NCBI GenBank assembly: GCA_025351345.1
Contig: JANXWB010000031.1
Span: 1-64,000, forward strand
Source: Synechococcales cyanobacterium GL140_1_metabat_312
GTDB taxonomy: Bacteria; Cyanobacteriota; Cyanobacteriia; Leptolyngbyales; Leptolyngbyaceae
Reading direction: 5' to 3'
Length of the DNA stretch: 64,000 bases
A program made the position numbers and the translations under genes. Each line of letters begins with the position of its first letter. Position 1 is the first letter of the stretch. The notes below the pieces were generated by a model, which was given only the letters and a program-made list of their open reading frames with translations, ran no database searches and was not told the DNA's origin. Below are positions 1-64,000 of the stretch, in pieces.

Positions 1-197
1 CAGGGCTAGATGCGGGAATGGTTCAAAGCATGCTGCCCAGCCTGATTCCTATTGCAATGAATATGCTCCAAGGCGGCGCGGCCCAAGGCAGCAGCGGAAA
101 TCCGTTATTAAGTACGTTCCTAGACAAAAATCATGATGGAAGTCTAGACATGGGTGATGCTATGGGTCTGGCGATGCAATTCATGCAAAATCGTTAA
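1..197 (+). CDS. C-terminal fragment of a DUF937-like protein (5' end outside window)
   Basis: Open from the window edge (reading frame from base 3) to TAA at 195-197, about 64 codons. The visible peptide is rich in Met, Gly and Ala and ends with a calcium-loop-like stretch, DKNHDGSLD followed by MGDAM. That Asp-x-Asn-x-Asp-Gly-x-x-Asp pattern near the C-terminus is typical of cyanobacterial DUF937 (YidB-like) proteins, whose function is unknown. The family call rests on this short tail only, so it is tentative. The gene points away from the minus-strand RRM gene that follows, so the two are convergent. Confidence 0.5.
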   Translation, partial: GLDAGMVQSMLPSLIPIAMNMLQGGAAQGSSGNPLLSTFLDKNHDGSLDMGDAMGLAMQFMQNR

Positions 198-353
198 CCA
201 ATCTAGCCATTAATATTAGCCACAGATGCCCACAAAAGCCTGAGATGAGGCTGTAGCCCACCTTATTTCAGGCTCTCCCTCAACGATCGCCCATAAAATT
301 ATTGCAAGATATTTTGCCAGAAGCGTGATTAACGGCTTAATTTTGAGATAACT

Positions 354-605
354 CTAACGAGGATCCTTGGGTTTTGCCTTATTAACCTTGAGTAAGCGGC
401 CCATCCACTCTGCTCCATCTAGCTTTTCGATCGCCAGATCCTCTTCTGCCTCAGTATCGAGATCCACGAATGCGAATCCGCGTTTTTTCCCAGTTTCCCG
501 GTCCATGGGTAGGCTGACACGTTTCACAGCGCCATACTCACCAAAGACTTCACGGACATCTTCTTCGGTCGCTTGGAAGGACAAATTGCCGACGTAAATA
601 GCCAC
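354..605 (-). CDS. RRM-type RNA-binding protein
   Basis: An 83-residue protein made of a single RNA recognition motif. RNP2 is IYVGNL at residues 3-8 and RNP1 is KRGFAFVDL at residues 41-49, with the aromatic residues (Tyr4, Phe44, Phe46) that stack on RNA bases. Cyanobacterial Rbp proteins come with or without a Gly-rich tail; this one ends in KPKDPR right after the domain, so it is of the tail-less type. Known members are small cytoplasmic proteins, several of them cold-induced. The gene is single and convergent with the fragment at the window start. A TATAAT-like -10 lies about 80 bases upstream on the minus strand. Confidence 0.9.
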   Translation of the reverse strand: MAIYVGNLSFQATEEDVREVFGEYGAVKRVSLPMDRETGKKRGFAFVDLDTEAEEDLAIEKLDGAEWMGRLLKVNKAKPKDPR

Positions 606-685
606 AATGCTCTCCGTATCCTATTGAAATCTGAATGACAAACAAGAAACGATAATTTTCTTAATCGGTTGCATGTTTGCAAATC

Positions 686-691
686 ATTATA
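686..691 (-). promoter_or_regulatory. Candidate -10 element for the RRM gene
   Basis: Read on the minus strand these bases are TATAAT, about 80 bases upstream of the RRM gene start, which would give a long 5' leader. The best -35-like word upstream (TTGCAC) is about 20 bases away, longer than the usual 17, so the promoter call is weak. Confidence 0.3.
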
Positions 692-800
692 GCGAATTAT
701 TTTTATCAGGGGTGCAAGAAATCATAGAAAGACTCAACTATTTTTCTAGGGAGAGGTGCAAAGGTATAGTTAAGCACTAAAATTTTGACAACGATTGGCA

Positions 801-822
801 GGCTTGGTAAAGGCTTGGTAAA
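801..822 (+). repeat. 11-bp tandem repeat, GGCTTGGTAAA twice
   Basis: Two perfect back-to-back copies of GGCTTGGTAAA lie about 50 bases before the PHO box of pstS. Read as 8-bp units with 3-bp spacers they are TTGGTAAA-GGC-TTGGTAAA, the same 11-bp helical spacing as the PHO box downstream. Their complement, TTTACCAA, has loose similarity to a PHO-box unit. They may be a second regulator site, but no factor can be named. Confidence 0.5.
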
Positions 823-872
823 TTTACATTCAAAATACTGATAAGAAACCCCTTTTTTGCTGAAATTCTATT

Positions 873-913
873 CTTTTCAACAGGTTATTCTTTTCTTAAC
901 CTATTCTTTAGAA
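873..913 (+). promoter_or_regulatory. Candidate PHO box (PhoB/SphR-type site) upstream of pstS
   Basis: Four 8-bp units spaced every 11 bp: CTTTTCAA (873), GTTATTCT (884), CTTAACCT (895) and CTTTAGAA (906). The third is an exact match to the cyanobacterial PHO-box unit CTTAACCT, and the 8+3 spacing is the known arrangement for binding of the phosphate response regulator. It lies 46-86 bases before the chosen pstS start, which fits induction of the pst operon by phosphate starvation. The outer units are degenerate. Confidence 0.65.
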
Positions 914-958
914 AGGTCAGGTAAGTTTATTGGTGATATTCGATACCGAAAATATTCT

Positions 959-2086
959 ATGACCTTATCTTTTCGCCTGTTTCAATCCTTGATTTCCCCT
1001 AAAGGATTGTTTTCCATAGTTCCTATCGGCATCGCGTTGGGCTTGGCGGCTTGTTCTCCCCAAACTCCAACGACAGCTCCTGGTGCAGCTAAGCCTGATT
1101 CGGCAGGAACGGCGATGGCTCCAGCGGCAGGTAGTGGTTCAACTGTTTCTCTTTCCGGTGCGGGTGCGACGGCCCCTAATCCGCTATATCAAGCTTGGTT
1201 TGCAGCTTACAATAAAAAAAATCCTAACGTTCAAATCAGCTATCAATCCGTTGGTAGTGGCGCAGGGGTGAAGCAGTTCTTGGCCCAAACCGTGGACTTC
1301 GGTGCAACGGACTCGGCCCTTAAGCCTGAAGAACGTGAAAAATATCCAGCCGCAGCGGGTAAGCCTATTCAAGTCCCCTCGACGGGCTTGTTTGTGGTAT
1401 TCGCCTATAACCTTGATGGCGTGAAAGACCTCAAGCTATCCCGCGAAGTTTATTGCGGCATTGTTGATGGTTCTATTAAAAAATGGAACGACGAAAAAAT
1501 TAAAAAAGACAATGCTGGCGTAACGCTGCCTGATACGGACATCACATTTGTTCACCGATCGGACGGAAGCGGCACCACATCTATCTTCACCAAACACCTG
1601 GTTAAAGCTTGCCCAAATTGGAAAGCAGGTTCTGATAAATCTGTGGAATGGCCAACTGGAATGGGTGGTAAAGGAAACGAAGGCGTAACTGCTGCTATTC
1701 AGCAAACCAAAGGCGCGATCGGCTACACCGAGTATTCCAACGCCAAGAGCGGCAACTTGACGATGGCGACATTACAAAATAAAGCGGGTGACTTCGTTGT
1801 TCCAACTCCAGATAGTGCAGCAAAAGCATTGTCCGGCGTGACGATTCCCGAAGACTTCGCTCTCTCTATTCCTGATCCTGAAACGAAAGGAGCGTATCCC
1901 ATTGTCAGCTTGACTTGGTTGTTGTTCTACAGCACCCCGAAAGACATGGCCAAAGGTGATGCTTTGAAGAGTTTCACTAAGTGGGCTTTATCAGCTGAAG
2001 GTAAGACCTTTGCCACTGACTTGGGATATATTCCATTGCCTGAAGAAGTTGTAACCAAGGTTAACTCCGCATTAGATGCTAAATAA
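959..2086 (+). CDS. pstS: Phosphate ABC transporter, phosphate-binding lipoprotein
   Basis: Periplasmic phosphate receptor that feeds the PstCAB channel. From ATG 959 the protein starts with a lipoprotein signal whose lipobox is LAAC (Cys32), followed by an Ala/Pro/Thr-rich linker and the binding domain with LSGAGATAPNPLY and the HRSDGSGTTSIF phosphate-binding loop. The open frame extends to ATG 857, but the PHO box lies inside that extension and the signal peptide begins at 959, so 959 is preferred. It is the first gene of pstSCAB. A long inverted repeat follows the stop and probably makes the receptor more abundant than the permease. Confidence 0.95.
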   Translation: MTLSFRLFQSLISPKGLFSIVPIGIALGLAACSPQTPTTAPGAAKPDSAGTAMAPAAGSGSTVSLSGAGATAPNPLYQAWFAAYNKKNPNVQISYQSVGSGAGVKQFLAQTVDFGATDSALKPEEREKYPAAAGKPIQVPSTGLFVVFAYNLDGVKDLKLSREVYCGIVDGSIKKWNDEKIKKDNAGVTLPDTDITFVHRSDGSGTTSIFTKHLVKACPNWKAGSDKSVEWPTGMGGKGNEGVTAAIQQTKGAIGYTEYSNAKSGNLTMATLQNKAGDFVVPTPDSAAKALSGVTIPEDFALSIPDPETKGAYPIVSLTWLLFYSTPKDMAKGDALKSFTKWALSAEGKTFATDLGYIPLPEEVVTKVNSALDAK

Positions 2087-2140
2087 TCAGTTGGGCCTCT
2101 TTAGGCTTTAAGACTATACATAGGCCATGTATTGGGTGAT

Positions 2141-2199
2141 CAGAGAATCTATGGATTTGGTGAAGTGAAGTTTTATTCTTCCGATTCATCGATTCTCTG
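2141..2199 (+). terminator. Inverted repeat in the pstS-pstC gap (possible attenuator)
   Basis: CAGAGAATC at 2141-2149 is perfectly complementary to GATTCTCTG at 2191-2199, with a 41-base loop. There is no T-run after the 3' arm, so it is not a standard intrinsic terminator. A stem between pstS and pstC could limit read-through or protect the pstS message 3' end, consistent with the higher need for the binding protein. Confidence 0.4.
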
Positions 2200-2334
2200 T
2201 TGTAACCTTGTGTAACTCATCCTGTACGGCCTATCTTATTTGATCTATGAGGCGTTCTTTTTTAGCGATCGGTGGTATCTACCTCTAATGCATTAGTTGA
2301 TCTGTGATCATAAATCTCTTTGAGAAATTCACCT

Positions 2335-3288
2335 ATGGTTGTTTCGCCAAATCAAAACAATGAACCGATGCAGCGTCATCGATCGTCTCTTTCTCGCAAT
2401 CTAGATGCTGCTTTTGTCTGGTTAACAGGCGGGTTTGCTAGCTTGATTGCTTTTTTATTGATTGCGATTGCAATTCGAGTCGGAGTCGATGCCAGTCCTG
2501 CCATAGCAAAGTTTGGATTGGGCTTTTTGTTTGAAAGCCGTTGGGATCCGGTTAAAGACATTTATTCAGCGTTCCCCCAAATTTACGGAACGATCGTCAG
2601 CTCCTTCTTGGCCCTGTTGCTCGCGGTTCCAGTGGGAATTGGAGTTGCTATTTTTCTCAGCGAAGACTTTATTCCTGAGAAAATTCAGCGTCCTGTTATT
2701 TTCCTAGTAGAACTTCTTGCGGCTATTCCCAGTGTGGTATACGGACTGTGGGGCATTTTTGTATTGATCCCCGTTCTGCGAGATATGGGAAAAGGCGTAC
2801 ATCAATCCTTGGGCTGGCTGCCGTTTTTCTCAACCTCACCCTCTGGACCGGGAATGTATGTCGCTGGAATCATCCTTGCTATTATGATTTTGCCAATCAT
2901 TACGGCCATCTCTCGGGATGCTTTGGTTGCGGTTCCGATCGAACTCCGACAAGCAGCCTATGGTTTGGGGGCAACGCGGTGGGAAACTATTTTTAAAATT
3001 ATTCTACCTGCGGCCTTCTCGGGAGTGATTGGTGGAATTATGCTAGCCCTAGGGCGTGCCATGGGTGAAACTATGGCGGTGACGATGGTGATTGGCAATG
3101 CGAATAAAGCGAGCATCTCTCTATTTGATCAGGGTTCTACTGTGTCGTCGCTTTTGGCCAATCAGTTTGCTGAAGCCAGCGGACTTCAAGTTTCGTCACT
3201 CATGTATGCTGCGATCGTTCTGTTTGTATTGACCTTAGTGGTAAATATTCTGGCTCAGGTTGTTGTGCAGCGTGTCAATCGGATCTAG
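2335..3288 (+). CDS. pstC: Phosphate ABC transporter permease PstC
   Basis: Inner-membrane permease of the high-affinity phosphate importer, 317 residues from ATG 2335 (an in-frame TTG lies 15 bases upstream). About six hydrophobic segments are visible, and the C-terminal half carries the permease coupling motif: ELRQAAYGLGATRWETIFKIILP. The VVYGLWGIFVLIP stretch is characteristic of PstC. It lies between pstS and pstA; pstA starts 21 bases after its stop, so the permease pair is probably co-translated. Nothing unusual apart from the long gap after pstS. Confidence 0.93.
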   Translation: MVVSPNQNNEPMQRHRSSLSRNLDAAFVWLTGGFASLIAFLLIAIAIRVGVDASPAIAKFGLGFLFESRWDPVKDIYSAFPQIYGTIVSSFLALLLAVPVGIGVAIFLSEDFIPEKIQRPVIFLVELLAAIPSVVYGLWGIFVLIPVLRDMGKGVHQSLGWLPFFSTSPSGPGMYVAGIILAIMILPIITAISRDALVAVPIELRQAAYGLGATRWETIFKIILPAAFSGVIGGIMLALGRAMGETMAVTMVIGNANKASISLFDQGSTVSSLLANQFAEASGLQVSSLMYAAIVLFVLTLVVNILAQVVVQRVNRI

Positions 3289-3309
3289 TCTTACCCGAAT
3301 CACTTTTTT

Positions 3310-4209
3310 ATGAATTCAACTCCTTTCTCAACGCCTGAAGATAGTTCTAGTCAAGGCTTAATCAATCGCTTAAAACGACAACCTTCGTCGCCGCGCACAT
3401 TGTTTAATAGCGTGATGACCATCATTGTGTTTGTCTGTGCTGCAATAGCCATTGTGCCTTTGGTTGCAGTGTTGTGGTATGTCCTTGAAAAAGGTGGATC
3501 CCGTCTAAGCTTGGATCTATTCACCCAGCTTCCGCCGCCGCCTAATACTGTTGGGGGTGGATTTGGGAATGCCTTCATCGGAACTCTAATGACCGTGGGA
3601 ATTGGCAGCGCGATCGCAATTCCTTGCGGTATTCTGGCCGCTATCTTCCTATCAGAATTCGCCGCTGGAACCCGTCTTGCAAGTTGGATTGGCTTCTTGA
3701 CGAATGTCCTGAGTGGCGTACCTTCCATTGTGGTTGGGGTATTTGCCTACTCCCTTGTGGTTCTAACGACAGGTAGTTTTTCTGCGATCGCTGGAGGATT
3801 TGCTCTGGCTGTTTTGATGTTGCCCATTATTGTTCGGACTGCAACCGAAAGTCTCGCACTGGTTCCCCAAGAAGCACGTCAAGCAGCAGTAGGGCTGGGG
3901 GCGACCCGGTTTCAGACGGTAGCTCGGGTGGTATTACCTGCTGCCCTACCGCCGATTTTAACCGGGGTCATGCTGGCAGTGGCTCGGGCTTCGGGCGAGA
4001 CCGCTCCTCTTATCTTTACGGCGCTATTCAACAATTTTTGGCCAAAAGGCGTTTCAGAACCGATCGCAACTCTTTCTGTTTTGGTCTTCAACTTTGCTAC
4101 GACACCCTATAAAAATCAACAGGAACTCGCTGCCGCTGGGTCGCTAATTCTAGTGTTGATGGTGACGATCGCAAGTATTGGATCTCGTTTAATTGTGAAG
4201 CGAAAATAG
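3310..4209 (+). CDS. pstA: Phosphate ABC transporter permease PstA
   Basis: Second membrane subunit of the phosphate importer, 299 residues, starting at ATG 3310. The N-terminal cytoplasmic tail is followed by about six membrane segments. The coupling loop EARQAAVGLGATRFQTVARVVLP contacts the ATPase, and VPSIVVGVFAYSLVV is the usual PstA signature. It pairs with PstC to form the channel. The ATPase gene pstB follows after 166 bases in the same direction, so the operon is complete except for phoU, which is absent here. Confidence 0.93.
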   Translation: MNSTPFSTPEDSSSQGLINRLKRQPSSPRTLFNSVMTIIVFVCAAIAIVPLVAVLWYVLEKGGSRLSLDLFTQLPPPPNTVGGGFGNAFIGTLMTVGIGSAIAIPCGILAAIFLSEFAAGTRLASWIGFLTNVLSGVPSIVVGVFAYSLVVLTTGSFSAIAGGFALAVLMLPIIVRTATESLALVPQEARQAAVGLGATRFQTVARVVLPAALPPILTGVMLAVARASGETAPLIFTALFNNFWPKGVSEPIATLSVLVFNFATTPYKNQQELAAAGSLILVLMVTIASIGSRLIVKRK

Positions 4210-4375
4210 GCTACTTCTATTGGAAAATTAGTCTGTTTGTCATTTTAATCTCATTACTGTTTGTTAAGGTCAAGATAGTTCTCTACTATATAAATAGGAA
4301 GAACTAATCGTGACCCGTTGAAAAATCTAGTTCTCGCTGACTACCGTTCTAAATAATTTCACCAGGACCCCATTT

Positions 4376-5173
4376 ATGGTTAGTTCATCTCGCCCTCAGA
4401 TTCAACCCATTCTCAGCAGCAAGGATGCCAACATTTACTATGGTAATTTCCTGGCAGTGCGAGATGTGACGATCGATATTCCTAAAAACTCAATTACGGC
4501 ATTTATTGGACCATCGGGCTGCGGTAAAAGTACGGTGTTACGCTGTTTTAATCGGCTTAATGACTTGATTAAAACCTTCAAAATGCGTGGCAGCATGAAC
4601 TACCACGGGCAAGACTTGTACTCTCCCGAAATTGATCCAGTGGCGGTTCGTCGTCAAATTGGGATGGTCTTCCAAAAGCCAAATCCATTTCCAAAATCGA
4701 TTTATGACAATATTGCCTTTGGACCTCGCCTTGTGAAATACAAGGGCAACATGGATGAGTTGGTGGAACGATCGCTTCGGGGATCTGCGCTTTGGGATGA
4801 AGTCAAGGACAAACTGAAGGAAAGCGGCTTAGCTCTTTCGGGTGGTCAACAGCAGCGCCTTTGTATTGCCCGTGCGATCGCGATGCAGCCGGATGTGATT
4901 TTGATGGATGAACCTTGCTCAGCCCTAGATCCAATTTCTACGCTGAAGATTGAAGACTTGTTTCAAGAACTCAAGGAAAAATATACGATCGTGATCGTTA
5001 CCCACAACATGCAGCAAGCGTCTCGTGCTTCGGATTACACTGCATTTTTTAATGTGGAACAGACCGATCGGGGCCGCACGGGTCATATCGTCGAGTACGA
5101 TCGAACCGAAGTAATCTTCCAAAATCCTCAGCAACAAGCAACCCAATCCTATGTCAGCGGTCGATTTGGCTAG
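4376..5173 (+). CDS. pstB: Phosphate ABC transporter ATP-binding protein PstB
   Basis: ATPase of the phosphate importer, 265 residues, of the usual length. It has Walker [10 protein letters not shown] (residues 45-53), the Q-loop in [14 protein letters not shown], the ABC signature LSGGQQQR, Walker B VILMDEP and the switch His in VTHNMQQA. The SIYDNIAFG stretch is typical of PstB. It ends the pst operon and is followed by a good hairpin with a T-rich 3' arm. Two PstB copies are common in cyanobacteria; whether this genome has another cannot be seen here. Confidence 0.95.
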
Positions 5174-5211
5174 AGCATTTAGACTTTGCCATCACCCTCA
5201 TAAATTTAGAA

Positions 5212-5260
5212 AAAACATCGACAGAAGCTGTGATTATTTCCTCCGTGCTGTCGGTGTTTT
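5212..5260 (+). terminator. Intrinsic terminator of the pst operon
   Basis: AAAACATCGACAG (5212-5224) pairs with CTGTCGGTGTTTT (5248-5260): 12 canonical pairs and one G-T pair, with a 23-base loop and T residues at the end of the 3' arm. It begins 38 bases after the pstB stop. The rest of the 5174-5568 gap holds the promoter-like region described separately. Confidence 0.7.
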
Positions 5261-5397
5261 GTAGTTTATCCCTGAGTCCGATCGTGCTTAGTAGGTAAAA
5301 TTAGCCTCGTGAAATGATGGATTGATCGTAGGATCCTTTCCATCTAATTCCTGGTTTTGGGATCTTGAGCGGTCTAAGATTATCGACCGAGCTACTT

Positions 5398-5423
5398 AGA
5401 TGGAAACTTTCCGTCTATATAAT
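5398..5423 (+). promoter_or_regulatory. Palindrome and -10 element upstream of the pentapeptide-repeat gene
   Basis: AGATGGAAA-C-TTTCCGTCT (5398-5416) is a near-perfect palindrome directly before TATAAT at 5418-5423. A further copy of the complementary half site, TTTCCATCT, lies at 5337-5345. A palindrome abutting the -10 is what a repressor operator looks like. No clear -35 word is present. The downstream start codon is 146 bases away. Confidence 0.35.
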
Positions 5424-5568
5424 TGCTATGCCGCCTCAAGTTGCCAGTGAGAGTTGTTCGGAAATATTTTGAGGTTGCAGCAAGCGCTAGACAGAAATGA
5501 ATCTTTGAGCAGAAAAATAGGAGTTAACTGGTAGTGTAGATTAAATTGAATGGCGTAGGAGATTGACG

Positions 5569-7047
5569 ATGGCTAACGAAGAGCATCTAGGCATACTCAT
5601 GCAGGGTGTTCATGCTTGGAATAGCTGGAGGATGAGAAATCCAGATGTTATTCCCGATTTATCGCTAGCTGATTTTGATCTTAGCAAGACTATTTTCTTA
5701 AAAGATTTAGATTTTTTTGAAATTAATTTTAATAAAGCAAATCTTAGGCAGGCTAGATTTATTGGATTCGATCTGAGTGAAGCTGATTTTAGTGAAGCCG
5801 ACTTGGGCGAAGCCGACTTTAGTAGTTCTACACTGAGCGGAGCAATTTTAAACAGAGCAAACCTTCAATCAGCAACTTTTATAGGGGCAAAGTTGAACAA
5901 GGCAAAACTAAACTATTCAAATCTTGTAAATAGTGACTTCAGCAAAGCAAAACTTGTGAGAGCAAGTCTCTGCGGTTCAAGCCTGAATAACTCTATCTTG
6001 AAGGACGCTGATCTTAGTGGTACTCTCCTTGTAGGAGCTAATTTTAATCAAGCTAAGCTTATCAACGTTTCACTTTTAGGTGCAAACGTTAACGAAGCCA
6101 GTTTTGTGGAAGCATATCTTACTAATGCTGAAATGTGCCGTGTCCAAGCATTAGGAACAGATTTCTCTCGAACTGAATTTACAGGTGTTTGCATAGAAGA
6201 TTGGAATGTTAATAAACATACAAAATTTCAAGACATTGACTGTCAGCATATTTATTTGAGAACTGGGAGGAAAGAACGTTGCCCAAGCGAAGGTAAGTTT
6301 AGTATAGGAGAGTTTTCCAAGCGTTTTCAAATTGATAAAAATATTGTTGAGCTAATCTTCTACAATAATGTCTCTTGGAAAGCTTTTGCTTACGCATTTA
6401 ACGAATCAAACATCCAAATTTTAGATGAATATGGTGGGGAGCTTTTCCTACGAGAATACAGAGTTTTAGACGATGGCTTAGTAACAATTAAAGTTAGCCA
6501 TCCATTAAACGTAAATAGTGATAGAATTTCAGAAATTATAGGACAAAAAACTTTTGAATTTGAGCTTAAAATAGCACAGTTAAAAGGAGAGGTGAAAGCA
6601 AAAGATTCAGCGCTTTCAATGATGTTTGAAAAACTTCTTTCGACACCAATATCTCAGACCAACTACCAGATTCAATCATCTAATGTTCAAATAGGAGAAA
6701 ATAGTATTATGAGTGGGGATAGAAATATTAATACAGGTGGTGGTAACTATATTGAATCAAATAATGGGACATATATACAAGGTGATTACATCAGTATGAG
6801 CCAAGACTTAGCTTGTGCAGCAACTCAGATTCAAGATTTGATTGAACAGTTGCAAAGGCGAGGTGTAGCGGTCGGCGACGCTCAAGATCAGGTAGCACAA
6901 GACATGGCGACTCAGGCTCAGACTAATCCAACGATGCAAGACAAGTTGTTGAAGTGGGGGCAATCATTGGGAGATGCAACAGTAAGTGATATGGTTAAAG
7001 AGGCGGTAAAGTTGGCAATTCGTTCGGCAGGAATTCCATTGCCTTGA
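5569..7047 (+). CDS. Pentapeptide-repeat protein with coiled coil and Gly/Asn-rich C-terminal module
   Basis: A 492-residue protein starting at ATG 5569, six bases after an AGGAGA ribosome site; an in-frame TTG at 5563 is less likely. Residues about 28-200 are pentapeptide repeats of the A(D/N)Lxx type, which fold as a square beta helix. Then come a mixed region, a charged helix (about 312-352) likely to form a coiled coil, a Gly/Asn-rich stretch with SGDRNINTGGGNYIE, and an all-alpha C-terminus. The same Gly/Asn module, as I recall it, is attached to many cyanobacterial multidomain proteins. The gene is A+T-rich and has no CGATCG site, unlike its neighbours, which suggests transfer. Function unknown. 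Confidence 0.8.
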   Translation: MANEEHLGILMQGVHAWNSWRMRNPDVIPDLSLADFDLSKTIFLKDLDFFEINFNKANLRQARFIGFDLSEADFSEADLGEADFSSSTLSGAILNRANLQSATFIGAKLNKAKLNYSNLVNSDFSKAKLVRASLCGSSLNNSILKDADLSGTLLVGANFNQAKLINVSLLGANVNEASFVEAYLTNAEMCRVQALGTDFSRTEFTGVCIEDWNVNKHTKFQDIDCQHIYLRTGRKERCPSEGKFSIGEFSKRFQIDKNIVELIFYNNVSWKAFAYAFNESNIQILDEYGGELFLREYRVLDDGLVTIKVSHPLNVNSDRISEIIGQKTFEFELKIAQLKGEVKAKDSALSMMFEKLLSTPISQTNYQIQSSNVQIGENSIMSGDRNINTGGGNYIESNNGTYIQGDYISMSQDLACAATQIQDLIEQLQRRGVAVGDAQDQVAQDMATQAQTNPTMQDKLLKWGQSLGDATVSDMVKEAVKLAIRSAGIPLP

Positions 7048-7338
7048 GATCATGAAAAAGTGATGGTAGTATAACAACCCGCTTGAACTCAAGCACTGAA
7101 TGGCTATTTGTAAGTAATTTGAGATTATCTTAGGACGGGTTAAGCGAAACGTTAGACTAACTTTGAGATTCTAAGGGTTGAGACGATCGATCGCACCCAT
7201 TATAATAGAAATTGTAGAACTCAGTTTTTTCCAAAAAATCAGCATTACTCAAAATGAAGCGAATTCAGAAATGACCTCGATCGTGCAAAACCATCTCGTT
7301 GACGATCGTATGACTAATTCAGACCTGAAAGAAAGCAA
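7048..7338. other. Intergenic stretch between convergent genes
   Basis: Almost 300 bases between the pentapeptide-repeat stop and the terminator of the minus-strand hydrolase gene. Two CGATCG words are present. No open frame with recognisable content, tRNA fold or clear hairpin was seen. Confidence 0.5.
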
Positions 7339-7392
7339 AAAATAATGAGATCGGGTTAGGAGCTTGACTGTCTGTTCCTAACCCCATTATTT
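7339..7392 (-). terminator. Strong hairpin terminator of the dienelactone hydrolase gene
   Basis: Nested inverted repeat: AAATAATG (7339-7347, one base skipped) pairs with CATTATTT (7385-7392), and GGGTTAGGA (7353-7361) with TCCTAACCC (7376-7384). On the minus strand the 3' arm ends in ATTATTTTTT, a T-run typical of an intrinsic terminator. Its outer arm touches the stop codon of the hydrolase gene. Confidence 0.7.
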
Positions 7393-8306
7393 TATGACTT
7401 CACCCGGTTTTTAACATAACGTTTAAAGAAGCCGAACGCCATATCCCAAGCTTCGATCGCGGCTGATTCGTTATAGGTCGATCGAGCTTCATTCATAAAT
7501 CCATGCTGTGTGTTCGGAGTCACGGACAGAATATATCGCTTACGCGCATCCGTCATGGCCTGCGCAATTCTGGCATGTTCATCGCTCTTGATAGATTCAT
7601 CCTCAGCACTGTAAATAAACATAATAGGTGCCTTAATCTTCGAGACTAACGGCAACAACGAAACACGCCCTAACGGATCTTGAACGGGGGCAATACCACC
7701 GCCGTAGAAACAAACTGCACTATGGACCCGATCGGCAAACATTGCACTAATCAAAAACGAATAGCGTCCACCCATGCAGAATCCAATTGTCCCCACAGCA
7801 TCCGATCGCATCTCAGGCTGCTTTGCCACAAAATCTAAAGTTTGCCCGAATTGCTTAATGACCACCTCATCCTTGAGGGTTTTTAGTTTAGCCACTGCAT
7901 CCCCTATTTTGTCATAGCTGAAGGTCGCTCCATCATAGATGTCGGGTGCGATCGCGGCATAACCATAGTGCGCATACAAATCGCATACGCCCTTAATTTG
8001 GTTATTCAATCCAAAGGCTTCCATAATCACCAACACCGTTGGAAAGGGCGCTTTTCCTTCCTTGGGCATAACCATATAGCCCTTCAGAGAACCCGCGATC
8101 GTCACCATTTTTCCCCGTAGCATTGCAGGATCCGACTTCGGCATCATAGGTTTTGGCGAAGCAATGGTTGCCGGGGCTATGGGCGAAATGGTTGCCTTAG
8201 GGATCTCCACCTTGACCATTGAACCTGCCAGCGAAGGACTAGCTGCTTTTACGATCGCGCCACCCGTCAATAGTCCTGTCCCAAGCAATATATTTCGTCG
8301 TTTCAT
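7392..8306 (-). CDS. Dienelactone hydrolase family protein with Tat-type signal
   Basis: Alpha/beta hydrolase of 304 residues. The catalytic triad of the family is visible: Cys177 in GFCMGG, Asp236 in YSAEDES and His268 in NTQHGF. The N-terminus, MKRRNILLGTGLLTGG, has twin arginines and a hydrophobic core, so export through the Tat pathway is likely, followed by a Pro/Ser/Ala-rich linker up to about residue 60. Characterised members cleave dienelactone in chloroaromatic breakdown, but the substrate here cannot be told from sequence. The gene stands alone between two unrelated plus-strand genes and has its own terminator. Confidence 0.88.
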   Translation of the reverse strand: MKRRNILLGTGLLTGGAIVKAASPSLAGSMVKVEIPKATISPIAPATIASPKPMMPKSDPAMLRGKMVTIAGSLKGYMVMPKEGKAPFPTVLVIMEAFGLNNQIKGVCDLYAHYGYAAIAPDIYDGATFSYDKIGDAVAKLKTLKDEVVIKQFGQTLDFVAKQPEMRSDAVGTIGFCMGGRYSFLISAMFADRVHSAVCFYGGGIAPVQDPLGRVSLLPLVSKIKAPIMFIYSAEDESIKSDEHARIAQAMTDARKRYILSVTPNTQHGFMNEARSTYNESAAIEAWDMAFGFFKRYVKNRVKS

Positions 8307-8428
8307 TTCGGCACCTTACTTTGATAATCATTGAGATTATTCATCATACTAAGGGTTGAAAAATAGGTTATGGTAAATAAACAAATGTTAAAAAATGTAA
8401 ACATCCCCTAACGAAACTTTAATCTGCT

Positions 8429-8755
8429 ATGTTTAACGCACCGCTTCCCACGGATCCAGACCTTTTAAAGAGCCTTTTAAATCCTCTGTTAGAAGATTTT
8501 GAGTATTGGTTTGAGCGATCGCACATCTTGCTCGAAAGTGAGCGGATGGAATTTATGGAACTTAGGGAGCAGCAGAGTCTTCTGAATAGGGTGATGGAAA
8601 TGCAACAATCTGTCAATGCTATGAAGTCGTTGGTGAGCGCAACCAACGGTCAGGCGGGTGTAGACATGAAGGTTTTGATGGATTGGCATCGACTGGTTCA
8701 TGAATGTTGGGGAGTCAGTATGAAGCATCGCCAATCTAAAGATCTAGCTGGTTAA
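8429..8755 (+). CDS. DUF2605-like conserved cyanobacterial protein
   Basis: A 108-residue soluble, mostly helical protein of unknown function. LLNPLLEDFEYWFERSHILLE near the N-terminus and WHRLVHECWGV near the C-terminus match my memory of the cyanobacterial DUF2605 family. It is followed in the same direction by a DUF2973-like gene and a membrane GTPase. This order recurs in cyanobacteria, so the three probably work together. No enzyme motif is visible. Confidence 0.7.
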   Translation: MFNAPLPTDPDLLKSLLNPLLEDFEYWFERSHILLESERMEFMELREQQSLLNRVMEMQQSVNAMKSLVSATNGQAGVDMKVLMDWHRLVHECWGVSMKHRQSKDLAG

Positions 8756-8881
8756 GATCTAAAAATCAGAATATCTAAGCTGTAAAGCAACAACCCTAAT
8801 TGGGACAACATTTTCTTAAATCTTCTGCAAAAATTTTTAAAATCTGCGACACTATATACACTATATGTAATCTAAAAGAGG

Positions 8882-9214
8882 ATGTTAGGTTTCATGTCTA
8901 TGTGGCTCCAAATTCTCTATATGTTGGCATTTGTAGGGATCGCATTCTTAGCGATCGGTAACTTGATTCGCAGTATTTTAACGTTGGGATCTGAGTCTAC
9001 TCGACCTGTTGTTCCCAAAGGAATGCGCATGGAAGATAGGATGAGACAGTCGCCACAGCATCCTGAAATGTTAGATGAGAATGGCCGGGTCATTAATGAG
9101 CCATTGCTGGTTATGAGATCTATGACCGTGGAAGATGCTCGTGAGCGATTAGATGCGATTTACCGATCGTCTCCGGGTGGGGAATCTGGTACTCCTGATA
9201 CAGACAGCAATTGA
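8882..9214 (+). CDS. DUF2973-like small membrane protein
   Basis: A 110-residue protein with one N-terminal membrane segment (WLQILYMLAFVGIAFLAIGNLI) and a polar cytoplasmic or lumenal tail. ATG 8882 touches the purine-rich AAAAGAGG, which leaves no spacer, so translation may begin at ATG 8894 or 8900 in the same frame. The middle gene of the DUF2605-DUF2973-GTPase group; function unknown. The family assignment is from the membrane segment and the gene order. Confidence 0.65.
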   Translation: MLGFMSMWLQILYMLAFVGIAFLAIGNLIRSILTLGSESTRPVVPKGMRMEDRMRQSPQHPEMLDENGRVINEPLLVMRSMTVEDARERLDAIYRSSPGGESGTPDTDSN

Positions 9215-9256
9215 TAGCATTGCGGTAGCTGCAACTCTTTACCGCTGCTCATCGCT

Positions 9257-10522
9257 ATGACTCAGCCAAATCCTAGCCCTCGTTCAAATTTTTCAATCAA
9301 GCTTCCTTCCGTCAAGCTACCAACGGTTAATATTGCACGTTTGAAGTTATCCGAATTAAATCTGTCGGGCCTCAAAATTCCTGGGACGGACTGGTTTCGA
9401 GTGGATGAGGTAAAGTTGCGGGAAATTTTGCAACGGGTTCGATCGGACCTGCCCACTACAGAAGCGCTTTTGATTGGAAAACCTCAATCGGGAAAAAGCT
9501 CAATAGTTCGCGGTTTGACAGGTGTATCTAGTGAAATTATTGGCCCTGGTTTTCGGCCCCACACCCGCCACACAGCGCGCTATGCCTATCCTAATAATGA
9601 TTTGCCGCTGTTACAGTTTGTAGATACGGTCGGATTAGGGGATGGTCAACAGGAGACTGGAATAGTTGCCCAAGAGTTGGCTGAAATTTTAAGTCAATCA
9701 CAGACCGCTCGCTTGATCATCTGGACGATCAAAATTACGGATTTTGCGACGGCTTCACTCAAACAAATTGCCCAAGATTTACGATCGCGTTTTCCTCAAG
9801 TGCCTTGTGTACTAGCGATTACTTGTTTACATGAATTATATTCCCAATCCTCAGATCATCCCGAATATCCGCCTACAGGTGAGACGATTGATCGGGCTGT
9901 TCAGCAAATTAAACAAGATTTTGCTGGGTTATATGATGATGTAGTTTTAATTGATTTCACCTTAGAGGAAGATCAATTTTCGCCATTATTTTATGGTTTA
10001 GAAGCATTCAGTAGCGCGATCGAAACCGTATTGCCAGAAGCAGAGGCGCGAACAATTGCCCAATTAGTAAACGATCGAGATCTGATTGCTCCCGTGGGAG
10101 ATTTATATCGGGAAGTGGCTCGTCGGACTATAGTGCCATTTTCGATCGCGGCGGGAACCTGTGCTGCGGTACCTTTACCCCTGGCAACGATGCCGCTGTT
10201 GACGGGCATTCAGATTTCGATGGTGATAGCGCTAGGACAACTTTATGGGCAAACATTAACCCCAGCTCAGGCGGGCGGATTTGTCAGTGCGATTGCGGGC
10301 GGATTTGTTGCGCAGACCATTGGTCGTGAACTAGTGAAGTTAATTCCAGGATTTGGCAGTGTGATTGCAGCGTCTTGGGCAACGGCCTATACTTGGGCAT
10401 TGGGAGAGGCAGCCTGTGTATATTTTGGGGATCTGATGGGTGGGAAAACGCCTGATCCGAAGCAAATTCAGGCATTGATGAAAGATTCTCTTGAGGCGGC
10501 AAAGTCGAAGTTTGAGGCTTAA
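9257..10522 (+). CDS. Membrane-associated GTPase with DUF697 domain
   Basis: A 421-residue protein. An N-terminal repetitive stretch of K-L-P/N-L units (residues 12-45) is followed by a GTPase domain with P-loop GKPQSGKSS (74-82) and G3 motif DTVGLG (123-128). The place of the usual NKxD base-recognition motif reads ITCLHE, so nucleotide specificity may differ. Residues about 290-400 are a DUF697 domain with hydrophobic helices that would insert in a membrane. Relatives (YcjF/Era-like) are thought to act at membranes. It closes a three-gene group with DUF2605 and DUF2973. Confidence 0.8.
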   Translation: MTQPNPSPRSNFSIKLPSVKLPTVNIARLKLSELNLSGLKIPGTDWFRVDEVKLREILQRVRSDLPTTEALLIGKPQSGKSSIVRGLTGVSSEIIGPGFRPHTRHTARYAYPNNDLPLLQFVDTVGLGDGQQETGIVAQELAEILSQSQTARLIIWTIKITDFATASLKQIAQDLRSRFPQVPCVLAITCLHELYSQSSDHPEYPPTGETIDRAVQQIKQDFAGLYDDVVLIDFTLEEDQFSPLFYGLEAFSSAIETVLPEAEARTIAQLVNDRDLIAPVGDLYREVARRTIVPFSIAAGTCAAVPLPLATMPLLTGIQISMVIALGQLYGQTLTPAQAGGFVSAIAGGFVAQTIGRELVKLIPGFGSVIAASWATAYTWALGEAACVYFGDLMGGKTPDPKQIQALMKDSLEAAKSKFEA

Positions 10523-10686
10523 GCTGATATCCAGAAAGAGTTGCCCGATCGATCATTTCACTTACTCGCCGGAGAATGCTTAATTTTATTGCCGAATTCA
10601 ATTCAAATAGGTTGCATATAGTGCCATCTCTGTCACGATCGCCCATCCGGAATTTTAACCCCAGCACAGGTTAAGAAAGGTAGATG

Positions 10687-11502
10687 TTAAGAAAGAGTCA
10701 AAAACTTCTCAAGCGCAACCGTAATGTCGTTCGGCCAGCGACGAACCGTTTTAACCCATTCAATATTTTTGTATCTTGCATCTAAATCCAAAACCGAAAC
10801 CCAATTGCTTTCTGCTTCATCTCGCGCACCACTGACCCAAAGCGCTCCTGTGTAAGCGGCTCGCATATCTGCAAAACGGGGATATTTCCGAATGATATTT
10901 CGCATTTCACGAATGGCATCGTCGATATTGCCTAACTGATAAAGGGCTAGGGCACCATTGGCGCGGGCAATTGCAAAATCAGGTGCAAGTAATGCGGCTT
11001 TCTTAAAATCAATTAAGGCTTCATTCCATCGACGCAATCCACCTCGTGCATTTCCGCGATTGTTGTAGGCTGCGGCATCATTTGGATCTAATTCAATGAC
11101 GTGGTTATAGTCGGCGATCGCTTCTTCAAATTTTTCTAATCCTTCATAGGCCGCACCGCGATTTAAATAGGGATCGGATGACTCGGGTGACAGGACAATC
11201 GCTTGATTAAAGTCTTCGATCGCAGATTCTAGTTTTCCTTGGCTGACCCGAGAATTCCCTCGATTGCTAATTAGTGCGGGATTGTCCGGAAGTAGTTCAA
11301 TCAATTCAGTCCAAAAAACTTCCGCTTCCCCAAATCGCCCTTGATTAGTTGCACCAAATGCCTCATTGCGAAGCGTTGCAATCCGATCGTATGTTTCCGT
11401 AAGTGGTGATTCAGGTGTGGGTTCAGCGGCGATCGAGGGTGCAGGGATGGCAAAGAGACAAAGGAGTGCGATCGCGGGGATTAGGCTGAAAAGACGACGC
11501 AT
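10687..11502 (-). CDS. Exported tetratricopeptide-repeat protein
   Basis: A 271-residue protein with a signal peptide (MRRLFSLIPAIALLCLFAIP, cleavage near AIAAE) and about five TPR units between residues 45 and 200. The canonical spacing shows in NPALISNRGNSRVSQGKLES and DPNDAAAYNNRGNARGG. TPR proteins are protein-binding scaffolds; this one would act in the periplasm or thylakoid lumen. The partner is unknown. It is transcribed alone and preceded by a 14-bp tandem repeat in its promoter region. Confidence 0.82.
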   Translation of the reverse strand: MRRLFSLIPAIALLCLFAIPAPSIAAEPTPESPLTETYDRIATLRNEAFGATNQGRFGEAEVFWTELIELLPDNPALISNRGNSRVSQGKLESAIEDFNQAIVLSPESSDPYLNRGAAYEGLEKFEEAIADYNHVIELDPNDAAAYNNRGNARGGLRRWNEALIDFKKAALLAPDFAIARANGALALYQLGNIDDAIREMRNIIRKYPRFADMRAAYTGALWVSGARDEAESNWVSVLDLDARYKNIEWVKTVRRWPNDITVALEKFLTLS

Positions 11503-11568
11503 AGAAGGACTTGCTCCAAGACTGACTGCTTACGCTAGATTAGAATTTGTAAAGTATTGTAACAAATT

Positions 11569-11596
11569 TTGGGTCTAAAATCTTGGGTCTAAAATT
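11569..11596 (-). repeat. 14-bp tandem repeat upstream of the TPR gene
   Basis: TTGGGTCTAAAATC (11569-11582) is followed directly by TTGGGTCTAAAATT (11583-11596), one mismatch. It lies 67 bases upstream of the TPR gene start on the minus strand, in a promoter-like position. It may be an operator or a simple duplication. Confidence 0.45.
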
Positions 11597-11624
11597 TTCA
11601 ACCTAGTAGTTCAGGGCTAATACT

Positions 11625-11903
11625 TCAGCGATAGGTCTCGATGAAATGGCGAATTTTCGCAATGGTGTCGGGTTGAGGATTTTCGATAATGAAACGTTCG
11701 CGATCGTCCCAAATTACGGGTAAGCCGATCGCGTTCGAGAGTTGTGCGTCGAAGTCGTCGAAGAAGTCTAGGCCGTTTTCGTCGATGTCCGAGGGTGGCA
11801 TGAATTCAAATTGAAGATAAAGGCTGCGATCGTCCATCACCTGAATAACGGGTTCGCCCAGTTCATCAAATCCGGAGAGTTGAATTTCTTGTATGGTTTT
11901 CAT
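11625..11903 (-). CDS. Small acidic protein of unknown function
   Basis: A 92-residue, strongly acidic soluble protein with DIDENGLDFFDDFD in the middle and a C-terminal helix (TIAKIRHFIETYR). No motif or family is recognised. Coding is supported by an open frame without repeats, a plausible start, and a position in line with the minus-strand neighbours ychF and the TPR gene. It might be an immunity- or adaptor-like protein, but nothing here demonstrates that. Confidence 0.6.
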   Translation of the reverse strand: MKTIQEIQLSGFDELGEPVIQVMDDRSLYLQFEFMPPSDIDENGLDFFDDFDAQLSNAIGLPVIWDDRERFIIENPQPDTIAKIRHFIETYR

Positions 11904-11969
11904 CTGAACTAGTGTGGATTGAGTTATTTGCTTTTGAGCAGGGAGCTAGGCCCAAAAGCTAGTTTAAAT

Positions 11970-13058
11970 TTATGAATGTAAGAACAGCATTACATCACCT
12001 TCTTGAACCACATATACTTTTCCTTCACTACGCACTAGTCCCTTTTCTTTGGCCGCATTCATCGATCGGTATTCAACCAAATCCTTATAGGAAACTGTTT
12101 CGGCGCGAATGAAGCCTTTTTCAAAATCGGAGTGAATCACCCCTGCCGCCTGCGGTGCCAACATGCCTTTGGTAATAGTCCAGGCGCGAGTTTCTTGAGG
12201 TCCGACGGTGAAGTAGGTTTGGAGTCCTAGCAAGTCATAGGTTGCCCGCACCAAGGATCGCAATCCGCCTTCGGTCACTCCTAGGGATTCTAAGAATTCC
12301 AAGCGATCGGCCTCTGGTAATTCGACCAATTCCGATTCAACTTGGGCTGAAATTACTACAACCTGTGCGCCTTCTGCTGTGGCGAGTTTACGCACCTGTT
12401 CAACATAGTCATTTCCAGTTGCTAAGTCGGCATCAGAGACATTGGTTGCATAAATGATTGGTTTTTGGGTCATGAATCCCATGGTTTTAATAGCCAGCAA
12501 TTCCTCTTCATTGAGTTCCACCGATCTCACAGGATTGCCCAACAACATGGCCGCAATCACTTTTTCCAGCGCATCCGTTTCGGCAGTCGCTTCTTTTTTC
12601 ACACGGGATTCTTTTTTGGAGCGTTCAAGACGTTTTTCTGCTTGTGCCAAATCCGCCAAAACCAATTCTAGATTAATCACTTCAATGTCGCTTTTCGGAT
12701 CAACTGCACCCGCAACATGAATAATGTCATCATCGTCAAAGCATCGCACGACGTGAACGATCGCATCCACTTCCCGAATGTTCGATAAGAACTGGTTGCC
12801 GAGTCCTTCACCCTTTGATGCCCCTTTCACCAGTCCGGCAATGTCTACAAACTCAACCCGCGCCGGAACGATGTCCTTAGAGCTTGCAATGTCCGCTAAA
12901 ATCTGAAGCCGATCGTCTGGGACGGCGACGATGCCGACGTTAGGTTCAATGGTACAAAACGGAAAATTTGCCGCCTGCGCCTTGGCGTTCCCGACGATCG
13001 CATTAAATAGCGTTGACTTACCGACATTAGGTAATCCGACAATTCCGGCTCTCAGCAT
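11970..13058 (-). CDS. ychF: Redox-regulated ATPase/GTPase YchF (Obg family)
   Basis: Universal P-loop NTPase that binds ribosomes and prefers ATP. From the ATG at 13058 it is 362 residues, matching the family; the open frame extends 34 codons upstream with unrelated sequence, so that part is left out. P-loop GLPNVGKS is at residues 8-15, the G3 motif DIAGLVKGA follows, and the nucleotide-base motif is NVSD rather than NKxD. The C-terminal TGS domain holds the typical DFEKGFIRAET stretch. The gene is single, with no clear operon partner. Confidence 0.95.
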   Translation of the reverse strand: MLRAGIVGLPNVGKSTLFNAIVGNAKAQAANFPFCTIEPNVGIVAVPDDRLQILADIASSKDIVPARVEFVDIAGLVKGASKGEGLGNQFLSNIREVDAIVHVVRCFDDDDIIHVAGAVDPKSDIEVINLELVLADLAQAEKRLERSKKESRVKKEATAETDALEKVIAAMLLGNPVRSVELNEEELLAIKTMGFMTQKPIIYATNVSDADLATGNDYVEQVRKLATAEGAQVVVISAQVESELVELPEADRLEFLESLGVTEGGLRSLVRATYDLLGLQTYFTVGPQETRAWTITKGMLAPQAAGVIHSDFEKGFIRAETVSYKDLVEYRSMNAAKEKGLVRSEGKVYVVQEGDVMLFLHS

Positions 13059-13183
13059 GATGAAGTAGGTTTCGCGACTTGGATGATGGCAGAACAGTAA
13101 AATATCATACGCTAATCTGTCACCTGATTCTGGCGCGCAAATCAGTTCTCCGTCTTCCACAGCGATCGTCGATCAAATCCAAT

Positions 13184-13786
13184 TCATTTGCGAACTTGAA
13201 AAATCGCAAGATATTCATCACCTTTACGTTTATCGATCGAATCGGTTGCAGGTTGAAATAAAATCCGATCGAACTGCGGCTCAAAATAATCTAAAATCTC
13301 CTGCGGCTTCACTCCAAAAGGAGGACCACCGCTTCTGCCGTGGGCATAGAAGATAGCGATCAATTGGCCTTGAGGTTTGAGAATAGTATGGATTAATTGA
13401 ACATATCGCGATCGCAACTCAGGGTCGATCGCACAAAAACAAGTATGTTCTAAAACATAATCAAACCCATTTGCAAATTCAGCCTCTAAATCAAAAATAT
13501 CTCGTTTTAAAAACTGAATGCTAGTAATTTCTCTAGCGTGTGCTTTAGCGTTCGCCCGATCGATCGCCGTCTGCGCAAAATCAAATCCTACGACCTCAAA
13601 TCCTGCCTCTGCAAACAACAATGCATCATGACCACCCCCACAACCAAAAACTGCAATACGTCCTGTTTTTGGAGCCTCAGAACTCAACAAAAGATTAACA
13701 AAAGGTGGTGCAGGAAAACCTAAATCCCAAGGAGCATCTCCAGTTTGATAGCGTTGTTCCCAAGCAGTGGAAGAAAGATCTGACAT
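13184..13786 (-). CDS. Thiopurine methyltransferase-like SAM methyltransferase
   Basis: Class I SAM-dependent methyltransferase, 200 residues. WEQRYQTGDAPWDLGFPAPPF at the N-terminus and the SAM loop FGCGGGHDAL are hallmarks of the TPMT/halide methyltransferase group, with a second acidic motif GFDFAQTAI binding the ribose. Plant and bacterial relatives methylate thiols or halides, giving methyl halides; the acceptor here cannot be read. It is the first of two closely spaced minus-strand genes with the Uma2 gene, 43 bases apart, though they need not be related. Confidence 0.82.
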   Translation of the reverse strand: MSDLSSTAWEQRYQTGDAPWDLGFPAPPFVNLLLSSEAPKTGRIAVFGCGGGHDALLFAEAGFEVVGFDFAQTAIDRANAKAHAREITSIQFLKRDIFDLEAEFANGFDYVLEHTCFCAIDPELRSRYVQLIHTILKPQGQLIAIFYAHGRSGGPPFGVKPQEILDYFEPQFDRILFQPATDSIDKRKGDEYLAIFQVRK

Positions 13787-13829
13787 TTGGTTCGGGTAAT
13801 TGTATTTGAATGAAATGAATTTTTAGAAT

Positions 13830-14414
13830 CTAAATTGCCTTAAACCAATCTTGAGCCGCTTCTAGATGGGATGTTTCACCTTTGAGAATACAACGGGAGA
13901 GTAATTCTAGATCCATCGCTTCTAATCCTAGTAATTCACTTTGATTCACACGAACATAACCTGTCGATCGTAAATGATAAATCAGCAACAACCCATCTTC
14001 CCAAAACCAAACCTCTGGACATTTCAAAGCCTGATAGGAACTAAGCTTAGCTTCATTTCCACTGCTGTAGACAACTTCAATAGACAAATCAGGAATAGAT
14101 TTATCGCCACCGATACAATAAGATTCATCGGCTTGAACCGAAGTCTGACCGTCGTGCTCTTGAGTCATCGAACCCGTGGATTTGTAAATAATTCCATGTT
14201 TTAGAAAAAATAACTCAAGTAATTGACCAATCAGTGACTTAAAGGATTCATGGTCTTTCCCTGGCATAAAAATCTCAATAGTGCCTTCATGATAGTAGAG
14301 TCGAGCTTTTGAACTACCTTGGATCGCGGCCTGAAGCTGTTTAAATTGAAACCAGCTATGGCCCGATAGGCGAACACTTTGATTGGTTCTCGATTCTGCG
14401 AGTAGCTGAGCCAT
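13830..14414 (-). CDS. Uma2 family protein (DUF820, restriction-endonuclease-like fold)
   Basis: A 194-residue member of the Uma2/DUF820 family, greatly expanded in cyanobacteria. The core motifs are present: LYYHEGTIEIFMPG at the N-terminus, ADESYCIG and PDLSIEVVYSS in the middle (Asp and Glu of a PD-(D/E)xK-like core), then CPEVWFWED. The lysine expected after the Glu strand lies in NEAKLSSY. Biological role is unknown; some members are linked to mobile elements. Confident on family, not on activity. Confidence 0.85.
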   Translation of the reverse strand: MAQLLAESRTNQSVRLSGHSWFQFKQLQAAIQGSSKARLYYHEGTIEIFMPGKDHESFKSLIGQLLELFFLKHGIIYKSTGSMTQEHDGQTSVQADESYCIGGDKSIPDLSIEVVYSSGNEAKLSSYQALKCPEVWFWEDGLLLIYHLRSTGYVRVNQSELLGLEAMDLELLSRCILKGETSHLEAAQDWFKAI

Positions 14415-14463
14415 TTTTCACCTTCAACATTGGTGACTTATTAAGCCATCATAGCTCAAATTA

Positions 14464-14502
14464 AAACACGATCGTATTTCCAAAAGAACAACGATCGCGT
14501 TT
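14464..14502 (-). terminator. Imperfect hairpin downstream of the CsgG-like gene
   Basis: AAACACGATCGT (from 14464) pairs with ACGATCGCGTTT (14491-14502) with one weak pair. On the minus strand it follows the CsgG-like stop by about 45 bases and ends in GTTTTAA, a short T-run, so it may be a weak terminator. It is built from two CGATCG words, so part of the symmetry could be coincidental. Confidence 0.4.
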
Positions 14503-14545
14503 AAGAATTCTATTTATCGATCGATATTGACCAATAAAATAACGA

Positions 14546-15328
14546 CTAGTCCAATTTCAAAACATCCTGTGTCCCTTCACGGCGCTTCGTATCTTTAGCT
14601 TCATAGGTACTGATACAGGCATCTTTTTTGTACATCACGCAGGAAAGATACTCACTTGCTTCGATGAGTGCAGCTCGTAATGCCTTACCGACAGGAGCTT
14701 TTTTTTCTTCTGACTCATTAGACGAGTTGCTGTAACCCAAGAGACTAAAACTATTCTGCTTTGATTCAGACTTATCTGTGGCGCGTCCTTCTATAGTCCG
14801 AGAGTAAGCAACCTCACCCGTTGTCGTATCTACGACTCGCAAATCGATCGCAATATACGCTTCTTGTTCTTTCTTCTCTCCGCCACCCCCAATACCTATG
14901 CCGAAAATGTTGAAACCACTTCTTCTTCCGCTTGATTTGTTAGCCACATTTTCTTCAAAAGCCGTCACTTTACCCAACACGACGTATTGAGCGCCCGTAA
15001 GCTCGCCTTTTTTGGCTCCAGTGGTTTTCTTCGTGAGTCCTAATTCAGTCAGCTCTTGCTCAGAAAGCACGGCTGATAATTTTTGCCGTTCCACCACCTT
15101 AAAATTTCCGGTCGCACTGAGTTCGTTACTCAACGCATCGCCTAGTTCTGTCGCAGTGTTCGATTTCCACCACCACCAATTCGTTTCATTCTTAAAGGAC
15201 GGAACTGAAATCCTTGGTTTTGCCTGAGCAAATGCTTCACCACTCGCGATGCCAACACTTGAACTTAGGATAGCCAACGCTGCGATCGACTGAACGCCCA
15301 CACAAACGGTTTGTGATAAAAATTTCAT
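14546..15328 (-). CDS. CsgG/HfaB-type exported protein
   Basis: A 260-residue protein with a signal peptide (cleavage near AFAQA, residue 35) and a CsgG-like domain: RISVPSFKNET, then the helical segment AELGDALSNELSATGNFKVVER and the TGAQYVVLGKVTAFEE strand. CsgG forms an outer-membrane export pore for curli; cyanobacterial relatives are found without curli genes and act in an unknown export or envelope-stress role. No lipobox Cys is present, so this copy is probably not a lipoprotein. Unusual features are a WWWW run after the first strand and a glycine-rich insert (FGIGIGGGG). Confidence 0.8.
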   Translation of the reverse strand: MKFLSQTVCVGVQSIAALAILSSSVGIASGEAFAQAKPRISVPSFKNETNWWWWKSNTATELGDALSNELSATGNFKVVERQKLSAVLSEQELTELGLTKKTTGAKKGELTGAQYVVLGKVTAFEENVANKSSGRRSGFNIFGIGIGGGGEKKEQEAYIAIDLRVVDTTTGEVAYSRTIEGRATDKSESKQNSFSLLGYSNSSNESEEKKAPVGKALRAALIEASEYLSCVMYKKDACISTYEAKDTKRREGTQDVLKLD

Positions 15329-15519
15329 ACGAAGCCCAGTTTTAACTCAGTAATATTACTTAACTAATAAACCATATTTACGCGCTCGTCAAGATAAATT
15401 AAAAATATTTAAAAATAAAACCTTAACCTTAAATCAATGCATTGAAATGATAAAACTCTATATTCATGTAAAAATGAGAATAGAAGCATAATACTCCTTG
15501 AAATGTAACTGTCTGAGCT

Positions 15520-16293
15520 ATGAATCCCCATCAACTATTTCAACAAATCCAACGTCAACGAGTGAGCGATGGGGCAATTTCGCCAATTTTAGATCCAGTA
15601 TTAAACCCAGCTAATTCTCAGTCAACGCTCGTTTTAGTGTGGCCGCAACTTGGAGATTTTGATACGTTAGAATATGCCTGGTGGATAAACAATTCACGGG
15701 AAATGTTGAATGATTTACAGATTCAAGTACGAGCGATCGGAATTGGCGATCGGAATGCTGGAAAAGCCTTTTGTCATTACACACAATTTCCCGAAGCTGA
15801 TTTGTTTCTGGACCCAACGGCTGAACTTCACCACCATCTTAATCTCTATCCTGGTCTTCAAGCCAAACTTCCCGGCTTCTCCCCAAAACAAAATAGTTGG
15901 TTAAATCTATTGCTGATGTGTGCTGGAATTGGAAGTCCCGGTACCCTTAAAGAAGTATTTCGAGGGTATGTCGGCGATCGCAGTGCCCCGCAGCTTATTG
16001 AGGCTGAATCCACGATAAAAGCCGGACCATTACCTGCATTGACTGGCTCTAGCTTTGATATAGTCGGGACCGGATACCAACGTCCGTTTGAACTGGCTAC
16101 ATTACGATTGCGGAATATGAGCGAAGTATTGAATAATTGGAAAACCTACGTTCCTGATGTTACCTACATAACCCAGCGCGGCGGCACATTTTTGTTTGAT
16201 TCCACAGGTGAATTGAAGTATCAACATCGCGATCGCGGTATCCTTGGATTTGCCGAAACGATGAGCAATCCACTCGCCTTTCTTACCCCTTAA
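15520..16293 (+). CDS. Peroxiredoxin-like (thioredoxin-fold) protein without a visible peroxidatic Cys
   Basis: A 257-residue soluble protein of the AhpC/TSA-related group found in cyanobacteria. Its thioredoxin-like core shows STLVLVWPQLGDFDTLEY, where peroxiredoxins carry the catalytic Cys; here that position is Glu/Tyr. It ends with a repeat-free strand pair TYITQRGGTFLFDSTGELKYQHRDRGILGF that is typical of this family. Cys residues elsewhere (FCHYT, LMCAG) are not in the canonical site. Peroxidase activity therefore should not be assumed. It precedes mutM by 23 bases and may share a transcript. Confidence 0.65.
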   Translation: MNPHQLFQQIQRQRVSDGAISPILDPVLNPANSQSTLVLVWPQLGDFDTLEYAWWINNSREMLNDLQIQVRAIGIGDRNAGKAFCHYTQFPEADLFLDPTAELHHHLNLYPGLQAKLPGFSPKQNSWLNLLLMCAGIGSPGTLKEVFRGYVGDRSAPQLIEAESTIKAGPLPALTGSSFDIVGTGYQRPFELATLRLRNMSEVLNNWKTYVPDVTYITQRGGTFLFDSTGELKYQHRDRGILGFAETMSNPLAFLTP

Positions 16294-16316
16294 TCAATTT
16301 AGAGAATTATACCCTT

Positions 16317-17153
16317 GTGCCTGAACTTCCTGAAGTCGAAACGGTCCGTCGGGGCTTGAATGCGACAACGTTAAATCAAACAATCGTGGAAACGATCGTC
16401 CTTCTCGATCGCACCATTGCCTATCCTGATGCAAATTTGTTTCCTAATGCGATCGTTGGCTGTCAGTTCAAAACATGGCATCGACGCGGAAAATATTTGA
16501 TTGGGGAATTGGCAAACGAGGCAGGGCATTTAGGGGTTCATTTGCGAATGACCGGGCAATTGCTTTGGACTAAACCTGATGCGCCGCTGGAGAAACACTT
16601 GCGGGTCCGGTTTTTGATGGGAGACCAAGAACTTCGTTATGTCGATCAACGTACCTTCGGGAAAATTTGGTGGGTGCCGCCGGGACAACAGCCGCCAGAT
16701 ATCATGACTGGGTTGCAATCCTTGGGGCCAGAGCCGTTTTCCGATGCCTTCTCTGAGACCTATTTTCAAACTTGGATGCAATCTCGTAAACGCCCGATTA
16801 AAAATGCGCTGCTTGATCAATCACTTGTCGCAGGAATTGGCAATATCTACGCCGATGAATCCTTATTTCTTTCAAATATCAATCCGCTGACCCATTGTTC
16901 GCAATTAAAACCCAAACAATTAAATCCTTTACGATCGCACATCATCGAAGTATTGCAAACTAGCATTGATGCCAGCGGCACAACCTTGCGGGACTATCGC
17001 ACAGTGGATGGAACTAACGGTAACTATGGCGCTCAAGCGTGGGTTTATGGCCGGAATGGTAAAGCTTGTCGGGTGTGTAATACCGAAATTCAGCGAATAA
17101 AACTAGCCGGACGATCGGCCCATTTCTGTCCTAAATGCCAACCCAAACATTAG
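16317..17153 (+). CDS. mutM: Formamidopyrimidine-DNA glycosylase (8-oxoguanine repair)
   Basis: Base-excision repair glycosylase/AP lyase that removes oxidised purines, 278 residues. GTG 16317 encodes the initiator, so after Met removal Pro2 is the Schiff-base nucleophile: MPELPEVETVRRGL, with Glu3 as the general acid. The helix-two-turn-helix and the C-terminal zinc finger CRVCNTEIQRIKLAGRSAHFCPKCQ (four Cys) are complete. It lies directly after the peroxiredoxin-like gene and converges with a minus-strand gene only six bases away. Confidence 0.95.
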   Translation: MPELPEVETVRRGLNATTLNQTIVETIVLLDRTIAYPDANLFPNAIVGCQFKTWHRRGKYLIGELANEAGHLGVHLRMTGQLLWTKPDAPLEKHLRVRFLMGDQELRYVDQRTFGKIWWVPPGQQPPDIMTGLQSLGPEPFSDAFSETYFQTWMQSRKRPIKNALLDQSLVAGIGNIYADESLFLSNINPLTHCSQLKPKQLNPLRSHIIEVLQTSIDASGTTLRDYRTVDGTNGNYGAQAWVYGRNGKACRVCNTEIQRIKLAGRSAHFCPKCQPKH

Positions 17154-17159
17154 TGAATA

Positions 17160-17801
17160 TCAGTGCGTCGGGTCAGCCGACCGTTCCCTGTAGATTTGAC
17201 CGTACTTAATCACACCGTAAATCACGACCATCAGCAGCAATCCAACAGAGCTTCCGATCGGCCAATATCCACGTTGTCCTAATACTACTAGCCCAATGCC
17301 TAGACAATCTGCAATTAACACCACTGCCCGATCGCGAATTCCCCAAGGCTGAATTTTATTTACCATGTCCGGCATTAATTGTACTTGCGTTAAAAGATTG
17401 AATCCCACCTGACTCAACAGAATTACGATCGCTGAACTTGATAGCGAAACTGGGGCCAGATACAGTCCTATAAGTTCTACCGTCACCGTCCCGATCGTCA
17501 CCCAAAAGAATCTATTGAGTTTCGGTTCATTTTTTGGTTCATTGCTGTCTATCGCAAGCATCGATCGAACCTTTGTAACTTGTTCTAGATCAAAAATTGC
17601 CATCCTGAGTAGATCTAAACTCAATAGCAAAATTGCGATCGCCAAGAGTTTTTGGTAAAGGCTCGGTTGAACGATCGCCTGCCCTAAAACTAAAATCATC
17701 GCCGGAGCATAGAGTGCAGTTAACCAGTTCATAGATTTTAATCTCATAGATGTAAAATTCCCGATCGTCTTAGCCGCATCTCGATTCCCCATCAATCCCA
17801 C
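17160..17801 (-). CDS. Polytopic membrane protein of unknown function
   Basis: A 213-residue protein with about five hydrophobic segments, for example LTALYAPAMILVLGQAIV, LLAIAILLLSLDLL, FFWVTIGTVTVELIGLYLA and SSVGLLLMVVIYGVIKY. A polar N-terminal section suggests the true start may be one of the later Met codons (MRLKS or MNWL). No transport or enzyme motif was found. It is convergent with mutM. Confidence 0.6.
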   Translation of the reverse strand: MGLMGNRDAAKTIGNFTSMRLKSMNWLTALYAPAMILVLGQAIVQPSLYQKLLAIAILLLSLDLLRMAIFDLEQVTKVRSMLAIDSNEPKNEPKLNRFFWVTIGTVTVELIGLYLAPVSLSSSAIVILLSQVGFNLLTQVQLMPDMVNKIQPWGIRDRAVVLIADCLGIGLVVLGQRGYWPIGSSVGLLLMVVIYGVIKYGQIYRERSADPTH

Positions 17802-17944
17802 CGCTCGAATTGACTCTATGACCTTATCCGAACGTCATGATTTAAAAAAGGTCCAAAAATATCTAAAAAGTTGGTTAAGCCTGGAACTTATTACCAATAG
17901 AATGACTCTATCTATTTAGTTAGACCCATGTGCTAGTTTTCGGA

Positions 17945-18412
17945 ATGTCACAAACCCCTATGTTTACTCCTCGTCTTCTGAACTTGTTCGCCCTCGCTGC
18001 CCTCACGACTACCAGCGTCCTGTCAGGGTTCAGCCCAGATCTACGTCTGAGTCATGCCAGCACTCAAGCGGCCTATGCTGAAGAAGCTAGCTTCACTCGA
18101 TATGTTCGTGCGGTGTTTGCTATTGAACAAAAGCGTCGATCGTTGATGTCTCAAGTGAAAACTATGACAGGCGGTGATTTGCCCGATAATGTCTGTCATT
18201 CTGGATTTTCTAAGCTTTCGGAACAATTCCAAGCTCCAGTGCGTGATATTTGTAACCAGTTCAACCGATCGGCGATCGATATTGTGAACAAAAACAACGT
18301 GAGTGCTGAATTTAATGAATTCCGAAAGCAAGCCATGAGTAGTGATCCCAAGGTCCGCCGTGACATGCAACAAAAGGTTTCTAATGAAATGCGCCGTCTC
18401 AAATTGATCTAG
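17945..18412 (+). CDS. Exported DUF4168-type protein
   Basis: A 155-residue protein, ATG 17945; an upstream GTG at 17930 is also in frame. It has a signal peptide ending near AYAEE and a short helical domain with ARYVRAVFAIEQKRRSLMSQV-like sequence and NKNNVSAEFNEFRKQA, the general shape of DUF4168. This cyanobacterial family is exported and of unknown role. Two Cys are present in the mature part (VCHSG, DICNQ) and could form a disulphide. A good terminator lies about 60 bases after the stop. Confidence 0.65.
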   Translation: MSQTPMFTPRLLNLFALAALTTTSVLSGFSPDLRLSHASTQAAYAEEASFTRYVRAVFAIEQKRRSLMSQVKTMTGGDLPDNVCHSGFSKLSEQFQAPVRDICNQFNRSAIDIVNKNNVSAEFNEFRKQAMSSDPKVRRDMQQKVSNEMRRLKLI

Positions 18413-18470
18413 TGGGATTTATGAAATCTCTTAAACCTAATCTTTCAAGCCTTATTTCCCAACTACAAGA

Positions 18471-18505
18471 AGCGATCGAAACGTCTAGATTCCGATCGCT
18501 TTTTT
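18471..18505 (+). terminator. Intrinsic terminator of the DUF4168-type gene
   Basis: AGCGATCG (18471-18478) pairs perfectly with CGATCGCT (18493-18500), loop 14 bases, followed by a T-run through 18505. Both arms are HIP1-type words. Confidence 0.65.
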
Positions 18506-18577
18506 GTGTGAATTACAATAGGCAGTTAATAAGAGATGAGTTCGATCGGATTGAAGATGAAATGCGAGCCACCTGGC

Positions 18578-19951
18578 CTATCCCGGTCGGTAATCCCGAT
18601 TATCGCCCTCAAATTCACGATTAGACGCTCGACCTGGATCGTAGCCTTCGTTTCGCACCCGACGACGTAAATCACCTGCATCAGGACTCGATCGTACCGC
18701 ATCGTCCGGGCTAATTCGACCTAAAAGCACCAATTCACAAAGGGCTTGGTTCATCACCTGCATCCCCTCATTCGTGTCGGTCTCCATCATCCGGAAGGCT
18801 TCAGTATCTTCGCCTTTCAACATATAGTCCGAAATCGCAGGCGTATTGACCAGTATCTCGTGAGCCGCTGTCCGTCCGCCATCGGTCGTTGGTAATATCT
18901 GCTGTGACACAATAGAAACCAGCGATTCCAAAATCTGAACCCGCATTGAGGCTTGTTCGTCGGGGTTGAAAATATTCAGCAAACGGTTCAGCGTTCCGAT
19001 CGCATCTTTGGTATGCAAAGTGCCCAAGACCAAGTGACCCGTTTGAGCCGCCTTGAGTGCTGTATCCACCGAAACTCGATCGCGCATTTCCCCAATCAAA
19101 ATTACATCAGGATCTTCCCGAAGAACTGCCCGCAGCGCTTCTGAAAATTTGTGGGTATGCACACCTACCTCTCGTTGGCTCACTAGACAATGATTGGATT
19201 GATGCACGTACTCGATCGGATCTTCGATGGTGACAATGTGTTTGGTGTCAGTGTCATTTAAATGGCGAATCATAGCTGCGATCGATGTTGACTTTCCAGA
19301 ACCCGTCGGGCCAGTGACCAAAATCAAACCTTGGGGCTTTTCAATAAACTGCTTCAGAACCTGAGGCAAGCCTAACCCGTCTACTGTGGGCACCGTCAGC
19401 GGAATCAACCGGAATACAATGGCCCCGCCTGTCAAACTTTGAAAGCAATTGACCCGACACCGCAGAAATCCGGGATAGTAAATCGCCGTATCCAACTCCA
19501 TGGTCTCGGCAAATGTTCTGCGTTGGTGGTCGGTCAGAATTTCCGCTAAATAAAGATTGAATTGATTCGTCGTTACCACCCCGTATTCAGGCTGGACGGT
19601 CATTGCGCCGCGAATTCTGAACCGCACCACTTCTTCAGCCCGCAGGTGAATATCTGACGCACCTTTGTCGTGGGCATCACGCACCATCTGTTCAATGGTA
19701 TTTGTGGAGTCAATGCGTGCTGTAGCTGGAGCGGTGGCACGGGTTTGAGATTGGTAAACCGTTGCTGCGGGGATCGATGTTGGGATTGGTGGAGCAATGC
19801 CCTGAGCGGTGGTCGAGACTCCAAGGGTGCGCATTCTGGGCGGTGGCGGATTGTCGGGGGGCGGTGGTGGAGCAATGGGTAGGTCTGCGGCAGAACGGGC
19901 TGCTATGGGTAGGTCACGGGTCGATCGATTGTCGGGGTTAGACTGATTCAT
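18578..19951 (-). CDS. PilT-family type IV pilus retraction ATPase
   Basis: Hexameric motor ATPase for type IV pilus retraction, cytoplasmic at the pilus base, 457 residues. The first 85 residues are a Pro/Ala-rich, probably disordered extension. Then come the N-terminal PAS-like domain (GASDIHLRAEE), Walker A GPTGSGKST (214-222), the Asp box (EDPIEYVHQ), Walker B VILIGEMRD and the His box HLVLGTLHT. The C-terminal region after residue 420 (DDAVRSSPDAGDL) is typical of PilT. The Pro-rich extension makes it resemble the second, PilT2-type copy of cyanobacteria. No other pilus gene is adjacent. Confidence 0.9.
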   Translation of the reverse strand: MNQSNPDNRSTRDLPIAARSAADLPIAPPPPPDNPPPPRMRTLGVSTTAQGIAPPIPTSIPAATVYQSQTRATAPATARIDSTNTIEQMVRDAHDKGASDIHLRAEEVVRFRIRGAMTVQPEYGVVTTNQFNLYLAEILTDHQRRTFAETMELDTAIYYPGFLRCRVNCFQSLTGGAIVFRLIPLTVPTVDGLGLPQVLKQFIEKPQGLILVTGPTGSGKSTSIAAMIRHLNDTDTKHIVTIEDPIEYVHQSNHCLVSQREVGVHTHKFSEALRAVLREDPDVILIGEMRDRVSVDTALKAAQTGHLVLGTLHTKDAIGTLNRLLNIFNPDEQASMRVQILESLVSIVSQQILPTTDGGRTAAHEILVNTPAISDYMLKGEDTEAFRMMETDTNEGMQVMNQALCELVLLGRISPDDAVRSSPDAGDLRRRVRNEGYDPGRASNREFEGDNRDYRPG

Positions 19952-20221
19952 AATGGGCCTAGACAGTACACCTAAAATATGTTCAGCAACAACAGCCTCA
20001 CCTGAGCAAGCTGTGTCTTACTACAAAATTCTGACCTCTTGACAAGCTATGAAGTTACAGATGTGCCAAAGTTACAGAAGAGTGAAATAGCGTGATTTCT
20101 ATACATTGTAGCGACTCTCCATAAATTTACTTAAAAATCATGCGATCGGTTGCAATTTCCGTCAAGTTATCGCTCTTTTTTTTATTTATTACGGGCTAAT
20201 GTCCGTAGATTGAGTGTTTTT

Positions 20222-21346
20222 ATGGCTATCCGAATCAAATCTTTTCTCAAAACCTTAGAGCATCGTATTGTTGTCCCGTCTTACAGTGGAATGGTGCTGT
20301 TGGGGTTCGCATTATTTTTCTTTATCGCTGCTACAAATACGATGGCGGGCTGGCTCTATGTGATGAGCGGTCTCATTTTGGCGCTGTTGGCGATCGCCAC
20401 GGTTTCCGTTCGCCGCAATTTACGGGGAATTCGGGTCGAACGGCCTAAATTAGATCCCGTTCAAGCTGGAGATGTCCTTAGGATTAAATTTGATCTGCAC
20501 AACGACAGGGGACCGCAAAAAGCGTTGATTCAGGTGATTGATGTTCTTCCGCCCGGTCTTGGGAGTCCTCACACCTCAGTTATTGCGACATTGCCCGCCC
20601 GCCGTTCTGTTGAAGTGCAGTATGACTTGATGCCTGCACGCCGTGGAGTTTATCGTTGGCAACGCTTACAGCTTCGCACAGGTGCGCCCTTGGGGTTGGT
20701 ATGGGGCAGTCGAACTTGTCAAGTCAATGCCGTGGCGGTGGTCCATCCGCGCATTTTGTCGTTGACCTGTTGTCCGTTGATTGATAGATTCGGGACCGAT
20801 CGGAGTCTCCAACAACTCAGCAACCGCACCCCGAATGCGGCGACCTCTGGCCAAACCCGATCGCTGCGGCCCTACCGTTGGGGCGACTCAAGCCGACTAA
20901 TTCATTGGCGTACCAGTGCAAGACTTGGGGAATTGCGGGTGCGAGAGCTGGAAACCTTCACCAGTGGGCAGTCTATTGTCATCGCGTTGGATAGTGCTAG
21001 AGCTTGGGATCCTGAGAATTTTGAACAGGCAGTCACGGCAGCAGCGGCACTTTATTTTTATGCTCAACGCCAACAGCTTCAGGTGCAGCTCTGGACCGCA
21101 AATGCGGGCTTAGTGAAGGGCGATCGCAATGTCCTCGATACGTTGGCTTCGACCAATCCAAACGAGATGCGTCAAGCTGAAGCGTTACCCGATGTTCCAA
21201 TCCTATGGCTGACCAGTCACACCCCGATTAATCTGCCGCCGGGGAGCCGATCGTTGCTGTGGACGAGTGATGGTGGGTTGGGCGATGCGATCCTAATCAA
21301 TTCCATTGAACCGATCGATTTACAGCTCATGGGTTTGGGAAACTAA
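20222..21346 (+). CDS. DUF58 domain membrane protein
   Basis: A 374-residue protein from ATG 20222 (the frame is open 24 codons upstream from a TTG). Two hydrophobic segments at residues about 15-65 anchor it; the rest is cytoplasmic, with the DUF58 signature LRPYRWGDSSRLIHWRTSARLGELRVRELE-type region at about 215-250 (shown by the WGD and HW motifs). DUF58 proteins usually accompany MoxR ATPases and von Willebrand factor A domains. No MoxR gene is next to it here. Role unknown. Confidence 0.78.
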   Translation: MAIRIKSFLKTLEHRIVVPSYSGMVLLGFALFFFIAATNTMAGWLYVMSGLILALLAIATVSVRRNLRGIRVERPKLDPVQAGDVLRIKFDLHNDRGPQKALIQVIDVLPPGLGSPHTSVIATLPARRSVEVQYDLMPARRGVYRWQRLQLRTGAPLGLVWGSRTCQVNAVAVVHPRILSLTCCPLIDRFGTDRSLQQLSNRTPNAATSGQTRSLRPYRWGDSSRLIHWRTSARLGELRVRELETFTSGQSIVIALDSARAWDPENFEQAVTAAAALYFYAQRQQLQVQLWTANAGLVKGDRNVLDTLASTNPNEMRQAEALPDVPILWLTSHTPINLPPGSRSLLWTSDGGLGDAILINSIEPIDLQLMGLGN

Positions 21347-21384
21347 GGAATTTTTACGTTTAGTTTTACGGACACTAAATCACC

Positions 21385-21801
21385 ATGAATGACTTTCCTG
21401 ACGACTTTTGGCTCGGAGTTGAACAATTTAATCAAGGCGAATTTTATGCCTGTCACGATACCCTAGAAGCCATCTGGATTGAAGCGCCTGAGGCGGACAA
21501 AAAGTTTTATCAGGGTATCTTACAAATCGCTGTTGCGCTCTATCATCTTGGGAACCAAAACTGGCGCGGCGGGGTCATTTTAATAGGGGAAGGAATCCAT
21601 CGACTCCGATCGTTTCCTCCAGACTATGCCGGACTAGACCTTGCAGATTTTGTGGTTCAGGCCAGTAGTTTGTTGTCATTTCTGCAACAGCAAGGAGCCG
21701 ATAATCTTCCAGCCTTGCACCTCACGATTGGTCCGAGTGGAAGAGGTTTGACAACAGACCATGAACAACATCGATCGCAGCCCTACTTAGACCGCTTGTG
21801 A
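21385..21801 (+). CDS. DUF309 family protein
   Basis: A 138-residue soluble protein with the DUF309 core: FNQGEFYACHDTLEAIW (the E-F-x-x-C-H-D motif), FYQGILQIAVALYHL and NWRGGVILIGEGIHRL. The conserved His and Glu residues suggest a metal- or ligand-binding pocket, but no reaction is established. It follows the DUF58 gene by 38 bases in the same direction and precedes the lpt cluster; they may share a transcript. Confidence 0.85.
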   Translation: MNDFPDDFWLGVEQFNQGEFYACHDTLEAIWIEAPEADKKFYQGILQIAVALYHLGNQNWRGGVILIGEGIHRLRSFPPDYAGLDLADFVVQASSLLSFLQQQGADNLPALHLTIGPSGRGLTTDHEQHRSQPYLDRL

Positions 21802-21835
21802 TACTATCCAAGCAAGGGTTTTCTATTAGCTCTTA

Positions 21836-22411
21836 ATGATTTTGCTGAGCAACTTTATGCGTCTCAATCTTCAATCTTTCTTCCAACCGTCTACTGTTCG
21901 GCTGACTGGTCTTTTATTGCCGCTGACCCTGCCATTGGTGCTTTCAGCCGCTACTCGTTTGGTCCAAGCCGCTCCTGTTCAAACGATGCAGCTTCGGGCA
22001 AATGTCACAGAAGCTAATTCAAAAACCGGAGTCGTTGTCGCACGGGGTAATGTCTTAATCACCTATGCAGCCCGCCAAATTGAAGCCACCGCTGCCCAAG
22101 CCATTTATTACAGCAAAGAAGGCAAAATCATTCTGAGCGGTAATGTCAATATTCTCCAAGAAGGCAACACGTTAAAGGGCGAAACCGTTACCTATCTTGT
22201 TAATGAAGGCCGATTCGTCGCGTTGCCTCAGGAAAATAGACAAGTTGAAGCAACCTACATTATCAAAGATACTCCACAGTCTGCTCCGGCCCCAGCGCCC
22301 ATTCCCACTAATCCAGCTATGGTGAAACCACTGAAAATGCCTTTCCCAGTGGCGCCCAAGTCAGAAGGTGCCGTCTTTCAACCGCCTAATCCTGACACCA
22401 CAGTTCCTTAA
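21836..22411 (+). CDS. lptA: LptA-like periplasmic lipopolysaccharide transport protein
   Basis: OstA/LptA domain protein of 191 residues with an N-terminal signal peptide (a later Met at 21857 could be the start). The beta-jellyroll core shows LRANVTEANSKTGVVVARGNVLITYAARQIEATAAQAIYY in alternating strands, followed by a Pro-rich C-terminus. LptA forms the bridge that carries LPS across the periplasm. It is the first of a cluster with lptB and a LptF/G-type permease, which strongly supports the assignment. Confidence 0.85.
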   Translation: MILLSNFMRLNLQSFFQPSTVRLTGLLLPLTLPLVLSAATRLVQAAPVQTMQLRANVTEANSKTGVVVARGNVLITYAARQIEATAAQAIYYSKEGKIILSGNVNILQEGNTLKGETVTYLVNEGRFVALPQENRQVEATYIIKDTPQSAPAPAPIPTNPAMVKPLKMPFPVAPKSEGAVFQPPNPDTTVP

Positions 22412-22466
22412 GGGTGCATTATTTTCCGATGATTGTTTTCTTACCTATCTACCGACTTAAACTCCC

Positions 22467-23195
22467 TTGAAACTTGCACTTGAACACGTCCATAAGTCCT
22501 ACGGAAAACGATCGATCGTCAATCGTGTCAGTTTGGCTATCAATCAAGGCGAGGTGGTGGGCTTGCTGGGTCCAAATGGGGCGGGAAAAACCACGACGTT
22601 CTACATGGCGACGGGACTAGAAAAGCCGGACCAAGGTAAAGTTTGGCTAGACGACAAGGAAATTACGACACTTTCCATTGATAAACGGGCGTTGTTGGGC
22701 ATTGGTTATCTTGCCCAAGAAGCCAGTATTTTTCGTTATTTGACGATACAAGATAATATTTTATTGGTGCTGGAACAGACTGGTGTTCCGCGTAATCAGT
22801 GGAACGATCGGCTGCATAATTTACTGCAAGAATTTAGATTAGAAAAAGTGGCAAAGACGGAAGCAGTAGCCGTGTCGGGGGGTGAACGACGACGAGCTGA
22901 ACTAGCACGGGCATTGGCTGCGGGTCCAGACGGTCCAAAGTTTTTGCTCCTTGATGAACCGTTTGCGGGGGTCGATCCGATCGCGGTGGCTGAGATTCAA
23001 GAAATCATTGCCAAACTGCGCGATCGTAACCTTGGCATTCTGATTACGGATCACAATGTTCGAGAAACGCTGTCCATTACGACCCGATCGTACATTTTGC
23101 GAGATGGTGAAATTTTGGCAGCGGGAAGTTCGGCTGAACTCTATGGCAATCCCTTAGTGCGGCAATACTATCTCGGCGACAATTTTCATCCCTAG
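22467..23195 (+). CDS. lptB: LPS export ABC transporter ATP-binding protein LptB
   Basis: ATPase that powers LPS extraction from the inner membrane, 242 residues, with a TTG start at 22467. Walker A GPNGAGKTT, Q-loop YLAQEASIFRYLT, ABC signature VSGGERRR, Walker B FLLLDEP and the H-loop ITDHNVRET are all intact. The Q-loop AQEASIFR and the DHNVRETL stretch are diagnostic of LptB. It partners with the permease gene 37 bases downstream. Confidence 0.93.
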   Translation: MKLALEHVHKSYGKRSIVNRVSLAINQGEVVGLLGPNGAGKTTTFYMATGLEKPDQGKVWLDDKEITTLSIDKRALLGIGYLAQEASIFRYLTIQDNILLVLEQTGVPRNQWNDRLHNLLQEFRLEKVAKTEAVAVSGGERRRAELARALAAGPDGPKFLLLDEPFAGVDPIAVAEIQEIIAKLRDRNLGILITDHNVRETLSITTRSYILRDGEILAAGSSAELYGNPLVRQYYLGDNFHP

Positions 23196-23232
23196 CATTC
23201 AAAAGCGTTACTGTTCCTTATATTCATAGATT

Positions 23233-24408
23233 ATGTCTAGTCCGACTATTGCTAAAAAACAATCTCTACCGTTAAGTATTCCCGGATTTTCGGTCCTCGA
23301 TCGATATCTGACGACGCAATTAATGCTGCCCTTTTCCTTCGGGGTCGCGGCATTTTCGTCCATTGGCATTTCGATCGGCGCACTGTTTGAATTGATTCGG
23401 AAAATTACGACGGCGAATCTATCGTTTGAAATTGCGGTGCAGGTGTTTTTCTTGCAAATGCCGCTTTATATCTATTACGCGCTGCCGATGTCCATGTTGC
23501 TTTCAACCTTAATCCTATATAGTCGTCTTTCGACGGATAGCGAACTGGTCGCCTTACGCAGCGCAGGAATTAGTGCCTATAGATTGATCATTCCGACCTT
23601 GATGATGGGATTACTCGTCACTGGAATTAGTTTTGCCTTTAACGAGGCGATCGTTCCAGCAGCCAATTCCCGTGCAACAACGCTATTACAGGAAGCGCTG
23701 AACGAAGGCAAAGTAAATATTGTTAGTAATATTGTAAATCCCGTATATGAATCAGTTACGTTGCCAGATGGCAGCAAGACTCAAATGTTAACAAAGCTGT
23801 TTTATGCCAAAAGCTCTAATGGCAAAGAAATGGAAAGTGTGACGATTTTGGATTTTTCTGAGCCGGGGATGCAAGTGTTTGTGGCGGGACAGCGAGCGGT
23901 GTGGAATAACGAGAAGAGTTTTTGGGATATTTTTGATGGAACGTCCTACAGCTATTCGGTGGATGGGACGCGGCGGGAAGTTCTGAAATTCCAAAAAGCA
24001 GTGGTCAATTTTTCGCGGGTGCCATTAGATTTGGCAGCTCGTAAAAAGAATTGGGAAGAGATGACGATCGCAGAATTAAATGATTTGCGATCCCTGTATG
24101 ATCAAAGCGGAAATTTTAAAGAATCCCAAATAACCCTTTTACGTATTCAACAAAAAACCGCAACGCCATTTGTTTGTTTGGTGTTCGCCTTAGTGGGCGC
24201 GACTTTAGGAATGCGACCGAATCGCCGATCGGGTAAGGGGGCGAGTTTTGCGATTAGTATCGTGATTATTTTTGGATACTACTTGCTCGCTTTTATTTGC
24301 GATGCTATGGGAAACACCGCCGTATTATCACCTCATGTGGCCGCTTGGTTGCCAACAGTTGTCGGTCTAATGTTGGGCGGTGGATTGCTTGTGAAAGCAG
24401 CGCAATAA
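23233..24408 (+). CDS. LptF/LptG family permease
   Basis: Membrane permease of the Lpt exporter, 391 residues. Three N-terminal membrane segments, a large periplasmic jellyroll domain (about residues 155-280) and three C-terminal membrane segments match the LptF/LptG (YjgP/YjgQ) fold. DRYLTTQLMLPF at the N-terminus and LRSAGISAYRLI in the coupling region are typical. Only one permease gene is in the cluster, so it may act as a homodimer or pair with another copy elsewhere. It ends the lptA-lptB-permease operon. Confidence 0.9.
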   Translation: MSSPTIAKKQSLPLSIPGFSVLDRYLTTQLMLPFSFGVAAFSSIGISIGALFELIRKITTANLSFEIAVQVFFLQMPLYIYYALPMSMLLSTLILYSRLSTDSELVALRSAGISAYRLIIPTLMMGLLVTGISFAFNEAIVPAANSRATTLLQEALNEGKVNIVSNIVNPVYESVTLPDGSKTQMLTKLFYAKSSNGKEMESVTILDFSEPGMQVFVAGQRAVWNNEKSFWDIFDGTSYSYSVDGTRREVLKFQKAVVNFSRVPLDLAARKKNWEEMTIAELNDLRSLYDQSGNFKESQITLLRIQQKTATPFVCLVFALVGATLGMRPNRRSGKGASFAISIVIIFGYYLLAFICDAMGNTAVLSPHVAAWLPTVVGLMLGGGLLVKAAQ

Positions 24409-24468
24409 GATCAATATCAGTGAGACCTATTACAATCAGCTTACGATCGGCCTCACTTCAGAATTAAT

Positions 24469-25929
24469 TTAGATGAACACTTCAGACGTAAATGTACCGT
24501 GTAACCCATAAGGCACATGATGTTTTAGCCATAATCGACTTAATTGTGTCATTGTTTTTGCATCCAAAATCACAATACTCGATCGATCGCTAATCCCGTC
24601 ATAAACCATTGTCAAAATCCAGCCTTGATCTTCGTCGCCGTCAACGCTACTCGGAACAAAAATAGGTTCATTAATAAATCCATCCGGCGCACAGCTATGA
24701 AGTAATTCCTCACCTGTTTTTACATTGATTTTTGCGATCGCCTGCAATGGTACATTCCCAGATGTGGCAATACCTGCCCCCATATAAGAATAGTTGTAGT
24801 CTTGACCGACAAAGTTTGGATGAACCACTGGAAACTCACAGCACCGAGAAACGAGTAATGTCCGATTTACCTGACTTGTCGCAAGATCCAATTCAAATCG
24901 CCAAAGCTGACCAGGTTTCAAGGTTGCAAAATCTGTCGATCGAAAATCACTACCGGGTTCAACCGTCGGCAATTCTTCATAACAAATCGAATCCACCACA
25001 ATTTTTCCATCCCGTTCAAAGGCATTGGAATGATGAAACACAAATCCAGCCTTTGCTTCCAAGACTTGGGGTTTCGATTGGCCAGACCTTGCAATCACCA
25101 ACATTCTTGTCGGTTTTTCCGGCTCAAATTCAATACATTCACCCGCACCTTTTGAACCTAATACAAACGGTAAGGGATTGAACTTTACGGGGTTTTGGAA
25201 AAAGATGTAATAGTTTGGAGTAATAGCAAAATCATGGATGAATGCAAACCCTGGTAATACGTGATCCTGTTGACGAACAATTTCACCCTTCAGATTTAGC
25301 TCATACAAATTCAACGTAAAGGACAGTCCCGCCTCAATAGAAAAATTTACCAAACAAGGCTCACCATCTGGCCCATTAGGATCAATCCAAGGATGGGCCG
25401 CAAATGCACCGCCACGTTTGAGTTTGCCATCGAAGTTCTCAAGACCGATCGTCTCCAAGGTCGCAGGATTGAGTCGATGAGGTTCGGCGGCTTCCCAGAG
25501 AGCCAGTAATTTTCCACCCCAATAAATTACTTGGGTGTTCGCAATATTTTTAAGCTTCGTATCAAATGCATTTTTCAGCCAACCGCCCGATCGCGCTGTT
25601 CCAAATACGCCGCGATATAGAATTTTCTCTGCCTTTTTCTCAGCAATATAGCCTTCAGTTTGCACATACCGATTTTTAAAGTGAGCGCGGCCTTCTTTAA
25701 AGGTAATTGCACAAATCATCCCATCGCCATCAAAGGGGTGCTGCACCGACTCCGCACCCGACTCAAACTTTCCCGGACCATTGCGAAAAAGTGTCCCGGT
25801 TAAGCCTGTCGGAATCTCACCATCAACAGATTCAATCCAATAATCTTGCTCTTGCTCAAGCGATCGGTAGCCCTTAGCCCAAGCGGCACGATCGTAACTA
25901 GGTTGAATAGAAGGAGACGCTACTACCAT
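24469..25929 (-). CDS. Carotenoid oxygenase (apocarotenoid cleavage type)
   Basis: Non-haem iron dioxygenase of the RPE65/carotenoid cleavage family, 486 residues, close to the length of the cyanobacterial apocarotenoid 15,15'-oxygenase. The family cues are LFRNGPGKFE, HPFDGDGM, then HPWIDPNG, FIHDFAITPNY, FVFHHSNAFE and the C-terminal HVPYGLHGTF. The four iron-ligand His can be placed in the HPW, HDF, HHS and HGT motifs. The probable action is oxidative cleavage of a carotenoid or apocarotenal to retinal-like products. It is monocistronic on the minus strand. Confidence 0.92.
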   Translation of the reverse strand: MVVASPSIQPSYDRAAWAKGYRSLEQEQDYWIESVDGEIPTGLTGTLFRNGPGKFESGAESVQHPFDGDGMICAITFKEGRAHFKNRYVQTEGYIAEKKAEKILYRGVFGTARSGGWLKNAFDTKLKNIANTQVIYWGGKLLALWEAAEPHRLNPATLETIGLENFDGKLKRGGAFAAHPWIDPNGPDGEPCLVNFSIEAGLSFTLNLYELNLKGEIVRQQDHVLPGFAFIHDFAITPNYYIFFQNPVKFNPLPFVLGSKGAGECIEFEPEKPTRMLVIARSGQSKPQVLEAKAGFVFHHSNAFERDGKIVVDSICYEELPTVEPGSDFRSTDFATLKPGQLWRFELDLATSQVNRTLLVSRCCEFPVVHPNFVGQDYNYSYMGAGIATSGNVPLQAIAKINVKTGEELLHSCAPDGFINEPIFVPSSVDGDEDQGWILTMVYDGISDRSSIVILDAKTMTQLSRLWLKHHVPYGLHGTFTSEVFI

Positions 25930-25998
25930 GAGATTATGTAAAGAAATGTAAAGAATGTTTCTCTACTATACCTCACCGATTTAGCCCGTCACGGATTT

Positions 25999-26316
25999 CT
26001 ACCCATCGAGTTGTTCTTTCATGCGTTCTAAGGTTTTTCGAGTGTTGCCAAACATTTGGGCAGGAGTCATGTTCACCTGTTCTAACTGAGTTCTCAATTG
26101 TTCAATCGTCATTTTGGCGGAAAAATCATCCGAGAGTTCGAGGCGCTTCATCATGATTTCAAAACGGCCCAAAATCGTCTCCATTTGGTCAATGTACATG
26201 ACCTTGCCATCCCGATCGAACTTGCCATAGTGGCTGCCCATTTGTACGAGGGATTGATAGGTTTGAAAAATTTCCTGTGATTCCTGTTGAACAATTTCCG
26301 AATCAAAAAAAGCCAT
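25999..26316 (-). CDS. DUF1825-like small helical protein
   Basis: A 105-residue soluble, highly helical protein (FFDSEIVQQESQEIFQTYQSL, DQMETILGRFEIMMKRLELSDD) that matches a widespread small cyanobacterial family usually listed as DUF1825. The whole protein could fold as a helical hairpin and coiled coil. No function is known. It lies between the carotenoid oxygenase and a J-domain gene on the same strand, but spacing of more than 60 bases on both sides suggests an independent unit. Confidence 0.75.
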   Translation of the reverse strand: MAFFDSEIVQQESQEIFQTYQSLVQMGSHYGKFDRDGKVMYIDQMETILGRFEIMMKRLELSDDFSAKMTIEQLRTQLEQVNMTPAQMFGNTRKTLERMKEQLDG

Positions 26317-26475
26317 GATATTTCCCTCGAAATACGTCTTGAAGTGAGTGTTAGGTTAATTGTAGGCAGTCCCAGATCTCCCGTTAAGTAGGGGTTTTAC
26401 CACTGATTAGAGGTGCGATTACGCTAGTCTCTGACCAGATTACTAACTAGCTAGGCCATGCGGTTAGTTCTTACG

Positions 26476-27405
26476 CTAGCGTCCAAAAAATCCAAATAGT
26501 TTTCGTTTCTCCGTTCCTTTCGCATCAGATGTTGCAGAGGCCCGATCGTCTGTGACATGGGGCAAAAAGCGTTTGGCTAGATTGTCCTCAGGATTCAGCT
26601 TTAGTGCTTGTTTAAAATGAACTCGCGCCATCCCCCGTTGGTTTTGTTTGAAATAGACAAATCCCAGCAGTGAATGATAATCCCCACAGGAAGCATCCAT
26701 GCGAATGGCATCTTTGAGTTCAGTAATCGCCTCCTTCCAACCGCTAGTTTGAGCATAATGTTTGGCCCGATCGTAATGTCGTCTGGCATAGAGATGATTT
26801 GAGGTTTGGTCGGGCGGCACGATCGTTTGGCCCGAATGTTGAGTTGAATGGTGACTTGATTGTGATGGATTAGACTGCGGCGTAGAGGGTGTAGGCATCA
26901 ATCCGGTTCGTCGAGGTCGCCAAGTCGGTTCACCGTGCTTAAGCTGAAAATAGACGGCGTTGAGTTCCATTAGCGATCGCGTGGCCTCACTAAAAAAGTG
27001 CAAATCGGTGTACTGCCGATCGCTGAACGCCGACACCTGTTGTTCATAGAAACTATCTACCGACTCGACGGGCTGGGATTTTAACGATCGGGCGACGGCG
27101 GTTTGTAGATCTGCGCCATCTTTGTCTGCTTGCTGGGCTTGCAGGCGGATTAATACTAAAATTTCTTTCTGACTCACCTCGTCCTTGACCTTGCCATAGG
27201 CCGGATTTACCAACCGAGTTAGAAGCTGTGTAACTAATTCACGTAGGGCTGGGTCGGCCTGAATATAGCGATCGGGATGGAGCAACTTTGCCACCGATCG
27301 ATAGCGCTTCATCAACCGCTGAGCATCTGCCGTCACCGGAACCCCAATCACAGCATAGGGATCAATTAACCAATTTTGCCACTCGGTAGAATACTCAAGA
27401 ACCAT
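26476..27405 (-). CDS. J-domain protein with C-terminal TPR
   Basis: A 309-residue protein from ATG 27405; an earlier Met at 27468 is in frame but adds unconserved residues. The first 70 residues form a DnaJ-type J domain with the HPD motif in KLLHPDRYIQ, which stimulates DnaK ATPase. A Ser/Gln/His-rich linker (about 180-215) leads to TPR units (HYDRAKHYAQTSGWKEAITEL and GDYHSLLGFVYFKQNQ). It has no zinc finger, so it is a specialised co-chaperone. The client is unknown. Confidence 0.85.
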   Translation of the reverse strand: MVLEYSTEWQNWLIDPYAVIGVPVTADAQRLMKRYRSVAKLLHPDRYIQADPALRELVTQLLTRLVNPAYGKVKDEVSQKEILVLIRLQAQQADKDGADLQTAVARSLKSQPVESVDSFYEQQVSAFSDRQYTDLHFFSEATRSLMELNAVYFQLKHGEPTWRPRRTGLMPTPSTPQSNPSQSSHHSTQHSGQTIVPPDQTSNHLYARRHYDRAKHYAQTSGWKEAITELKDAIRMDASCGDYHSLLGFVYFKQNQRGMARVHFKQALKLNPEDNLAKRFLPHVTDDRASATSDAKGTEKRKLFGFFGR

Positions 27406-27468
27406 GGAAGAGCCTGCAAAATTAGGAGGAATGCGTTGTCTTATTTGGAACATCTCACGTATTAACAA

Positions 27469-27866
27469 TCCATTGATGCCGATGAATCTTGCTACGTGGT
27501 CTTACTAAGTCATTTTCTTATACGGAATAGCGTTTCTAAAATCGGGGTAAATCTCGATTGGTCTAGAGGTGAATTTACGGATAATGCTTGAGAGAATTAC
27601 ATAGCTACGAGAACTTATTCCTCTAACCGTACCCGTAAATGACTGTAAATTATTTGAAGAAAATGTAAGCACTAATATTACCTAACTGTAATGGGTTTCC
27701 CCTATTTTTACGATTCCTGTAGGTGGATAAAATCAAAATTTATGCAAGATCGCAGTCGTGTACATTAAGATCATCTCCGACTAGTCTCTTTAAATGACCC
27801 AGAAAGCCTCTAAATTCATCATTTAACTCTAGATTAACCATTTCAATCACGCGTTTTTCCCTGCTT
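27469..27866. other. Divergent intergenic region
   Basis: About 400 bases between two divergent genes. ATTTACGG (27573-27580) and CCGTAAAT (27633-27640) are an inverted pair separated by 52 bases, perhaps an operator pair. The region must hold both promoters, but no convincing -35/-10 set was identified. Confidence 0.4.
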
Positions 27867-28349
27867 ATGCTCCAGCGTCTTAAAAATCAAAAAGCTGCCG
27901 CTATCTGGGCGATCGCAGGAATAGTCCCCCTTGCACTCCCTGGGTTTCCAGAGGTCCATTTTGCGGGCTTACATCGGTTCTACTTAAAAGAATACGGCTG
28001 GGGGATGGTGTATTTATTTTTTGGTTTATTTACGCCGATTCCCTGGATTGCGGGTGTAATAGAAGGCGTATGGTATTGGGTTCAAGATGAGGCGCAGTTC
28101 AATCACAATTTCAATCAAGGGGTTAGTGCTGATTGCATTGCTCTAGACAGTCACCCTACAGAGGTGTCCGGTATGCAAGTGTCGGGTTTAGGAAAAGCCG
28201 TAGCACCGACCCTAATTGTGAGGAGTGTGAGTCCGGCAGTTAAGACAGCAGAGGCCATCCGGGAACTCGATCGGTTGCGGCAAGAGGGGTTACTGTCGGA
28301 GTATGAATTTGAGCAGAAGCGACGCCAGTTGATCGATCGCCTTCGGTAA
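27867..28349 (+). CDS. TM2-like membrane protein with SHOCT motif
   Basis: A 160-residue protein. The first half is a TM2-type membrane hairpin: GLHRFYLKEYGWGMVYLFFGLF followed by PIPWIAGVIEGVWYWV. The C-terminus is a SHOCT motif, IRELDRLRQEGLLSEYEFEQKRRQLIDRL, a short helical hairpin used for oligomerisation. TM2 and SHOCT often occur together in small bacterial membrane proteins of unknown role. No neighbour gives a pathway. Confidence 0.8.
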   Translation: MLQRLKNQKAAAIWAIAGIVPLALPGFPEVHFAGLHRFYLKEYGWGMVYLFFGLFTPIPWIAGVIEGVWYWVQDEAQFNHNFNQGVSADCIALDSHPTEVSGMQVSGLGKAVAPTLIVRSVSPAVKTAEAIRELDRLRQEGLLSEYEFEQKRRQLIDRLR

Positions 28350-28455
28350 GAATTCAGATAACCCTCGTGACGAATACTTGTACCTGACACTTGAGCCGCA
28401 TCGGCTAAAATGACACTAGTATAAATGCCCCACGTAATTTTTAAATCTGGCAACT

Positions 28456-29058
28456 ATGCGTTGGCAACCCTCGTTGAAGCTTGGATTAGAACTGGTCGAT
28501 TGGTTCAGCCGTGAAGTGTTGAATCAGCTCAAATCGGTCGCAGCAGGTGGGATCTCGGGGCAAGTGCTGAGGGCCAAAATTTCGGCGGATCCCTACTATC
28601 GTTTTAAGTCCGTTAGCGAAATTCAAGCGGCGGTGGCGATCGGAATTGCGATAGATGTAAATACTGCCACCATTGACGATTGGTTACGCGTGCCGGGGAT
28701 TTCCATTCATCAAGCCCGATCGCTTGCCACTCTGATTGAATCCGGTGTGCAATTTTACTGCATCGAAGATCTAGCCGCCATCTTGGGCATTTCTCACCAA
28801 CGCCTCGCGATCGTAGAACCGATTTTGCAGTTTCAATATTATGACTGGGACAGCATTGGCCGCACCGATCGGATTGATCTGAACAGCGCTGATGTCGATC
28901 GTCTCAAAACACTGCCCAATGTCGGTCCTGTTTTGGCCAGAGCAATCGTCCGTCACCGCACGTCTCACGGTCGCTACGAGAGTTTGGTCGATCTTCAAGA
29001 CCGATTAAATTTACCTCAAGAAACTACGGCGGCGTTGATGCATTACCTGAAATTTTGA
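28456..29058 (+). CDS. Helix-hairpin-helix protein, ComEA-like
   Basis: A 200-residue protein with two helix-hairpin-helix regions: VNTATIDDWLRVPGISIHQARSLATLI at about 76-102 and DLNSADVDRLKTLPNVGPVLARAIVRHR at about 141-168. These bind the DNA backbone without base preference. The ComEA-type motif suggests DNA uptake or repair, but no signal peptide or membrane segment is present, so it is probably cytoplasmic. A one-domain gene with no operon partner. Confidence 0.8.
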   Translation: MRWQPSLKLGLELVDWFSREVLNQLKSVAAGGISGQVLRAKISADPYYRFKSVSEIQAAVAIGIAIDVNTATIDDWLRVPGISIHQARSLATLIESGVQFYCIEDLAAILGISHQRLAIVEPILQFQYYDWDSIGRTDRIDLNSADVDRLKTLPNVGPVLARAIVRHRTSHGRYESLVDLQDRLNLPQETTAALMHYLKF

Positions 29059-29261
29059 GGACTAAGTTTGGAATACGAATCCTATTCATCCCTCGAATTC
29101 TTCCCAAGTCGAAAATCTCCCGTCGCGGATTCCAAAAGCGGAAGTAGAATCAATCACAAGATACGGTTATGTCCTGAACAAATCGGCGTTAGTCGAAAAA
29201 TCAGCACAATAGCCGATCGTTAACGTATTAATTGCTGCCTTCGATCGAGGATTTTCCCGCC

Positions 29262-29528
29262 ATGCTGATTGACCTTGCCCAAACTCTACTCCAAAGTCCC
29301 GTTGATATGACTCACCTCGCCCACATTCCCCACATCGACCTATTCCAAAGCCTCCACACTACGGATACCGAACTCCTCGGCCAAATCAAAGGCATGATCA
29401 AAGAGACCGATTTGGGCGGAGACATATCAAAATCTTGGCAACATTTTGTCAAAACAGGTCAAGTCTGGGCCTTTTTAATTGGGGCGATCGTGGGCTATCT
29501 GGCCAAAACATTCACGAGTTACGGTTAA
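29262..29528 (+). CDS. Small protein with C-terminal membrane helix
   Basis: An 88-residue protein from ATG 29262 (a TTG at 29232 adds ten residues). It ends with a single membrane helix, VWAFLIGAIVGYLAKTF, so it is tail-anchored or a membrane-peripheral protein. The polar N-terminal part has no known motif. It lies 141 bases before argH. The reading frame is short, so the gene call is moderate. Confidence 0.5.
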   Translation: MLIDLAQTLLQSPVDMTHLAHIPHIDLFQSLHTTDTELLGQIKGMIKETDLGGDISKSWQHFVKTGQVWAFLIGAIVGYLAKTFTSYG

Positions 29529-29669
29529 CGCGTGACCTATAAAAAGATCTCCGAATAATTCTAGGGACGCATCCCCTCCAAATCATCACCCGTTACCAGG
29601 CAGGACGATTGACGTGCGATCGCAAGCACGAGATAATCCGTGGCTGTCCTTTCGGCGCGTTTGGCCTGA

Positions 29670-31100
29670 ATGCGTTCCTTACCCGTGCAGCAAAGTTCAA
29701 CTCCCAACTTAACTCCCAGCCTCGAAAAATCCGCCACTTGGAGCCAGCGTTTTGAAGGCGCACTCCATCCCGCTATTGTGCTTTTTAATGCCAGTATCTC
29801 TTTTGATATTGAGTTAATTGAATACGATCTGACGGGATCCCAAGCCCATGCCAAAATGCTAGCCAAACAAGGCATTATTTCTGCTGTCGAAGGCGATCAA
29901 CTTGTTGCAGGGCTAGAGCAAATCCGTCAGGAATACCGATCGAATCAGTTTCATCCAACAGTGGAGGATGAGGATGTTCATTTTGCAGTCGAAAAACGGC
30001 TGACGGCAATTGTGGGAGAGGTCGGTAAAAAACTTCATACGGCCCGATCGCGCAATGACCAGGTGGGGACCGATACCCGCCTCTATCTGCGTGACCAAAT
30101 CCAACAGATTCGCCAATCCATCAAAGCCTTCCAAAGTGCATTATTGACCCACGCCGAGCAGCATGTCGAAACCCTGATTCCCGGCTATACCCATCTCCAG
30201 CGTGCCCAGCCCATCAGCCTTGCTCATCATTTGCTAGCCTATGTGGAGATGACCGAGCGGGATTGGCAGCGTTTAGGAGATGTTTCAAAACGGGTGAATA
30301 TCTGTCCTTTGGGAGCTGGAGCGCTTGCAGGGACAACATTTAACATCGATCGGCATTTCACTGCATCTGAACTTGGCTTTGAATCGATCTACGCGAATAG
30401 TTTGGATGCCGTCAGCGATCGGGATTTTGCTGTAGAATTTCTAGCCGCCGCCAGCTTAGTTATGGCCCACCTAAGTCGGTTATCTGAAGAAGTAATTTTT
30501 TGGGCAAGTCAGGAATTTGGATTTATTTCTCTAACCGACGCCTGCGCGACTGGATCTAGCATCATGCCCCAAAAGAAAAACCCTGATGTCCCGGAATTGG
30601 TGCGGGGCAAAACAGGACGGGTTTTTGGTCATTTACAGGCGATGTTGACGATAATTAAGGGCTTACCGTTGGCCTATAACAAAGATTTTCAAGAAGACAA
30701 AGAAGGGCTATTCGACACGGTGAAAACGGTGAAAGCATGTCTTGAAGCCATGACGATCTTGTTTGACGAAGGCATTGTGTTTAAACCTCAGCGCTTGGCA
30801 GATGCTGTGGCTGAGGATTTCTCGAATGCAACTGACGTGGCCGATTATCTGGCCGCTAAGGGGGTTCCGTTCCGGGAAGCTTATGGTTTAGTCGGAAAAG
30901 TTGTACGCACTTCTCTGGCGGCGAACAAGCTGCTGAAGGACTTGAAGCTTGACGAGTGGCAGGCGCTTCACCCGGCGTTTGAATCGGATATTTATGCGGC
31001 TATTGCTCCCCGTCAAGTTGTCGCAGCCCGCAATAGCGTTGGCGGAACTGGATTTGATCAAGTACGATCGGCGCTGAACTTGGCTAAGTCACGGCTTTAG
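29670..31100 (+). CDS. argH: Argininosuccinate lyase
   Basis: Last step of arginine synthesis: cleaves argininosuccinate to arginine and fumarate. A 476-residue cytoplasmic homotetramer of the fumarase/aspartase superfamily. HTARSRNDQ (123-131) and the signature loop [11 protein letters not shown] (295-305) are intact, as is [12 protein letters not shown]-like substrate-binding sequence at about 170-181. The first 20 residues are Ser/Thr/Pro-rich and unconserved, so a slightly later start is possible. It overlaps the DUF3007 gene by four bases at its stop. Confidence 0.95.
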
Positions 31101-31438
31101 GGCCTCTCTCGCAGTGCTTGTTCTGTTTGAACCTGTTTTGCTTTTACCTGTTCTACTTCGGCTTGAAGCTGTTCGAGTTCTTCCTCGCTCATCTCTTCAA
31201 GCCGTTTCTGCATGACCGCTTCCTCATAGTCTTTGAGCTGCTGTACGTAGCTCATTTTTTGAGTGGCGGCCCGGAAGAGGTAGGTGGAGACCCAGCCCAA
31301 GAGACCGAGCATAAACACCGCCTGACTCCAGATGCCCGCATTGGCTGAATCCAGTCCCGCAAACACAAACAGCAGATACAGGCCACCGCCCGCCATGAAC
31401 ACCCCAAAAGTAATGCCGATCGCATCAATCCGTCGCAT
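31097..31438 (-). CDS. DUF3007-like membrane protein
   Basis: A 113-residue protein with two N-terminal membrane helices ([21 protein letters not shown] and [19 protein letters not shown]) and a long charged C-terminal helix ([20 protein letters not shown]) that would form a coiled coil. The sequence and its place directly behind ndhL match the cyanobacterial DUF3007 family. As I recall, DUF3007 and ndhL are neighbours in many cyanobacteria, so a link to the NDH-1 complex is reasonable but not shown. Its gene starts 2 bases after ndhL ends. Confidence 0.75.
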
Positions 31439-31440
31439 GT

Positions 31441-31653
31441 CTACGCCTCAAGTTCCCGACGGTAAGGTCGAAAGTTCAAAAATGGAGCTAGCACCAACAT
31501 TCCTGGGAAAAATAAAAACACTAGGGAATACATAAATACTCGTTCGTAGGACGAGCAGACATACCAACGGGCCTTTAGGTAAAAGTAGACGGCCAAGGGG
31601 ATGACCAACAGATAGGCGCCACCTAAAATCAGATACAGGAGTGCTACGACCAT
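31441..31653 (-). CDS. ndhL: NAD(P)H-quinone oxidoreductase subunit L
   Basis: A 70-residue thylakoid membrane subunit of cyanobacterial NDH-1, which takes part in cyclic electron flow, respiration and CO2 uptake. Two membrane helices ([21 protein letters not shown] and [23 protein letters not shown]) and the C-terminal [13 protein letters not shown] tail match NdhL closely. It is the first gene of a two-gene unit with the DUF3007 gene. Confidence 0.9.
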
Positions 31654-31818
31654 AAAATTTTCTCATCTCAACTTTACTTATTCTACATTACTCCGAATTT
31701 TTGGTGAATGATGCAAGGAGTTGTGCTATAAAAAATAGTGCAAAGAAAATGTTGCGATTTATCCTAGTAAGGATAGAATTTGGTTTGATTGGTTCACATC
31801 CTATGGGGACTGCATCAC

Positions 31819-31901
31819 GGGGGCATGGCGGAATGGTAGACGCACCAGACTTAAAATCTGTTGATCGCAAGGTTGTGAGGGTTCAAGTCCCTCTGCCCCC
31901 A
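31819..31901 (+). tRNA. trnL-UAA: tRNA-Leu (UAA), without intron
   Basis: An 83-base tRNA fold: acceptor arms GGGGGCA (31819-31825) and TGCCCCC (31894-31900) with discriminator A at 31901, D-arm GCGGAATGGTAGACGC, anticodon loop CTTAAAA with anticodon TAA, a long class II variable arm and T-arm GGTTCAAGTCC. CCA is not encoded. The base pair at the top of the anticodon stem (C27 with U43) is a mismatch, otherwise the fold is good. No group I intron interrupts the anticodon, in contrast to most cyanobacterial copies of this gene. Confidence 0.93.
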
Positions 31902-32074
31902 TTTTTGAAATAGGTGAAACAAGTCATTTTCTCCAAAATTCTGAGAAATCCTAGGTAAACCCATCTAGATATGGTTAATGCACATTAATTATAAATCGGA
32001 TAGAGTTATAGGTATCTAGCCATGGTTTTAGTTTGTCTGCATTGATACTATTAGGGTGCGGGGACATTCCAAGA

Positions 32075-33496
32075 GTGAAAAAGAGTTTATCGGACCACGA
32101 GCTTCAAGTTGCTCAGCAAACAATCTATCAGTCTCTACTAGAAATCGTACACAAGTGGCCTCCTGAAGAGGTGCTACTTGAGTTTAAGCGGTTGTTTTTA
32201 TGCCATGGTGATTCTGTAAATACGTCAGCGTTGAATGCGCTCTATGAAATTATTTTTCATGACAATGAAGTGGAGTTTCGCAACACTATCAAGCGTGCTT
32301 GTTATATTCTGGTTAACAATTGGGATGCAAATCGTCGTCATAAGCCGATTCAGGATTTAATTGCAGCGTTTCAAGATGAGAATTTACCCCGATCGACTAT
32401 TTCTCCGACATTAACTCGGTTACGGATTTGGATCCGGAATTTTCAGCAGAGTCAGGACTATAGCGATCTGAAGCTTTTTGCAGATCGCTATAATGCCAGT
32501 GAGTCTGGTGAGACGTTGAATGATGGTCCTTGGGTGCGGCGCTATACGTCCTATTTGTTGGTGCCGCAGTATGCCGATACGCGAAATTCGATCGAGCAAC
32601 GGGAAGCAGCACGATCAATGGCTCAGAAGTTAAGAGAGAAATTTAAGTTTGATTTGGCGATGTATGTAGCTAGGTCGCAGTCACTGTCAGAGGATAATCC
32701 GCCTTTGAAGAATCCGACGGCGCTGGGGGATGATACGTTGCGCTTGATTAAGATGATTGTGGCGAAACGTGGAACCTATAGCTATGGTAATTTGGCAAAT
32801 ATTTTTCTCAATCAGATTCAATCTCTGACTTATATCGAATTTAAGCGCAGTTTACAAAACTATTTGGTTTTTTCGGTGGAAACGTCGAATTTTTCCCATG
32901 CACTTCAGACTCGGATGGCGGATAAGTTGAATACATTGTATGTAGGACATCATGATGATGTAGTGACTCCTGCTCTGATTTTGCGGACTAGTAATCGGAT
33001 GATTGAGTTTTTGACGACGGAAAACCAGAAGGAGCCATCGTCGTTGTTTGTGTTGTTGTTGTCGCAGGGAAACCCGATGACGCTGGTGGTGACGTTGTTG
33101 AAGTTAATGTTAGTGTCGAAGAATTCACGTACCCATTTAGAGGCGCGGATTGCAGATTTGCTGCGATATTATCAGGAGATCCCGGAGCAAGATTGCCGTT
33201 GGGTTGTGAATTTTCTAGAGATTTTCAATGTGACGTTTACAATTTATGGGGACAATGTTCAATACAATTTGATCCGAATGAAAGAGGAACACCATGAGAA
33301 CCAGGAGGATAATTCGATCGTTCAAGATAGTGGTGCAGATGAAGTGAATTTAGATTCTTATCATGTATTCTCGCAATTGCGTTCGCGCCATTTGATTCCT
33401 GAAGAAGTGCTGGAGATGCTTGAGCCTGAAGTGCTTGGGCCTGAAGTGCTACCGTTGTCAGAGGATTCTATCGATCGTGAAGCATTTTCATTTTAG
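32075..33496 (+). CDS. Conserved helical protein of unknown function
   Basis: A large, all-helical soluble protein of about 473 residues from GTG 32075. The frame is open to a TTG at 32033, but no ATG exists near the 5' end, so the start is uncertain. The core reads LLEIVHKWPPEEVLLEFKRLF and WDANRRHKPIQDLIAAF, which I recall from a conserved cyanobacterial hypothetical family. The C-terminus is acidic and contains a short repeat (EPEVLGPEVL). Its stop overlaps by a few bases the stranded larC end described below, so it was originally convergent with larC. Function unknown. Confidence 0.7.
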   Translation: MKKSLSDHELQVAQQTIYQSLLEIVHKWPPEEVLLEFKRLFLCHGDSVNTSALNALYEIIFHDNEVEFRNTIKRACYILVNNWDANRRHKPIQDLIAAFQDENLPRSTISPTLTRLRIWIRNFQQSQDYSDLKLFADRYNASESGETLNDGPWVRRYTSYLLVPQYADTRNSIEQREAARSMAQKLREKFKFDLAMYVARSQSLSEDNPPLKNPTALGDDTLRLIKMIVAKRGTYSYGNLANIFLNQIQSLTYIEFKRSLQNYLVFSVETSNFSHALQTRMADKLNTLYVGHHDDVVTPALILRTSNRMIEFLTTENQKEPSSLFVLLLSQGNPMTLVVTLLKLMLVSKNSRTHLEARIADLLRYYQEIPEQDCRWVVNFLEIFNVTFTIYGDNVQYNLIRMKEEHHENQEDNSIVQDSGADEVNLDSYHVFSQLRSRHLIPEEVLEMLEPEVLGPEVLPLSEDSIDREAFSF

Positions 33497-33502
33497 AGTT
33501 TG

Positions 33503-33562
33503 TTGTCGGATGGCCTGTCGCTGAATTTCTTTAAGGGGGCGATCCGTAGGACGGGCGATTGT
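33503..33562 (-). repeat. Stranded copy of the larC 3' end (direct repeat A)
   Basis: The first 42 bases (33503-33544) are identical to 35482-35523, inside the 3' end of larC, and the next 18 differ at 4 positions, so 56 of 60 match. Read on the minus strand it still encodes a larC-like C-terminal peptide (RPLKEIQRQAIRQ), with a stop at 33488-33490 that overlaps the stop of the upstream gene. It starts 12 bases beyond the stop codon of the Toprim-like gene. It is best read as the original larC end, displaced by the inserted module. Confidence 0.85.
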
Positions 33563-33574
33563 AGAATTTTTGTT

Positions 33575-34333
33575 TTAGATATTAAAACTGTCAATATATC
33601 TTTTGGTGATGTGGCTGGTCGCAATGAGGTTTTTGGTAAACGTTCCATAGCCGACGGGACATCGAGTTTTGAGCATTTCTAGATTTAGTTGTTCTGCGAT
33701 CGCCCATCGAATTTTCATCTGACGTTTATTGATGCTGTTTTCTTCAATTAGATAATCAGAGTTTTCGATCGCATCATTTAGGATTAATTTAGTTTCAGTC
33801 AGATTTTCTATATCTTCTATTGGATTTATTTTGAGATTAAAACATTTAAAAAGAGTCTCAGTATCTGCGATTAACCAAGTTTCGGCATCACGAATAGCCA
33901 GTCCAGTAAGGCTACGATCGCCAACTTCATTTTCATTATGATCTAAATGATTTTCTTGAATAATTCCAAGTGCAGTTTTGATTTTTTGATCGCGGTCTTT
34001 TAGGAGATCATCTGCATCTACAACCAAAACAATCATATCGATCTCATGAGGTTTCCAAACAGTGACGACTTGACGAAGATATTTTGATTCTAGAATAGTG
34101 TACCCATTACGAACTTTGCCTGTGCTACGTTCACGAATAGTTGGATGACGTTGGATAAATTCACAGTCGGGTAAGCCTGCTGCTTTCAATTCTCTACGAA
34201 TGAGCTTATGCAACGCACCTTCTTGGGAACGATCGATAACTTTGCCGCCCTCTTCGGGTTTGACGTAGGGAATACTGGCTCCGAGTTCTGTCTTTCCCTC
34301 AGCAATAAGTCCAATTCGGATAGGGCGCGTCAT
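33575..34333 (-). CDS. Toprim/DUF4276-like putative nuclease, second gene of a defence pair
   Basis: A 252-residue soluble protein. The N-terminus GLIAEGKTE (Glu12) and the VVDADD motif (Asp106, Asp108, Asp109) are the acidic residues of a Toprim-like catalytic site; AIRDAETWLIAD (about 146-157) is a hallmark of DUF4276 proteins. Family members accompany AAA/OLD-type ATPases and are thought to cleave nucleic acid when an invader is sensed. Here the start overlaps the ATPase stop by four bases (ATGA), so the two are translationally coupled. The gene ends 12 bases before the stranded larC end. Nuclease activity is inferred. Confidence 0.75.
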   Translation of the reverse strand: MTRPIRIGLIAEGKTELGASIPYVKPEEGGKVIDRSQEGALHKLIRRELKAAGLPDCEFIQRHPTIRERSTGKVRNGYTILESKYLRQVVTVWKPHEIDMIVLVVDADDLLKDRDQKIKTALGIIQENHLDHNENEVGDRSLTGLAIRDAETWLIADTETLFKCFNLKINPIEDIENLTETKLILNDAIENSDYLIEENSINKRQMKIRWAIAEQLNLEMLKTRCPVGYGTFTKNLIATSHITKRYIDSFNI

Positions 34334-35436
34334 ACAGGATTTCCTCCGAAGACATTGGTAAACCAGAGTTCTCCAAGTGCATTATCATAAGCATCTAGTG
34401 AATTTTGGAACGCTTTGGATTCGATCGGTAAATTATGAACTTGAGTTTTGCCTTCCTTGTCTAATTCAACGGCACGAACTTGTTTAGGTTCTACATAATT
34501 TAATAGAACAGGTGAATGGGTTGTGATTAAAACTTGAACAGGTTTACCATTGATTCCTTCCGTTGAAATCATTTTTAAAAGTTCCATCATTTTATGCAAA
34601 AGCCAAGGATGAACACCATTTTCGACTTCTTCAAAGCAAAGAATGCTGGGCGTTTCAATTTGATAGATTGCAGTTAGGAAGGCAAGAATTCTGAGTGTAC
34701 CATCGGAAACTTCAGAGGCAGGAATTCGGTGATCTGAATAACGATCGACTAAATTAAGAAGAAAATCTTTATTTTTGCTTCTTTCTAAAGAAACCCTACT
34801 TATATTTGGAACAAGTTCAGAGAGCCGTTTTTCTAGCTCATCGAATCGTTGTCTATTATCGAGCATCAAATCTCCTAAAGCCTCTGCAATCCCTTTTCCA
34901 GATCTTCCCATTCCTTGATTAGATGACGTTGATTCATTTATGGAGTTTGGCGAAAAATCATAGACTCTTACGCTTTTCAAAGCAATATTTAAATCTGAAT
35001 TCACATAAGAGTTCTGAAGAAGAAATTCTCTAACTTCACCAGTATGACTTCTAGCATCTATAGATTTTCCTAAATGATTGCCTATAATAATTGATCTATG
35101 ATCATAGTTGAATCTAATCTGCAAACCGGATACTTGATCAGAAGTATCAGTATTTTCAAATTCAAAAGCCAAGAAGTCAGTTTTCCCTGCCCAAAAAAGG
35201 GCTTCGATCGGGCTATTCTTTCCAAGAAATTGAATGGTCGAACCTAATACTGTAGAGGTGGAAACAATGTTCTCTCTTTCAATGATTTCTCTGAGGGTAT
35301 TAGAAGCAATCGCTAACGCCTCACAAACATTTGATTTTCCAGATCCGTTTGGTCCAATAAATACTGTCAATGGTTCTAAATCAATGTCAACCTTAAACAA
35401 GCTCTTGTAATGTTCAACGGTCAATTTCGACAACAT
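34330..35436 (-). CDS. AAA/OLD-like ATPase, first gene of a defence pair
   Basis: A 368-residue SMC/ABC-type ATPase. Walker A GPNGSGKSN (28-36), signature-like SDGTLR (244-249), Walker B ILCFEE (265-270) and the switch His in ITTHSP (His307) are complete. The middle region between the ATP motifs is an insert without known fold. The C-terminus LGELWFTNVFGG is typical of ATPases paired with DUF4276 proteins. By analogy with PARIS, AbiL/RloA-RloB and OLD-type pairs it would sense an invader and release or activate the nuclease. It starts 28 bases after the larC stop, on the same strand. Confidence 0.85.
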   Translation of the reverse strand: MLSKLTVEHYKSLFKVDIDLEPLTVFIGPNGSGKSNVCEALAIASNTLREIIERENIVSTSTVLGSTIQFLGKNSPIEALFWAGKTDFLAFEFENTDTSDQVSGLQIRFNYDHRSIIIGNHLGKSIDARSHTGEVREFLLQNSYVNSDLNIALKSVRVYDFSPNSINESTSSNQGMGRSGKGIAEALGDLMLDNRQRFDELEKRLSELVPNISRVSLERSKNKDFLLNLVDRYSDHRIPASEVSDGTLRILAFLTAIYQIETPSILCFEEVENGVHPWLLHKMMELLKMISTEGINGKPVQVLITTHSPVLLNYVEPKQVRAVELDKEGKTQVHNLPIESKAFQNSLDAYDNALGELWFTNVFGGNPV

Positions 35437-35463
35437 ACGTTTCTCCCCATTAATTGTCAGGTC

Positions 35464-36768
35464 TTATTTTACAAGAAGATATTGTCGGATGGCCTGTCGC
35501 TGAATTTCTTTAAGGGGGCGATCGGTATGACGGGCAATCGTGGCACAGTCTTCGTACTCAGGTTGAATGTTATATACTTTACCGTTTCGTTCGGCGACTT
35601 TCAATTTAACGGGGTGGCCTTGAATTTGGATAGTTTCAAATCTACGAGTTAAAACCGATCGTTCCTGCAAACTTCGCCGAATGCCGATCGTTGTCGTTTC
35701 TTCAAATAAAATCTGTTCCAACCGATCGAGTTCTTCTGGTTTGCAAATGACGCTAATCAATGTTGCGGGACGGGACTTTTTCATGCCGATCGCCGTTGTA
35801 AATACATCCAGGGCACCATGATTGAGAAGCTTTTCAGTGGTATAGGCGATCGTTTGAGGTGAAAGATCGTCGATTTGGGTTTCGAGATGGGCAACGGTTT
35901 CAAGGTGTTCAGCTTCATGATGATGCTCCTCTTCATGGGAATGGTCTGAGTGACTATGTGAGTGACTATGAGCATGGCTGTGGGGTTGAATGGCAGATTT
36001 TGCATGAGTATGGGTACCGTAAGATTCACCGATCCAGAGGCGTAAAATATTGGGAATGGTGAGTTCCTGAGTGCCTGCGCCGAGGGCGATTTTTTGAATG
36101 ATCATTTCTGGCGGATGGCCGAAGTGGTGGGCAAGGGTTGTAACGATCGCAGCTCCCGTGGGCGTGACGAGTTCGCGATCGATGCGATTATAAAATACAG
36201 GGACATTTGCTTTTTCAAATAGTTTTAAGACGGCTGGAACCGGGACTGGAAGCCGACCATGGGCAGCCCAAATGGTCCCGCCGCCAGTAGGTAATGCAGA
36301 ACAATAGAAATGTTCAATTTTTAACCAATCCATTCCTAAACAAGTGCCGACAATATCTACGATCGCATCAACTGCTCCAACTTCATGGAAGAAGACTTGT
36401 TCTGCGGGTATGCCATGGACGGCTCCTTCGGCGATTGCAAGGTTCCGAAAGACTTCTAAACTCCATTTTTCAGCGCGATCAGGTAAGGTTGCACCAAGGA
36501 TCATCTTTTCGATTTCAGGCAATGTTCGGGAATGGGTATGGTCGTGGGAATGGGTATGGTCGGGTTGATTAACTAGGGTAACGATCGCTTTTGTGGCTTG
36601 TTGACCGTTATGAATCATTTGTTTTGAGCTGAGTTCGTATTCTTGATTGATACCGAGCCGATCGAGATGTTGGGTTAAATATTCAATGGGTACGCCTGCA
36701 TCAATTAAGGCACCTAAACACATATCGCCCGAAACGCCTGTGGGACAATCAAAATAAGCAACTTTCAT
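35464..36768 (-). CDS. larC: Nickel insertion protein LarC (DUF111)
   Basis: LarC puts nickel into the pincer cofactor of lactate racemase and relatives; 434 residues from the ATG at 36768 (the frame opens seven codons earlier). The N-terminal domain starts VAYFDCPTGVSGDM and shows HGIPAEQVFFHEVGAVDAIVDI. Two His-rich stretches stand out: HTHSHDHTHS at about 71-80 and a long H-x-H run at about 253-289, likely nickel-binding linkers. In lactobacilli larC needs a programmed frameshift, while here it is one open frame. No larA or larB is nearby. Its last codons form repeat B. Confidence 0.88.
   Translation of the reverse strand: MKVAYFDCPTGVSGDMCLGALIDAGVPIEYLTQHLDRLGINQEYELSSKQMIHNGQQATKAIVTLVNQPDHTHSHDHTHSRTLPEIEKMILGATLPDRAEKWSLEVFRNLAIAEGAVHGIPAEQVFFHEVGAVDAIVDIVGTCLGMDWLKIEHFYCSALPTGGGTIWAAHGRLPVPVPAVLKLFEKANVPVFYNRIDRELVTPTGAAIVTTLAHHFGHPPEMIIQKIALGAGTQELTIPNILRLWIGESYGTHTHAKSAIQPHSHAHSHSHSHSDHSHEEEHHHEAEHLETVAHLETQIDDLSPQTIAYTTEKLLNHGALDVFTTAIGMKKSRPATLISVICKPEELDRLEQILFEETTTIGIRRSLQERSVLTRRFETIQIQGHPVKLKVAERNGKVYNIQPEYEDCATIARHTDRPLKEIQRQAIRQYLLVK
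35482..35541 (-). repeat. Direct repeat B, 3' end of larC
   Basis: The part of larC (codons for RPLKEIQRQAIRQ and the bases before them) that matches repeat A. It belongs to the working gene, so element insertion left larC complete. 42 of 42 bases are identical over the core; four differences occur in the last 18. Confidence 0.85.
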
Positions 36769-36853
36769 GGTTTTTGTGAATGCGATCATTGGATCTAAGT
36801 TTAAATCAATATCAACTTCTTTTAAATTAGTATCAGTTTCTACGTGTTTTTGT

Positions 36854-36870
36854 GGGGAATAATATTCCCC
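36854..36870. promoter_or_regulatory. Perfect palindrome between larC and mntA
   Basis: GGGGAATAATATTCCCC is a 17-base perfect palindrome in the gap between the divergent larC and mntA genes. It sits about 85 bases from the larC start and 145 from the mntA start. It could be a metal- or antitoxin-regulator site; there is no T-run on either side, so it is not a terminator. Confidence 0.4.
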
Positions 36871-37013
36871 ATTTGAGTATTGGCGCGGGCGGGATGTGAT
36901 GATGATTTGGATGCATTAGATGGGATATTGGGATGAGCGATCGGGGATTTAGTGGGATTGCTGGATGATTTGGTATTACGATCGGGGATAGTAATGGTTT
37001 GGAAGTGATGAAT

Positions 37014-37325
37014 ATGAGTTCTGTGATGACGAAGACTGAGATTTTTCAATGTTTGCAAGATCAACAGCAAGTACTCAGAGGCTATGGGGTGAGTCGTTGC
37101 GGGTTGTTTGGTTCTTTTCGGACGGGGCTAGCGACAGAGAGAAGTGATGTGGATATGTTGGTGGTTTTTCAGCCGGAGATGAAGACCTTTAATAATTTTA
37201 TGGATTTGTGTTTCTTTTTGGAGGATTTGTTTGAGCGAAAGGTGGATGTGGTGACTCCGGAGTCGTTGAGTCCGTTTTTTGGGCAGCGAATTTTGGATGA
37301 GGTGGAATATGTCCCGCTCGGCTAA
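37014..37325 (+). CDS. mntA: MntA-type nucleotidyltransferase antitoxin
   Basis: A 103-residue minimal nucleotidyltransferase, ATG 37014, eight bases after a GGAAG ribosome site; several earlier starts are in frame. The catalytic signature GLFGSFRTGLATERSDVDMLV holds the GSF motif and the paired Asp of the polymerase-beta fold. Known MntA antitoxins neutralise HepT by attaching AMP to it. It overlaps hepT by 17 bases, the usual operon layout. The antitoxin looks intact while its toxin is not. Confidence 0.88.
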   Translation: MSSVMTKTEIFQCLQDQQQVLRGYGVSRCGLFGSFRTGLATERSDVDMLVVFQPEMKTFNNFMDLCFFLEDLFERKVDVVTPESLSPFFGQRILDEVEYVPLG

Positions 37326-37659
37326 GAATTATTTACAACATATTTTATTGGAAATGGATTTAATTTTGTAAAATTCAGAGGATTTAACTCAGGATGATTT
37401 CTTTAAGGATGAGCGACTAAAACGGGCTTTTGTTAGAAGTTTGGAGGTGATTGGAGAGGCATCCAAAAATTTGTCTCCTGACTTTAGGGACAATAATCCA
37501 CAGATTCCCTGGAGAAGGATGGCCGGGATGCGAGACAAGTTAATTCATGAGTATTTTGGGGTTGATTATGACGTTATTTGGGATGTAATTAGTTATCAGA
37601 TTCCTATTTTGCGTCATGAGATTAGAATTTTGATTGATGGCTTATTAGATAGGAAGTAA
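37309..37659 (+). pseudogene. hepT: HepT toxin gene (RNase) interrupted by a nonsense codon
   Basis: Starts at ATG 37309 inside the end of mntA. After 20 codons an in-frame TAA stands at 37369-37371, then the same frame continues as a clear HepT to 37659 (NSEDLTQDDFFKDERLK, RAFVRSLEVIGEA). The catalytic RX4HxY motif is intact in RDKLIHEY. HepT is an RNase toxin that MntA blocks. One base change (for example AAA to TAA) would explain the stop. A TTG restart at 37441 would give only the C-terminal 72 residues. The toxin is probably dead, unless read-through occurs. Confidence 0.82.
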
Positions 37660-37682
37660 TTTTAGATAGGGAGTAGTTTCTA

Positions 37683-37997
37683 ATGGTTCATTCATTACGA
37701 GATCTTGATAATCGATCGCAAAAGCACAAAATAAGAACAGAAGTAAAACAACGGTTTGGCGGGTCTTGTGCCTATTGTGGCTGCACTCCTCCCGTACTGA
37801 CTTTGGATCATGTTGTAGCTAGGTGCAAAGGCGGGTTTGACGTACGATCGAACCTCGTTGGGGCTTGTCGGCGCTGTAACAACAGTAAAAAAAGCAAAGA
37901 ACTATGGCAATGGTGGCAATCCTCGCCTTGGTGGTGTGAATTACGTGCACAGAGACTTTCGAGTGAAGTATTGATATGCAAGGTTAAACGATCGTAA
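37683..37997 (+). CDS. Small HNH endonuclease
   Basis: A 104-residue protein with a compact HNH domain: CAYC (Cys29, Cys32), LDHVVARCKGG (His43), SNLVGACRRCNNSKK (Asn58, Cys62, Cys65, Asn66/67). The four Cys hold a zinc and the His/Asn residues bind the catalytic metal. No other domain is attached. HNH proteins of this size can be homing-type or restriction-type nucleases. It sits right behind the damaged toxin gene, in the same direction. Confidence 0.85.
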   Translation: MVHSLRDLDNRSQKHKIRTEVKQRFGGSCAYCGCTPPVLTLDHVVARCKGGFDVRSNLVGACRRCNNSKKSKELWQWWQSSPWWCELRAQRLSSEVLICKVKRS

Positions 37998-38016
37998 TCC
38001 TAAATTATGGTCACGA

Positions 38017-38868
38017 TCATCGTCGCCAAATCGCATCCGCCACGCGCATGACATCATACATTTCAGCTACATCGTGCACCCGGAGGATGTTTGCACCATT
38101 TGCGATCGCCCCGCAACAAGTCGCCGCCGTTCCCCAAATGCGTTTACTCGGATCGCTCTCGCCTAGAATCTTACCAATAAAACTCTTGCGCGATGGACCG
38201 ACTAGAATTGGACAATTAAGAATTTTGAATTTTGCTAATTCTTGAAGCAATTGCAAACTTTGTTCAGAAGTCTTTGCAAACCCAATGCCAGGATCAATAA
38301 TGATTTTATTTGAATCAATACCAGACGCGATCGCAGCTTTAATTCGAGATTGTAAAAAAGTAATGATTTCACTAGTAAGATTATCGTATTGTGTAAGTTT
38401 TTGCATTGTTTTCGGAGTTCCGCGTAAATGCATCAAAATAATCGGTACATTCAATGCCGCAACCGTAGAAAGCATTTCATTATCAAATATTGCACCGGAA
38501 ATATCATTAATCATATCGGCTCCAGCTTCGATCACTTCTTTAGCCACGATTGCTTTTGTCGTATCGATCGAAATCATAATAGTGTCAAAACTTCGATCGG
38601 CCCGAATCGCCTTCACCACTGGGATTACCCGATGGAGTTCGTTTTCTAAACTGACCTCCGCAGCATTCGGCTTCGTGGATTGTCCGCCAATATCTAGAAT
38701 GTCTACGCCGTGATCTCGCATATGTGTCGCTTGAACGATCGCAGCATTCACATCATCATACAATCCGCCATCGCTAAAACTATCCGGCGTTACATTCAGA
38801 ATGCCCATCAGGTAAGTCCGGGATCCCCAGTTGAACGGATAGTTGCGGGTTTGAACGTAAGGTTGCAT
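38017..38868 (-). CDS. folP: Dihydropteroate synthase
   Basis: Folate pathway enzyme, joins p-aminobenzoate to the pterin pyrophosphate; the sulfonamide target. 283 residues, TIM barrel. LMGILNVTPDSFSDGG and DIGGQSTKP are the two signature loops, and the C-terminal VGPSRKSFIG carries the pterin-phosphate Lys and Ser. The usual DIGGESTRP reads DIGGQSTKP, a mild change. The gene is single here. The 292-base gap that follows holds several CGATCG words and no clear feature. Confidence 0.93.
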   Translation of the reverse strand: MQPYVQTRNYPFNWGSRTYLMGILNVTPDSFSDGGLYDDVNAAIVQATHMRDHGVDILDIGGQSTKPNAAEVSLENELHRVIPVVKAIRADRSFDTIMISIDTTKAIVAKEVIEAGADMINDISGAIFDNEMLSTVAALNVPIILMHLRGTPKTMQKLTQYDNLTSEIITFLQSRIKAAIASGIDSNKIIIDPGIGFAKTSEQSLQLLQELAKFKILNCPILVGPSRKSFIGKILGESDPSKRIWGTAATCCGAIANGANILRVHDVAEMYDVMRVADAIWRR

Positions 38869-39160
38869 GAGTCAATCGGATGTATTTAGTGATGTAGTTC
38901 AGTGTAAATGAGCTGGGGTCGTTAAACAATTTTCACTGTCGGAAAATGATAAGTAAAAGGTCAGGAAATTATTCCGATCGGAACCATAGCATGAGAAGCA
39001 CGATCGTCAATCCAACGCAGGGCCAGAGAATCTAGGCATTATTGAATTAAAGTATGAATTAAAAATTGCTCCAGTGATAGGCACTGCGATCGCAACCTTC
39101 ATAATCCCTAACTCCAGCAACGTCTACTCCAGATCCTGCGGCCTTGCGTTTACCCGTGCT

Positions 39161-39829
39161 TTAGGTCAGTGCTCTAAACATGCCACGCAGTTCACCAGCG
39201 CGATTTTTTTTGGTGTGGAAATCCATGTAGAGATTACCAGCCTGCAACGCTTGCAGTTGTTCAGTAGAAAGGGTGTACTCTCCCATCAGCCGCCCCCCTA
39301 AGCCACTAGAATTCAGCATAACCGTCAGCGCATATTGGAAAGGTCCATTCTTACCCGGTTCGCCGCGATGAATGTGGACTGCCGAAGTGATATTAGGATT
39401 TGGAGGGGTAACCGGATCGCTAGTGTAGTCTCGGAGAGCGCTGGATAAGCTACTGAAGTCACCGCGCACAATTAAGCGATCGCCGACTAATACGGCACCA
39501 GCCACAGCTCTCGCATCTGTCATTGGCATGTTTGGTACGACGCCCTCTGCGGTCAGAATAGCCACATAGCGCTGGCTCAAGTCCATCGGCCCCATTCCCG
39601 TATTCTGCGCCACTAGCGTCGCCTCGCGCAAATCTGCCATTAAATGCTGATTTATCGGTTCTACTGTTGGCGACTGACTCCATACCGGGGTTGCGATCGC
39701 AGTCAGCCATAAACAAGACATTAACCCTAAGAATCCGGCCAACCAAACATTACCCCGAACTCGAGCGCTTTGCCCGAAACCACGACTGCGACGAAACCAG
39801 TTGAAGAACGACTGTGAAGACTTACTCAT
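39161..39829 (-). CDS. CHRD domain protein, exported
   Basis: A 222-residue protein with an N-terminal membrane segment at about 28-50 (VWLAGFLGLMSCLWLTAIATPV) that acts as a signal or anchor. The C-terminal half is a CHRD domain: ITSAVHIHRGEPGKNGPFQYAL and LQALQAGNLYMDFHTKKNRAGELRG. CHRD domains are extracellular beta-sandwiches of unknown bacterial role. Residues 70-110 are a distinct segment without matches known to me. Confidence 0.8.
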   Translation of the reverse strand: MSKSSQSFFNWFRRSRGFGQSARVRGNVWLAGFLGLMSCLWLTAIATPVWSQSPTVEPINQHLMADLREATLVAQNTGMGPMDLSQRYVAILTAEGVVPNMPMTDARAVAGAVLVGDRLIVRGDFSSLSSALRDYTSDPVTPPNPNITSAVHIHRGEPGKNGPFQYALTVMLNSSGLGGRLMGEYTLSTEQLQALQAGNLYMDFHTKKNRAGELRGMFRALT

Positions 39830-39887
39830 TAAATTTATCCTTTTAAAAAGTCAATTGAATTAAAATTATACGCTAGCAATTTCGGTT

Positions 39888-40481
39888 TTAATGTCTTGGT
39901 TCCGACATCTCAAGAATTTCGACAATATCACTAATTTCCCCTCGTCGAAACTGTCCCGCTGCAAGATTCGCCATTTGATTACCCAGATTATGCCGATCGC
40001 TTTCTAAGCCATATCGATCGCGGTTTTTAACTTGGGCTAATCTCCCTTTTCGACCTAGCGCATCACTATGCCCCATGATGTGGTGGAAGGTGGCGAATAC
40101 TTTGGGATTTGTTTGAAGTTCCAAAAGCTGGAGCCAGAGATCACGATCGTCAATAGAATTGCCCTTGGTATTAAGCCAGCCATTATGTTGCCATTTATCA
40201 ATCCAGTTATGATTAATAGCATCGATCGCATATTTAGAATCTGAAAAGATTGAACTCGATTGTGAATACTGTTTCAAGTATTGTAATGCTGTGATTAAGG
40301 CTAAAAGTTCTACCCGCTGATGAGTGCTGTGGGCTTCTGTTCCACCCAACGTGATTGTAGTATCGTCACTAAACCAAATAATAGCTGCATAGCCGCAAAC
40401 GCCACGTCCACCATAGGGTGCATATCCTCCACTTCCGTCGGTATAGATGGCATTGATCAAAGGAGGCGCTTGCACGGGCAA
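39888..40481 (-). CDS. rnhA: Ribonuclease HI
   Basis: Degrades the RNA strand of RNA-DNA hybrids, 197 residues. The four acidic catalytic residues are found in YTDGSGG (Asp), HQRVELLALITAL (Glu), FSDSKYAID (Asp) and the C-terminal NRYGLESDRHN region (Asp). The order and the WLNTKGNSIDDRDLW stretch are as in bacterial RNase HI. It is slightly long because of loops near the C-terminus. Divergent from the decayed glycosyltransferase that follows. Confidence 0.9.
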   Translation of the reverse strand: MPVQAPPLINAIYTDGSGGYAPYGGRGVCGYAAIIWFSDDTTITLGGTEAHSTHQRVELLALITALQYLKQYSQSSSIFSDSKYAIDAINHNWIDKWQHNGWLNTKGNSIDDRDLWLQLLELQTNPKVFATFHHIMGHSDALGRKGRLAQVKNRDRYGLESDRHNLGNQMANLAAGQFRRGEISDIVEILEMSEPRH

Positions 40482-40536
40482 TGTTAGGGCTTGTAAAGTG
40501 GGCTTAATTTAATTTTAAGGGCTTTTGGGAACCGGA

Positions 40537-41176
40537 ATGCATATTACAATTTTGACCTATGGTTCTCGCGGAGATATTCAGTTATTTATGGCGCTGGGTG
40601 TGGAGTTGATGCGATCGGCTCACACCGTTCGGATGGCGGTGCCGGGACTATTTAAAGACTTCATAATCGCTCAAGAGCCAGAATTTGCGGCCTTATCGCG
40701 ACAGAATTGACAGAAATAGTACTTGCTTCATTGTTGAAATCGGGACAGCGCGGATTGTTATTGTCCAGATGGGGTGGTGGTGAACAAACAGATTTGCCCG
40801 ATACCGTATTACCCGATACCGTATTAAAGATAGATTTACCACCCCACGATTGGTTATTGCCGAAATGGCTGCTGTCATTCATCATGGTGGTGCCGGGAAG
40901 ACTGCCGCTGCATTACGATCGGGCCGTCCATCCATGGCTGTTCCGTTCTTTGGAGATCAACCATTTTGGGGCGGTCGAATTGCAATACTGGGTGTAGGTG
41001 TGCGAGCTGTGCCGAGGCTTCAGTTATCGATTGATACCTTATCAGAATCTATTAACGCATTAGCTAACGATCAGGGTTTCAAAGCTAATGCAAAACAATT
41101 AGCCAGTCAAATTACTTCGGAAAATGGAACTCAAAATGCAGTTCAAATCATTCAATCCCATTATTTATATCAGTAG
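40537..41176 (+). pseudogene. Decayed UGT-like glycosyltransferase
   Basis: Three pieces of one gene are spread over 640 bases. The N-terminal piece (40537-40710) starts MHITILTYGSRGD, the hallmark of UDP-glycosyltransferases of the sterol/macrolide type. The second (from 40707, another frame) holds SGQRGLLLSRWGG and PPHDWLLPK. The third (40850-41176) has HHGGAGKTAAALRSGRPSMAV. A region of about 170 residues is missing between the first two, a one-base loss near 40860 shifts the frame, and a 15-bp repeat at 40797-40826 duplicates five codons. Normal length is above 400 residues. No intact product is possible. Confidence 0.85.
40797..40826 (+). repeat. 15-bp tandem duplication inside the glycosyltransferase pseudogene
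   Basis: CCCGATACCGTATTA occurs twice in a row (40797-40811, 40812-40826). It repeats the peptide PDTVL, which occurs once in intact family members, so it is a later slip. Confidence 0.8.
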
Positions 41177-41337
41177 ATAATCAAATTCTGTAGAGGGTCT
41201 CCGTAAATTTGCGGAATCCGAATCCATTCTTTTGTATGAAGGGAAAGAGAGCAATCGTGAAGCTTGCATCAAGAAAGCCAAGCGATCGTAACTTTGAATT
41301 GTGGTTACATGCCCCCAATCTTCATTCATTAAGATTC

Positions 41338-41871
41338 ATGAAATCCTCCACACTTATTCCTGAAAATAAAATGTTTAGTTCCATTTTAGAAAGCTTGCTT
41401 GATGCTGTTCTAATTGCTGATGTTCAAGGTGCATTACTCTACACTAATCTCTCCGCTCAAAAAATTTGTCGTCAATTAAACATCGTTAATCTTCAGACCC
41501 ATGCTATTTGGAGCATTTGTGAACTCCTTAAGTCCCAAATCGATCGAGCCTTAATTTTAGAATCAGATTTAACAATCGCACAAACTCACTATCGAATCCG
41601 AGTTCAATGGCTCAATTCAATTGAAGAAGCTCAAGATAGTCGATTAATTGTGCGTTTTGAAAATCAACAGCATTCTATTCGCTGTACGGCTGTTTTGGAT
41701 GCGCAATACTTTAGGCTGACTCCGCGCGAATCAGAAGTATGGGATTTGCGAAATCAAGGCCGATCGCGTCGTGAAATTGCAGATCAGTTGTATATTTCGA
41801 TCGATACGGTCAAGAAACATTTAGCAAACATTCAAATGAAACGTCAAACCTACCTTGAGGCTAGTAATTAA
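41338..41871 (+). CDS. LuxR-type HTH regulator with N-terminal PAS-like domain
   Basis: A 177-residue protein taken from ATG 41338; the frame is open upstream to ATG 41236 and TTG 41209, and none of these has a good ribosome site. The N-terminal half, LESLLDAVLIADVQGALLYTN, resembles a PAS sensor. The C-terminal 60 residues are a LuxR helix-turn-helix: LTPRESEVWDLRNQGRSRREIADQLYIS, followed by DTVKKHLANIQMK. It lies just upstream of the polyketide cluster in the same direction, so it could control it. Confidence 0.78.
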   Translation: MKSSTLIPENKMFSSILESLLDAVLIADVQGALLYTNLSAQKICRQLNIVNLQTHAIWSICELLKSQIDRALILESDLTIAQTHYRIRVQWLNSIEEAQDSRLIVRFENQQHSIRCTAVLDAQYFRLTPRESEVWDLRNQGRSRREIADQLYISIDTVKKHLANIQMKRQTYLEASN

Positions 41872-41911
41872 TGGATTACGTCTAACGTCCCCCGATTTCG
41901 AGTTAAAACGC

Positions 41912-41917
41912 TATAAT
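41912..41917 (+). promoter_or_regulatory. Candidate -10 upstream of the polyketide synthase gene
   Basis: TATAAT in GCTATAATC, 123 bases before the polyketide synthase start and 40 after the stop of the LuxR-type gene. No matching -35 is visible, so an activator may be required. Confidence 0.3.
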
Positions 41918-42039
41918 CAGGAGCATCGTCTATCCCCTTTTAAAACATGAATACTCCTTTTAAAATACGAACTTTTCGCCCTCTGTAGTGCCTGTATAGC
42001 TCAGTTCTGTTATCGCTTGGACACTGCCCAAGATTTTCT

Positions 42040-43152
42040 ATGCATACTGTTCTAGAATCGATTGCAACAGCAAATCCTCCGTTTGAAATCACCCAAAATC
42101 AGGCATTAGCGTTTTTGTCCAGATTGGAAAGCATTTCACCAACGTTGTACGATCGTGCGGCTCAAATTTATCAAAAATCTGGCATCGATCGTCGATATAC
42201 CTCCATTCAAGACTATTTAACAGAACCACCGAATTTCAGTTTTTACCCAAATAATTGGAGATTAGAACCTGTTCCGAGTACCTTCGATCGTAATAAGCTC
42301 TATCAAATTTATGCCACAAAAATTGCAATCTCAGCCGCTAAACAAGCAATTCAAGATGCAAAGCTAAATGTAGATGATATTACTCATTTGATTGTAGTAA
42401 GTTGCACTGGATTTTCCGCACCCGGTTTAGATGTCCATTTGGTCCAGCAATTGGGCCTTAGAAATGATGTCGATCGTACTATTATTGGATTCATGGGATG
42501 TTGTGCAGCATTTAATGGATTGAAGAATGCCCATGCAATTTGTCAGAGTAATCCAAAGGCACGCGTATTATTAGTGTGTGTGGAATTGTGCACGTTGCAT
42601 TTTCAGAATGAGAATTCATTAGAAAATGTAGTAATCAATGCAATTTTTGGAGATGGTGCCGCCGCCGCAATTTTGTCTTCGCAATCTGACTCCGATGCGG
42701 CTGGGAAGCTGGCCTATGTGGATGGAGCGAGTGTTTTAGCCGATGATACGCTGGGTCTAATGAGTTGGGCCATTGGAAATACTGGTTTTCTGATGGGATT
42801 ATCGGCCAAGGTTCCTAATGCAATTGCTCAGCATTTACCAAACTACTTAACTCAGTTACTCGATCGAAATGCTCTAACTCAAGCTGATATTAATTTTTGG
42901 GCTGTGCATCCCGGCGGACGACAAATCCTGGATAAAGTTCAGGCATTATTTACATTAGAAGATAGCTTAATTCAAGACTCCTATGAAGTTCTTAAACAAT
43001 ATGGCAACATGAGTTCCTGTACTATTTTATTTATTTTAAAACGATTGCTTTCACAGCACAATAGTGGGCAGAAGTTACAAAATGGATTAGCGATGGCATT
43101 TGGTCCAGGGTTGACCATAGAAGGATGTTTATTTCAGCAAGTGGCCTCTTAA
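42040..43152 (+). CDS. Type III polyketide synthase (chalcone/stilbene synthase family)
   Basis: Homodimeric condensing enzyme, 370 residues, that extends an acyl-CoA starter with malonyl-CoA and cyclises the product. The Cys-His-Asn triad is visible: Cys154 in GFMGCCAAFNG, His290 in FWAVHPGG and Asn323 in YGNMSSCT. GFGPGLTIE-type sequence near the C-terminus is AFGPGLTIEG. Bacterial members make alkylresorcinols, alkylpyrones or tetrahydroxynaphthalene. It is followed at 32 bases by a methyltransferase and then a flavoprotein, the set of tailoring steps expected for a phenolic lipid. Confidence 0.93.
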   Translation: MHTVLESIATANPPFEITQNQALAFLSRLESISPTLYDRAAQIYQKSGIDRRYTSIQDYLTEPPNFSFYPNNWRLEPVPSTFDRNKLYQIYATKIAISAAKQAIQDAKLNVDDITHLIVVSCTGFSAPGLDVHLVQQLGLRNDVDRTIIGFMGCCAAFNGLKNAHAICQSNPKARVLLVCVELCTLHFQNENSLENVVINAIFGDGAAAAILSSQSDSDAAGKLAYVDGASVLADDTLGLMSWAIGNTGFLMGLSAKVPNAIAQHLPNYLTQLLDRNALTQADINFWAVHPGGRQILDKVQALFTLEDSLIQDSYEVLKQYGNMSSCTILFILKRLLSQHNSGQKLQNGLAMAFGPGLTIEGCLFQQVAS

Positions 43153-43184
43153 AATTACTATCTTAAACCTGCTACCTTAGACCT

Positions 43185-43919
43185 ATGATCTCTTTCCAAA
43201 CTCGCACCGATGAAGATGAATTGATGGATGATTTTTCCATCACGGATATCCGCCTCACCAGCGCTCTCGAAGAACTTCGGACCGTGAATCAATTTCTCGG
43301 GGGTTATGACACAACAATGGCCGTGTTGGCTCCCTGGCTGAAGACTCGATCGCAAACCAATTCTAAGCCCATCCGAATTCTAGATCTCGGTACAGGTATT
43401 GCAGATTTCCCCGAATACATTGTGTCTTGGGCCGCCAAACAATCTCCAACCATTGATCTCGAACTGGTTGCGATCGATGCAAACCCCGCCACCGTAGATT
43501 ATGCTCGTCAGTCATTATCTAAACGTTTACCCGAGGCATTGAGTTCTAAAATTCGGGTGGAAGTCGCTGATGCCTTAGCGTTGCCCTATGGTGATGGTGA
43601 ATTTGATGTTGTGATGGGTGCAATGTTCTTACATCATTTTGCTGAAGAACGGGCGATCGCAATTGTTCATTCAATGAATCGAGTGTCAAAGGGCGGGATT
43701 CTGATTAATGATCTTCATCGTCATCCGTTGGCTTACTATAGTTTTTATACCTTAAGTCGGTTGTTTCAAGCTTCAGAAATGGTACAAAATGATGGGCCAA
43801 TTTCAGTACTGAGAGGCTTTCGTGGCCCTGAGCTGGAGACGATCGCCCAGAAAGCTGGACTGAAGAATTTTACAGTGAGTTGGCGTTGGCCATTTCGTTG
43901 GTTATTAAGTACTCTTTAG
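43185..43919 (+). CDS. Class I SAM methyltransferase of the polyketide cluster
   Basis: A 244-residue methyltransferase with SAM-binding motif ILDLGTGIADFPEYI, an acidic ribose motif VAIDANPA and VADALALPYGDGEFDVVMGAMFLHHF, like UbiE/small-molecule methylases. It probably O- or C-methylates the polyketide ring. It lies between the type III polyketide synthase and the FAD oxidoreductase, 11 bases before the latter, so translation is coupled. Confidence 0.85.
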   Translation: MISFQTRTDEDELMDDFSITDIRLTSALEELRTVNQFLGGYDTTMAVLAPWLKTRSQTNSKPIRILDLGTGIADFPEYIVSWAAKQSPTIDLELVAIDANPATVDYARQSLSKRLPEALSSKIRVEVADALALPYGDGEFDVVMGAMFLHHFAEERAIAIVHSMNRVSKGGILINDLHRHPLAYYSFYTLSRLFQASEMVQNDGPISVLRGFRGPELETIAQKAGLKNFTVSWRWPFRWLLSTL

Positions 43920-43930
43920 TGGAATGTTGC

Positions 43931-45076
43931 ATGAATTACGATGTCATTGTTGTTGGGGCCGGATTAGCAGGATGTAGTGCTGCGATTCAATTGGCCGATC
44001 AAGGGTGGAACGTATTACTTTTAGAACAACAGAAGTATCCTGTTCATAAATTATGTGGTGAATTTCTATCAGTTGAGGTGATTCAGAATTTTGCAAGTCT
44101 TGGTATTCTAGAGGCAGTGCGAAACGTGGGTGCCCATCCTATTCGGAATGCATTGCTTACGACGACGACGGGTGAAACGTTTGAACATCAATTACCCGGA
44201 GTTGCACTAGGATTGAGTCGTTATCAATTGGATCTAATGTTATTTGAACGGGCAGAATCGATCGGTGCGATTTGCCAAGATGGGACGGTTGTTCGTGATA
44301 TTTCTGGTGATTTCAAGACTGGATTCAAAGTCTCCACTAGTTCAGGAGAATTTACTAGTCGTATGGTACTGTCTGCCCACGGGAAACGATCGCCCCTAGA
44401 TACTCAACTCGATCGTCCCTTTGCCGCCCGTAAATCTCCCTGGGTTGCCTTCAAAGCCCATTGTGATGGATTGACATTGCCGGGAATAATAGAACTACAT
44501 GCATTTCCAGGTGGCTATTGTGGGTTGTCGATGATTGAAACGGGACAAGTGAATTTGTGTTGGATTGGTCATGAGAAGATTTTGAAGGATAGCGACGATC
44601 GGAATCTGCCTAATGCTTTGTATAAAAATCCTGTATTGCGCGATCGTTTAGCAAACATGACAATTAATCCATCTGTCAAACATCGTCTCAGTCAAATCTC
44701 ATTTGAATTAAAGGGAAACTTTGATGGTGATATTTGTATGATTGGAGATACTGCGGGAATGATTACGCCATTGTGTGGCGATGGTATGGCAATGGCGTTG
44801 CGGACATCAGAAATAGCTGTGCCCATGGTGAATAATTATTTGCAGGGAACGCTCAGTGCTGAACGATTTAAATCAAACTATCGTGACACTTGGCAACGGG
44901 AATTTAGATTACGTCTACAGCTTGGGCGTTTAATGCATTCAGCTTTTATTCAGCCACAAGTGGCTCAGGTGAGTGTTTCTATCTGCCGATCGTTTCCGAT
45001 AATTGGCAATTGGTTAATTGAAAATACCCGAGGATCTGCTTCTCCAGTTCAATCCAATCAAGCACTCTCTGTTTAA
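43931..45076 (+). CDS. FAD-dependent oxidoreductase of the polyketide cluster
   Basis: A flavoprotein of 381 residues from ATG 43931; the frame is open upstream but overlaps the methyltransferase. The dinucleotide motif VIVVGAGLAGCSAAIQLADQG begins at residue 5, and GDTAGMITPLCGDGMAMAL is the second FAD-binding motif. It belongs to the geranylgeranyl reductase/aromatic hydroxylase group, which oxidises or reduces polyprenyl and aromatic substrates. In this setting ring hydroxylation, giving a quinone or hydroquinone, is likely. Its stop overlaps the convergent msrA stop by four bases. Confidence 0.85.
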   Translation: MNYDVIVVGAGLAGCSAAIQLADQGWNVLLLEQQKYPVHKLCGEFLSVEVIQNFASLGILEAVRNVGAHPIRNALLTTTTGETFEHQLPGVALGLSRYQLDLMLFERAESIGAICQDGTVVRDISGDFKTGFKVSTSSGEFTSRMVLSAHGKRSPLDTQLDRPFAARKSPWVAFKAHCDGLTLPGIIELHAFPGGYCGLSMIETGQVNLCWIGHEKILKDSDDRNLPNALYKNPVLRDRLANMTINPSVKHRLSQISFELKGNFDGDICMIGDTAGMITPLCGDGMAMALRTSEIAVPMVNNYLQGTLSAERFKSNYRDTWQREFRLRLQLGRLMHSAFIQPQVAQVSVSICRSFPIIGNWLIENTRGSASPVQSNQALSV

Positions 45077-45591
45077 TTACCTGCTTGCCGCTGTTGTTTC
45101 TTTTCTAAGTATTGTTGATGATCATCAGTCGCCAGCCAATAGGTTGATTCAGGGCAAATATCGGTAACGATCGGTTTCTCATATTGTCCTGATTCATTCA
45201 GTTTTTGTTTACTATGTTGGGCTTGATATTGTTGATTTGAATTGTTATAAAAAATAACCGATCGGTATTGTTCACCGCGATCGGCCCCTTGACGATTCAA
45301 ACTACTAGGGTCATGCATTGCCCAAAACGCATTTAGCAAATCATCGTATTGAATTTGATTTGGATCGAAATGGACCTGTGTGACTTCGGCATGACCTGTA
45401 ATTCGAGAGACAATATCCAGATAACAAGGATTATCAAAATGCCCACCCATATAGCCCACAGAGGTTTTCATCACACCAGGGAGCGATCGGAATCTATGTT
45501 CAATTTTCCAAAAACATCCGCCGCCAAAGGTTGCAATTTCTAGGTTAGACGTTATTAACTTAAGTGTTTGATCAAAAACTTCAGGATTCAT
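45073..45591 (-). CDS. msrA: Peptide methionine sulfoxide reductase MsrA
   Basis: Repairs oxidised methionine (S-sulfoxide) using thioredoxin; 172 residues from the ATG at 45591 (the frame opens 28 codons earlier with unconserved residues). The catalytic site is GGCFWKIEHRF, and GYMGGHFDNPCYLDIV and the HAEVTQVHFDP region are typical. The resolving Cys expected near the C-terminus is not in a CGY motif, so the recycling route may differ. Single gene, convergent with the flavoprotein gene. Confidence 0.9.
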   Translation of the reverse strand: MNPEVFDQTLKLITSNLEIATFGGGCFWKIEHRFRSLPGVMKTSVGYMGGHFDNPCYLDIVSRITGHAEVTQVHFDPNQIQYDDLLNAFWAMHDPSSLNRQGADRGEQYRSVIFYNNSNQQYQAQHSKQKLNESGQYEKPIVTDICPESTYWLATDDHQQYLEKKQQRQAGN

Positions 45592-45621
45592 GATTATGCT
45601 CACCACCATAGGATTTTGTAT

Positions 45622-45657
45622 AAAAAATCTCCCAAAACCGTATGAAGGGCTGGGAGA
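45622..45657 (-). terminator. Intrinsic terminator of rplI
   Basis: TGGGAGA (45651-45657) and TCTCCCA (45628-45634) form a 7-bp stem with a 16-base loop. On the minus strand a T6 run (45622-45627) follows. It lies about 50 bases after the rplI stop. Confidence 0.7.
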
Positions 45658-45707
45658 CTTACCAAGTAAATTCAAACTTTGATATTAAAGCTCAAATCAA
45701 GATTGAA

Positions 45708-46166
45708 CTAACTACCCGAAACCGCAAAGGTCAGGGACACAGACACTTCTGGGTGAAGCTTAAGAGTTGCAGTGTATTCACCAATGCTCTTAACTTCAGG
45801 AACTTCGATTTCACGACGATCGACATCAACATTAGCCGACGCTTTAATTGCATCAACAATATCTTGAGTTGTAACCGTTCCGAAGATCGCTTCGTTTTCG
45901 CCCACTGGCTTGACGATCGATAGTGTACCGATTTTTTCCAGAGCTTCTTTCTGGGTGAGAGCTGCTGCTTTCAACTCCGCGAGGCGCTGAAGTTCCAGTT
46001 CCTTACGACGCGCGACCTGCTTCATCACACCCGGAGTTACCGTGGTTGCGAAAGATTGAGGATACAGAAAGTTGCGGGCGTAGCCAGGAGCTACCTCCAC
46101 GACATCCCCTAATTTACCCAATTTGCTCACGTCCTTAGTTAGGACGACTTGAACCCGTTTTGCCAT
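45708..46166 (-). CDS. rplI: Ribosomal protein bL9
   Basis: Large-subunit protein that binds 23S rRNA near the L1 stalk, 152 residues. The N-terminal domain has VVLTKDVSKLGKLGDVVEVAPGYARNFLYP, then a long connecting helix (ARRKELELQRLAELKAAALTQKEALEKI) and the C-terminal RNA-binding domain. It is alone, with its own terminator, and not in an rpsF-rpsR operon. Confidence 0.95.
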   Translation of the reverse strand: MAKRVQVVLTKDVSKLGKLGDVVEVAPGYARNFLYPQSFATTVTPGVMKQVARRKELELQRLAELKAAALTQKEALEKIGTLSIVKPVGENEAIFGTVTTQDIVDAIKASANVDVDRREIEVPEVKSIGEYTATLKLHPEVSVSLTFAVSGS

Positions 46167-46295
46167 GATCGTTTGTTTCCCTTGTGCTTCCGATACTTCT
46201 AGCGGAAATTCTTATTTAGCTAAGCTTTTGCGGCCAAAGGTCTAATGATACTAGAAGTATGCGCTAAGGGAAAGACCTAGGTTGAAAGATTTTTC

Positions 46296-47144
46296 CTAAG
46301 CTGCCACAACTAGAAATTCTCGAATAGCAGCTAAGAAATTTTCTGCGTCTTCCAACATTGGAAAATGCCCCACTTTCTTTAAAACCTGATACTTCAAACC
46401 CGGATTAAGTGCCGCTGCTGCTCGCCCAAGGCTTGCGGGAACAATCGTATCCCGATCGCAGGATAGGACCAAGGTGGGAATCGAGAGGCTGGCAATTTGC
46501 GCTGAGATTTCAGTACAGGTGTCAGGTTGGGCCACACTAAGTAATGTGCCGATCGCAGCATCAGCCGTCGCACCCAGATAATCTTCGATGAATTCTTGCC
46601 GATCGCTACCGGGAATCGATCGATGTAAAAAGCGCTGCATCACTAAAAAATCAACGCCGGGTAAGGTATAAAACCATCTGGGCCGAAAATTAATTACGAG
46701 TTGCCCAAATTGATAAAAAATACCAAAAACGATCGCATTGAATTTAAAAACACCGCCGCAAGTCAAAATACATTGATCAACCCGATCGCCCCAAGCATCC
46801 AAAAAGTACGTTGCGATCGAACAACCCATAGAATGAGCCACCACCGAAACCCGATCGATTTGTAAGGTGGTCAATAGTTCAGCCAAATCGTCTGCGTAGG
46901 ATTTTAGGGTATAGGCACTCGGTTGATCGCCATCAATAATTTTGCTACGACCGAATCCGCGAAAATCATAAATCAAACAATCATACCGATCGCTCATAGC
47001 TTCAGCCGTCGATCGCCAATACCGACCGGATCCTCCCCAACCATGTAAAAACACTAAAACAGGTCGATCGGTTCGGTCTCCAGATTGTGTCGCAGTGATC
47101 CATTCGTAATAAGTATCACAGCCTCGAACGGTCAACAACGGCAT
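46296..47144 (-). CDS. Alpha/beta hydrolase
   Basis: A 282-residue hydrolase. The oxyanion strand FLHGWGGSGRYW, nucleophile elbow VAHSMGCSIA (Ser), acid in LSCDRDTIVP (Asp) and the catalytic His in VGHFPML form a full triad. It follows clpX with no spacer (its ATG directly follows the clpX stop), so it is translated from the clp transcript. The substrate is unknown; it may act on small esters or be a haloperoxidase-like enzyme. Confidence 0.85.
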   Translation of the reverse strand: MPLLTVRGCDTYYEWITATQSGDRTDRPVLVFLHGWGGSGRYWRSTAEAMSDRYDCLIYDFRGFGRSKIIDGDQPSAYTLKSYADDLAELLTTLQIDRVSVVAHSMGCSIATYFLDAWGDRVDQCILTCGGVFKFNAIVFGIFYQFGQLVINFRPRWFYTLPGVDFLVMQRFLHRSIPGSDRQEFIEDYLGATADAAIGTLLSVAQPDTCTEISAQIASLSIPTLVLSCDRDTIVPASLGRAAAALNPGLKYQVLKKVGHFPMLEDAENFLAAIREFLVVAA

Positions 47145-48488
47145 TTAGGCAGACTCAGGCTTGGGTAAGGACGACGGAAGTACAATCAGTTCGGCAGTCG
47201 ATCGTTTTTCTACCATGTCACGAGTGATAACGCAGCGAGTCAAATCCTTACGGGACGGAACTTCGTACATGATGTCCAGCATAATTTCTTCAACAATACT
47301 CCGCAACGCACGGGCACCTGTTTTCCGCCGGAATCCTTCAGACGCGATCGCTTTAATAGCATCGGCTCGAAACTCTAGTTGCACATTGTCCATGCGCATT
47401 AGTTTTTGATATTGCTTGACTAGGGCATTTTTCGGCTCGGTTAAGATTGCCATCAGCGTCTCTTCATCCAAAGGTTCAAGCGTTGCTGCGACCGGAATTC
47501 GACCGATAAATTCAGGAATCATGCCAAATTTCACAACATCATCCGCCTGCATATTTTTCAACATGTCTGACGATCGTTTCTCTGCCGAAATCCCGTCCTT
47601 GCTGCCTTGGACAAATCCCATAGACTTTTTACCAATGCGTTGCTCGACAATCTTATCTAGCCCCATAAACGCACCGCCGCAAATGAATAGAATATTACTG
47701 GTATCTATTTGGATGCAATCTTGATAGGGATGCTTTCGTCCACCTTGGGGCGGCACATTGGCTATTGTCCCTTCTAGCATTTTCAGTAGCGCTTGTTGAA
47801 CGCCTTCACCGGAAACATCGCGAGTGATAGATGGGTTTTCGCTCTTACGGGCAATTTTATCAATTTCATCAATATAAATGATGCCACGTTGTGCTTCTTC
47901 AACGTCTAGGTCAGCAACTTGAAGTAGTCTCAAAAGAATATTCTCAACATCCTCACCCACATAACCCGCCTCTGTCAGTGTTGTCGCATCGGCCACTGCA
48001 AACGGCACATCCAAAATGTTCGCTAAGGTCTGAGCTAACAAAGTCTTGCCTGATCCAGTCGGTCCAATCAGTAGAATGTTTGATTTTTGGAGTTCGATCG
48101 CGTCTTCAGGTTTGCCTTCTTCTCCATGGGATTCCAGATAAGTAAGGCGCTTGTAGTGGTTGTAGACTGCGACAGACAGCACTTTTTTGGCTTCATTTTG
48201 GCCCACTACATGCTGATCAAGATGCTTCTTGATCTCTTTTGGTTTTGGAATTTGGCCCATAGTTATGGGCGTAGTGCGAACTTTTTGTTTTTCTGGTTGC
48301 TGGTCACGGCGAGGGACGGCTTGGGGAGAGCTGCCCCCCTCAAACAGTTCTTCATCCAAGATCTCGTTGCATAGATCAACACACTCGTCACAAATATACA
48401 CACCTGGACCAGCAATTAGCTTGCGGACCTGTTCTTGTGACTTTCCACAGAACGAGCATTTCAAGTGTGAATCGTAGGTTTTCGGCAT
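47145..48488 (-). CDS. clpX: ATP-dependent protease unfoldase ClpX
   Basis: AAA+ unfoldase that feeds substrates to ClpP, 447 residues. The zinc-binding domain has Cys11, Cys14, Cys33 and Cys36. Walker A is GPTGSGKT (142-149), Walker [11 protein letters not shown], and the GYVGEDVEN pore loop and IGF-like VGQ regions are present. A 55-residue linker carries charged Gln/Pro-rich sequence. Downstream of clpP in the order tig, clpP, clpX, as in many bacteria. The overlapping hydrolase follows. Confidence 0.95.
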
Positions 48489-48562
48489 CGTGACTGTTAA
48501 CCTCGTACAACGATCGGTTCGATAAAGATTTATGTTTCCGTAACTTGAGGGTCTTCTTGTCG

Positions 48563-49243
48563 TTAGGACACAAGAGAAAGCTGTGGAACTCCGACCCGAT
48601 CGTGACGATAAATCACAGAATCGATCAAGCCATAGACTTGGGCTTCTTCAGCAGACATAAAGAAGTCCCGTTCAGTGTCTTCCTCAATCTTTTCGAGGGG
48701 TTGCCCGGTATGGTTTGCCATCAAGCTGTTCAACGTACTCTTATGGTAAAGAATTTCACGAGCCATAATCTCAATGTCTACGGCTTGTCCCTGTGCGCCA
48801 CCCAAGGGCTGGTGAATCATGATTCGGGAACTTGGCAGTGACATGCGTTTACCCTTGGCCCCGCCAGAGAGCAGAAATGCCCCCATGCTTGCAGCCAAGC
48901 CAAAACAAATCGTCGCCACATCACAGCGAACTTGATTCATGGTGTCATAAATGCCCATGCCTGCGGTGATAGAGCCGCCAGGGGAGTTGATGTAAAGCTG
49001 AATATCCTTCTCTGGATCTTCAGCTTCAAGGAATAGCATTTGCGCAATTATGGAATCGGCTATGGTGTCATTGACATCAGTTCCGAGGAAAATAATCCGA
49101 TCGCGAAGGAGTCGAGAGTAGATATCAAATGCCCGTTCTCCACGTCCAGATTGTTCGACAACCATGGGAACGACGGTGGAGGAAATAATCTCCTGATGAC
49201 GAGAAGTGCTCGTGAGGTCGTAGCCAGTAGATTGAGAAATCAT
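48563..49243 (-). CDS. clpP: ATP-dependent Clp protease proteolytic subunit
   Basis: Serine peptidase that forms the tetradecameric chamber, 226 residues. The triad Ser119 ([10 protein letters not shown]), His144 (IMIHQPLGG) and Asp193 (ERDFFMS) is intact. The N-terminus is longer than in E. coli by about 15 residues ([18 protein letters not shown]). Cyanobacteria have several ClpP paralogues; this one is the ClpX partner by gene order. A terminator separates it from tig upstream. Confidence 0.94.
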
Positions 49244-49361
49244 AGGAGTCAGAAGGGTCCAACTAAGGATCTAGAGTGCTTATTTCTATTTATTATGCCT
49301 TAATTCTCTAACCACTGTTGGCGAATCAATGTAGGAATCCCCGAATTCGGAGCCTAACCTT

Positions 49362-49398
49362 AAAAATCCTTCCCCCAGCCAAATCGGAAGAAGGATTT
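49362..49398 (-). terminator. Intrinsic terminator downstream of tig
   Basis: AAATCCTTC (49364-49372) and GAAGGATTT (49390-49398) form a 9-bp stem with a 17-base loop. On the minus strand the 3' arm runs into TTTTT. It lies between tig and clpP, so the two have separate or partly shared transcripts. Confidence 0.7.
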
Positions 49399-49425
49399 CT
49401 AGTTTAAATGCCGACTGGCCTTCGG

Positions 49426-50814
49426 TTATGCGTCTTCAGATTCCACGTCTACGACAGCTTCAGAGGCTTCAGTGTCTTCAGTTTCAGATTTGAGTGTGCC
49501 TTCAGGAACCATTTCTAGGGTCCAGTTGGCTTCAATCCATTCCAAAATTGTTTCCTTGAGCATGTCTTCGCTTAGAACTTCTTTCAGACGTTTTGGATCA
49601 ATATCTTCGCCGCGCATTTCTTCGAGTGCATCGTTGTAGCGCTTGGTGAATACTGCATCATCGACTTTTAAACCTTCGATTTTTGCGACTTCACCCAAGG
49701 CTAAGGTGCGCTTGATTCGATCGATCGCTTCAGGCTTAGAACGTTCTTTCAACATGGGAATCATATCTTGGGTAAAGATCTGACGGATGTCCATGCCCTG
49801 TTGCTGGAACTGCATGGCCGTCTGGGACAGCATGTAATTCAGTTCCCGATCGAGCAAGGTTTCAGGAATCTCAACTTCAATGTGGTTCAGCAGTTCATTG
49901 AGAATGGCAGTCTCTTTGTTCTGTTTGTTCCGATCGTCAATTTCGCGTTGGAAGTTGCTTTCCATGTTGCTACGAAGTTCTGCGATCGTCTGCACGTCGC
50001 CATTGGTCAGTTCACTTGCGAACTCATCGTTCACCTCGGGCAGTTCCCGGCCTTTAAGTTCCTTCAGCGTCATTTTAAAAGTAGCCGTTTGACCCGCTAG
50101 GGCTTCTTCCTGATAATCCTCTGGGAAGGTTGCAATGACATCTTTCGTTTCGTCAACATTCATGCCAATGATGCCGTCAATGAAACCGGGAATAAATCCA
50201 CCTTCTTCAAGATCCAACGTGAAATCTTCCGCTTGGCCGCCTGGAACATCCGTCTCTTCACCACCGTCTGGGGTGTAAACGCCGTGATAATCAACGACGA
50301 CGACATCGCCCATGATGGCGGCACGGTCTTCGATAGGGACTAAGGTTGCAAGGCGCTTACGGTAGCCATCGATTGACTCATCAATCCGGGCTGGGTCTAG
50401 CTTCACATCTTCAGCTTGAACCGTCAGTCCTTTGTGTTGAGCGAGTTTAACCTCTGGCTGAACATCGACAGCAGCCTTGAATACCAAAGCGTTGCCGGGT
50501 TCGTAGTTAGCGACAAGTTCTTCAAAATCGGACTTCAGTTGGAAGTTTCCGATCGCTGCAATGTTTTCTTGTTTGATCGCATCTTTAATAGACTGATCGA
50601 CCAAATCTTCTAAGGAAGTCGCCTTGATTCCCATGGATCCAAAGCGCTGCACAATGACCTGACGAGGAACTTTCCCCTTCCGGAACCCAGGTATATTGGC
50701 TTGGCGCATGAATTTCTGGATCGTGCTTTCGTACGCCTTTTTCGTCGTTTCCGCCGGAATTTCGATTTCTAAACCGATTTGGCTGGCGGGCAATTTTTCC
50801 TGGGTAACTTTCAT
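49426..50814 (-). CDS. tig: Trigger factor
   Basis: Ribosome-bound folding chaperone and peptidyl-prolyl isomerase, 462 residues. The ribosome-binding loop GFRKGKVPRQVIVQRFG is at about residues 44-60, the FKBP domain at about 160-245, and the helical arm domain completes the C-terminus with an acidic tail. It heads the tig-clpP-clpX set on the minus strand. Confidence 0.94.
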   Translation of the reverse strand: MKVTQEKLPASQIGLEIEIPAETTKKAYESTIQKFMRQANIPGFRKGKVPRQVIVQRFGSMGIKATSLEDLVDQSIKDAIKQENIAAIGNFQLKSDFEELVANYEPGNALVFKAAVDVQPEVKLAQHKGLTVQAEDVKLDPARIDESIDGYRKRLATLVPIEDRAAIMGDVVVVDYHGVYTPDGGEETDVPGGQAEDFTLDLEEGGFIPGFIDGIIGMNVDETKDVIATFPEDYQEEALAGQTATFKMTLKELKGRELPEVNDEFASELTNGDVQTIAELRSNMESNFQREIDDRNKQNKETAILNELLNHIEVEIPETLLDRELNYMLSQTAMQFQQQGMDIRQIFTQDMIPMLKERSKPEAIDRIKRTLALGEVAKIEGLKVDDAVFTKRYNDALEEMRGEDIDPKRLKEVLSEDMLKETILEWIEANWTLEMVPEGTLKSETEDTEASEAVVDVESEDA

Positions 50815-51230
50815 CGTGGTAGCTATTAAGTATTAAAGTTAAATAGTCGGGGATTGCGACTATTCATCCTATCCCATGTCGGTGACAGCTTGAGCGATGT
50901 TACTTAAATTAAGAGTGTTAGGTTGTTAATGATGATATTTTTCTATGGGTTTGTAACGATTGTGTAATCCCAACAAATACGAGAATGAATGCAACAAGGT
51001 TACTTATAGAATTTTTCATAACCTGAATAAAGATCCATTTTAATATTAAAGATCCGTTATAATATTGAAGGTATAAGAATTAGATATAGGGTCTGATTGA
51101 CAGTTACTATCTTAAGGTTCTTCGATTCGATACTGAGAATTTTGCTTTTTACGCTTGAGTGTCCACAGATTCGCTTCATGGCTCTTAGCGGTTAACCCAA
51201 TCCAACCGGATGAATGATAGGAGGTTTAGT
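50815..51230. other. Divergent promoter region between tig and asd
   Basis: About 415 bases, A+T-rich, with the tandem repeat described next. The tig side lacks an obvious -10. A run of T residues near 50950-51020 has no clear hairpin. No tRNA or small RNA fold was seen. Confidence 0.5.
51029..51066 (+). promoter_or_regulatory. 19-bp tandem repeat holding a TATAAT, upstream of asd
   Basis: AAAGATCCATTTTAATATT (51029-51047) and AAAGATCCGTTATAATATT (51048-51066) differ at two positions. The second unit contains TATAAT (51058-51063), a candidate -10 for asd, about 165 bases before its start. The repeat could be an operator duplicated by slippage. Confidence 0.4.
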
Positions 51231-52259
51231 TTGAGTCAATTGTATCGCGTTGCCATTTTGGGCGCGACTGGTGCCGTGGGAACTGAGTTGCTTGAGTTAC
51301 TTGAGGAACGTAACTTTCCCATTGCTGAGTTGAAGTTATTGGCCTCTCCCCGTTCGGCGGGCAGCAAGCTCATATTTCGAGGTCAGCCCATTACGATCGA
51401 AGCCGTCACCTCGGACTCTTTCAAAGGTATGGACATCGTTCTCGCATCAGCGGGTGGTTCCATTTCTAAGCAATGGGTAAAGGATATTGTTGCAGCGGGT
51501 GCTGTGATGATTGACAATTCCAGCGCTTTTCGGATGGATGATGATGTTCCGTTGGTCGTGCCGGAGGTTAATCCGATCGCCGCCAAAGGACACAATGGCA
51601 TCATTGCCAACCCAAATTGCACTACCATACTAATGGCAGTTGCTGTTTATCCCCTCCATAAAGTTCAACCGATTCGTCGGATTGTAGCGGCCACATACCA
51701 ATCGGCTAGTGGTGCTGGAGCGATGGCAATGGAAGAACTAAAGCTGCAATCGCAGGCCATCTTGAAGGGTGAAATGCCAAAAGCTGAAATATTGCCCTAT
51801 CCGTTAGCCTTTAACTTATTTCCGCATAACTCTCCAATTTTGGATAATAGTTACTGTGAAGAAGAGATGAAAATGGTGAACGAAACACGTAAAATATTCG
51901 ATGAGCCAGATTTACGCATTACTGCAACCTGTGTGAGAGTTCCAGTCTTGCGGGCACATTCAGAAGCCTTAAATCTGGAGTTCGATCGGCCCTTTGATGT
52001 ATCCAAAGCTCGGCAGCTCATAGCAACGGCACCGGGAGTTAAACTGGTCGAAAATTGGCAGAAAAACTATTTCCCTATGCCGATCGATGCCAGTGGAAAA
52101 GATGCTGTACTAGTGGGGCGAATCCGTCAAGATATTTCCCATGAGAACAGTTTAGACCTGTGGCTCTGTGGGGACCAGATCCGTAAAGGTGCAGCGTTGA
52201 ATGCTGTACAGATTGCAGAGTTGTTAATTGAAAAAGGTTGGCTGAAACCTCAATCTTGA
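51231..52259 (+). CDS. asd: Aspartate-semialdehyde dehydrogenase
   Basis: Reduces aspartyl phosphate to the semialdehyde, at the branch to lysine, threonine and methionine; 342 residues. The ribosome site AGGAGG (51219-51224) is six bases before TTG 51231, which sets the start there; the earlier ATG 51210 in the same frame would place that site inside the gene. NADP loop VAILGATGAVGTELL, catalytic Cys in NPNCTTILM and a His in RVPVLRAHSEAL are present. dapA follows directly. Confidence 0.95.
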   Translation: MSQLYRVAILGATGAVGTELLELLEERNFPIAELKLLASPRSAGSKLIFRGQPITIEAVTSDSFKGMDIVLASAGGSISKQWVKDIVAAGAVMIDNSSAFRMDDDVPLVVPEVNPIAAKGHNGIIANPNCTTILMAVAVYPLHKVQPIRRIVAATYQSASGAGAMAMEELKLQSQAILKGEMPKAEILPYPLAFNLFPHNSPILDNSYCEEEMKMVNETRKIFDEPDLRITATCVRVPVLRAHSEALNLEFDRPFDVSKARQLIATAPGVKLVENWQKNYFPMPIDASGKDAVLVGRIRQDISHENSLDLWLCGDQIRKGAALNAVQIAELLIEKGWLKPQS

Positions 52260-52292
52260 CGGTTTCCGAGACTTGGGTTTAAGGAGTAGATC

Positions 52293-53195
52293 TTGAGTGT
52301 GACGAACTTGAAAACAGAGTTTGGACGAGTATTGACGGCAATGGTGACGCCATTTTCCGCTGACGGGACGGTCAATTATGAAGTGGCTGAGCGCCTTGCT
52401 GTACATCTCGCTGAAAACGGGACCGATACCATAGTGGTCTGTGGAACAACGGGCGAATCTCCCACATTGTCTTGGGACGAAGAGTTTGAATTGTTTCGAG
52501 TGGTGCAGAAGGCGGTTTTGGGCAAGGCTAAGGTCATGGCTGGAACAGGTTCAAACAGCACCTCTGAAGCTATCATCGCTACTCAAAAAGCCCACAGTTT
52601 AGGCTTAGATGGATCACTTCAAGTGGTGCCTTACTACAATAAGCCCCCTCAAGAAGGGCTGTATCTACATTTCAAGGCGATCGCAGCGGCAGTTCCCGAC
52701 ATGCCAATCATGCTTTACAACGTTCCAGGACGCACGGGGCAATCGTTGGCTCCTGCAACCGTGGTTCGGTTAGCAGAGATTTCTAACATTGTTTCCATTA
52801 AAGAAGCTAGCGGCAGCCTGGATCAAGCCAGTGACATTCGTCGATCGACCCCGCCTGAATTTGGGATTTATTCGGGGGATGACTCCTTAACCTTGCCGAT
52901 ATTGGCGATCGGGGGCTGTGGTGTTGTCAGTGTGGCCAGTCATCTGACGGGAAATCTCCTTCAGAAGATGATTCAGCATTTTGAATCCGGTCAAGTAAGC
53001 GAAGCCAGTCAAATTCACGCCCAACTGTTGCCCTTATTCAAAGCACTGTTTCTCACCGCCAACCCAATTCCCCTCAAAGCCGCCCTGCGATTGATGGGCT
53101 GGGAAGTTGGTGGATGCCGTTTACCGCTCTGTGATGTCCCCAATGACGTTGTAACTGAGCTTCAGAGGGTCATGAAAGAACTCAAGCTTCTCTAA
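52293..53195 (+). CDS. dapA: 4-hydroxy-tetrahydrodipicolinate synthase
   Basis: First committed step of lysine and diaminopimelate synthesis: condenses aspartate semialdehyde with pyruvate. 300 residues, (beta/alpha)8 barrel. TTG start at 52293 is six bases after [15 protein letters not shown] binds pyruvate, Tyr in [10 protein letters not shown] completes the proton relay, and the Schiff-base Lys is in SIKEASG. The asd-dapA order joins two consecutive steps, and RNase J follows as a third gene. Confidence 0.95.
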
Positions 53196-53334
53196 CATGG
53201 CTCTTTGTAGATTTGGCAGATATTAGGACTAGCGTAATGCTTCGGGTCGAGTCGCTCATTAGCCTATGAAAGTCCTCCAATCGTAAGCCCTATCTTGTTT
53301 TTCACCCCTTTCCCAATTTACGAATAGAACACCA

Positions 53335-55518
53335 ATGCCGAATTCGATTCCAATCAAAATGTCCATGTCTGAATCCATTAATTTATCCCTTTCGGAGAAC
53401 TCCCCTATGACCCTCGATCGTACTCCCAAGCCCTCAATTGCTAAGTCTGACAGCAACAGCGATCGTAAGATCGTTACTCGCGGGGGTGCAAAACCTCTCG
53501 TTAAAGCAGGTGAGCCTAGAACAATCGTCAAACGCGACACCAGCGATGCCCTGAAGATTATTCCCCTCGGCGGTTTACACGAAATTGGTAAGAATACCTG
53601 CGTGTTTGAATATGGCGACGAGATTATGCTGCTTGATGCAGGACTCGCCTTCCCGACCGACGGAATGCATGGGGTCAATATCGTCTTGCCCGACATGACT
53701 TACCTGCGAGAAAATCAGCACAAAATTCAAGGCATGGTTATCACCCACGGCCATGAAGACCATATCGGCGGGATTGCATTTCACCTAAAACAAATCGATA
53801 TTCCCGTCATGTACGGCCCAAGATTGGCGCTAGCTTTACTCGAAGGAAAATTACAAGAAGCGGGTGTGGCTGATCGGACTGAATTGCGCCGGGTTGGACC
53901 GCGTGACTTTATTCGGATTGGAACCCACTTTCTAGTTGAATTTATTCGTAACACCCACTCCATGGCGGATAGCTTCACCGTTGCGATTCATACTCCGGTT
54001 GGGATTGTGATTCATACCGGAGATTTTAAATTCGACCATACTCCGGTTGATGGCGAAACTTTTGATATTCAGCGTTTGGCAGAATATGGCGAAAAGGGCG
54101 TACAGTGCCTGATCAGCGATTCTACCAACTCTGAGCTTTCCGGCTTTACTCCATCTGAGCGCGCAGTATTTCCCAACCTTGAAAAGATTTACATGCAGGC
54201 GGAAGGTCGCTTGATCATCACGACGTTCGCGTCGTCTGTTCACCGGGTCAATATGATTCTGGAATTAGCGGAAAAGTATGGCAAGTCTGTGGCGGTACTA
54301 GGCCGATCGATGCTGAACGTGATTGCCCATGCGCGGAATCTTGGCTATATCAAGTGCAAAGATGAAACCATGGTCCCAATTAATGCGGTCAACCGGATTC
54401 CTGATAATAAATTGGTGATTCTGACCACCGGATCTCAAGGGGAGCCAATGTCGGCGATGACCCGGATTTCTAATCAAGAACACCGTCAAATTAAAATTCG
54501 TGAAGGCGATACGGTTGTCTTTAGTGCCAACCCAATTCCTGGCAATACTATTTCGGTTGTCAATACGATCGATCGGTTGATGATGCAGGGTGCCAAGGTT
54601 GTTTATGGCCGTGAAGCTGGAATCCACGTTTCGGGTCATGGGTGCCAAGAAGATCAAAAACTGATGATCGCCTTGACCAAACCTAAATTCTTCTTGCCCG
54701 TTCATGGTGAACATCGGATGTTGGTGAAACATTCCCAAACGGCTCAGTCCATGGGAATTCCAGCGGAAAACATGATCATTATTGATAATGGCGACACCAT
54801 TGAATTGCGTGAAAATAGCATGTCTAAGGGCGACAAGGTTCCATCAGGAATCGAACTCATGGATACGTCTAGATCTGGAATCGTGGACGATCGAGTCTTG
54901 AAAGAACGTCAGCATTTGGCGGGCGACGGCGTTGTTACCGTGGCGGCGACTGTTGGGTGGGATGGCAAGTTGATGACTCGTCCTGAAGTGCATATTCGTG
55001 GGGTCGTGACGACGCTGCCGACGGAAGCTCTTCAACTCAAACTCCAAGCGGGCATGGAAGTACTTCTGCGCGATCGGTGGTCTGAGTTTGCTCGTCCGAT
55101 TAAGGATGAGGGCCAATTGGATGTGGATTGGGCTGGATTGCAATATCAAATCGAGCGTGATGTTCAACGGGTCTTACGTCGTGAAGTTCAGAGCAGTCCA
55201 TTGGTGGTCTTCCTATTGCAAAACCCTGCTACTCCCGGAATCATGGGCGGCAATTCGGTAAAGTCCGCATCGGATGGCATTCAGACTACAGGTGTGATTC
55301 CTAAGGTGCGATCGGCGGCTAGAGTTGCCCCTTCGGCTGAAGCGGTTAATTCAATCAATACGGTTAATTCAGTTGACCCTGTGACTACTGTCAATCCTAC
55401 AAACGCGGCTGAGGCTGTCAATGCTGTGTCTAGTACGGTAGCAGGCGGTGCCACGACTCCCATTGTTAAACGTGCAACTCGTCAACGGGTTACCTCTCGG
55501 GCACGCGTCAGTGAGTAA
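53335..55518 (+). CDS. rnj: Ribonuclease J
   Basis: Metallo-beta-lactamase RNase with endonuclease and 5'-3' exonuclease activity, cytoplasmic, 727 residues. The zinc-binding HxHxDH motif is THGHEDHIGG; the beta-CASP core has TTGSQGEPMSAMTRIS and SGHGCQEDQK. A 40-residue Ser/Arg-rich N-terminus and a long C-terminal tail with repeated Val-Asn-Pro/Ser words (about 650-700) flank the enzyme. asd-dapA-rnj is a recurrent cyanobacterial order. A strong terminator follows the stop. Confidence 0.93.
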   Translation: MPNSIPIKMSMSESINLSLSENSPMTLDRTPKPSIAKSDSNSDRKIVTRGGAKPLVKAGEPRTIVKRDTSDALKIIPLGGLHEIGKNTCVFEYGDEIMLLDAGLAFPTDGMHGVNIVLPDMTYLRENQHKIQGMVITHGHEDHIGGIAFHLKQIDIPVMYGPRLALALLEGKLQEAGVADRTELRRVGPRDFIRIGTHFLVEFIRNTHSMADSFTVAIHTPVGIVIHTGDFKFDHTPVDGETFDIQRLAEYGEKGVQCLISDSTNSELSGFTPSERAVFPNLEKIYMQAEGRLIITTFASSVHRVNMILELAEKYGKSVAVLGRSMLNVIAHARNLGYIKCKDETMVPINAVNRIPDNKLVILTTGSQGEPMSAMTRISNQEHRQIKIREGDTVVFSANPIPGNTISVVNTIDRLMMQGAKVVYGREAGIHVSGHGCQEDQKLMIALTKPKFFLPVHGEHRMLVKHSQTAQSMGIPAENMIIIDNGDTIELRENSMSKGDKVPSGIELMDTSRSGIVDDRVLKERQHLAGDGVVTVAATVGWDGKLMTRPEVHIRGVVTTLPTEALQLKLQAGMEVLLRDRWSEFARPIKDEGQLDVDWAGLQYQIERDVQRVLRREVQSSPLVVFLLQNPATPGIMGGNSVKSASDGIQTTGVIPKVRSAARVAPSAEAVNSINTVNSVDPVTTVNPTNAAEAVNAVSSTVAGGATTPIVKRATRQRVTSRARVSE

Positions 55519-55543
55519 TTGATTCGATTAGTTGATTGATTTA

Positions 55544-55616
55544 AAGCATCGATCGGTTTGACTGAATTTGTTTTGCGCAATGCAAGCAGATTGGTTAAGC
55601 CGATCGGTGCTTTTTT
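55544..55616 (+). terminator. Intrinsic terminator of the asd-dapA-rnj unit
   Basis: AAGCATCGATCGGTTT (55544-55559) pairs with AAGCCGATCGGTGCTT (55597-55612), 14 Watson-Crick and 2 G-T pairs, followed by T residues to 55616. Loop of 37 bases. Confidence 0.75.
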
Positions 55617-55644
55617 ACGACGTTTTTTACCATAAGTTGGCTGC

Positions 55645-55674
55645 ACAAAAAATCCCCCGAACTTGCGAGGGATT
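55645..55674 (-). terminator. Intrinsic terminator of the GH57 gene
   Basis: AATCCC (55651-55656) pairs with GGGATT (55669-55674); on the minus strand this is followed by a run of T. It lies 24 bases after the GH57 stop. Confidence 0.6.
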
Positions 55675-55697
55675 AGACAATTACTTAAATTAAATAA

Positions 55698-57287
55698 TTA
55701 CATTGGGCGATAAACGCGGTAGTTAATGTTAGGGAAGATATTATCGATCGCCTCCACCTTCTCCAACCACCCCGAATCTACTTTTCCAGCCCGAAGATCC
55801 TCATACAACTTGTTAAACCGTTGGACATGGGATTTTGTTCGTCGCACCGCATAAGGCACCATCGTTCCAGTTCGCATAATGAAAGCCCAATCGGATGACT
55901 GTGCTAACAACACCTCACGAGATGCCTGATTCAACGCCTTCCATTGCAACTCATCCTCTGGTTCCATGCGCGACAGATCGATCATACGCTCTGCGATTTT
56001 GTGCAAATGAGGATAAACCCAAGCATTAGTATCATTCAGCCAATATTCATGGAAGCCTTTGTAGCCCCAACTCGATTGCGATGGCCGGACCACTTGCTGA
56101 GTTGGGTTTTCTCGTAAATAATCAGACAGATGAGTGACTTCGTAGTCCTTTTGATCAAACCAAGATTTACGCAAGAAATAATCAATAAACCACGGACCTT
56201 CATACCACCAATGGCCGAACAATTCAGCATCGTAAGGGGAAACCACGATCGGTTTACGGCCCATCATATTGCTCAGACTACCGACTTGTTGTTTTCGGTT
56301 CTCCATGAAGTTTGCAGCATGAGACGCTGCTTTTTCCTTGGCCCAATACGGATCATACAGCGCCTTATCGCTAGAGCCGACGGTCTTCCCTGTAATTCGG
56401 TGATACTTGATACCCACATTTTTGCGTTGGCCGTTGGGCATAATGTACGGCTTAATGTACTCATACTCAGCGTCCCAGCCCAAATCTCGATAAAACTCAC
56501 GATATTCAGCCGCACCTGGATAGCCGACTTCTGATGACCAAACCTGCTGTGATGACTCCTGATCTCGGCCAAACGCGGCCACACCAGATTCAGTAAAAAT
56601 TGGAGCATAGGTACCAAATCTTGGCCTTGGGCGACCGTACAAAATCCCATGGCCGTCGGTCAGGAAGTATCGTAGACCTGCATCGGCCACCATGCGCTCT
56701 AGCCCTTCGTAGTAGGCACATTCAGGCAACCAGATGCCCTTAGGCGATCGGCCAAAGGTGTCTTCATAATGTTCCGTCGCGACCTTGATTTGTGCCCATA
56801 CCGCTTGGGGATACATCTTCATCAACGGCAAATATCCGTGGGTTGCACCACAGGTGATGATGTCGAGGTTGTTTGAATCTTGGTATTCTTTGAAGGCGGT
56901 GATGAGATTGCCGTCATATTTTTCCCACATCTGCCGTACTTTTTGAAATTCTTCGGCGTAATATTCCGCCAAATATTTCATATGGCCATTGTTACGATGC
57001 CGATCGATTTCGAGTTCTGCGAGTTCTTCTAGGCCACCGAGGTGTTCGTTGTACCGCTCCTGAAGTAGAGGATCTGCCAACATCGATACTAGGGGCGGAG
57101 TCATGCTCATAGTGAGCTTAAAATCCACGCCATCGCGCTTTAAGCCTTCAAAAACTTGAAGAAGGGGAATATAGGTTTCTGTAATTGCCTCATAAAGCCA
57201 TTCTTCTTCGAGAACAAATTCGCTCTCGGGGTGGCGCACAAATGGTAAGTGAGCGTGGAGAACCAGTGCAACGTATCCATTGCTCAT
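55698..57287 (-). CDS. Glycoside hydrolase family 57 protein, probable glucan branching enzyme
   Basis: A 529-residue enzyme of GH57, which works on alpha-1,4-glucans such as glycogen. Family motifs in order: HAHLPFVRHP (start), GATHGYLPL, WLPECAYYEGL with the nucleophile Glu189, and SPYDAELFGHWWYEGPWF with the acid Asp353. The C-terminal domain with WVYPHLHKIAERM is of the branching enzyme type. It lies alone between two terminators and the large metalloprotease-like gene, both on the minus strand. Confidence 0.9.
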   Translation of the reverse strand: MSNGYVALVLHAHLPFVRHPESEFVLEEEWLYEAITETYIPLLQVFEGLKRDGVDFKLTMSMTPPLVSMLADPLLQERYNEHLGGLEELAELEIDRHRNNGHMKYLAEYYAEEFQKVRQMWEKYDGNLITAFKEYQDSNNLDIITCGATHGYLPLMKMYPQAVWAQIKVATEHYEDTFGRSPKGIWLPECAYYEGLERMVADAGLRYFLTDGHGILYGRPRPRFGTYAPIFTESGVAAFGRDQESSQQVWSSEVGYPGAAEYREFYRDLGWDAEYEYIKPYIMPNGQRKNVGIKYHRITGKTVGSSDKALYDPYWAKEKAASHAANFMENRKQQVGSLSNMMGRKPIVVSPYDAELFGHWWYEGPWFIDYFLRKSWFDQKDYEVTHLSDYLRENPTQQVVRPSQSSWGYKGFHEYWLNDTNAWVYPHLHKIAERMIDLSRMEPEDELQWKALNQASREVLLAQSSDWAFIMRTGTMVPYAVRRTKSHVQRFNKLYEDLRAGKVDSGWLEKVEAIDNIFPNINYRVYRPM

Positions 57288-57594
57288 AAAAACTCTCTTG
57301 GGAAGCCAAGACCTAGAACGCGATCTAGTAACGCATTGTAGGCTATAACGCTCCAGCCCGAAGGTTTATCCAAGACAGTTTTTAGGGAGAGGGAATAGGA
57401 ATGAATTCTGGCTGATGAGGGCAGGGATTTTTAGAAAGTTAGAATGACTAAGTAGCATACGTCCCACTGAATATCTCAAGAACCTTTGCTTACTCCTGAA
57501 CGGGACTGGGGACTACGCGTGGTGCGATCGATTAATCGGATCAGTCTAGATCTCAGCCATCTATACGAATTCAAAACGCCCTACAATCTCCGCA
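57288..57594. other. Intergenic stretch between GH57 and metalloprotease-like genes
   Basis: About 307 bases; it must hold the GH57 promoter. A TACAAT-like -10 lies about 50 bases upstream of the GH57 start on the minus strand. No further feature seen. Confidence 0.4.
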
Positions 57595-59610
57595 CTATGC
57601 GGCAAACTCTAGAAAGCCATCGTGAGCATTAACTAAATCCTGATTCTTTTGAGGCGCAACCGCTGTCAGAACAGCTAGGGCGATCGGTTCGCTTGGCAAA
57701 ATCCGAGGCAACCCATAGGCTTGAGCAGCCCCATAATTTACCCGCCAGCCCAAATCTCTTAAGGACGATAAGGTGAGCGCACTTACGGGCATTACGGTGC
57801 CATTGGGTTCGGCAAACGGGGTCATTATTTCTTGTTTAAAAACCGATTCGCTCCAATGGGCATAGGCTTCATCGATCGGCACAGCCAACCCTTGACCCAC
57901 TTGGCCCAACAGTTCACCATAGGCAAAGCCTGCGTAAGTATTACCGTTGTAAGTCTGGATTGTGCGGTTGACCAGCGATCGGCCAATGGTTTGATTCAAG
58001 GTCGGAAACGTGATCGGCTCCCAAATTGTCCCAAATCCTAGCGTGTGAGCAAATTCGTGCAGCATTATCGATCGTAAATAGTTTGGATCACGATTAAATA
58101 AATCAAACCGCACCGTATTCAAGATTGCCTCGCCACCAATCAAGAACAGACTGCCATTGCTTGTGCTGACCAATGGAGTGCCTGAGGCCAAATTTGAGGC
58201 GATATCCGCAGCACCCAAGATATTGATAGTTAAATCCTTAAACTGAGTAATGGCACTGCGTTCAGGAATAACCTCTTCCCAGAACTTCGCTGCCGAAGCG
58301 ATCGCATCTCTCGCTGACTGGTTCAAAGTCTCCGTGCCGACTCCAAAATTCAGAACTAACTTGAACTTGTTGATATCGGTCAGAGCAGGAACAAAATTAC
58401 TTGATAAACTATACAGCCCTGTTTGCGGACCCTTAACTCGAATTAGATAATTTCCAGGACCAATAAATCGGCGTAATGACTCCCGAGTTGTGCCGCGCTC
58501 CCATTGCCATGCCAGAATCGATTCTCCCTCATCCACCCGTCCATTGCTATTGCTATCCTGAACAAGCTGCACATCCATATCGCCCGTAAGCCCGGTCAAA
58601 TTTGCGGTAAAAACTCCTGTTTGATTGACATTGAACGCGTAGGAACGATCAGGGGTTTGAGCAGTCAATTGATCGCGCTTAAAAAATCGTGCCGAGGTAT
58701 TGGGGGCGATCGGCAATACTTGACCTGGTGTTCCGATCGTCAGAGAAGTAAGCACGGGGCCAACGACCTGAGTTCGGGGTACCAAGCCAACAATATCCCA
58801 AGCCAAATCTATTGTTGCAATAGAATACCGATCGAGCACGGTAGCGCGATCCATCAGCAGTAGACTTGCTTCCCCAGTTTGATTGTTTCGCAGCACAATA
58901 TCCGGTAGCTTGTCATTATTAAAATCAGCGGTCCCAATGGCAGTCCCGCCCCCTGAGTCAGCCCCTATTAAAAAGCTTCGACTACTGTTCTGAAGACCAT
59001 CCATTACCCACCACACCATTTGTTTCGTAGTGCGATTACTCCAAAAAATATCAAGCTGCCCATCTTGATCCACATCCCCCACGCCTTTAATTTCCCAATC
59101 TTTGTTAACTGGATCTAGCGGAGTAATAATTCTCGATTCTTTGTATTCCAGCCCCTGCATTACCCACCAGACATTGACGCCATTGGTGGGGTTTCGCCAA
59201 AGAAGATCTGTCTCCCCATCTCCATTCACATCACCCACTCCCACAATATTCCAAGTTGTATCCTCAACACCTCGGAGCATAACCCCTTTCAAAATGCCTC
59301 CTTGCGGGTTCATCTGCCAGCAGACATTCTGGCCTGTGACTGAATTTCGCCAGAAGAAGTCCGCTACACCATCTTTATTTGTATCGGCTGTTCCGACAAC
59401 GCGCCAATTCGCGTCCATAACATCCGTCAATTTTGTGGACGTAGTTACAACTGTATCTTTCATTTCCCATAGATAATTGCTCCCAAAGCCACTACTACTA
59501 GTCTGACGGTTCCGCCATAGCAGATCGATTTGGGTAGTTGTCAGTGGGGCAGGTGGATTGACTACCGAAGTCGCAGGGGGCATTAAATCTGTATTCAAAG
59601 AAAGTGTCAT
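57595..59610 (-). CDS. FG-GAP-repeat protein with leishmanolysin-like metalloprotease domain
   Basis: A 671-residue protein. Residues about 28-260 contain five repeats ending in DLLWRN/DFFWRN plus a W-M word (VCWQM, VWWVM), a VCBS/FG-GAP beta-propeller. Residues 300-400 resemble a pre-peptidase C-terminal domain (GVFTANLTGLTGDMDVQLVQ). From about 415 a zinc protease domain follows with HEFAHTLGFG at 518-527, an HExxH site. No signal peptide is seen, so a type I secretion route is possible. The third His expected in the HExxHxxGxxH form is not present. Confidence 0.8.
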   Translation of the reverse strand: MTLSLNTDLMPPATSVVNPPAPLTTTQIDLLWRNRQTSSSGFGSNYLWEMKDTVVTTSTKLTDVMDANWRVVGTADTNKDGVADFFWRNSVTGQNVCWQMNPQGGILKGVMLRGVEDTTWNIVGVGDVNGDGETDLLWRNPTNGVNVWWVMQGLEYKESRIITPLDPVNKDWEIKGVGDVDQDGQLDIFWSNRTTKQMVWWVMDGLQNSSRSFLIGADSGGGTAIGTADFNNDKLPDIVLRNNQTGEASLLLMDRATVLDRYSIATIDLAWDIVGLVPRTQVVGPVLTSLTIGTPGQVLPIAPNTSARFFKRDQLTAQTPDRSYAFNVNQTGVFTANLTGLTGDMDVQLVQDSNSNGRVDEGESILAWQWERGTTRESLRRFIGPGNYLIRVKGPQTGLYSLSSNFVPALTDINKFKLVLNFGVGTETLNQSARDAIASAAKFWEEVIPERSAITQFKDLTINILGAADIASNLASGTPLVSTSNGSLFLIGGEAILNTVRFDLFNRDPNYLRSIMLHEFAHTLGFGTIWEPITFPTLNQTIGRSLVNRTIQTYNGNTYAGFAYGELLGQVGQGLAVPIDEAYAHWSESVFKQEIMTPFAEPNGTVMPVSALTLSSLRDLGWRVNYGAAQAYGLPRILPSEPIALAVLTAVAPQKNQDLVNAHDGFLEFAA

Positions 59611-60002
59611 AACAGCACCGGGCTGAGCCTTGGGGTAATTCTAATTGCGAGGCCGGAATAAAACAGAGTGCAAATGCAATGGAAAATGAGATAAATCATC
59701 CAGGTACAATCAATGTCGTGAAAATCGCGAGAATGACTGTCGAAATCTAAGGTCAGAGGTAGTTGTAAATACGTAAAAATCTAAATTACTTATGAAAATA
59801 CACTTATGAGACCAGTATATTCTTCTTCCTACTAAGAAACAAATCCGGATGATTTGCCTGAATTTTTTAAGAAGACAGACTCCACGAAATCTTGGATACA
59901 GATTGAAAGGACGGTGAAATTGCCCGATCGAATCTCCATGGATTCCCCTTGAGGTAGAATGAAGAGCCTCATGCGCCTGAATGCACTAAGTCTGAACGCA
60001 CT
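59611..60002. other. Divergent intergenic region before prfC
   Basis: 392 bases between the divergent metalloprotease-like gene and prfC. It includes the tandem repeat at the prfC start. No clear promoter pair or RNA fold was found. Confidence 0.4.
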
Positions 60003-60006
60003 ATGT
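59977..60006 (+). repeat. 15-bp tandem repeat over the prfC start codon
   Basis: CTGAATGCACTAAGT (59977-59991) is followed by CTGAACGCACTATGT (59992-60006), two differences. The second unit includes the prfC ATG. Such duplication could alter spacing between the ribosome site and the start. May be chance. Confidence 0.5.
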
Positions 60007-61634
60007 CTACTGAATTGCTAACTGAACTTAAAATTGCGGTCGATCGTCGCCGAAATTTTGCCATCATCTCTCATCCGGATGCGGGAAAAACAACGCTGAC
60101 GGAAAAATTGCTGCTTTACGGAGGCGCGATTCATGAAGCGGGGGCAGTGAAAGCGCGTAAAGAACAGCGCCATGCCACTTCTGACTGGATGGAAATGGAA
60201 AAGCAGCGGGGAATTTCTATCACCTCAACGGTGTTGCAGTTCGACTATCGTGACTGCTCAATTAATCTTTTGGATACGCCGGGACACCAAGATTTTAGTG
60301 AAGATACTTACCGGACGTTGGCGGCAGCGGATAACGCGGTGATGTTAATTGATGCAGCAAAGGGGCTGGAACCGCAGACGCGTAAGCTTTTTGAAGTGTG
60401 TCGGATGCGAGAACTGCCGATTTTTACCTTCATCAATAAAATGGATCGTCCTGGTCGTGCACCGCTCGATCTCCTTGATGAAATCGAAAAAGAATTTCAG
60501 ATGATGACTTATCCGGTCAATTGGCCGATTGGCAGCGGCGATCGGTTCAGGGGCGTGTTCGATCGGCAAAAACGACAAATTCATTTATTTGAACGATCGA
60601 TTGGGGGGCGGAAAGTCGCAAAAGATACTATTGTGGAGCTAGATGATCCAAATTTGGAATCGATGTTTGAACCGGATTTGTATGCCCAGTTCCAAGAAGA
60701 ACTAGAGCTGCTAGATCAGTTGGGCTACGAGTTAGATTTGGAGGCCATTCATGAAGGACTAATGACTCCTGTCTTTTTTGGCAGTGCCATGACTAATTTT
60801 GGGGTTGAATTATTTCTAGAATCCTTTTTAAATTACGCGCTGAAACCCGGTTCCCACGAAAGCACCGAAGGCATTATTGAGCCGACCTATCCTGAATTTT
60901 CGGGTTTTGTGTTTAAGCTTCAAGCCAACATGGATCCTCGGCACCGCGATCGGATTGCCTTTGTTCGGGTTTGCTCAGGTAAATTTGAAAAAGACATGTC
61001 TGTGACCCATGCGCGATCGGGCAAAGTCGTACGTTTATCTCGTCCGCAGAAACTATTCGCTCAAGATCGTGAAGTAATTGAAGAAGCCTATCCCGGCGAC
61101 ATTATCGGGCTAAACAATCCCGGCGTGTTTGCGATCGGCGACACCATATATATGGGTAAAAAATTGGAGTACGAAGGAATTCCATGTTTTTCTCCCGAAC
61201 TCTTCGCCTATCTGCGTAACCCAAACCCATCAAAATTTAAGCAATTCCGCAAAGCTGTTTCCGAATTACGCGAAGAAGGAGCGGTGCAAATTATGTACTC
61301 CAGTGACGAATCTAAGCGCGACCCGATTTTGGCGGCAGTGGGACAATTGCAGATGGAAGTGGTGCAGTTCAGGTTGCAGAGTGAATACGGCGTTGAGACT
61401 CAACTGGATTGGCTGCCCTATTCTGTGGCGCGCTGGGTGGAAGGCGGCTGGGCGGCGATCGAGGCTGTGGGTCGAATGTTTAATACGTTGGTGGTGAAAG
61501 ATAGCTGGGAGCGGCCCGTGCTGCTGTTTAAAAACGAATGGAACTGTCAGCAGCTTATGGGTGATCATCCTGAGTTGGTCCTGAATGCGATCGCCCCCGT
61601 CGTTGCGGGTAAGGAACCGATCGCCATCACCTAG
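60003..61634 (+). CDS. prfC: Peptide chain release factor 3
   Basis: GTPase that recycles RF1/RF2 from the ribosome after termination, 543 residues. G1 loop [15 protein letters not shown], switch region [18 protein letters not shown]3 [16 protein letters not shown] and G4 NKMDR are intact. It is the same family as EF-G but without domain IV, and the length fits RF3. gshB follows at 96 bases. Confidence 0.95.
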
Positions 61635-61730
61635 GTGCGCTTTATGGGGGCCATTTTGGTGGGCCGTTTTACCATAAAGTCGGCGGCGTTTCGAGATAAA
61701 ATAGGTCAGTTATTTTGCTTGGCAACTGCT

Positions 61731-62702
61731 GTGAAACTGGCCTTTATCATTGACCCGATCGATCGTCTTGATCCCACCCATGACAGCAGTGTGGCTTTGA
61801 TGGAGGCTGCGCAAGAAATGGGCCATGAAGTGTGTATGTTGCTGGCTAATTCATTGACGGTGAGAGCCAGTAAAACCTGGGCTACAGTCACGCCTGTGAA
61901 ACTGATCCCAGTGACGTTGGGTGAAAATCGTTGGGTCGCGATCGCCTCTTGGTTTGAACTCGGCACTTCCCAGTTTTTACCGTTGGAAAGCTTTGATGTC
62001 GTATGGATGCGTATCGATCCGCCTGTCAACACGGCTTATCTTTATGCGACGTACTTATTGGATTACGTGAATCCAGAAAAAACCCGTGTAGTCAATGCGC
62101 CGAGCGGTATTCGGGCAGCTAATGAGAAAATGTATGCCTTGCAATTTTTGAATTCGATTCCTACCACGATCGTCACCCAAAATAAACAGGTGATTCGTGA
62201 CTTTTTAGCCCAGGAAGGTCGAGTCGTGATGAAACCCTTAGGAGGCATGGCTGGGGAAGGTATTTTGTTTTTGGAAGAGGGCGATCGTAACTTTAATTCC
62301 CACGTTGAAATCAGCACTGTAAAAGGCTCGATTCCCATCATGGTTCAGACTTATTTGCCAGATGCAAAATTAGGTGACAAACGAGTTATTTTGTTGAATG
62401 GGGAGCCGATCGGCGCGGTAAATCGAGTGCCCACGGGCGATGACTTCCGGGGCAATATGGCCGTGGGTGGACGGGCCGACCAAGTGGACATAACGCCTCG
62501 CGATCGGGAAATTGCGGCGGAACTGGCTCCAGCTCTACGGCGCGATGGCTTAATTTTTGTGGGGATAGACATCATTGGCGGCAACCTCACAGAAGTCAAT
62601 GTCACCAGTCCGACGGGCATTCGGGAAGTCGATCGGTTAAGCGGAGTGACCTTGGGAATTCAAGTGATGAAATGGCTGGAATTAGGGATTTCTGCTCGTT
62701 AA
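61731..62702 (+). CDS. gshB: Glutathione synthetase
   Basis: ATP-grasp enzyme that joins gamma-glutamylcysteine and glycine; 323 residues from GTG 61731, the usual size. The upstream frame (61635-61730) is unconserved. Motifs: VKLAFIIDPIDRLDPTHDSS at the N-terminus, MKPLGGMAGEGILFL (ATP-binding Lys), VILLNGEPIGAVNRVP and NVTSPTGIREVDRL near the C-terminus. It follows prfC but is not known to be linked functionally. Confidence 0.93.
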   Translation: MKLAFIIDPIDRLDPTHDSSVALMEAAQEMGHEVCMLLANSLTVRASKTWATVTPVKLIPVTLGENRWVAIASWFELGTSQFLPLESFDVVWMRIDPPVNTAYLYATYLLDYVNPEKTRVVNAPSGIRAANEKMYALQFLNSIPTTIVTQNKQVIRDFLAQEGRVVMKPLGGMAGEGILFLEEGDRNFNSHVEISTVKGSIPIMVQTYLPDAKLGDKRVILLNGEPIGAVNRVPTGDDFRGNMAVGGRADQVDITPRDREIAAELAPALRRDGLIFVGIDIIGGNLTEVNVTSPTGIREVDRLSGVTLGIQVMKWLELGISAR

Positions 62703-62718
62703 AAATGAAAATTAAGTC

Positions 62719-62806
62719 AGATCTGGATTGTCCTCACCCTAGCCTTGAGAAGAGGGAATTAGATTCATACTCCCTAGGAAGAAACTTTGGGGATGAGGAA
62801 AATCTG
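62719..62806. repeat. Imperfect inverted repeat after gshB
   Basis: CAGAT...TCCTCACCC (62719-62739) pairs with GGGGATGAGGA...ATCTG (62789-62806). The arms resemble short dispersed hairpins seen in cyanobacterial intergenic DNA, but no second copy occurs in this window. May also end the gshB transcript. Confidence 0.35.
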
Positions 62807-62892
62807 AGTTTACTGAATTACCGATCGTATTAAGTTCTCATACGTAGGAGTTTTAGAGGATCCAAAAAGACGACTTCAAAATGATACAGGAT

Positions 62893-62958
62893 GATACAAA
62901 AATCGTATCAAATCATATGTTTGATCTAGCAGTCTCCTTCTTTGGGAGGAGACTGCTA
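62893..62958 (+). promoter_or_regulatory. Inverted repeats upstream of the CHASE2 gene
   Basis: TGATACAAAAATCGTATCA (62893-62911) has TGATAC/GTATCA arms of six bases. A stronger hairpin, TAGCAGTCTCC/GGAGACTGCTA (62927-62937, 62948-62958), has 11 perfect pairs and a 10-base loop, without a T-run. They lie 120-190 bases before the CHASE2 gene. They may be operator sites or form a leader structure. Confidence 0.4.
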
Positions 62959-63083
62959 CAGTCCATCTAGTCGTAAATTGAGGCAAGTATGATAGATGGC
63001 ATCAATCTGCCGTCAAGGAGTTTGTTCTGAATTCACTTCACCTAAGGTTATGGACTTCTAAACTTGCAGGCTTTTTTAAAATC

Positions 63084-64000
63084 GTGATTCCTAAGATTCG
63101 TCAACGGGTTGCGGTTAAGAATGTCGGTTTTGAAAATGGACTCGGTAGTGCCCTTTTGGTGACGTTGCTAGTGTTAATCATTCGATCGCTTTCGATGTTG
63201 CAAGGTGCAGAGTTGGGAGTATTAGATCAGTTCTTTCGGATGCGTGGTGAGGAGCCAATGGATTCGCGGATTGTGATTGTGGGCATTGATGAAAATGACA
63301 TTAGTCAGGGCGATCGATGGCCTGTATCGGATCAAAAATTGGTCGAGGTTTTGGAGCAAATTCAAAAGATGAATCCTCGAGCGATCGGATTGGATTTATA
63401 CCGAGATATTCCGCTGTCGCCGGGGACAGCGCGACTACAGAAATTTCTAGCAACTAACACAAATATTATTGGTATTGAGCAGCTACCCGATCAAAGTGGG
63501 AACCTAGTTGCCCCCCCCCCTGTATTGGAAAAAGCAAAGCGGGTTGGGTTTAACAATACTATTTTGGACAGTGATCAACGGGTGCGTCGATCGTTTCTAT
63601 ATTGGAAAAGCAATCAGGGTAAATATATTCGGGAAAGTTTCTCACTGAAATTGTCTAAAATTTATCTGTCTAAAGAAAATATTTATGAACAACCTTCTCC
63701 CTACCACGTCTCAGATCTGAAATTAGGACGCGGAATTTTCCGACAATTTCAGAGCAATGATGGACCCTATATCAATGCGGATGCGGGTGCGTATCAGGTA
63801 ATGGTTAATTTTCGTGGAAGTAATGGGCAATTTACCACACTCACGCTTCAAGACTTAATGTCAGGAGATGCTCCATCGCAGACTTTGCGAGACAAAATTG
63901 TGTTAATTGGGACCACCGCCACCAGTCTGAACGATTTTTCCGCAACGCCCTACACTCATCATCAATTTGGCGGTGCAACCTCGTTAATGAGCGGCATAGA
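63084..64000 (+). CDS. CHASE2 sensor protein, 5' part (runs off the window)
   Basis: Open from 63063 to the window end without a stop, about 305 codons from GTG 63084; no ATG is available until codon 45, and the start is uncertain. A membrane segment at about 22-40 (LLVTLLVLIIRSLSML) is followed by an extracellular CHASE2 domain: LDQFFRMRGEE, IVIVGIDENDISQGDRWPVSD and DKIVLIGTTATSLNDF. CHASE2 usually precedes adenylate cyclase, kinase or Ser/Thr-kinase domains, which would be beyond the window. A ten-C run at 63511-63520 lies in the gene, in frame. Confidence 0.85.
   Translation, partial: MIPKIRQRVAVKNVGFENGLGSALLVTLLVLIIRSLSMLQGAELGVLDQFFRMRGEEPMDSRIVIVGIDENDISQGDRWPVSDQKLVEVLEQIQKMNPRAIGLDLYRDIPLSPGTARLQKFLATNTNIIGIEQLPDQSGNLVAPPPVLEKAKRVGFNNTILDSDQRVRRSFLYWKSNQGKYIRESFSLKLSKIYLSKENIYEQPSPYHVSDLKLGRGIFRQFQSNDGPYINADAGAYQVMVNFRGSNGQFTTLTLQDLMSGDAPSQTLRDKIVLIGTTATSLNDFSATPYTHHQFGGATSLMSGI

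Follow-up and report, generated by a model that had tools for sequence, protein, structure and literature searches.

A defence-like gene pair between two copies of the larC 3' end in an Alkalinema-like cyanobacterium: a candidate case of single-crossover capture

The larC locus and its two-gene cassette

In the 64-kb window, by which we mean the whole stretch of DNA analysed, an intact larC gene is separated from the convergent gene of a helical protein by two open reading frames only, both on the minus strand and co-directional with larC. The locus comprises:

32069-33496, plus strand: gene of a helical protein, running convergently towards the ancestral larC end; in relatives it identifies the empty site
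33488-33566, minus strand: stranded larC 3' end; its right part leads into the ancestral larC tail and downstream DNA, its left part is diverged
33575-34333, minus strand: DUF4276/Toprim-like partner gene, 252 aa; weak match to HEC-01B (PADLOC, E 2e-5), conserved AEG and DxD motifs
34330-35436, minus strand: AAA_21/OLD-type ABC ATPase gene; best match PADLOC HEC-01A, E 9e-47; Walker A GPNGSGKS
35464-35481, minus strand: new larC C-terminal tail and stop, unlike the ancestral tail, which survives in the stranded copy and in genome G003
35464-36789, minus strand: larC (nickel insertion protein), intact; Pfam Ni_insertion, E 1e-143
35482-35541, minus strand: working copy of the larC-end repeat, from the repeat alignment

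As claimed in an earlier note on this DNA, the ATPase and partner genes are bracketed by two direct copies of a larC 3'-end sequence (33503-33562 and 35482-35541, spacing 1979), which are 93% identical over 60 nt (56/60) and identical over the first 42 nt (42/42). This pair is the only direct repeat of at least 30 nt in the window, and the chance expectation for exact 42-mer pairs is about 1e-16. Extending the alignment gives 58/64, the six mismatches all lying on the larC 5' side; the probability of such a one-sided clustering relative to the 42-nt block is about 0.002-0.013. The description of the repeat as a duplicated larC end has to be amended, because the repeat does lie inside larC but stops 18 nt short of the stop codon, leaving the YLLVK codons unrepeated. 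The stop codon of the stranded frame, a TGA at 33488-33490, overlaps the final codons of the convergent helical protein gene (stop 33494-33496). The exact repeat core has no match in IMG/VR, and a third match in the genome, on contig C45, was rejected as a chance match inside an unrelated gene.

The ATPase gene starts 28 nt after the larC stop, and is likely co-transcribed with larC; the start of the partner gene overlaps the ATPase stop by ATGA. The ATPase matches the AriA model (E 2e-36) and scores higher with HEC-01A, whereas the partner has no match to AriB and yields instead weak matches to HEC-01B and DUF4276. As to the previous assignment of this second gene to a Toprim/DUF4276-like type, seven of eight homologues match DUF4276 (best 3e-6), and the protein in the window is itself below the threshold (E 0.007). 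The AEG and DxD motifs, as expected of a Toprim fold, are kept in all partner homologues compared; the fold itself is only predicted, and a structure model of the partner (pLDDT 39) was too poor for comparison.

The pair probably acts as an OLD/PARIS-like defence module, in which the ATPase would sense infection and license the Toprim-like nuclease. It resembles PARIS and class 4 OLD systems (AriA ATPase plus AriB Toprim nuclease; PMC10568477, PMC12409363) in that the ATPase and the Toprim-type protein are encoded by two distinct genes of the same operon. It differs from PARIS in that its sequence groups with HEC-01, a PADLOC candidate system, and not with AriB, in that its partner matches DUF4276 weakly, and in that its function is a prediction. 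The likeness to HEC-01 is strong for component A and limited to 19-22 bits for component B; no paper on this candidate system was found in a literature search. A further gene pair, of nucleotidyltransferase/HEPN type, lies beside larC (36999-37659), with its HEPN gene broken by an in-frame stop and intact in G003.

The empty site and the distribution of the gene pair

The host genome is Alkalinema-like, and three other species of its genus have been sequenced, one of them an Alkalinema sp. The uninterrupted junction predicted by the earlier note exists in all three, with larC directly convergent with the helical protein gene and without the cassette. The stranded copy continues as CAAACTCTAAAATGAAAATGCTTCACGATCGAT, matching the downstream DNA of genomes G003 and G002, whereas the working tail does not match; in the junction alignment, the last larC codons (YLLVK*) are foreign relative to the congeners. 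Because the stranded copy leads into the ancestral tail and downstream DNA while the working larC has a different tail, these alignments indicate that the cassette entered at the larC end and that the last larC codons come from the cassette side. The insertion at the larC 3' end is thus real, with the end of the gene now supplied from the cassette side, as had been proposed. None of the other 41 family genomes contains a match to the partner gene and, hence, the cassette is a recent gain.

Across the class, the partner was matched in 13 of 390 genomes, host included, with eight others at 53-66% identity. In those eight genomes the partner always follows the ATPase, a gene order that is fixed in nine cyanobacteria when the host is counted. 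The pair lies behind cobS in four Pseudanabaena genomes and in front of gpmI in another family, in both cases without gene-end duplications, and none of the long repeats around the pair at other loci resembles a gene end; partner relatives were found neither in plasmids and phages nor in IMG/VR. These comparisons show that the pair is mobile over evolutionary time, though its movement does not leave a duplicated gene end in every case. The same placements speak against the earlier interpretation of the larC repeats as attL and attR.

The DNA behind cobS in Pseudanabaena (loci L076-L100) is highly variable between species, with several occupants that include the ATPase-DUF4276 pair. The sequence CTTGTAAAATAA, which precedes the ATPase gene in both the host and Pseudanabaena, is not a cassette boundary; it belongs to the native cobS end, since it is also present at L091, which has no cassette.

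Routes into the larC end

The best explanation, and one that we hold to be somewhat probable, is the capture of a donor larC end together with the cassette by a homologous single crossover. DNA from a related cyanobacterium would carry its own larC 3' end followed by the AAA-DUF4276 pair and, after entry, the donor molecule would become circular, or act as if circular. One homologous crossover would fall in the short larC stretch, inside the block of 42 identical nt, and its product would be the host larC 5' part, the donor larC tail, the cassette, a truncated donor larC piece and the old larC tail of the host. The donor tail would supply the stop codon, with larC staying functional, and the cassette, 28 nt behind larC, would probably use its transcript.

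The one-sided differences, along with the differing tails on the other side, fit a crossover within the 42-nt block, both copies being hybrids. Likewise, the larC copies show the polarity expected of a capture, with a working end apparently of donor origin and a native stranded end. A sliding comparison along larC revealed no clear recombination tract upstream of the 42-nt block, and a donor genome with larC followed by the gene pair was not found among the 41 family and 390 class genomes searched. A length of 42-64 nt is short for RecA-type recombination. Moreover, the congeners differ by roughly 20-28% across the region of the perfect 42-nt block, and such a block amid this divergence would also fit an att core, which counts against the capture.

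An experimental precedent comes from E. coli: among 60 rare integrants of a fragment with one-sided homology, 56 had part of the lacZ end duplicated, over 109-950 bp in the 14 that were sequenced. They were attributed to a molecule that had recircularised with shortened homology and integrated through a single crossover (PMC3240628). Both these conjugation/HFIR integrants and the larC locus show a cargo with the intact gene end on one side and a truncated version of it on the other, the duplication being of arbitrary length and no recombinase being present; they differ in that the E. coli case is a laboratory lacZ construct, whereas the larC case is natural, has only 42-64 nt of homology and carries a defence-like pair.

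Homology-facilitated illegitimate recombination of a linear fragment, with a crossover in larC and end-joining to the host larC tail, is a close relative of the single-crossover capture. It leaves a stranded recipient 3' end, as in the proposal made for T6SS immunity arrays of Vibrio cholerae (PMC5361080), and is compatible with the chlH case described below. We nevertheless consider it improbable, in that recipient DNA is lost in classical events and outcomes of the additive type were mostly single crossovers (PMC3240628), and in that it does not by itself explain the one-sided clustering of differences.

Two other explanations fare worse. In a long target-site duplication, a staggered break with an overhang of about 60 nt would have received a cassette devoid of larC sequence, and the copies would have drifted later. 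This agrees with the fact that, judged against the congeners, the unselected copy holds the derived state at three of the four positions that differ within the 60-nt block, but it is very improbable, because the differences are all clustered at one end and the working tail resembles, if weakly, a larC tail (L-x-K-stop); we know of no bacterial element making target duplications of about 60 nt, which also counts against it. An assembly artefact is even harder to believe: the draft consists of 100 contigs and assembly with short k-mers could be misled by a repeat of 42 nt, but both junctions lie within one 75 kb contig, and the two copies are distinct, each with private substitutions and private flanks.

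The main competitor of the single-crossover capture is site-specific integration, close to what the earlier note had in mind. A recombinase-less minimal element (CIME- or satellite-like), with an attP mimicking the larC 3' end, would have been integrated by a tyrosine integrase that acted in trans or was lost. The geometry is exactly that of attL-cargo-attR at a gene 3' end, with the gene restored: the insert is bounded by direct repeats, its site is empty in relatives, and the 42-nt identical core has diverged arms. The cassette is also very compact, and the host genome contains six tyrosine-recombinase-type matches. The insert resembles CIMEs and other integrase-less att-bounded elements in having attL/attR-like repeats and no recombinase genes. 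However, no integrase lies in or adjoining the cassette, whose two open reading frames bear out the earlier statement on this point, and, unlike with CIMEs, no related element bearing one was found at the same site in 40 other larC loci of the family.

Surveys of larC ends are similarly unfavourable to the attachment-site reading. A second larC end was found in none of those 40 loci, of which up to 19 kb downstream were read (a few ended early at contig ends), and the core does not recur in them. Screening the whole class with a larC C-terminus model, an approach of low power for short copies, retrieved two further cases, both in Pseudanabaena. The first (G303, L216:6576-14286) contains a 561-nt, 95% identical copy of the larC 3' half, 7 kb downstream, and provides the single instance of the other cargo between larC-end repeats that had been anticipated: a helicase-methyltransferase gene, a gene for 378 aa, and YoeB/RelB-type toxin and antitoxin genes. 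Its duplication has other boundaries, so the host core is not reused. The second (G197), at a contig break and with no visible cargo, is a tandem duplication of about 255 nt that comprises the larC end and a further stretch of about 130 nt. The duplications thus differ in length (about 60, 127 and 561 nt), and this speaks against a single att core. Additionally, the larC C-terminus shows little conservation beyond the genus and would be a poor target for a mobile element, and other similar-looking insertions use unrelated sequences and lengths. A literature search for larC as an attachment site yielded unrelated matches and no description. Site-specific integration is therefore rather unlikely, and a one-off homologous capture is more economical than an integrating element. 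Our best reading is that the larC cassette represents a known kind of recombination event, and not a new class of integrating element.

Duplicated gene ends at other loci

A repeat survey of about 1.35 Mb revealed two or three cases of gene 3'-end duplication, from which roughly one such case would be expected among 390 larC loci; of the host genome, about 740 kb was surveyed for other repeats. The three larC-end duplications, in the host, G303 and G197, hint at some preference, though by our estimate not clearly above background.

On host contig C13 (L108:5060-7349), an acyltransferase gene has the true 3' end of a thioredoxin-like gene on one side and a decayed repeat of that end on the other; the G002 locus lacks the acyltransferase. 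Adjoining this acyltransferase is a gene (389 aa) of tyrosine-recombinase-like type, which is also present in G002 without it.

Likewise, in G018 (L173:13089-14003), a genome of the same family, a 107-nt copy of the chlH 3' end including the terminator is separated from the gene by two small genes, one of 74 aa and one retropepsin-like. The stranded chlH end is that of the sister species G017 (TAG, TTCCGA), whereas the working end has its intergenic DNA and first cargo gene in common with G022. The latter species carries this cargo gene natively, in truncated form, behind a chlH that has no stranded end. G022 is thus a genome with the anchor gene followed by the first cargo gene, of the kind not found for larC. 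This pattern would be expected if the cargo arrived with the donor's version of the anchor gene end, although the evidence from chlH is only moderate because there are few informative sites.

Gene-end duplications of variable length hence occur at unrelated genes (the thioredoxin-like gene and chlH) and at the larC of G303, as the single-crossover capture predicts, and the presence of this structure at other gene ends, and at some 5' ends, weakens the attL/attR reading further. A broader idea, which we regard as doubtful, is that cyanobacterial gene 3' ends, larC included, might be a general, repeated landing place for integrase-free defence and accessory cassettes, with donor gene-end copies serving as disposable homology arms that leave the anchor gene whole. 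If so, cargo would move by ordinary recombination while the anchor gene is kept whole. Every congener having an empty site, the larC locus illustrates cleanly how, in nature, a defence-like pair reaches a new genome without a mobility gene. Should gene-end duplications be as common as our small survey suggests, they would offer a simple scar for spotting recently captured cassettes that have no transposase or integrase.

Among the 5' ends, host contig C10 (L140:16243-17209) contains a TumE toxin gene and a small partner between two 162-nt copies of sequence from an LRR-GTPase gene, namely its 5' end and promoter.
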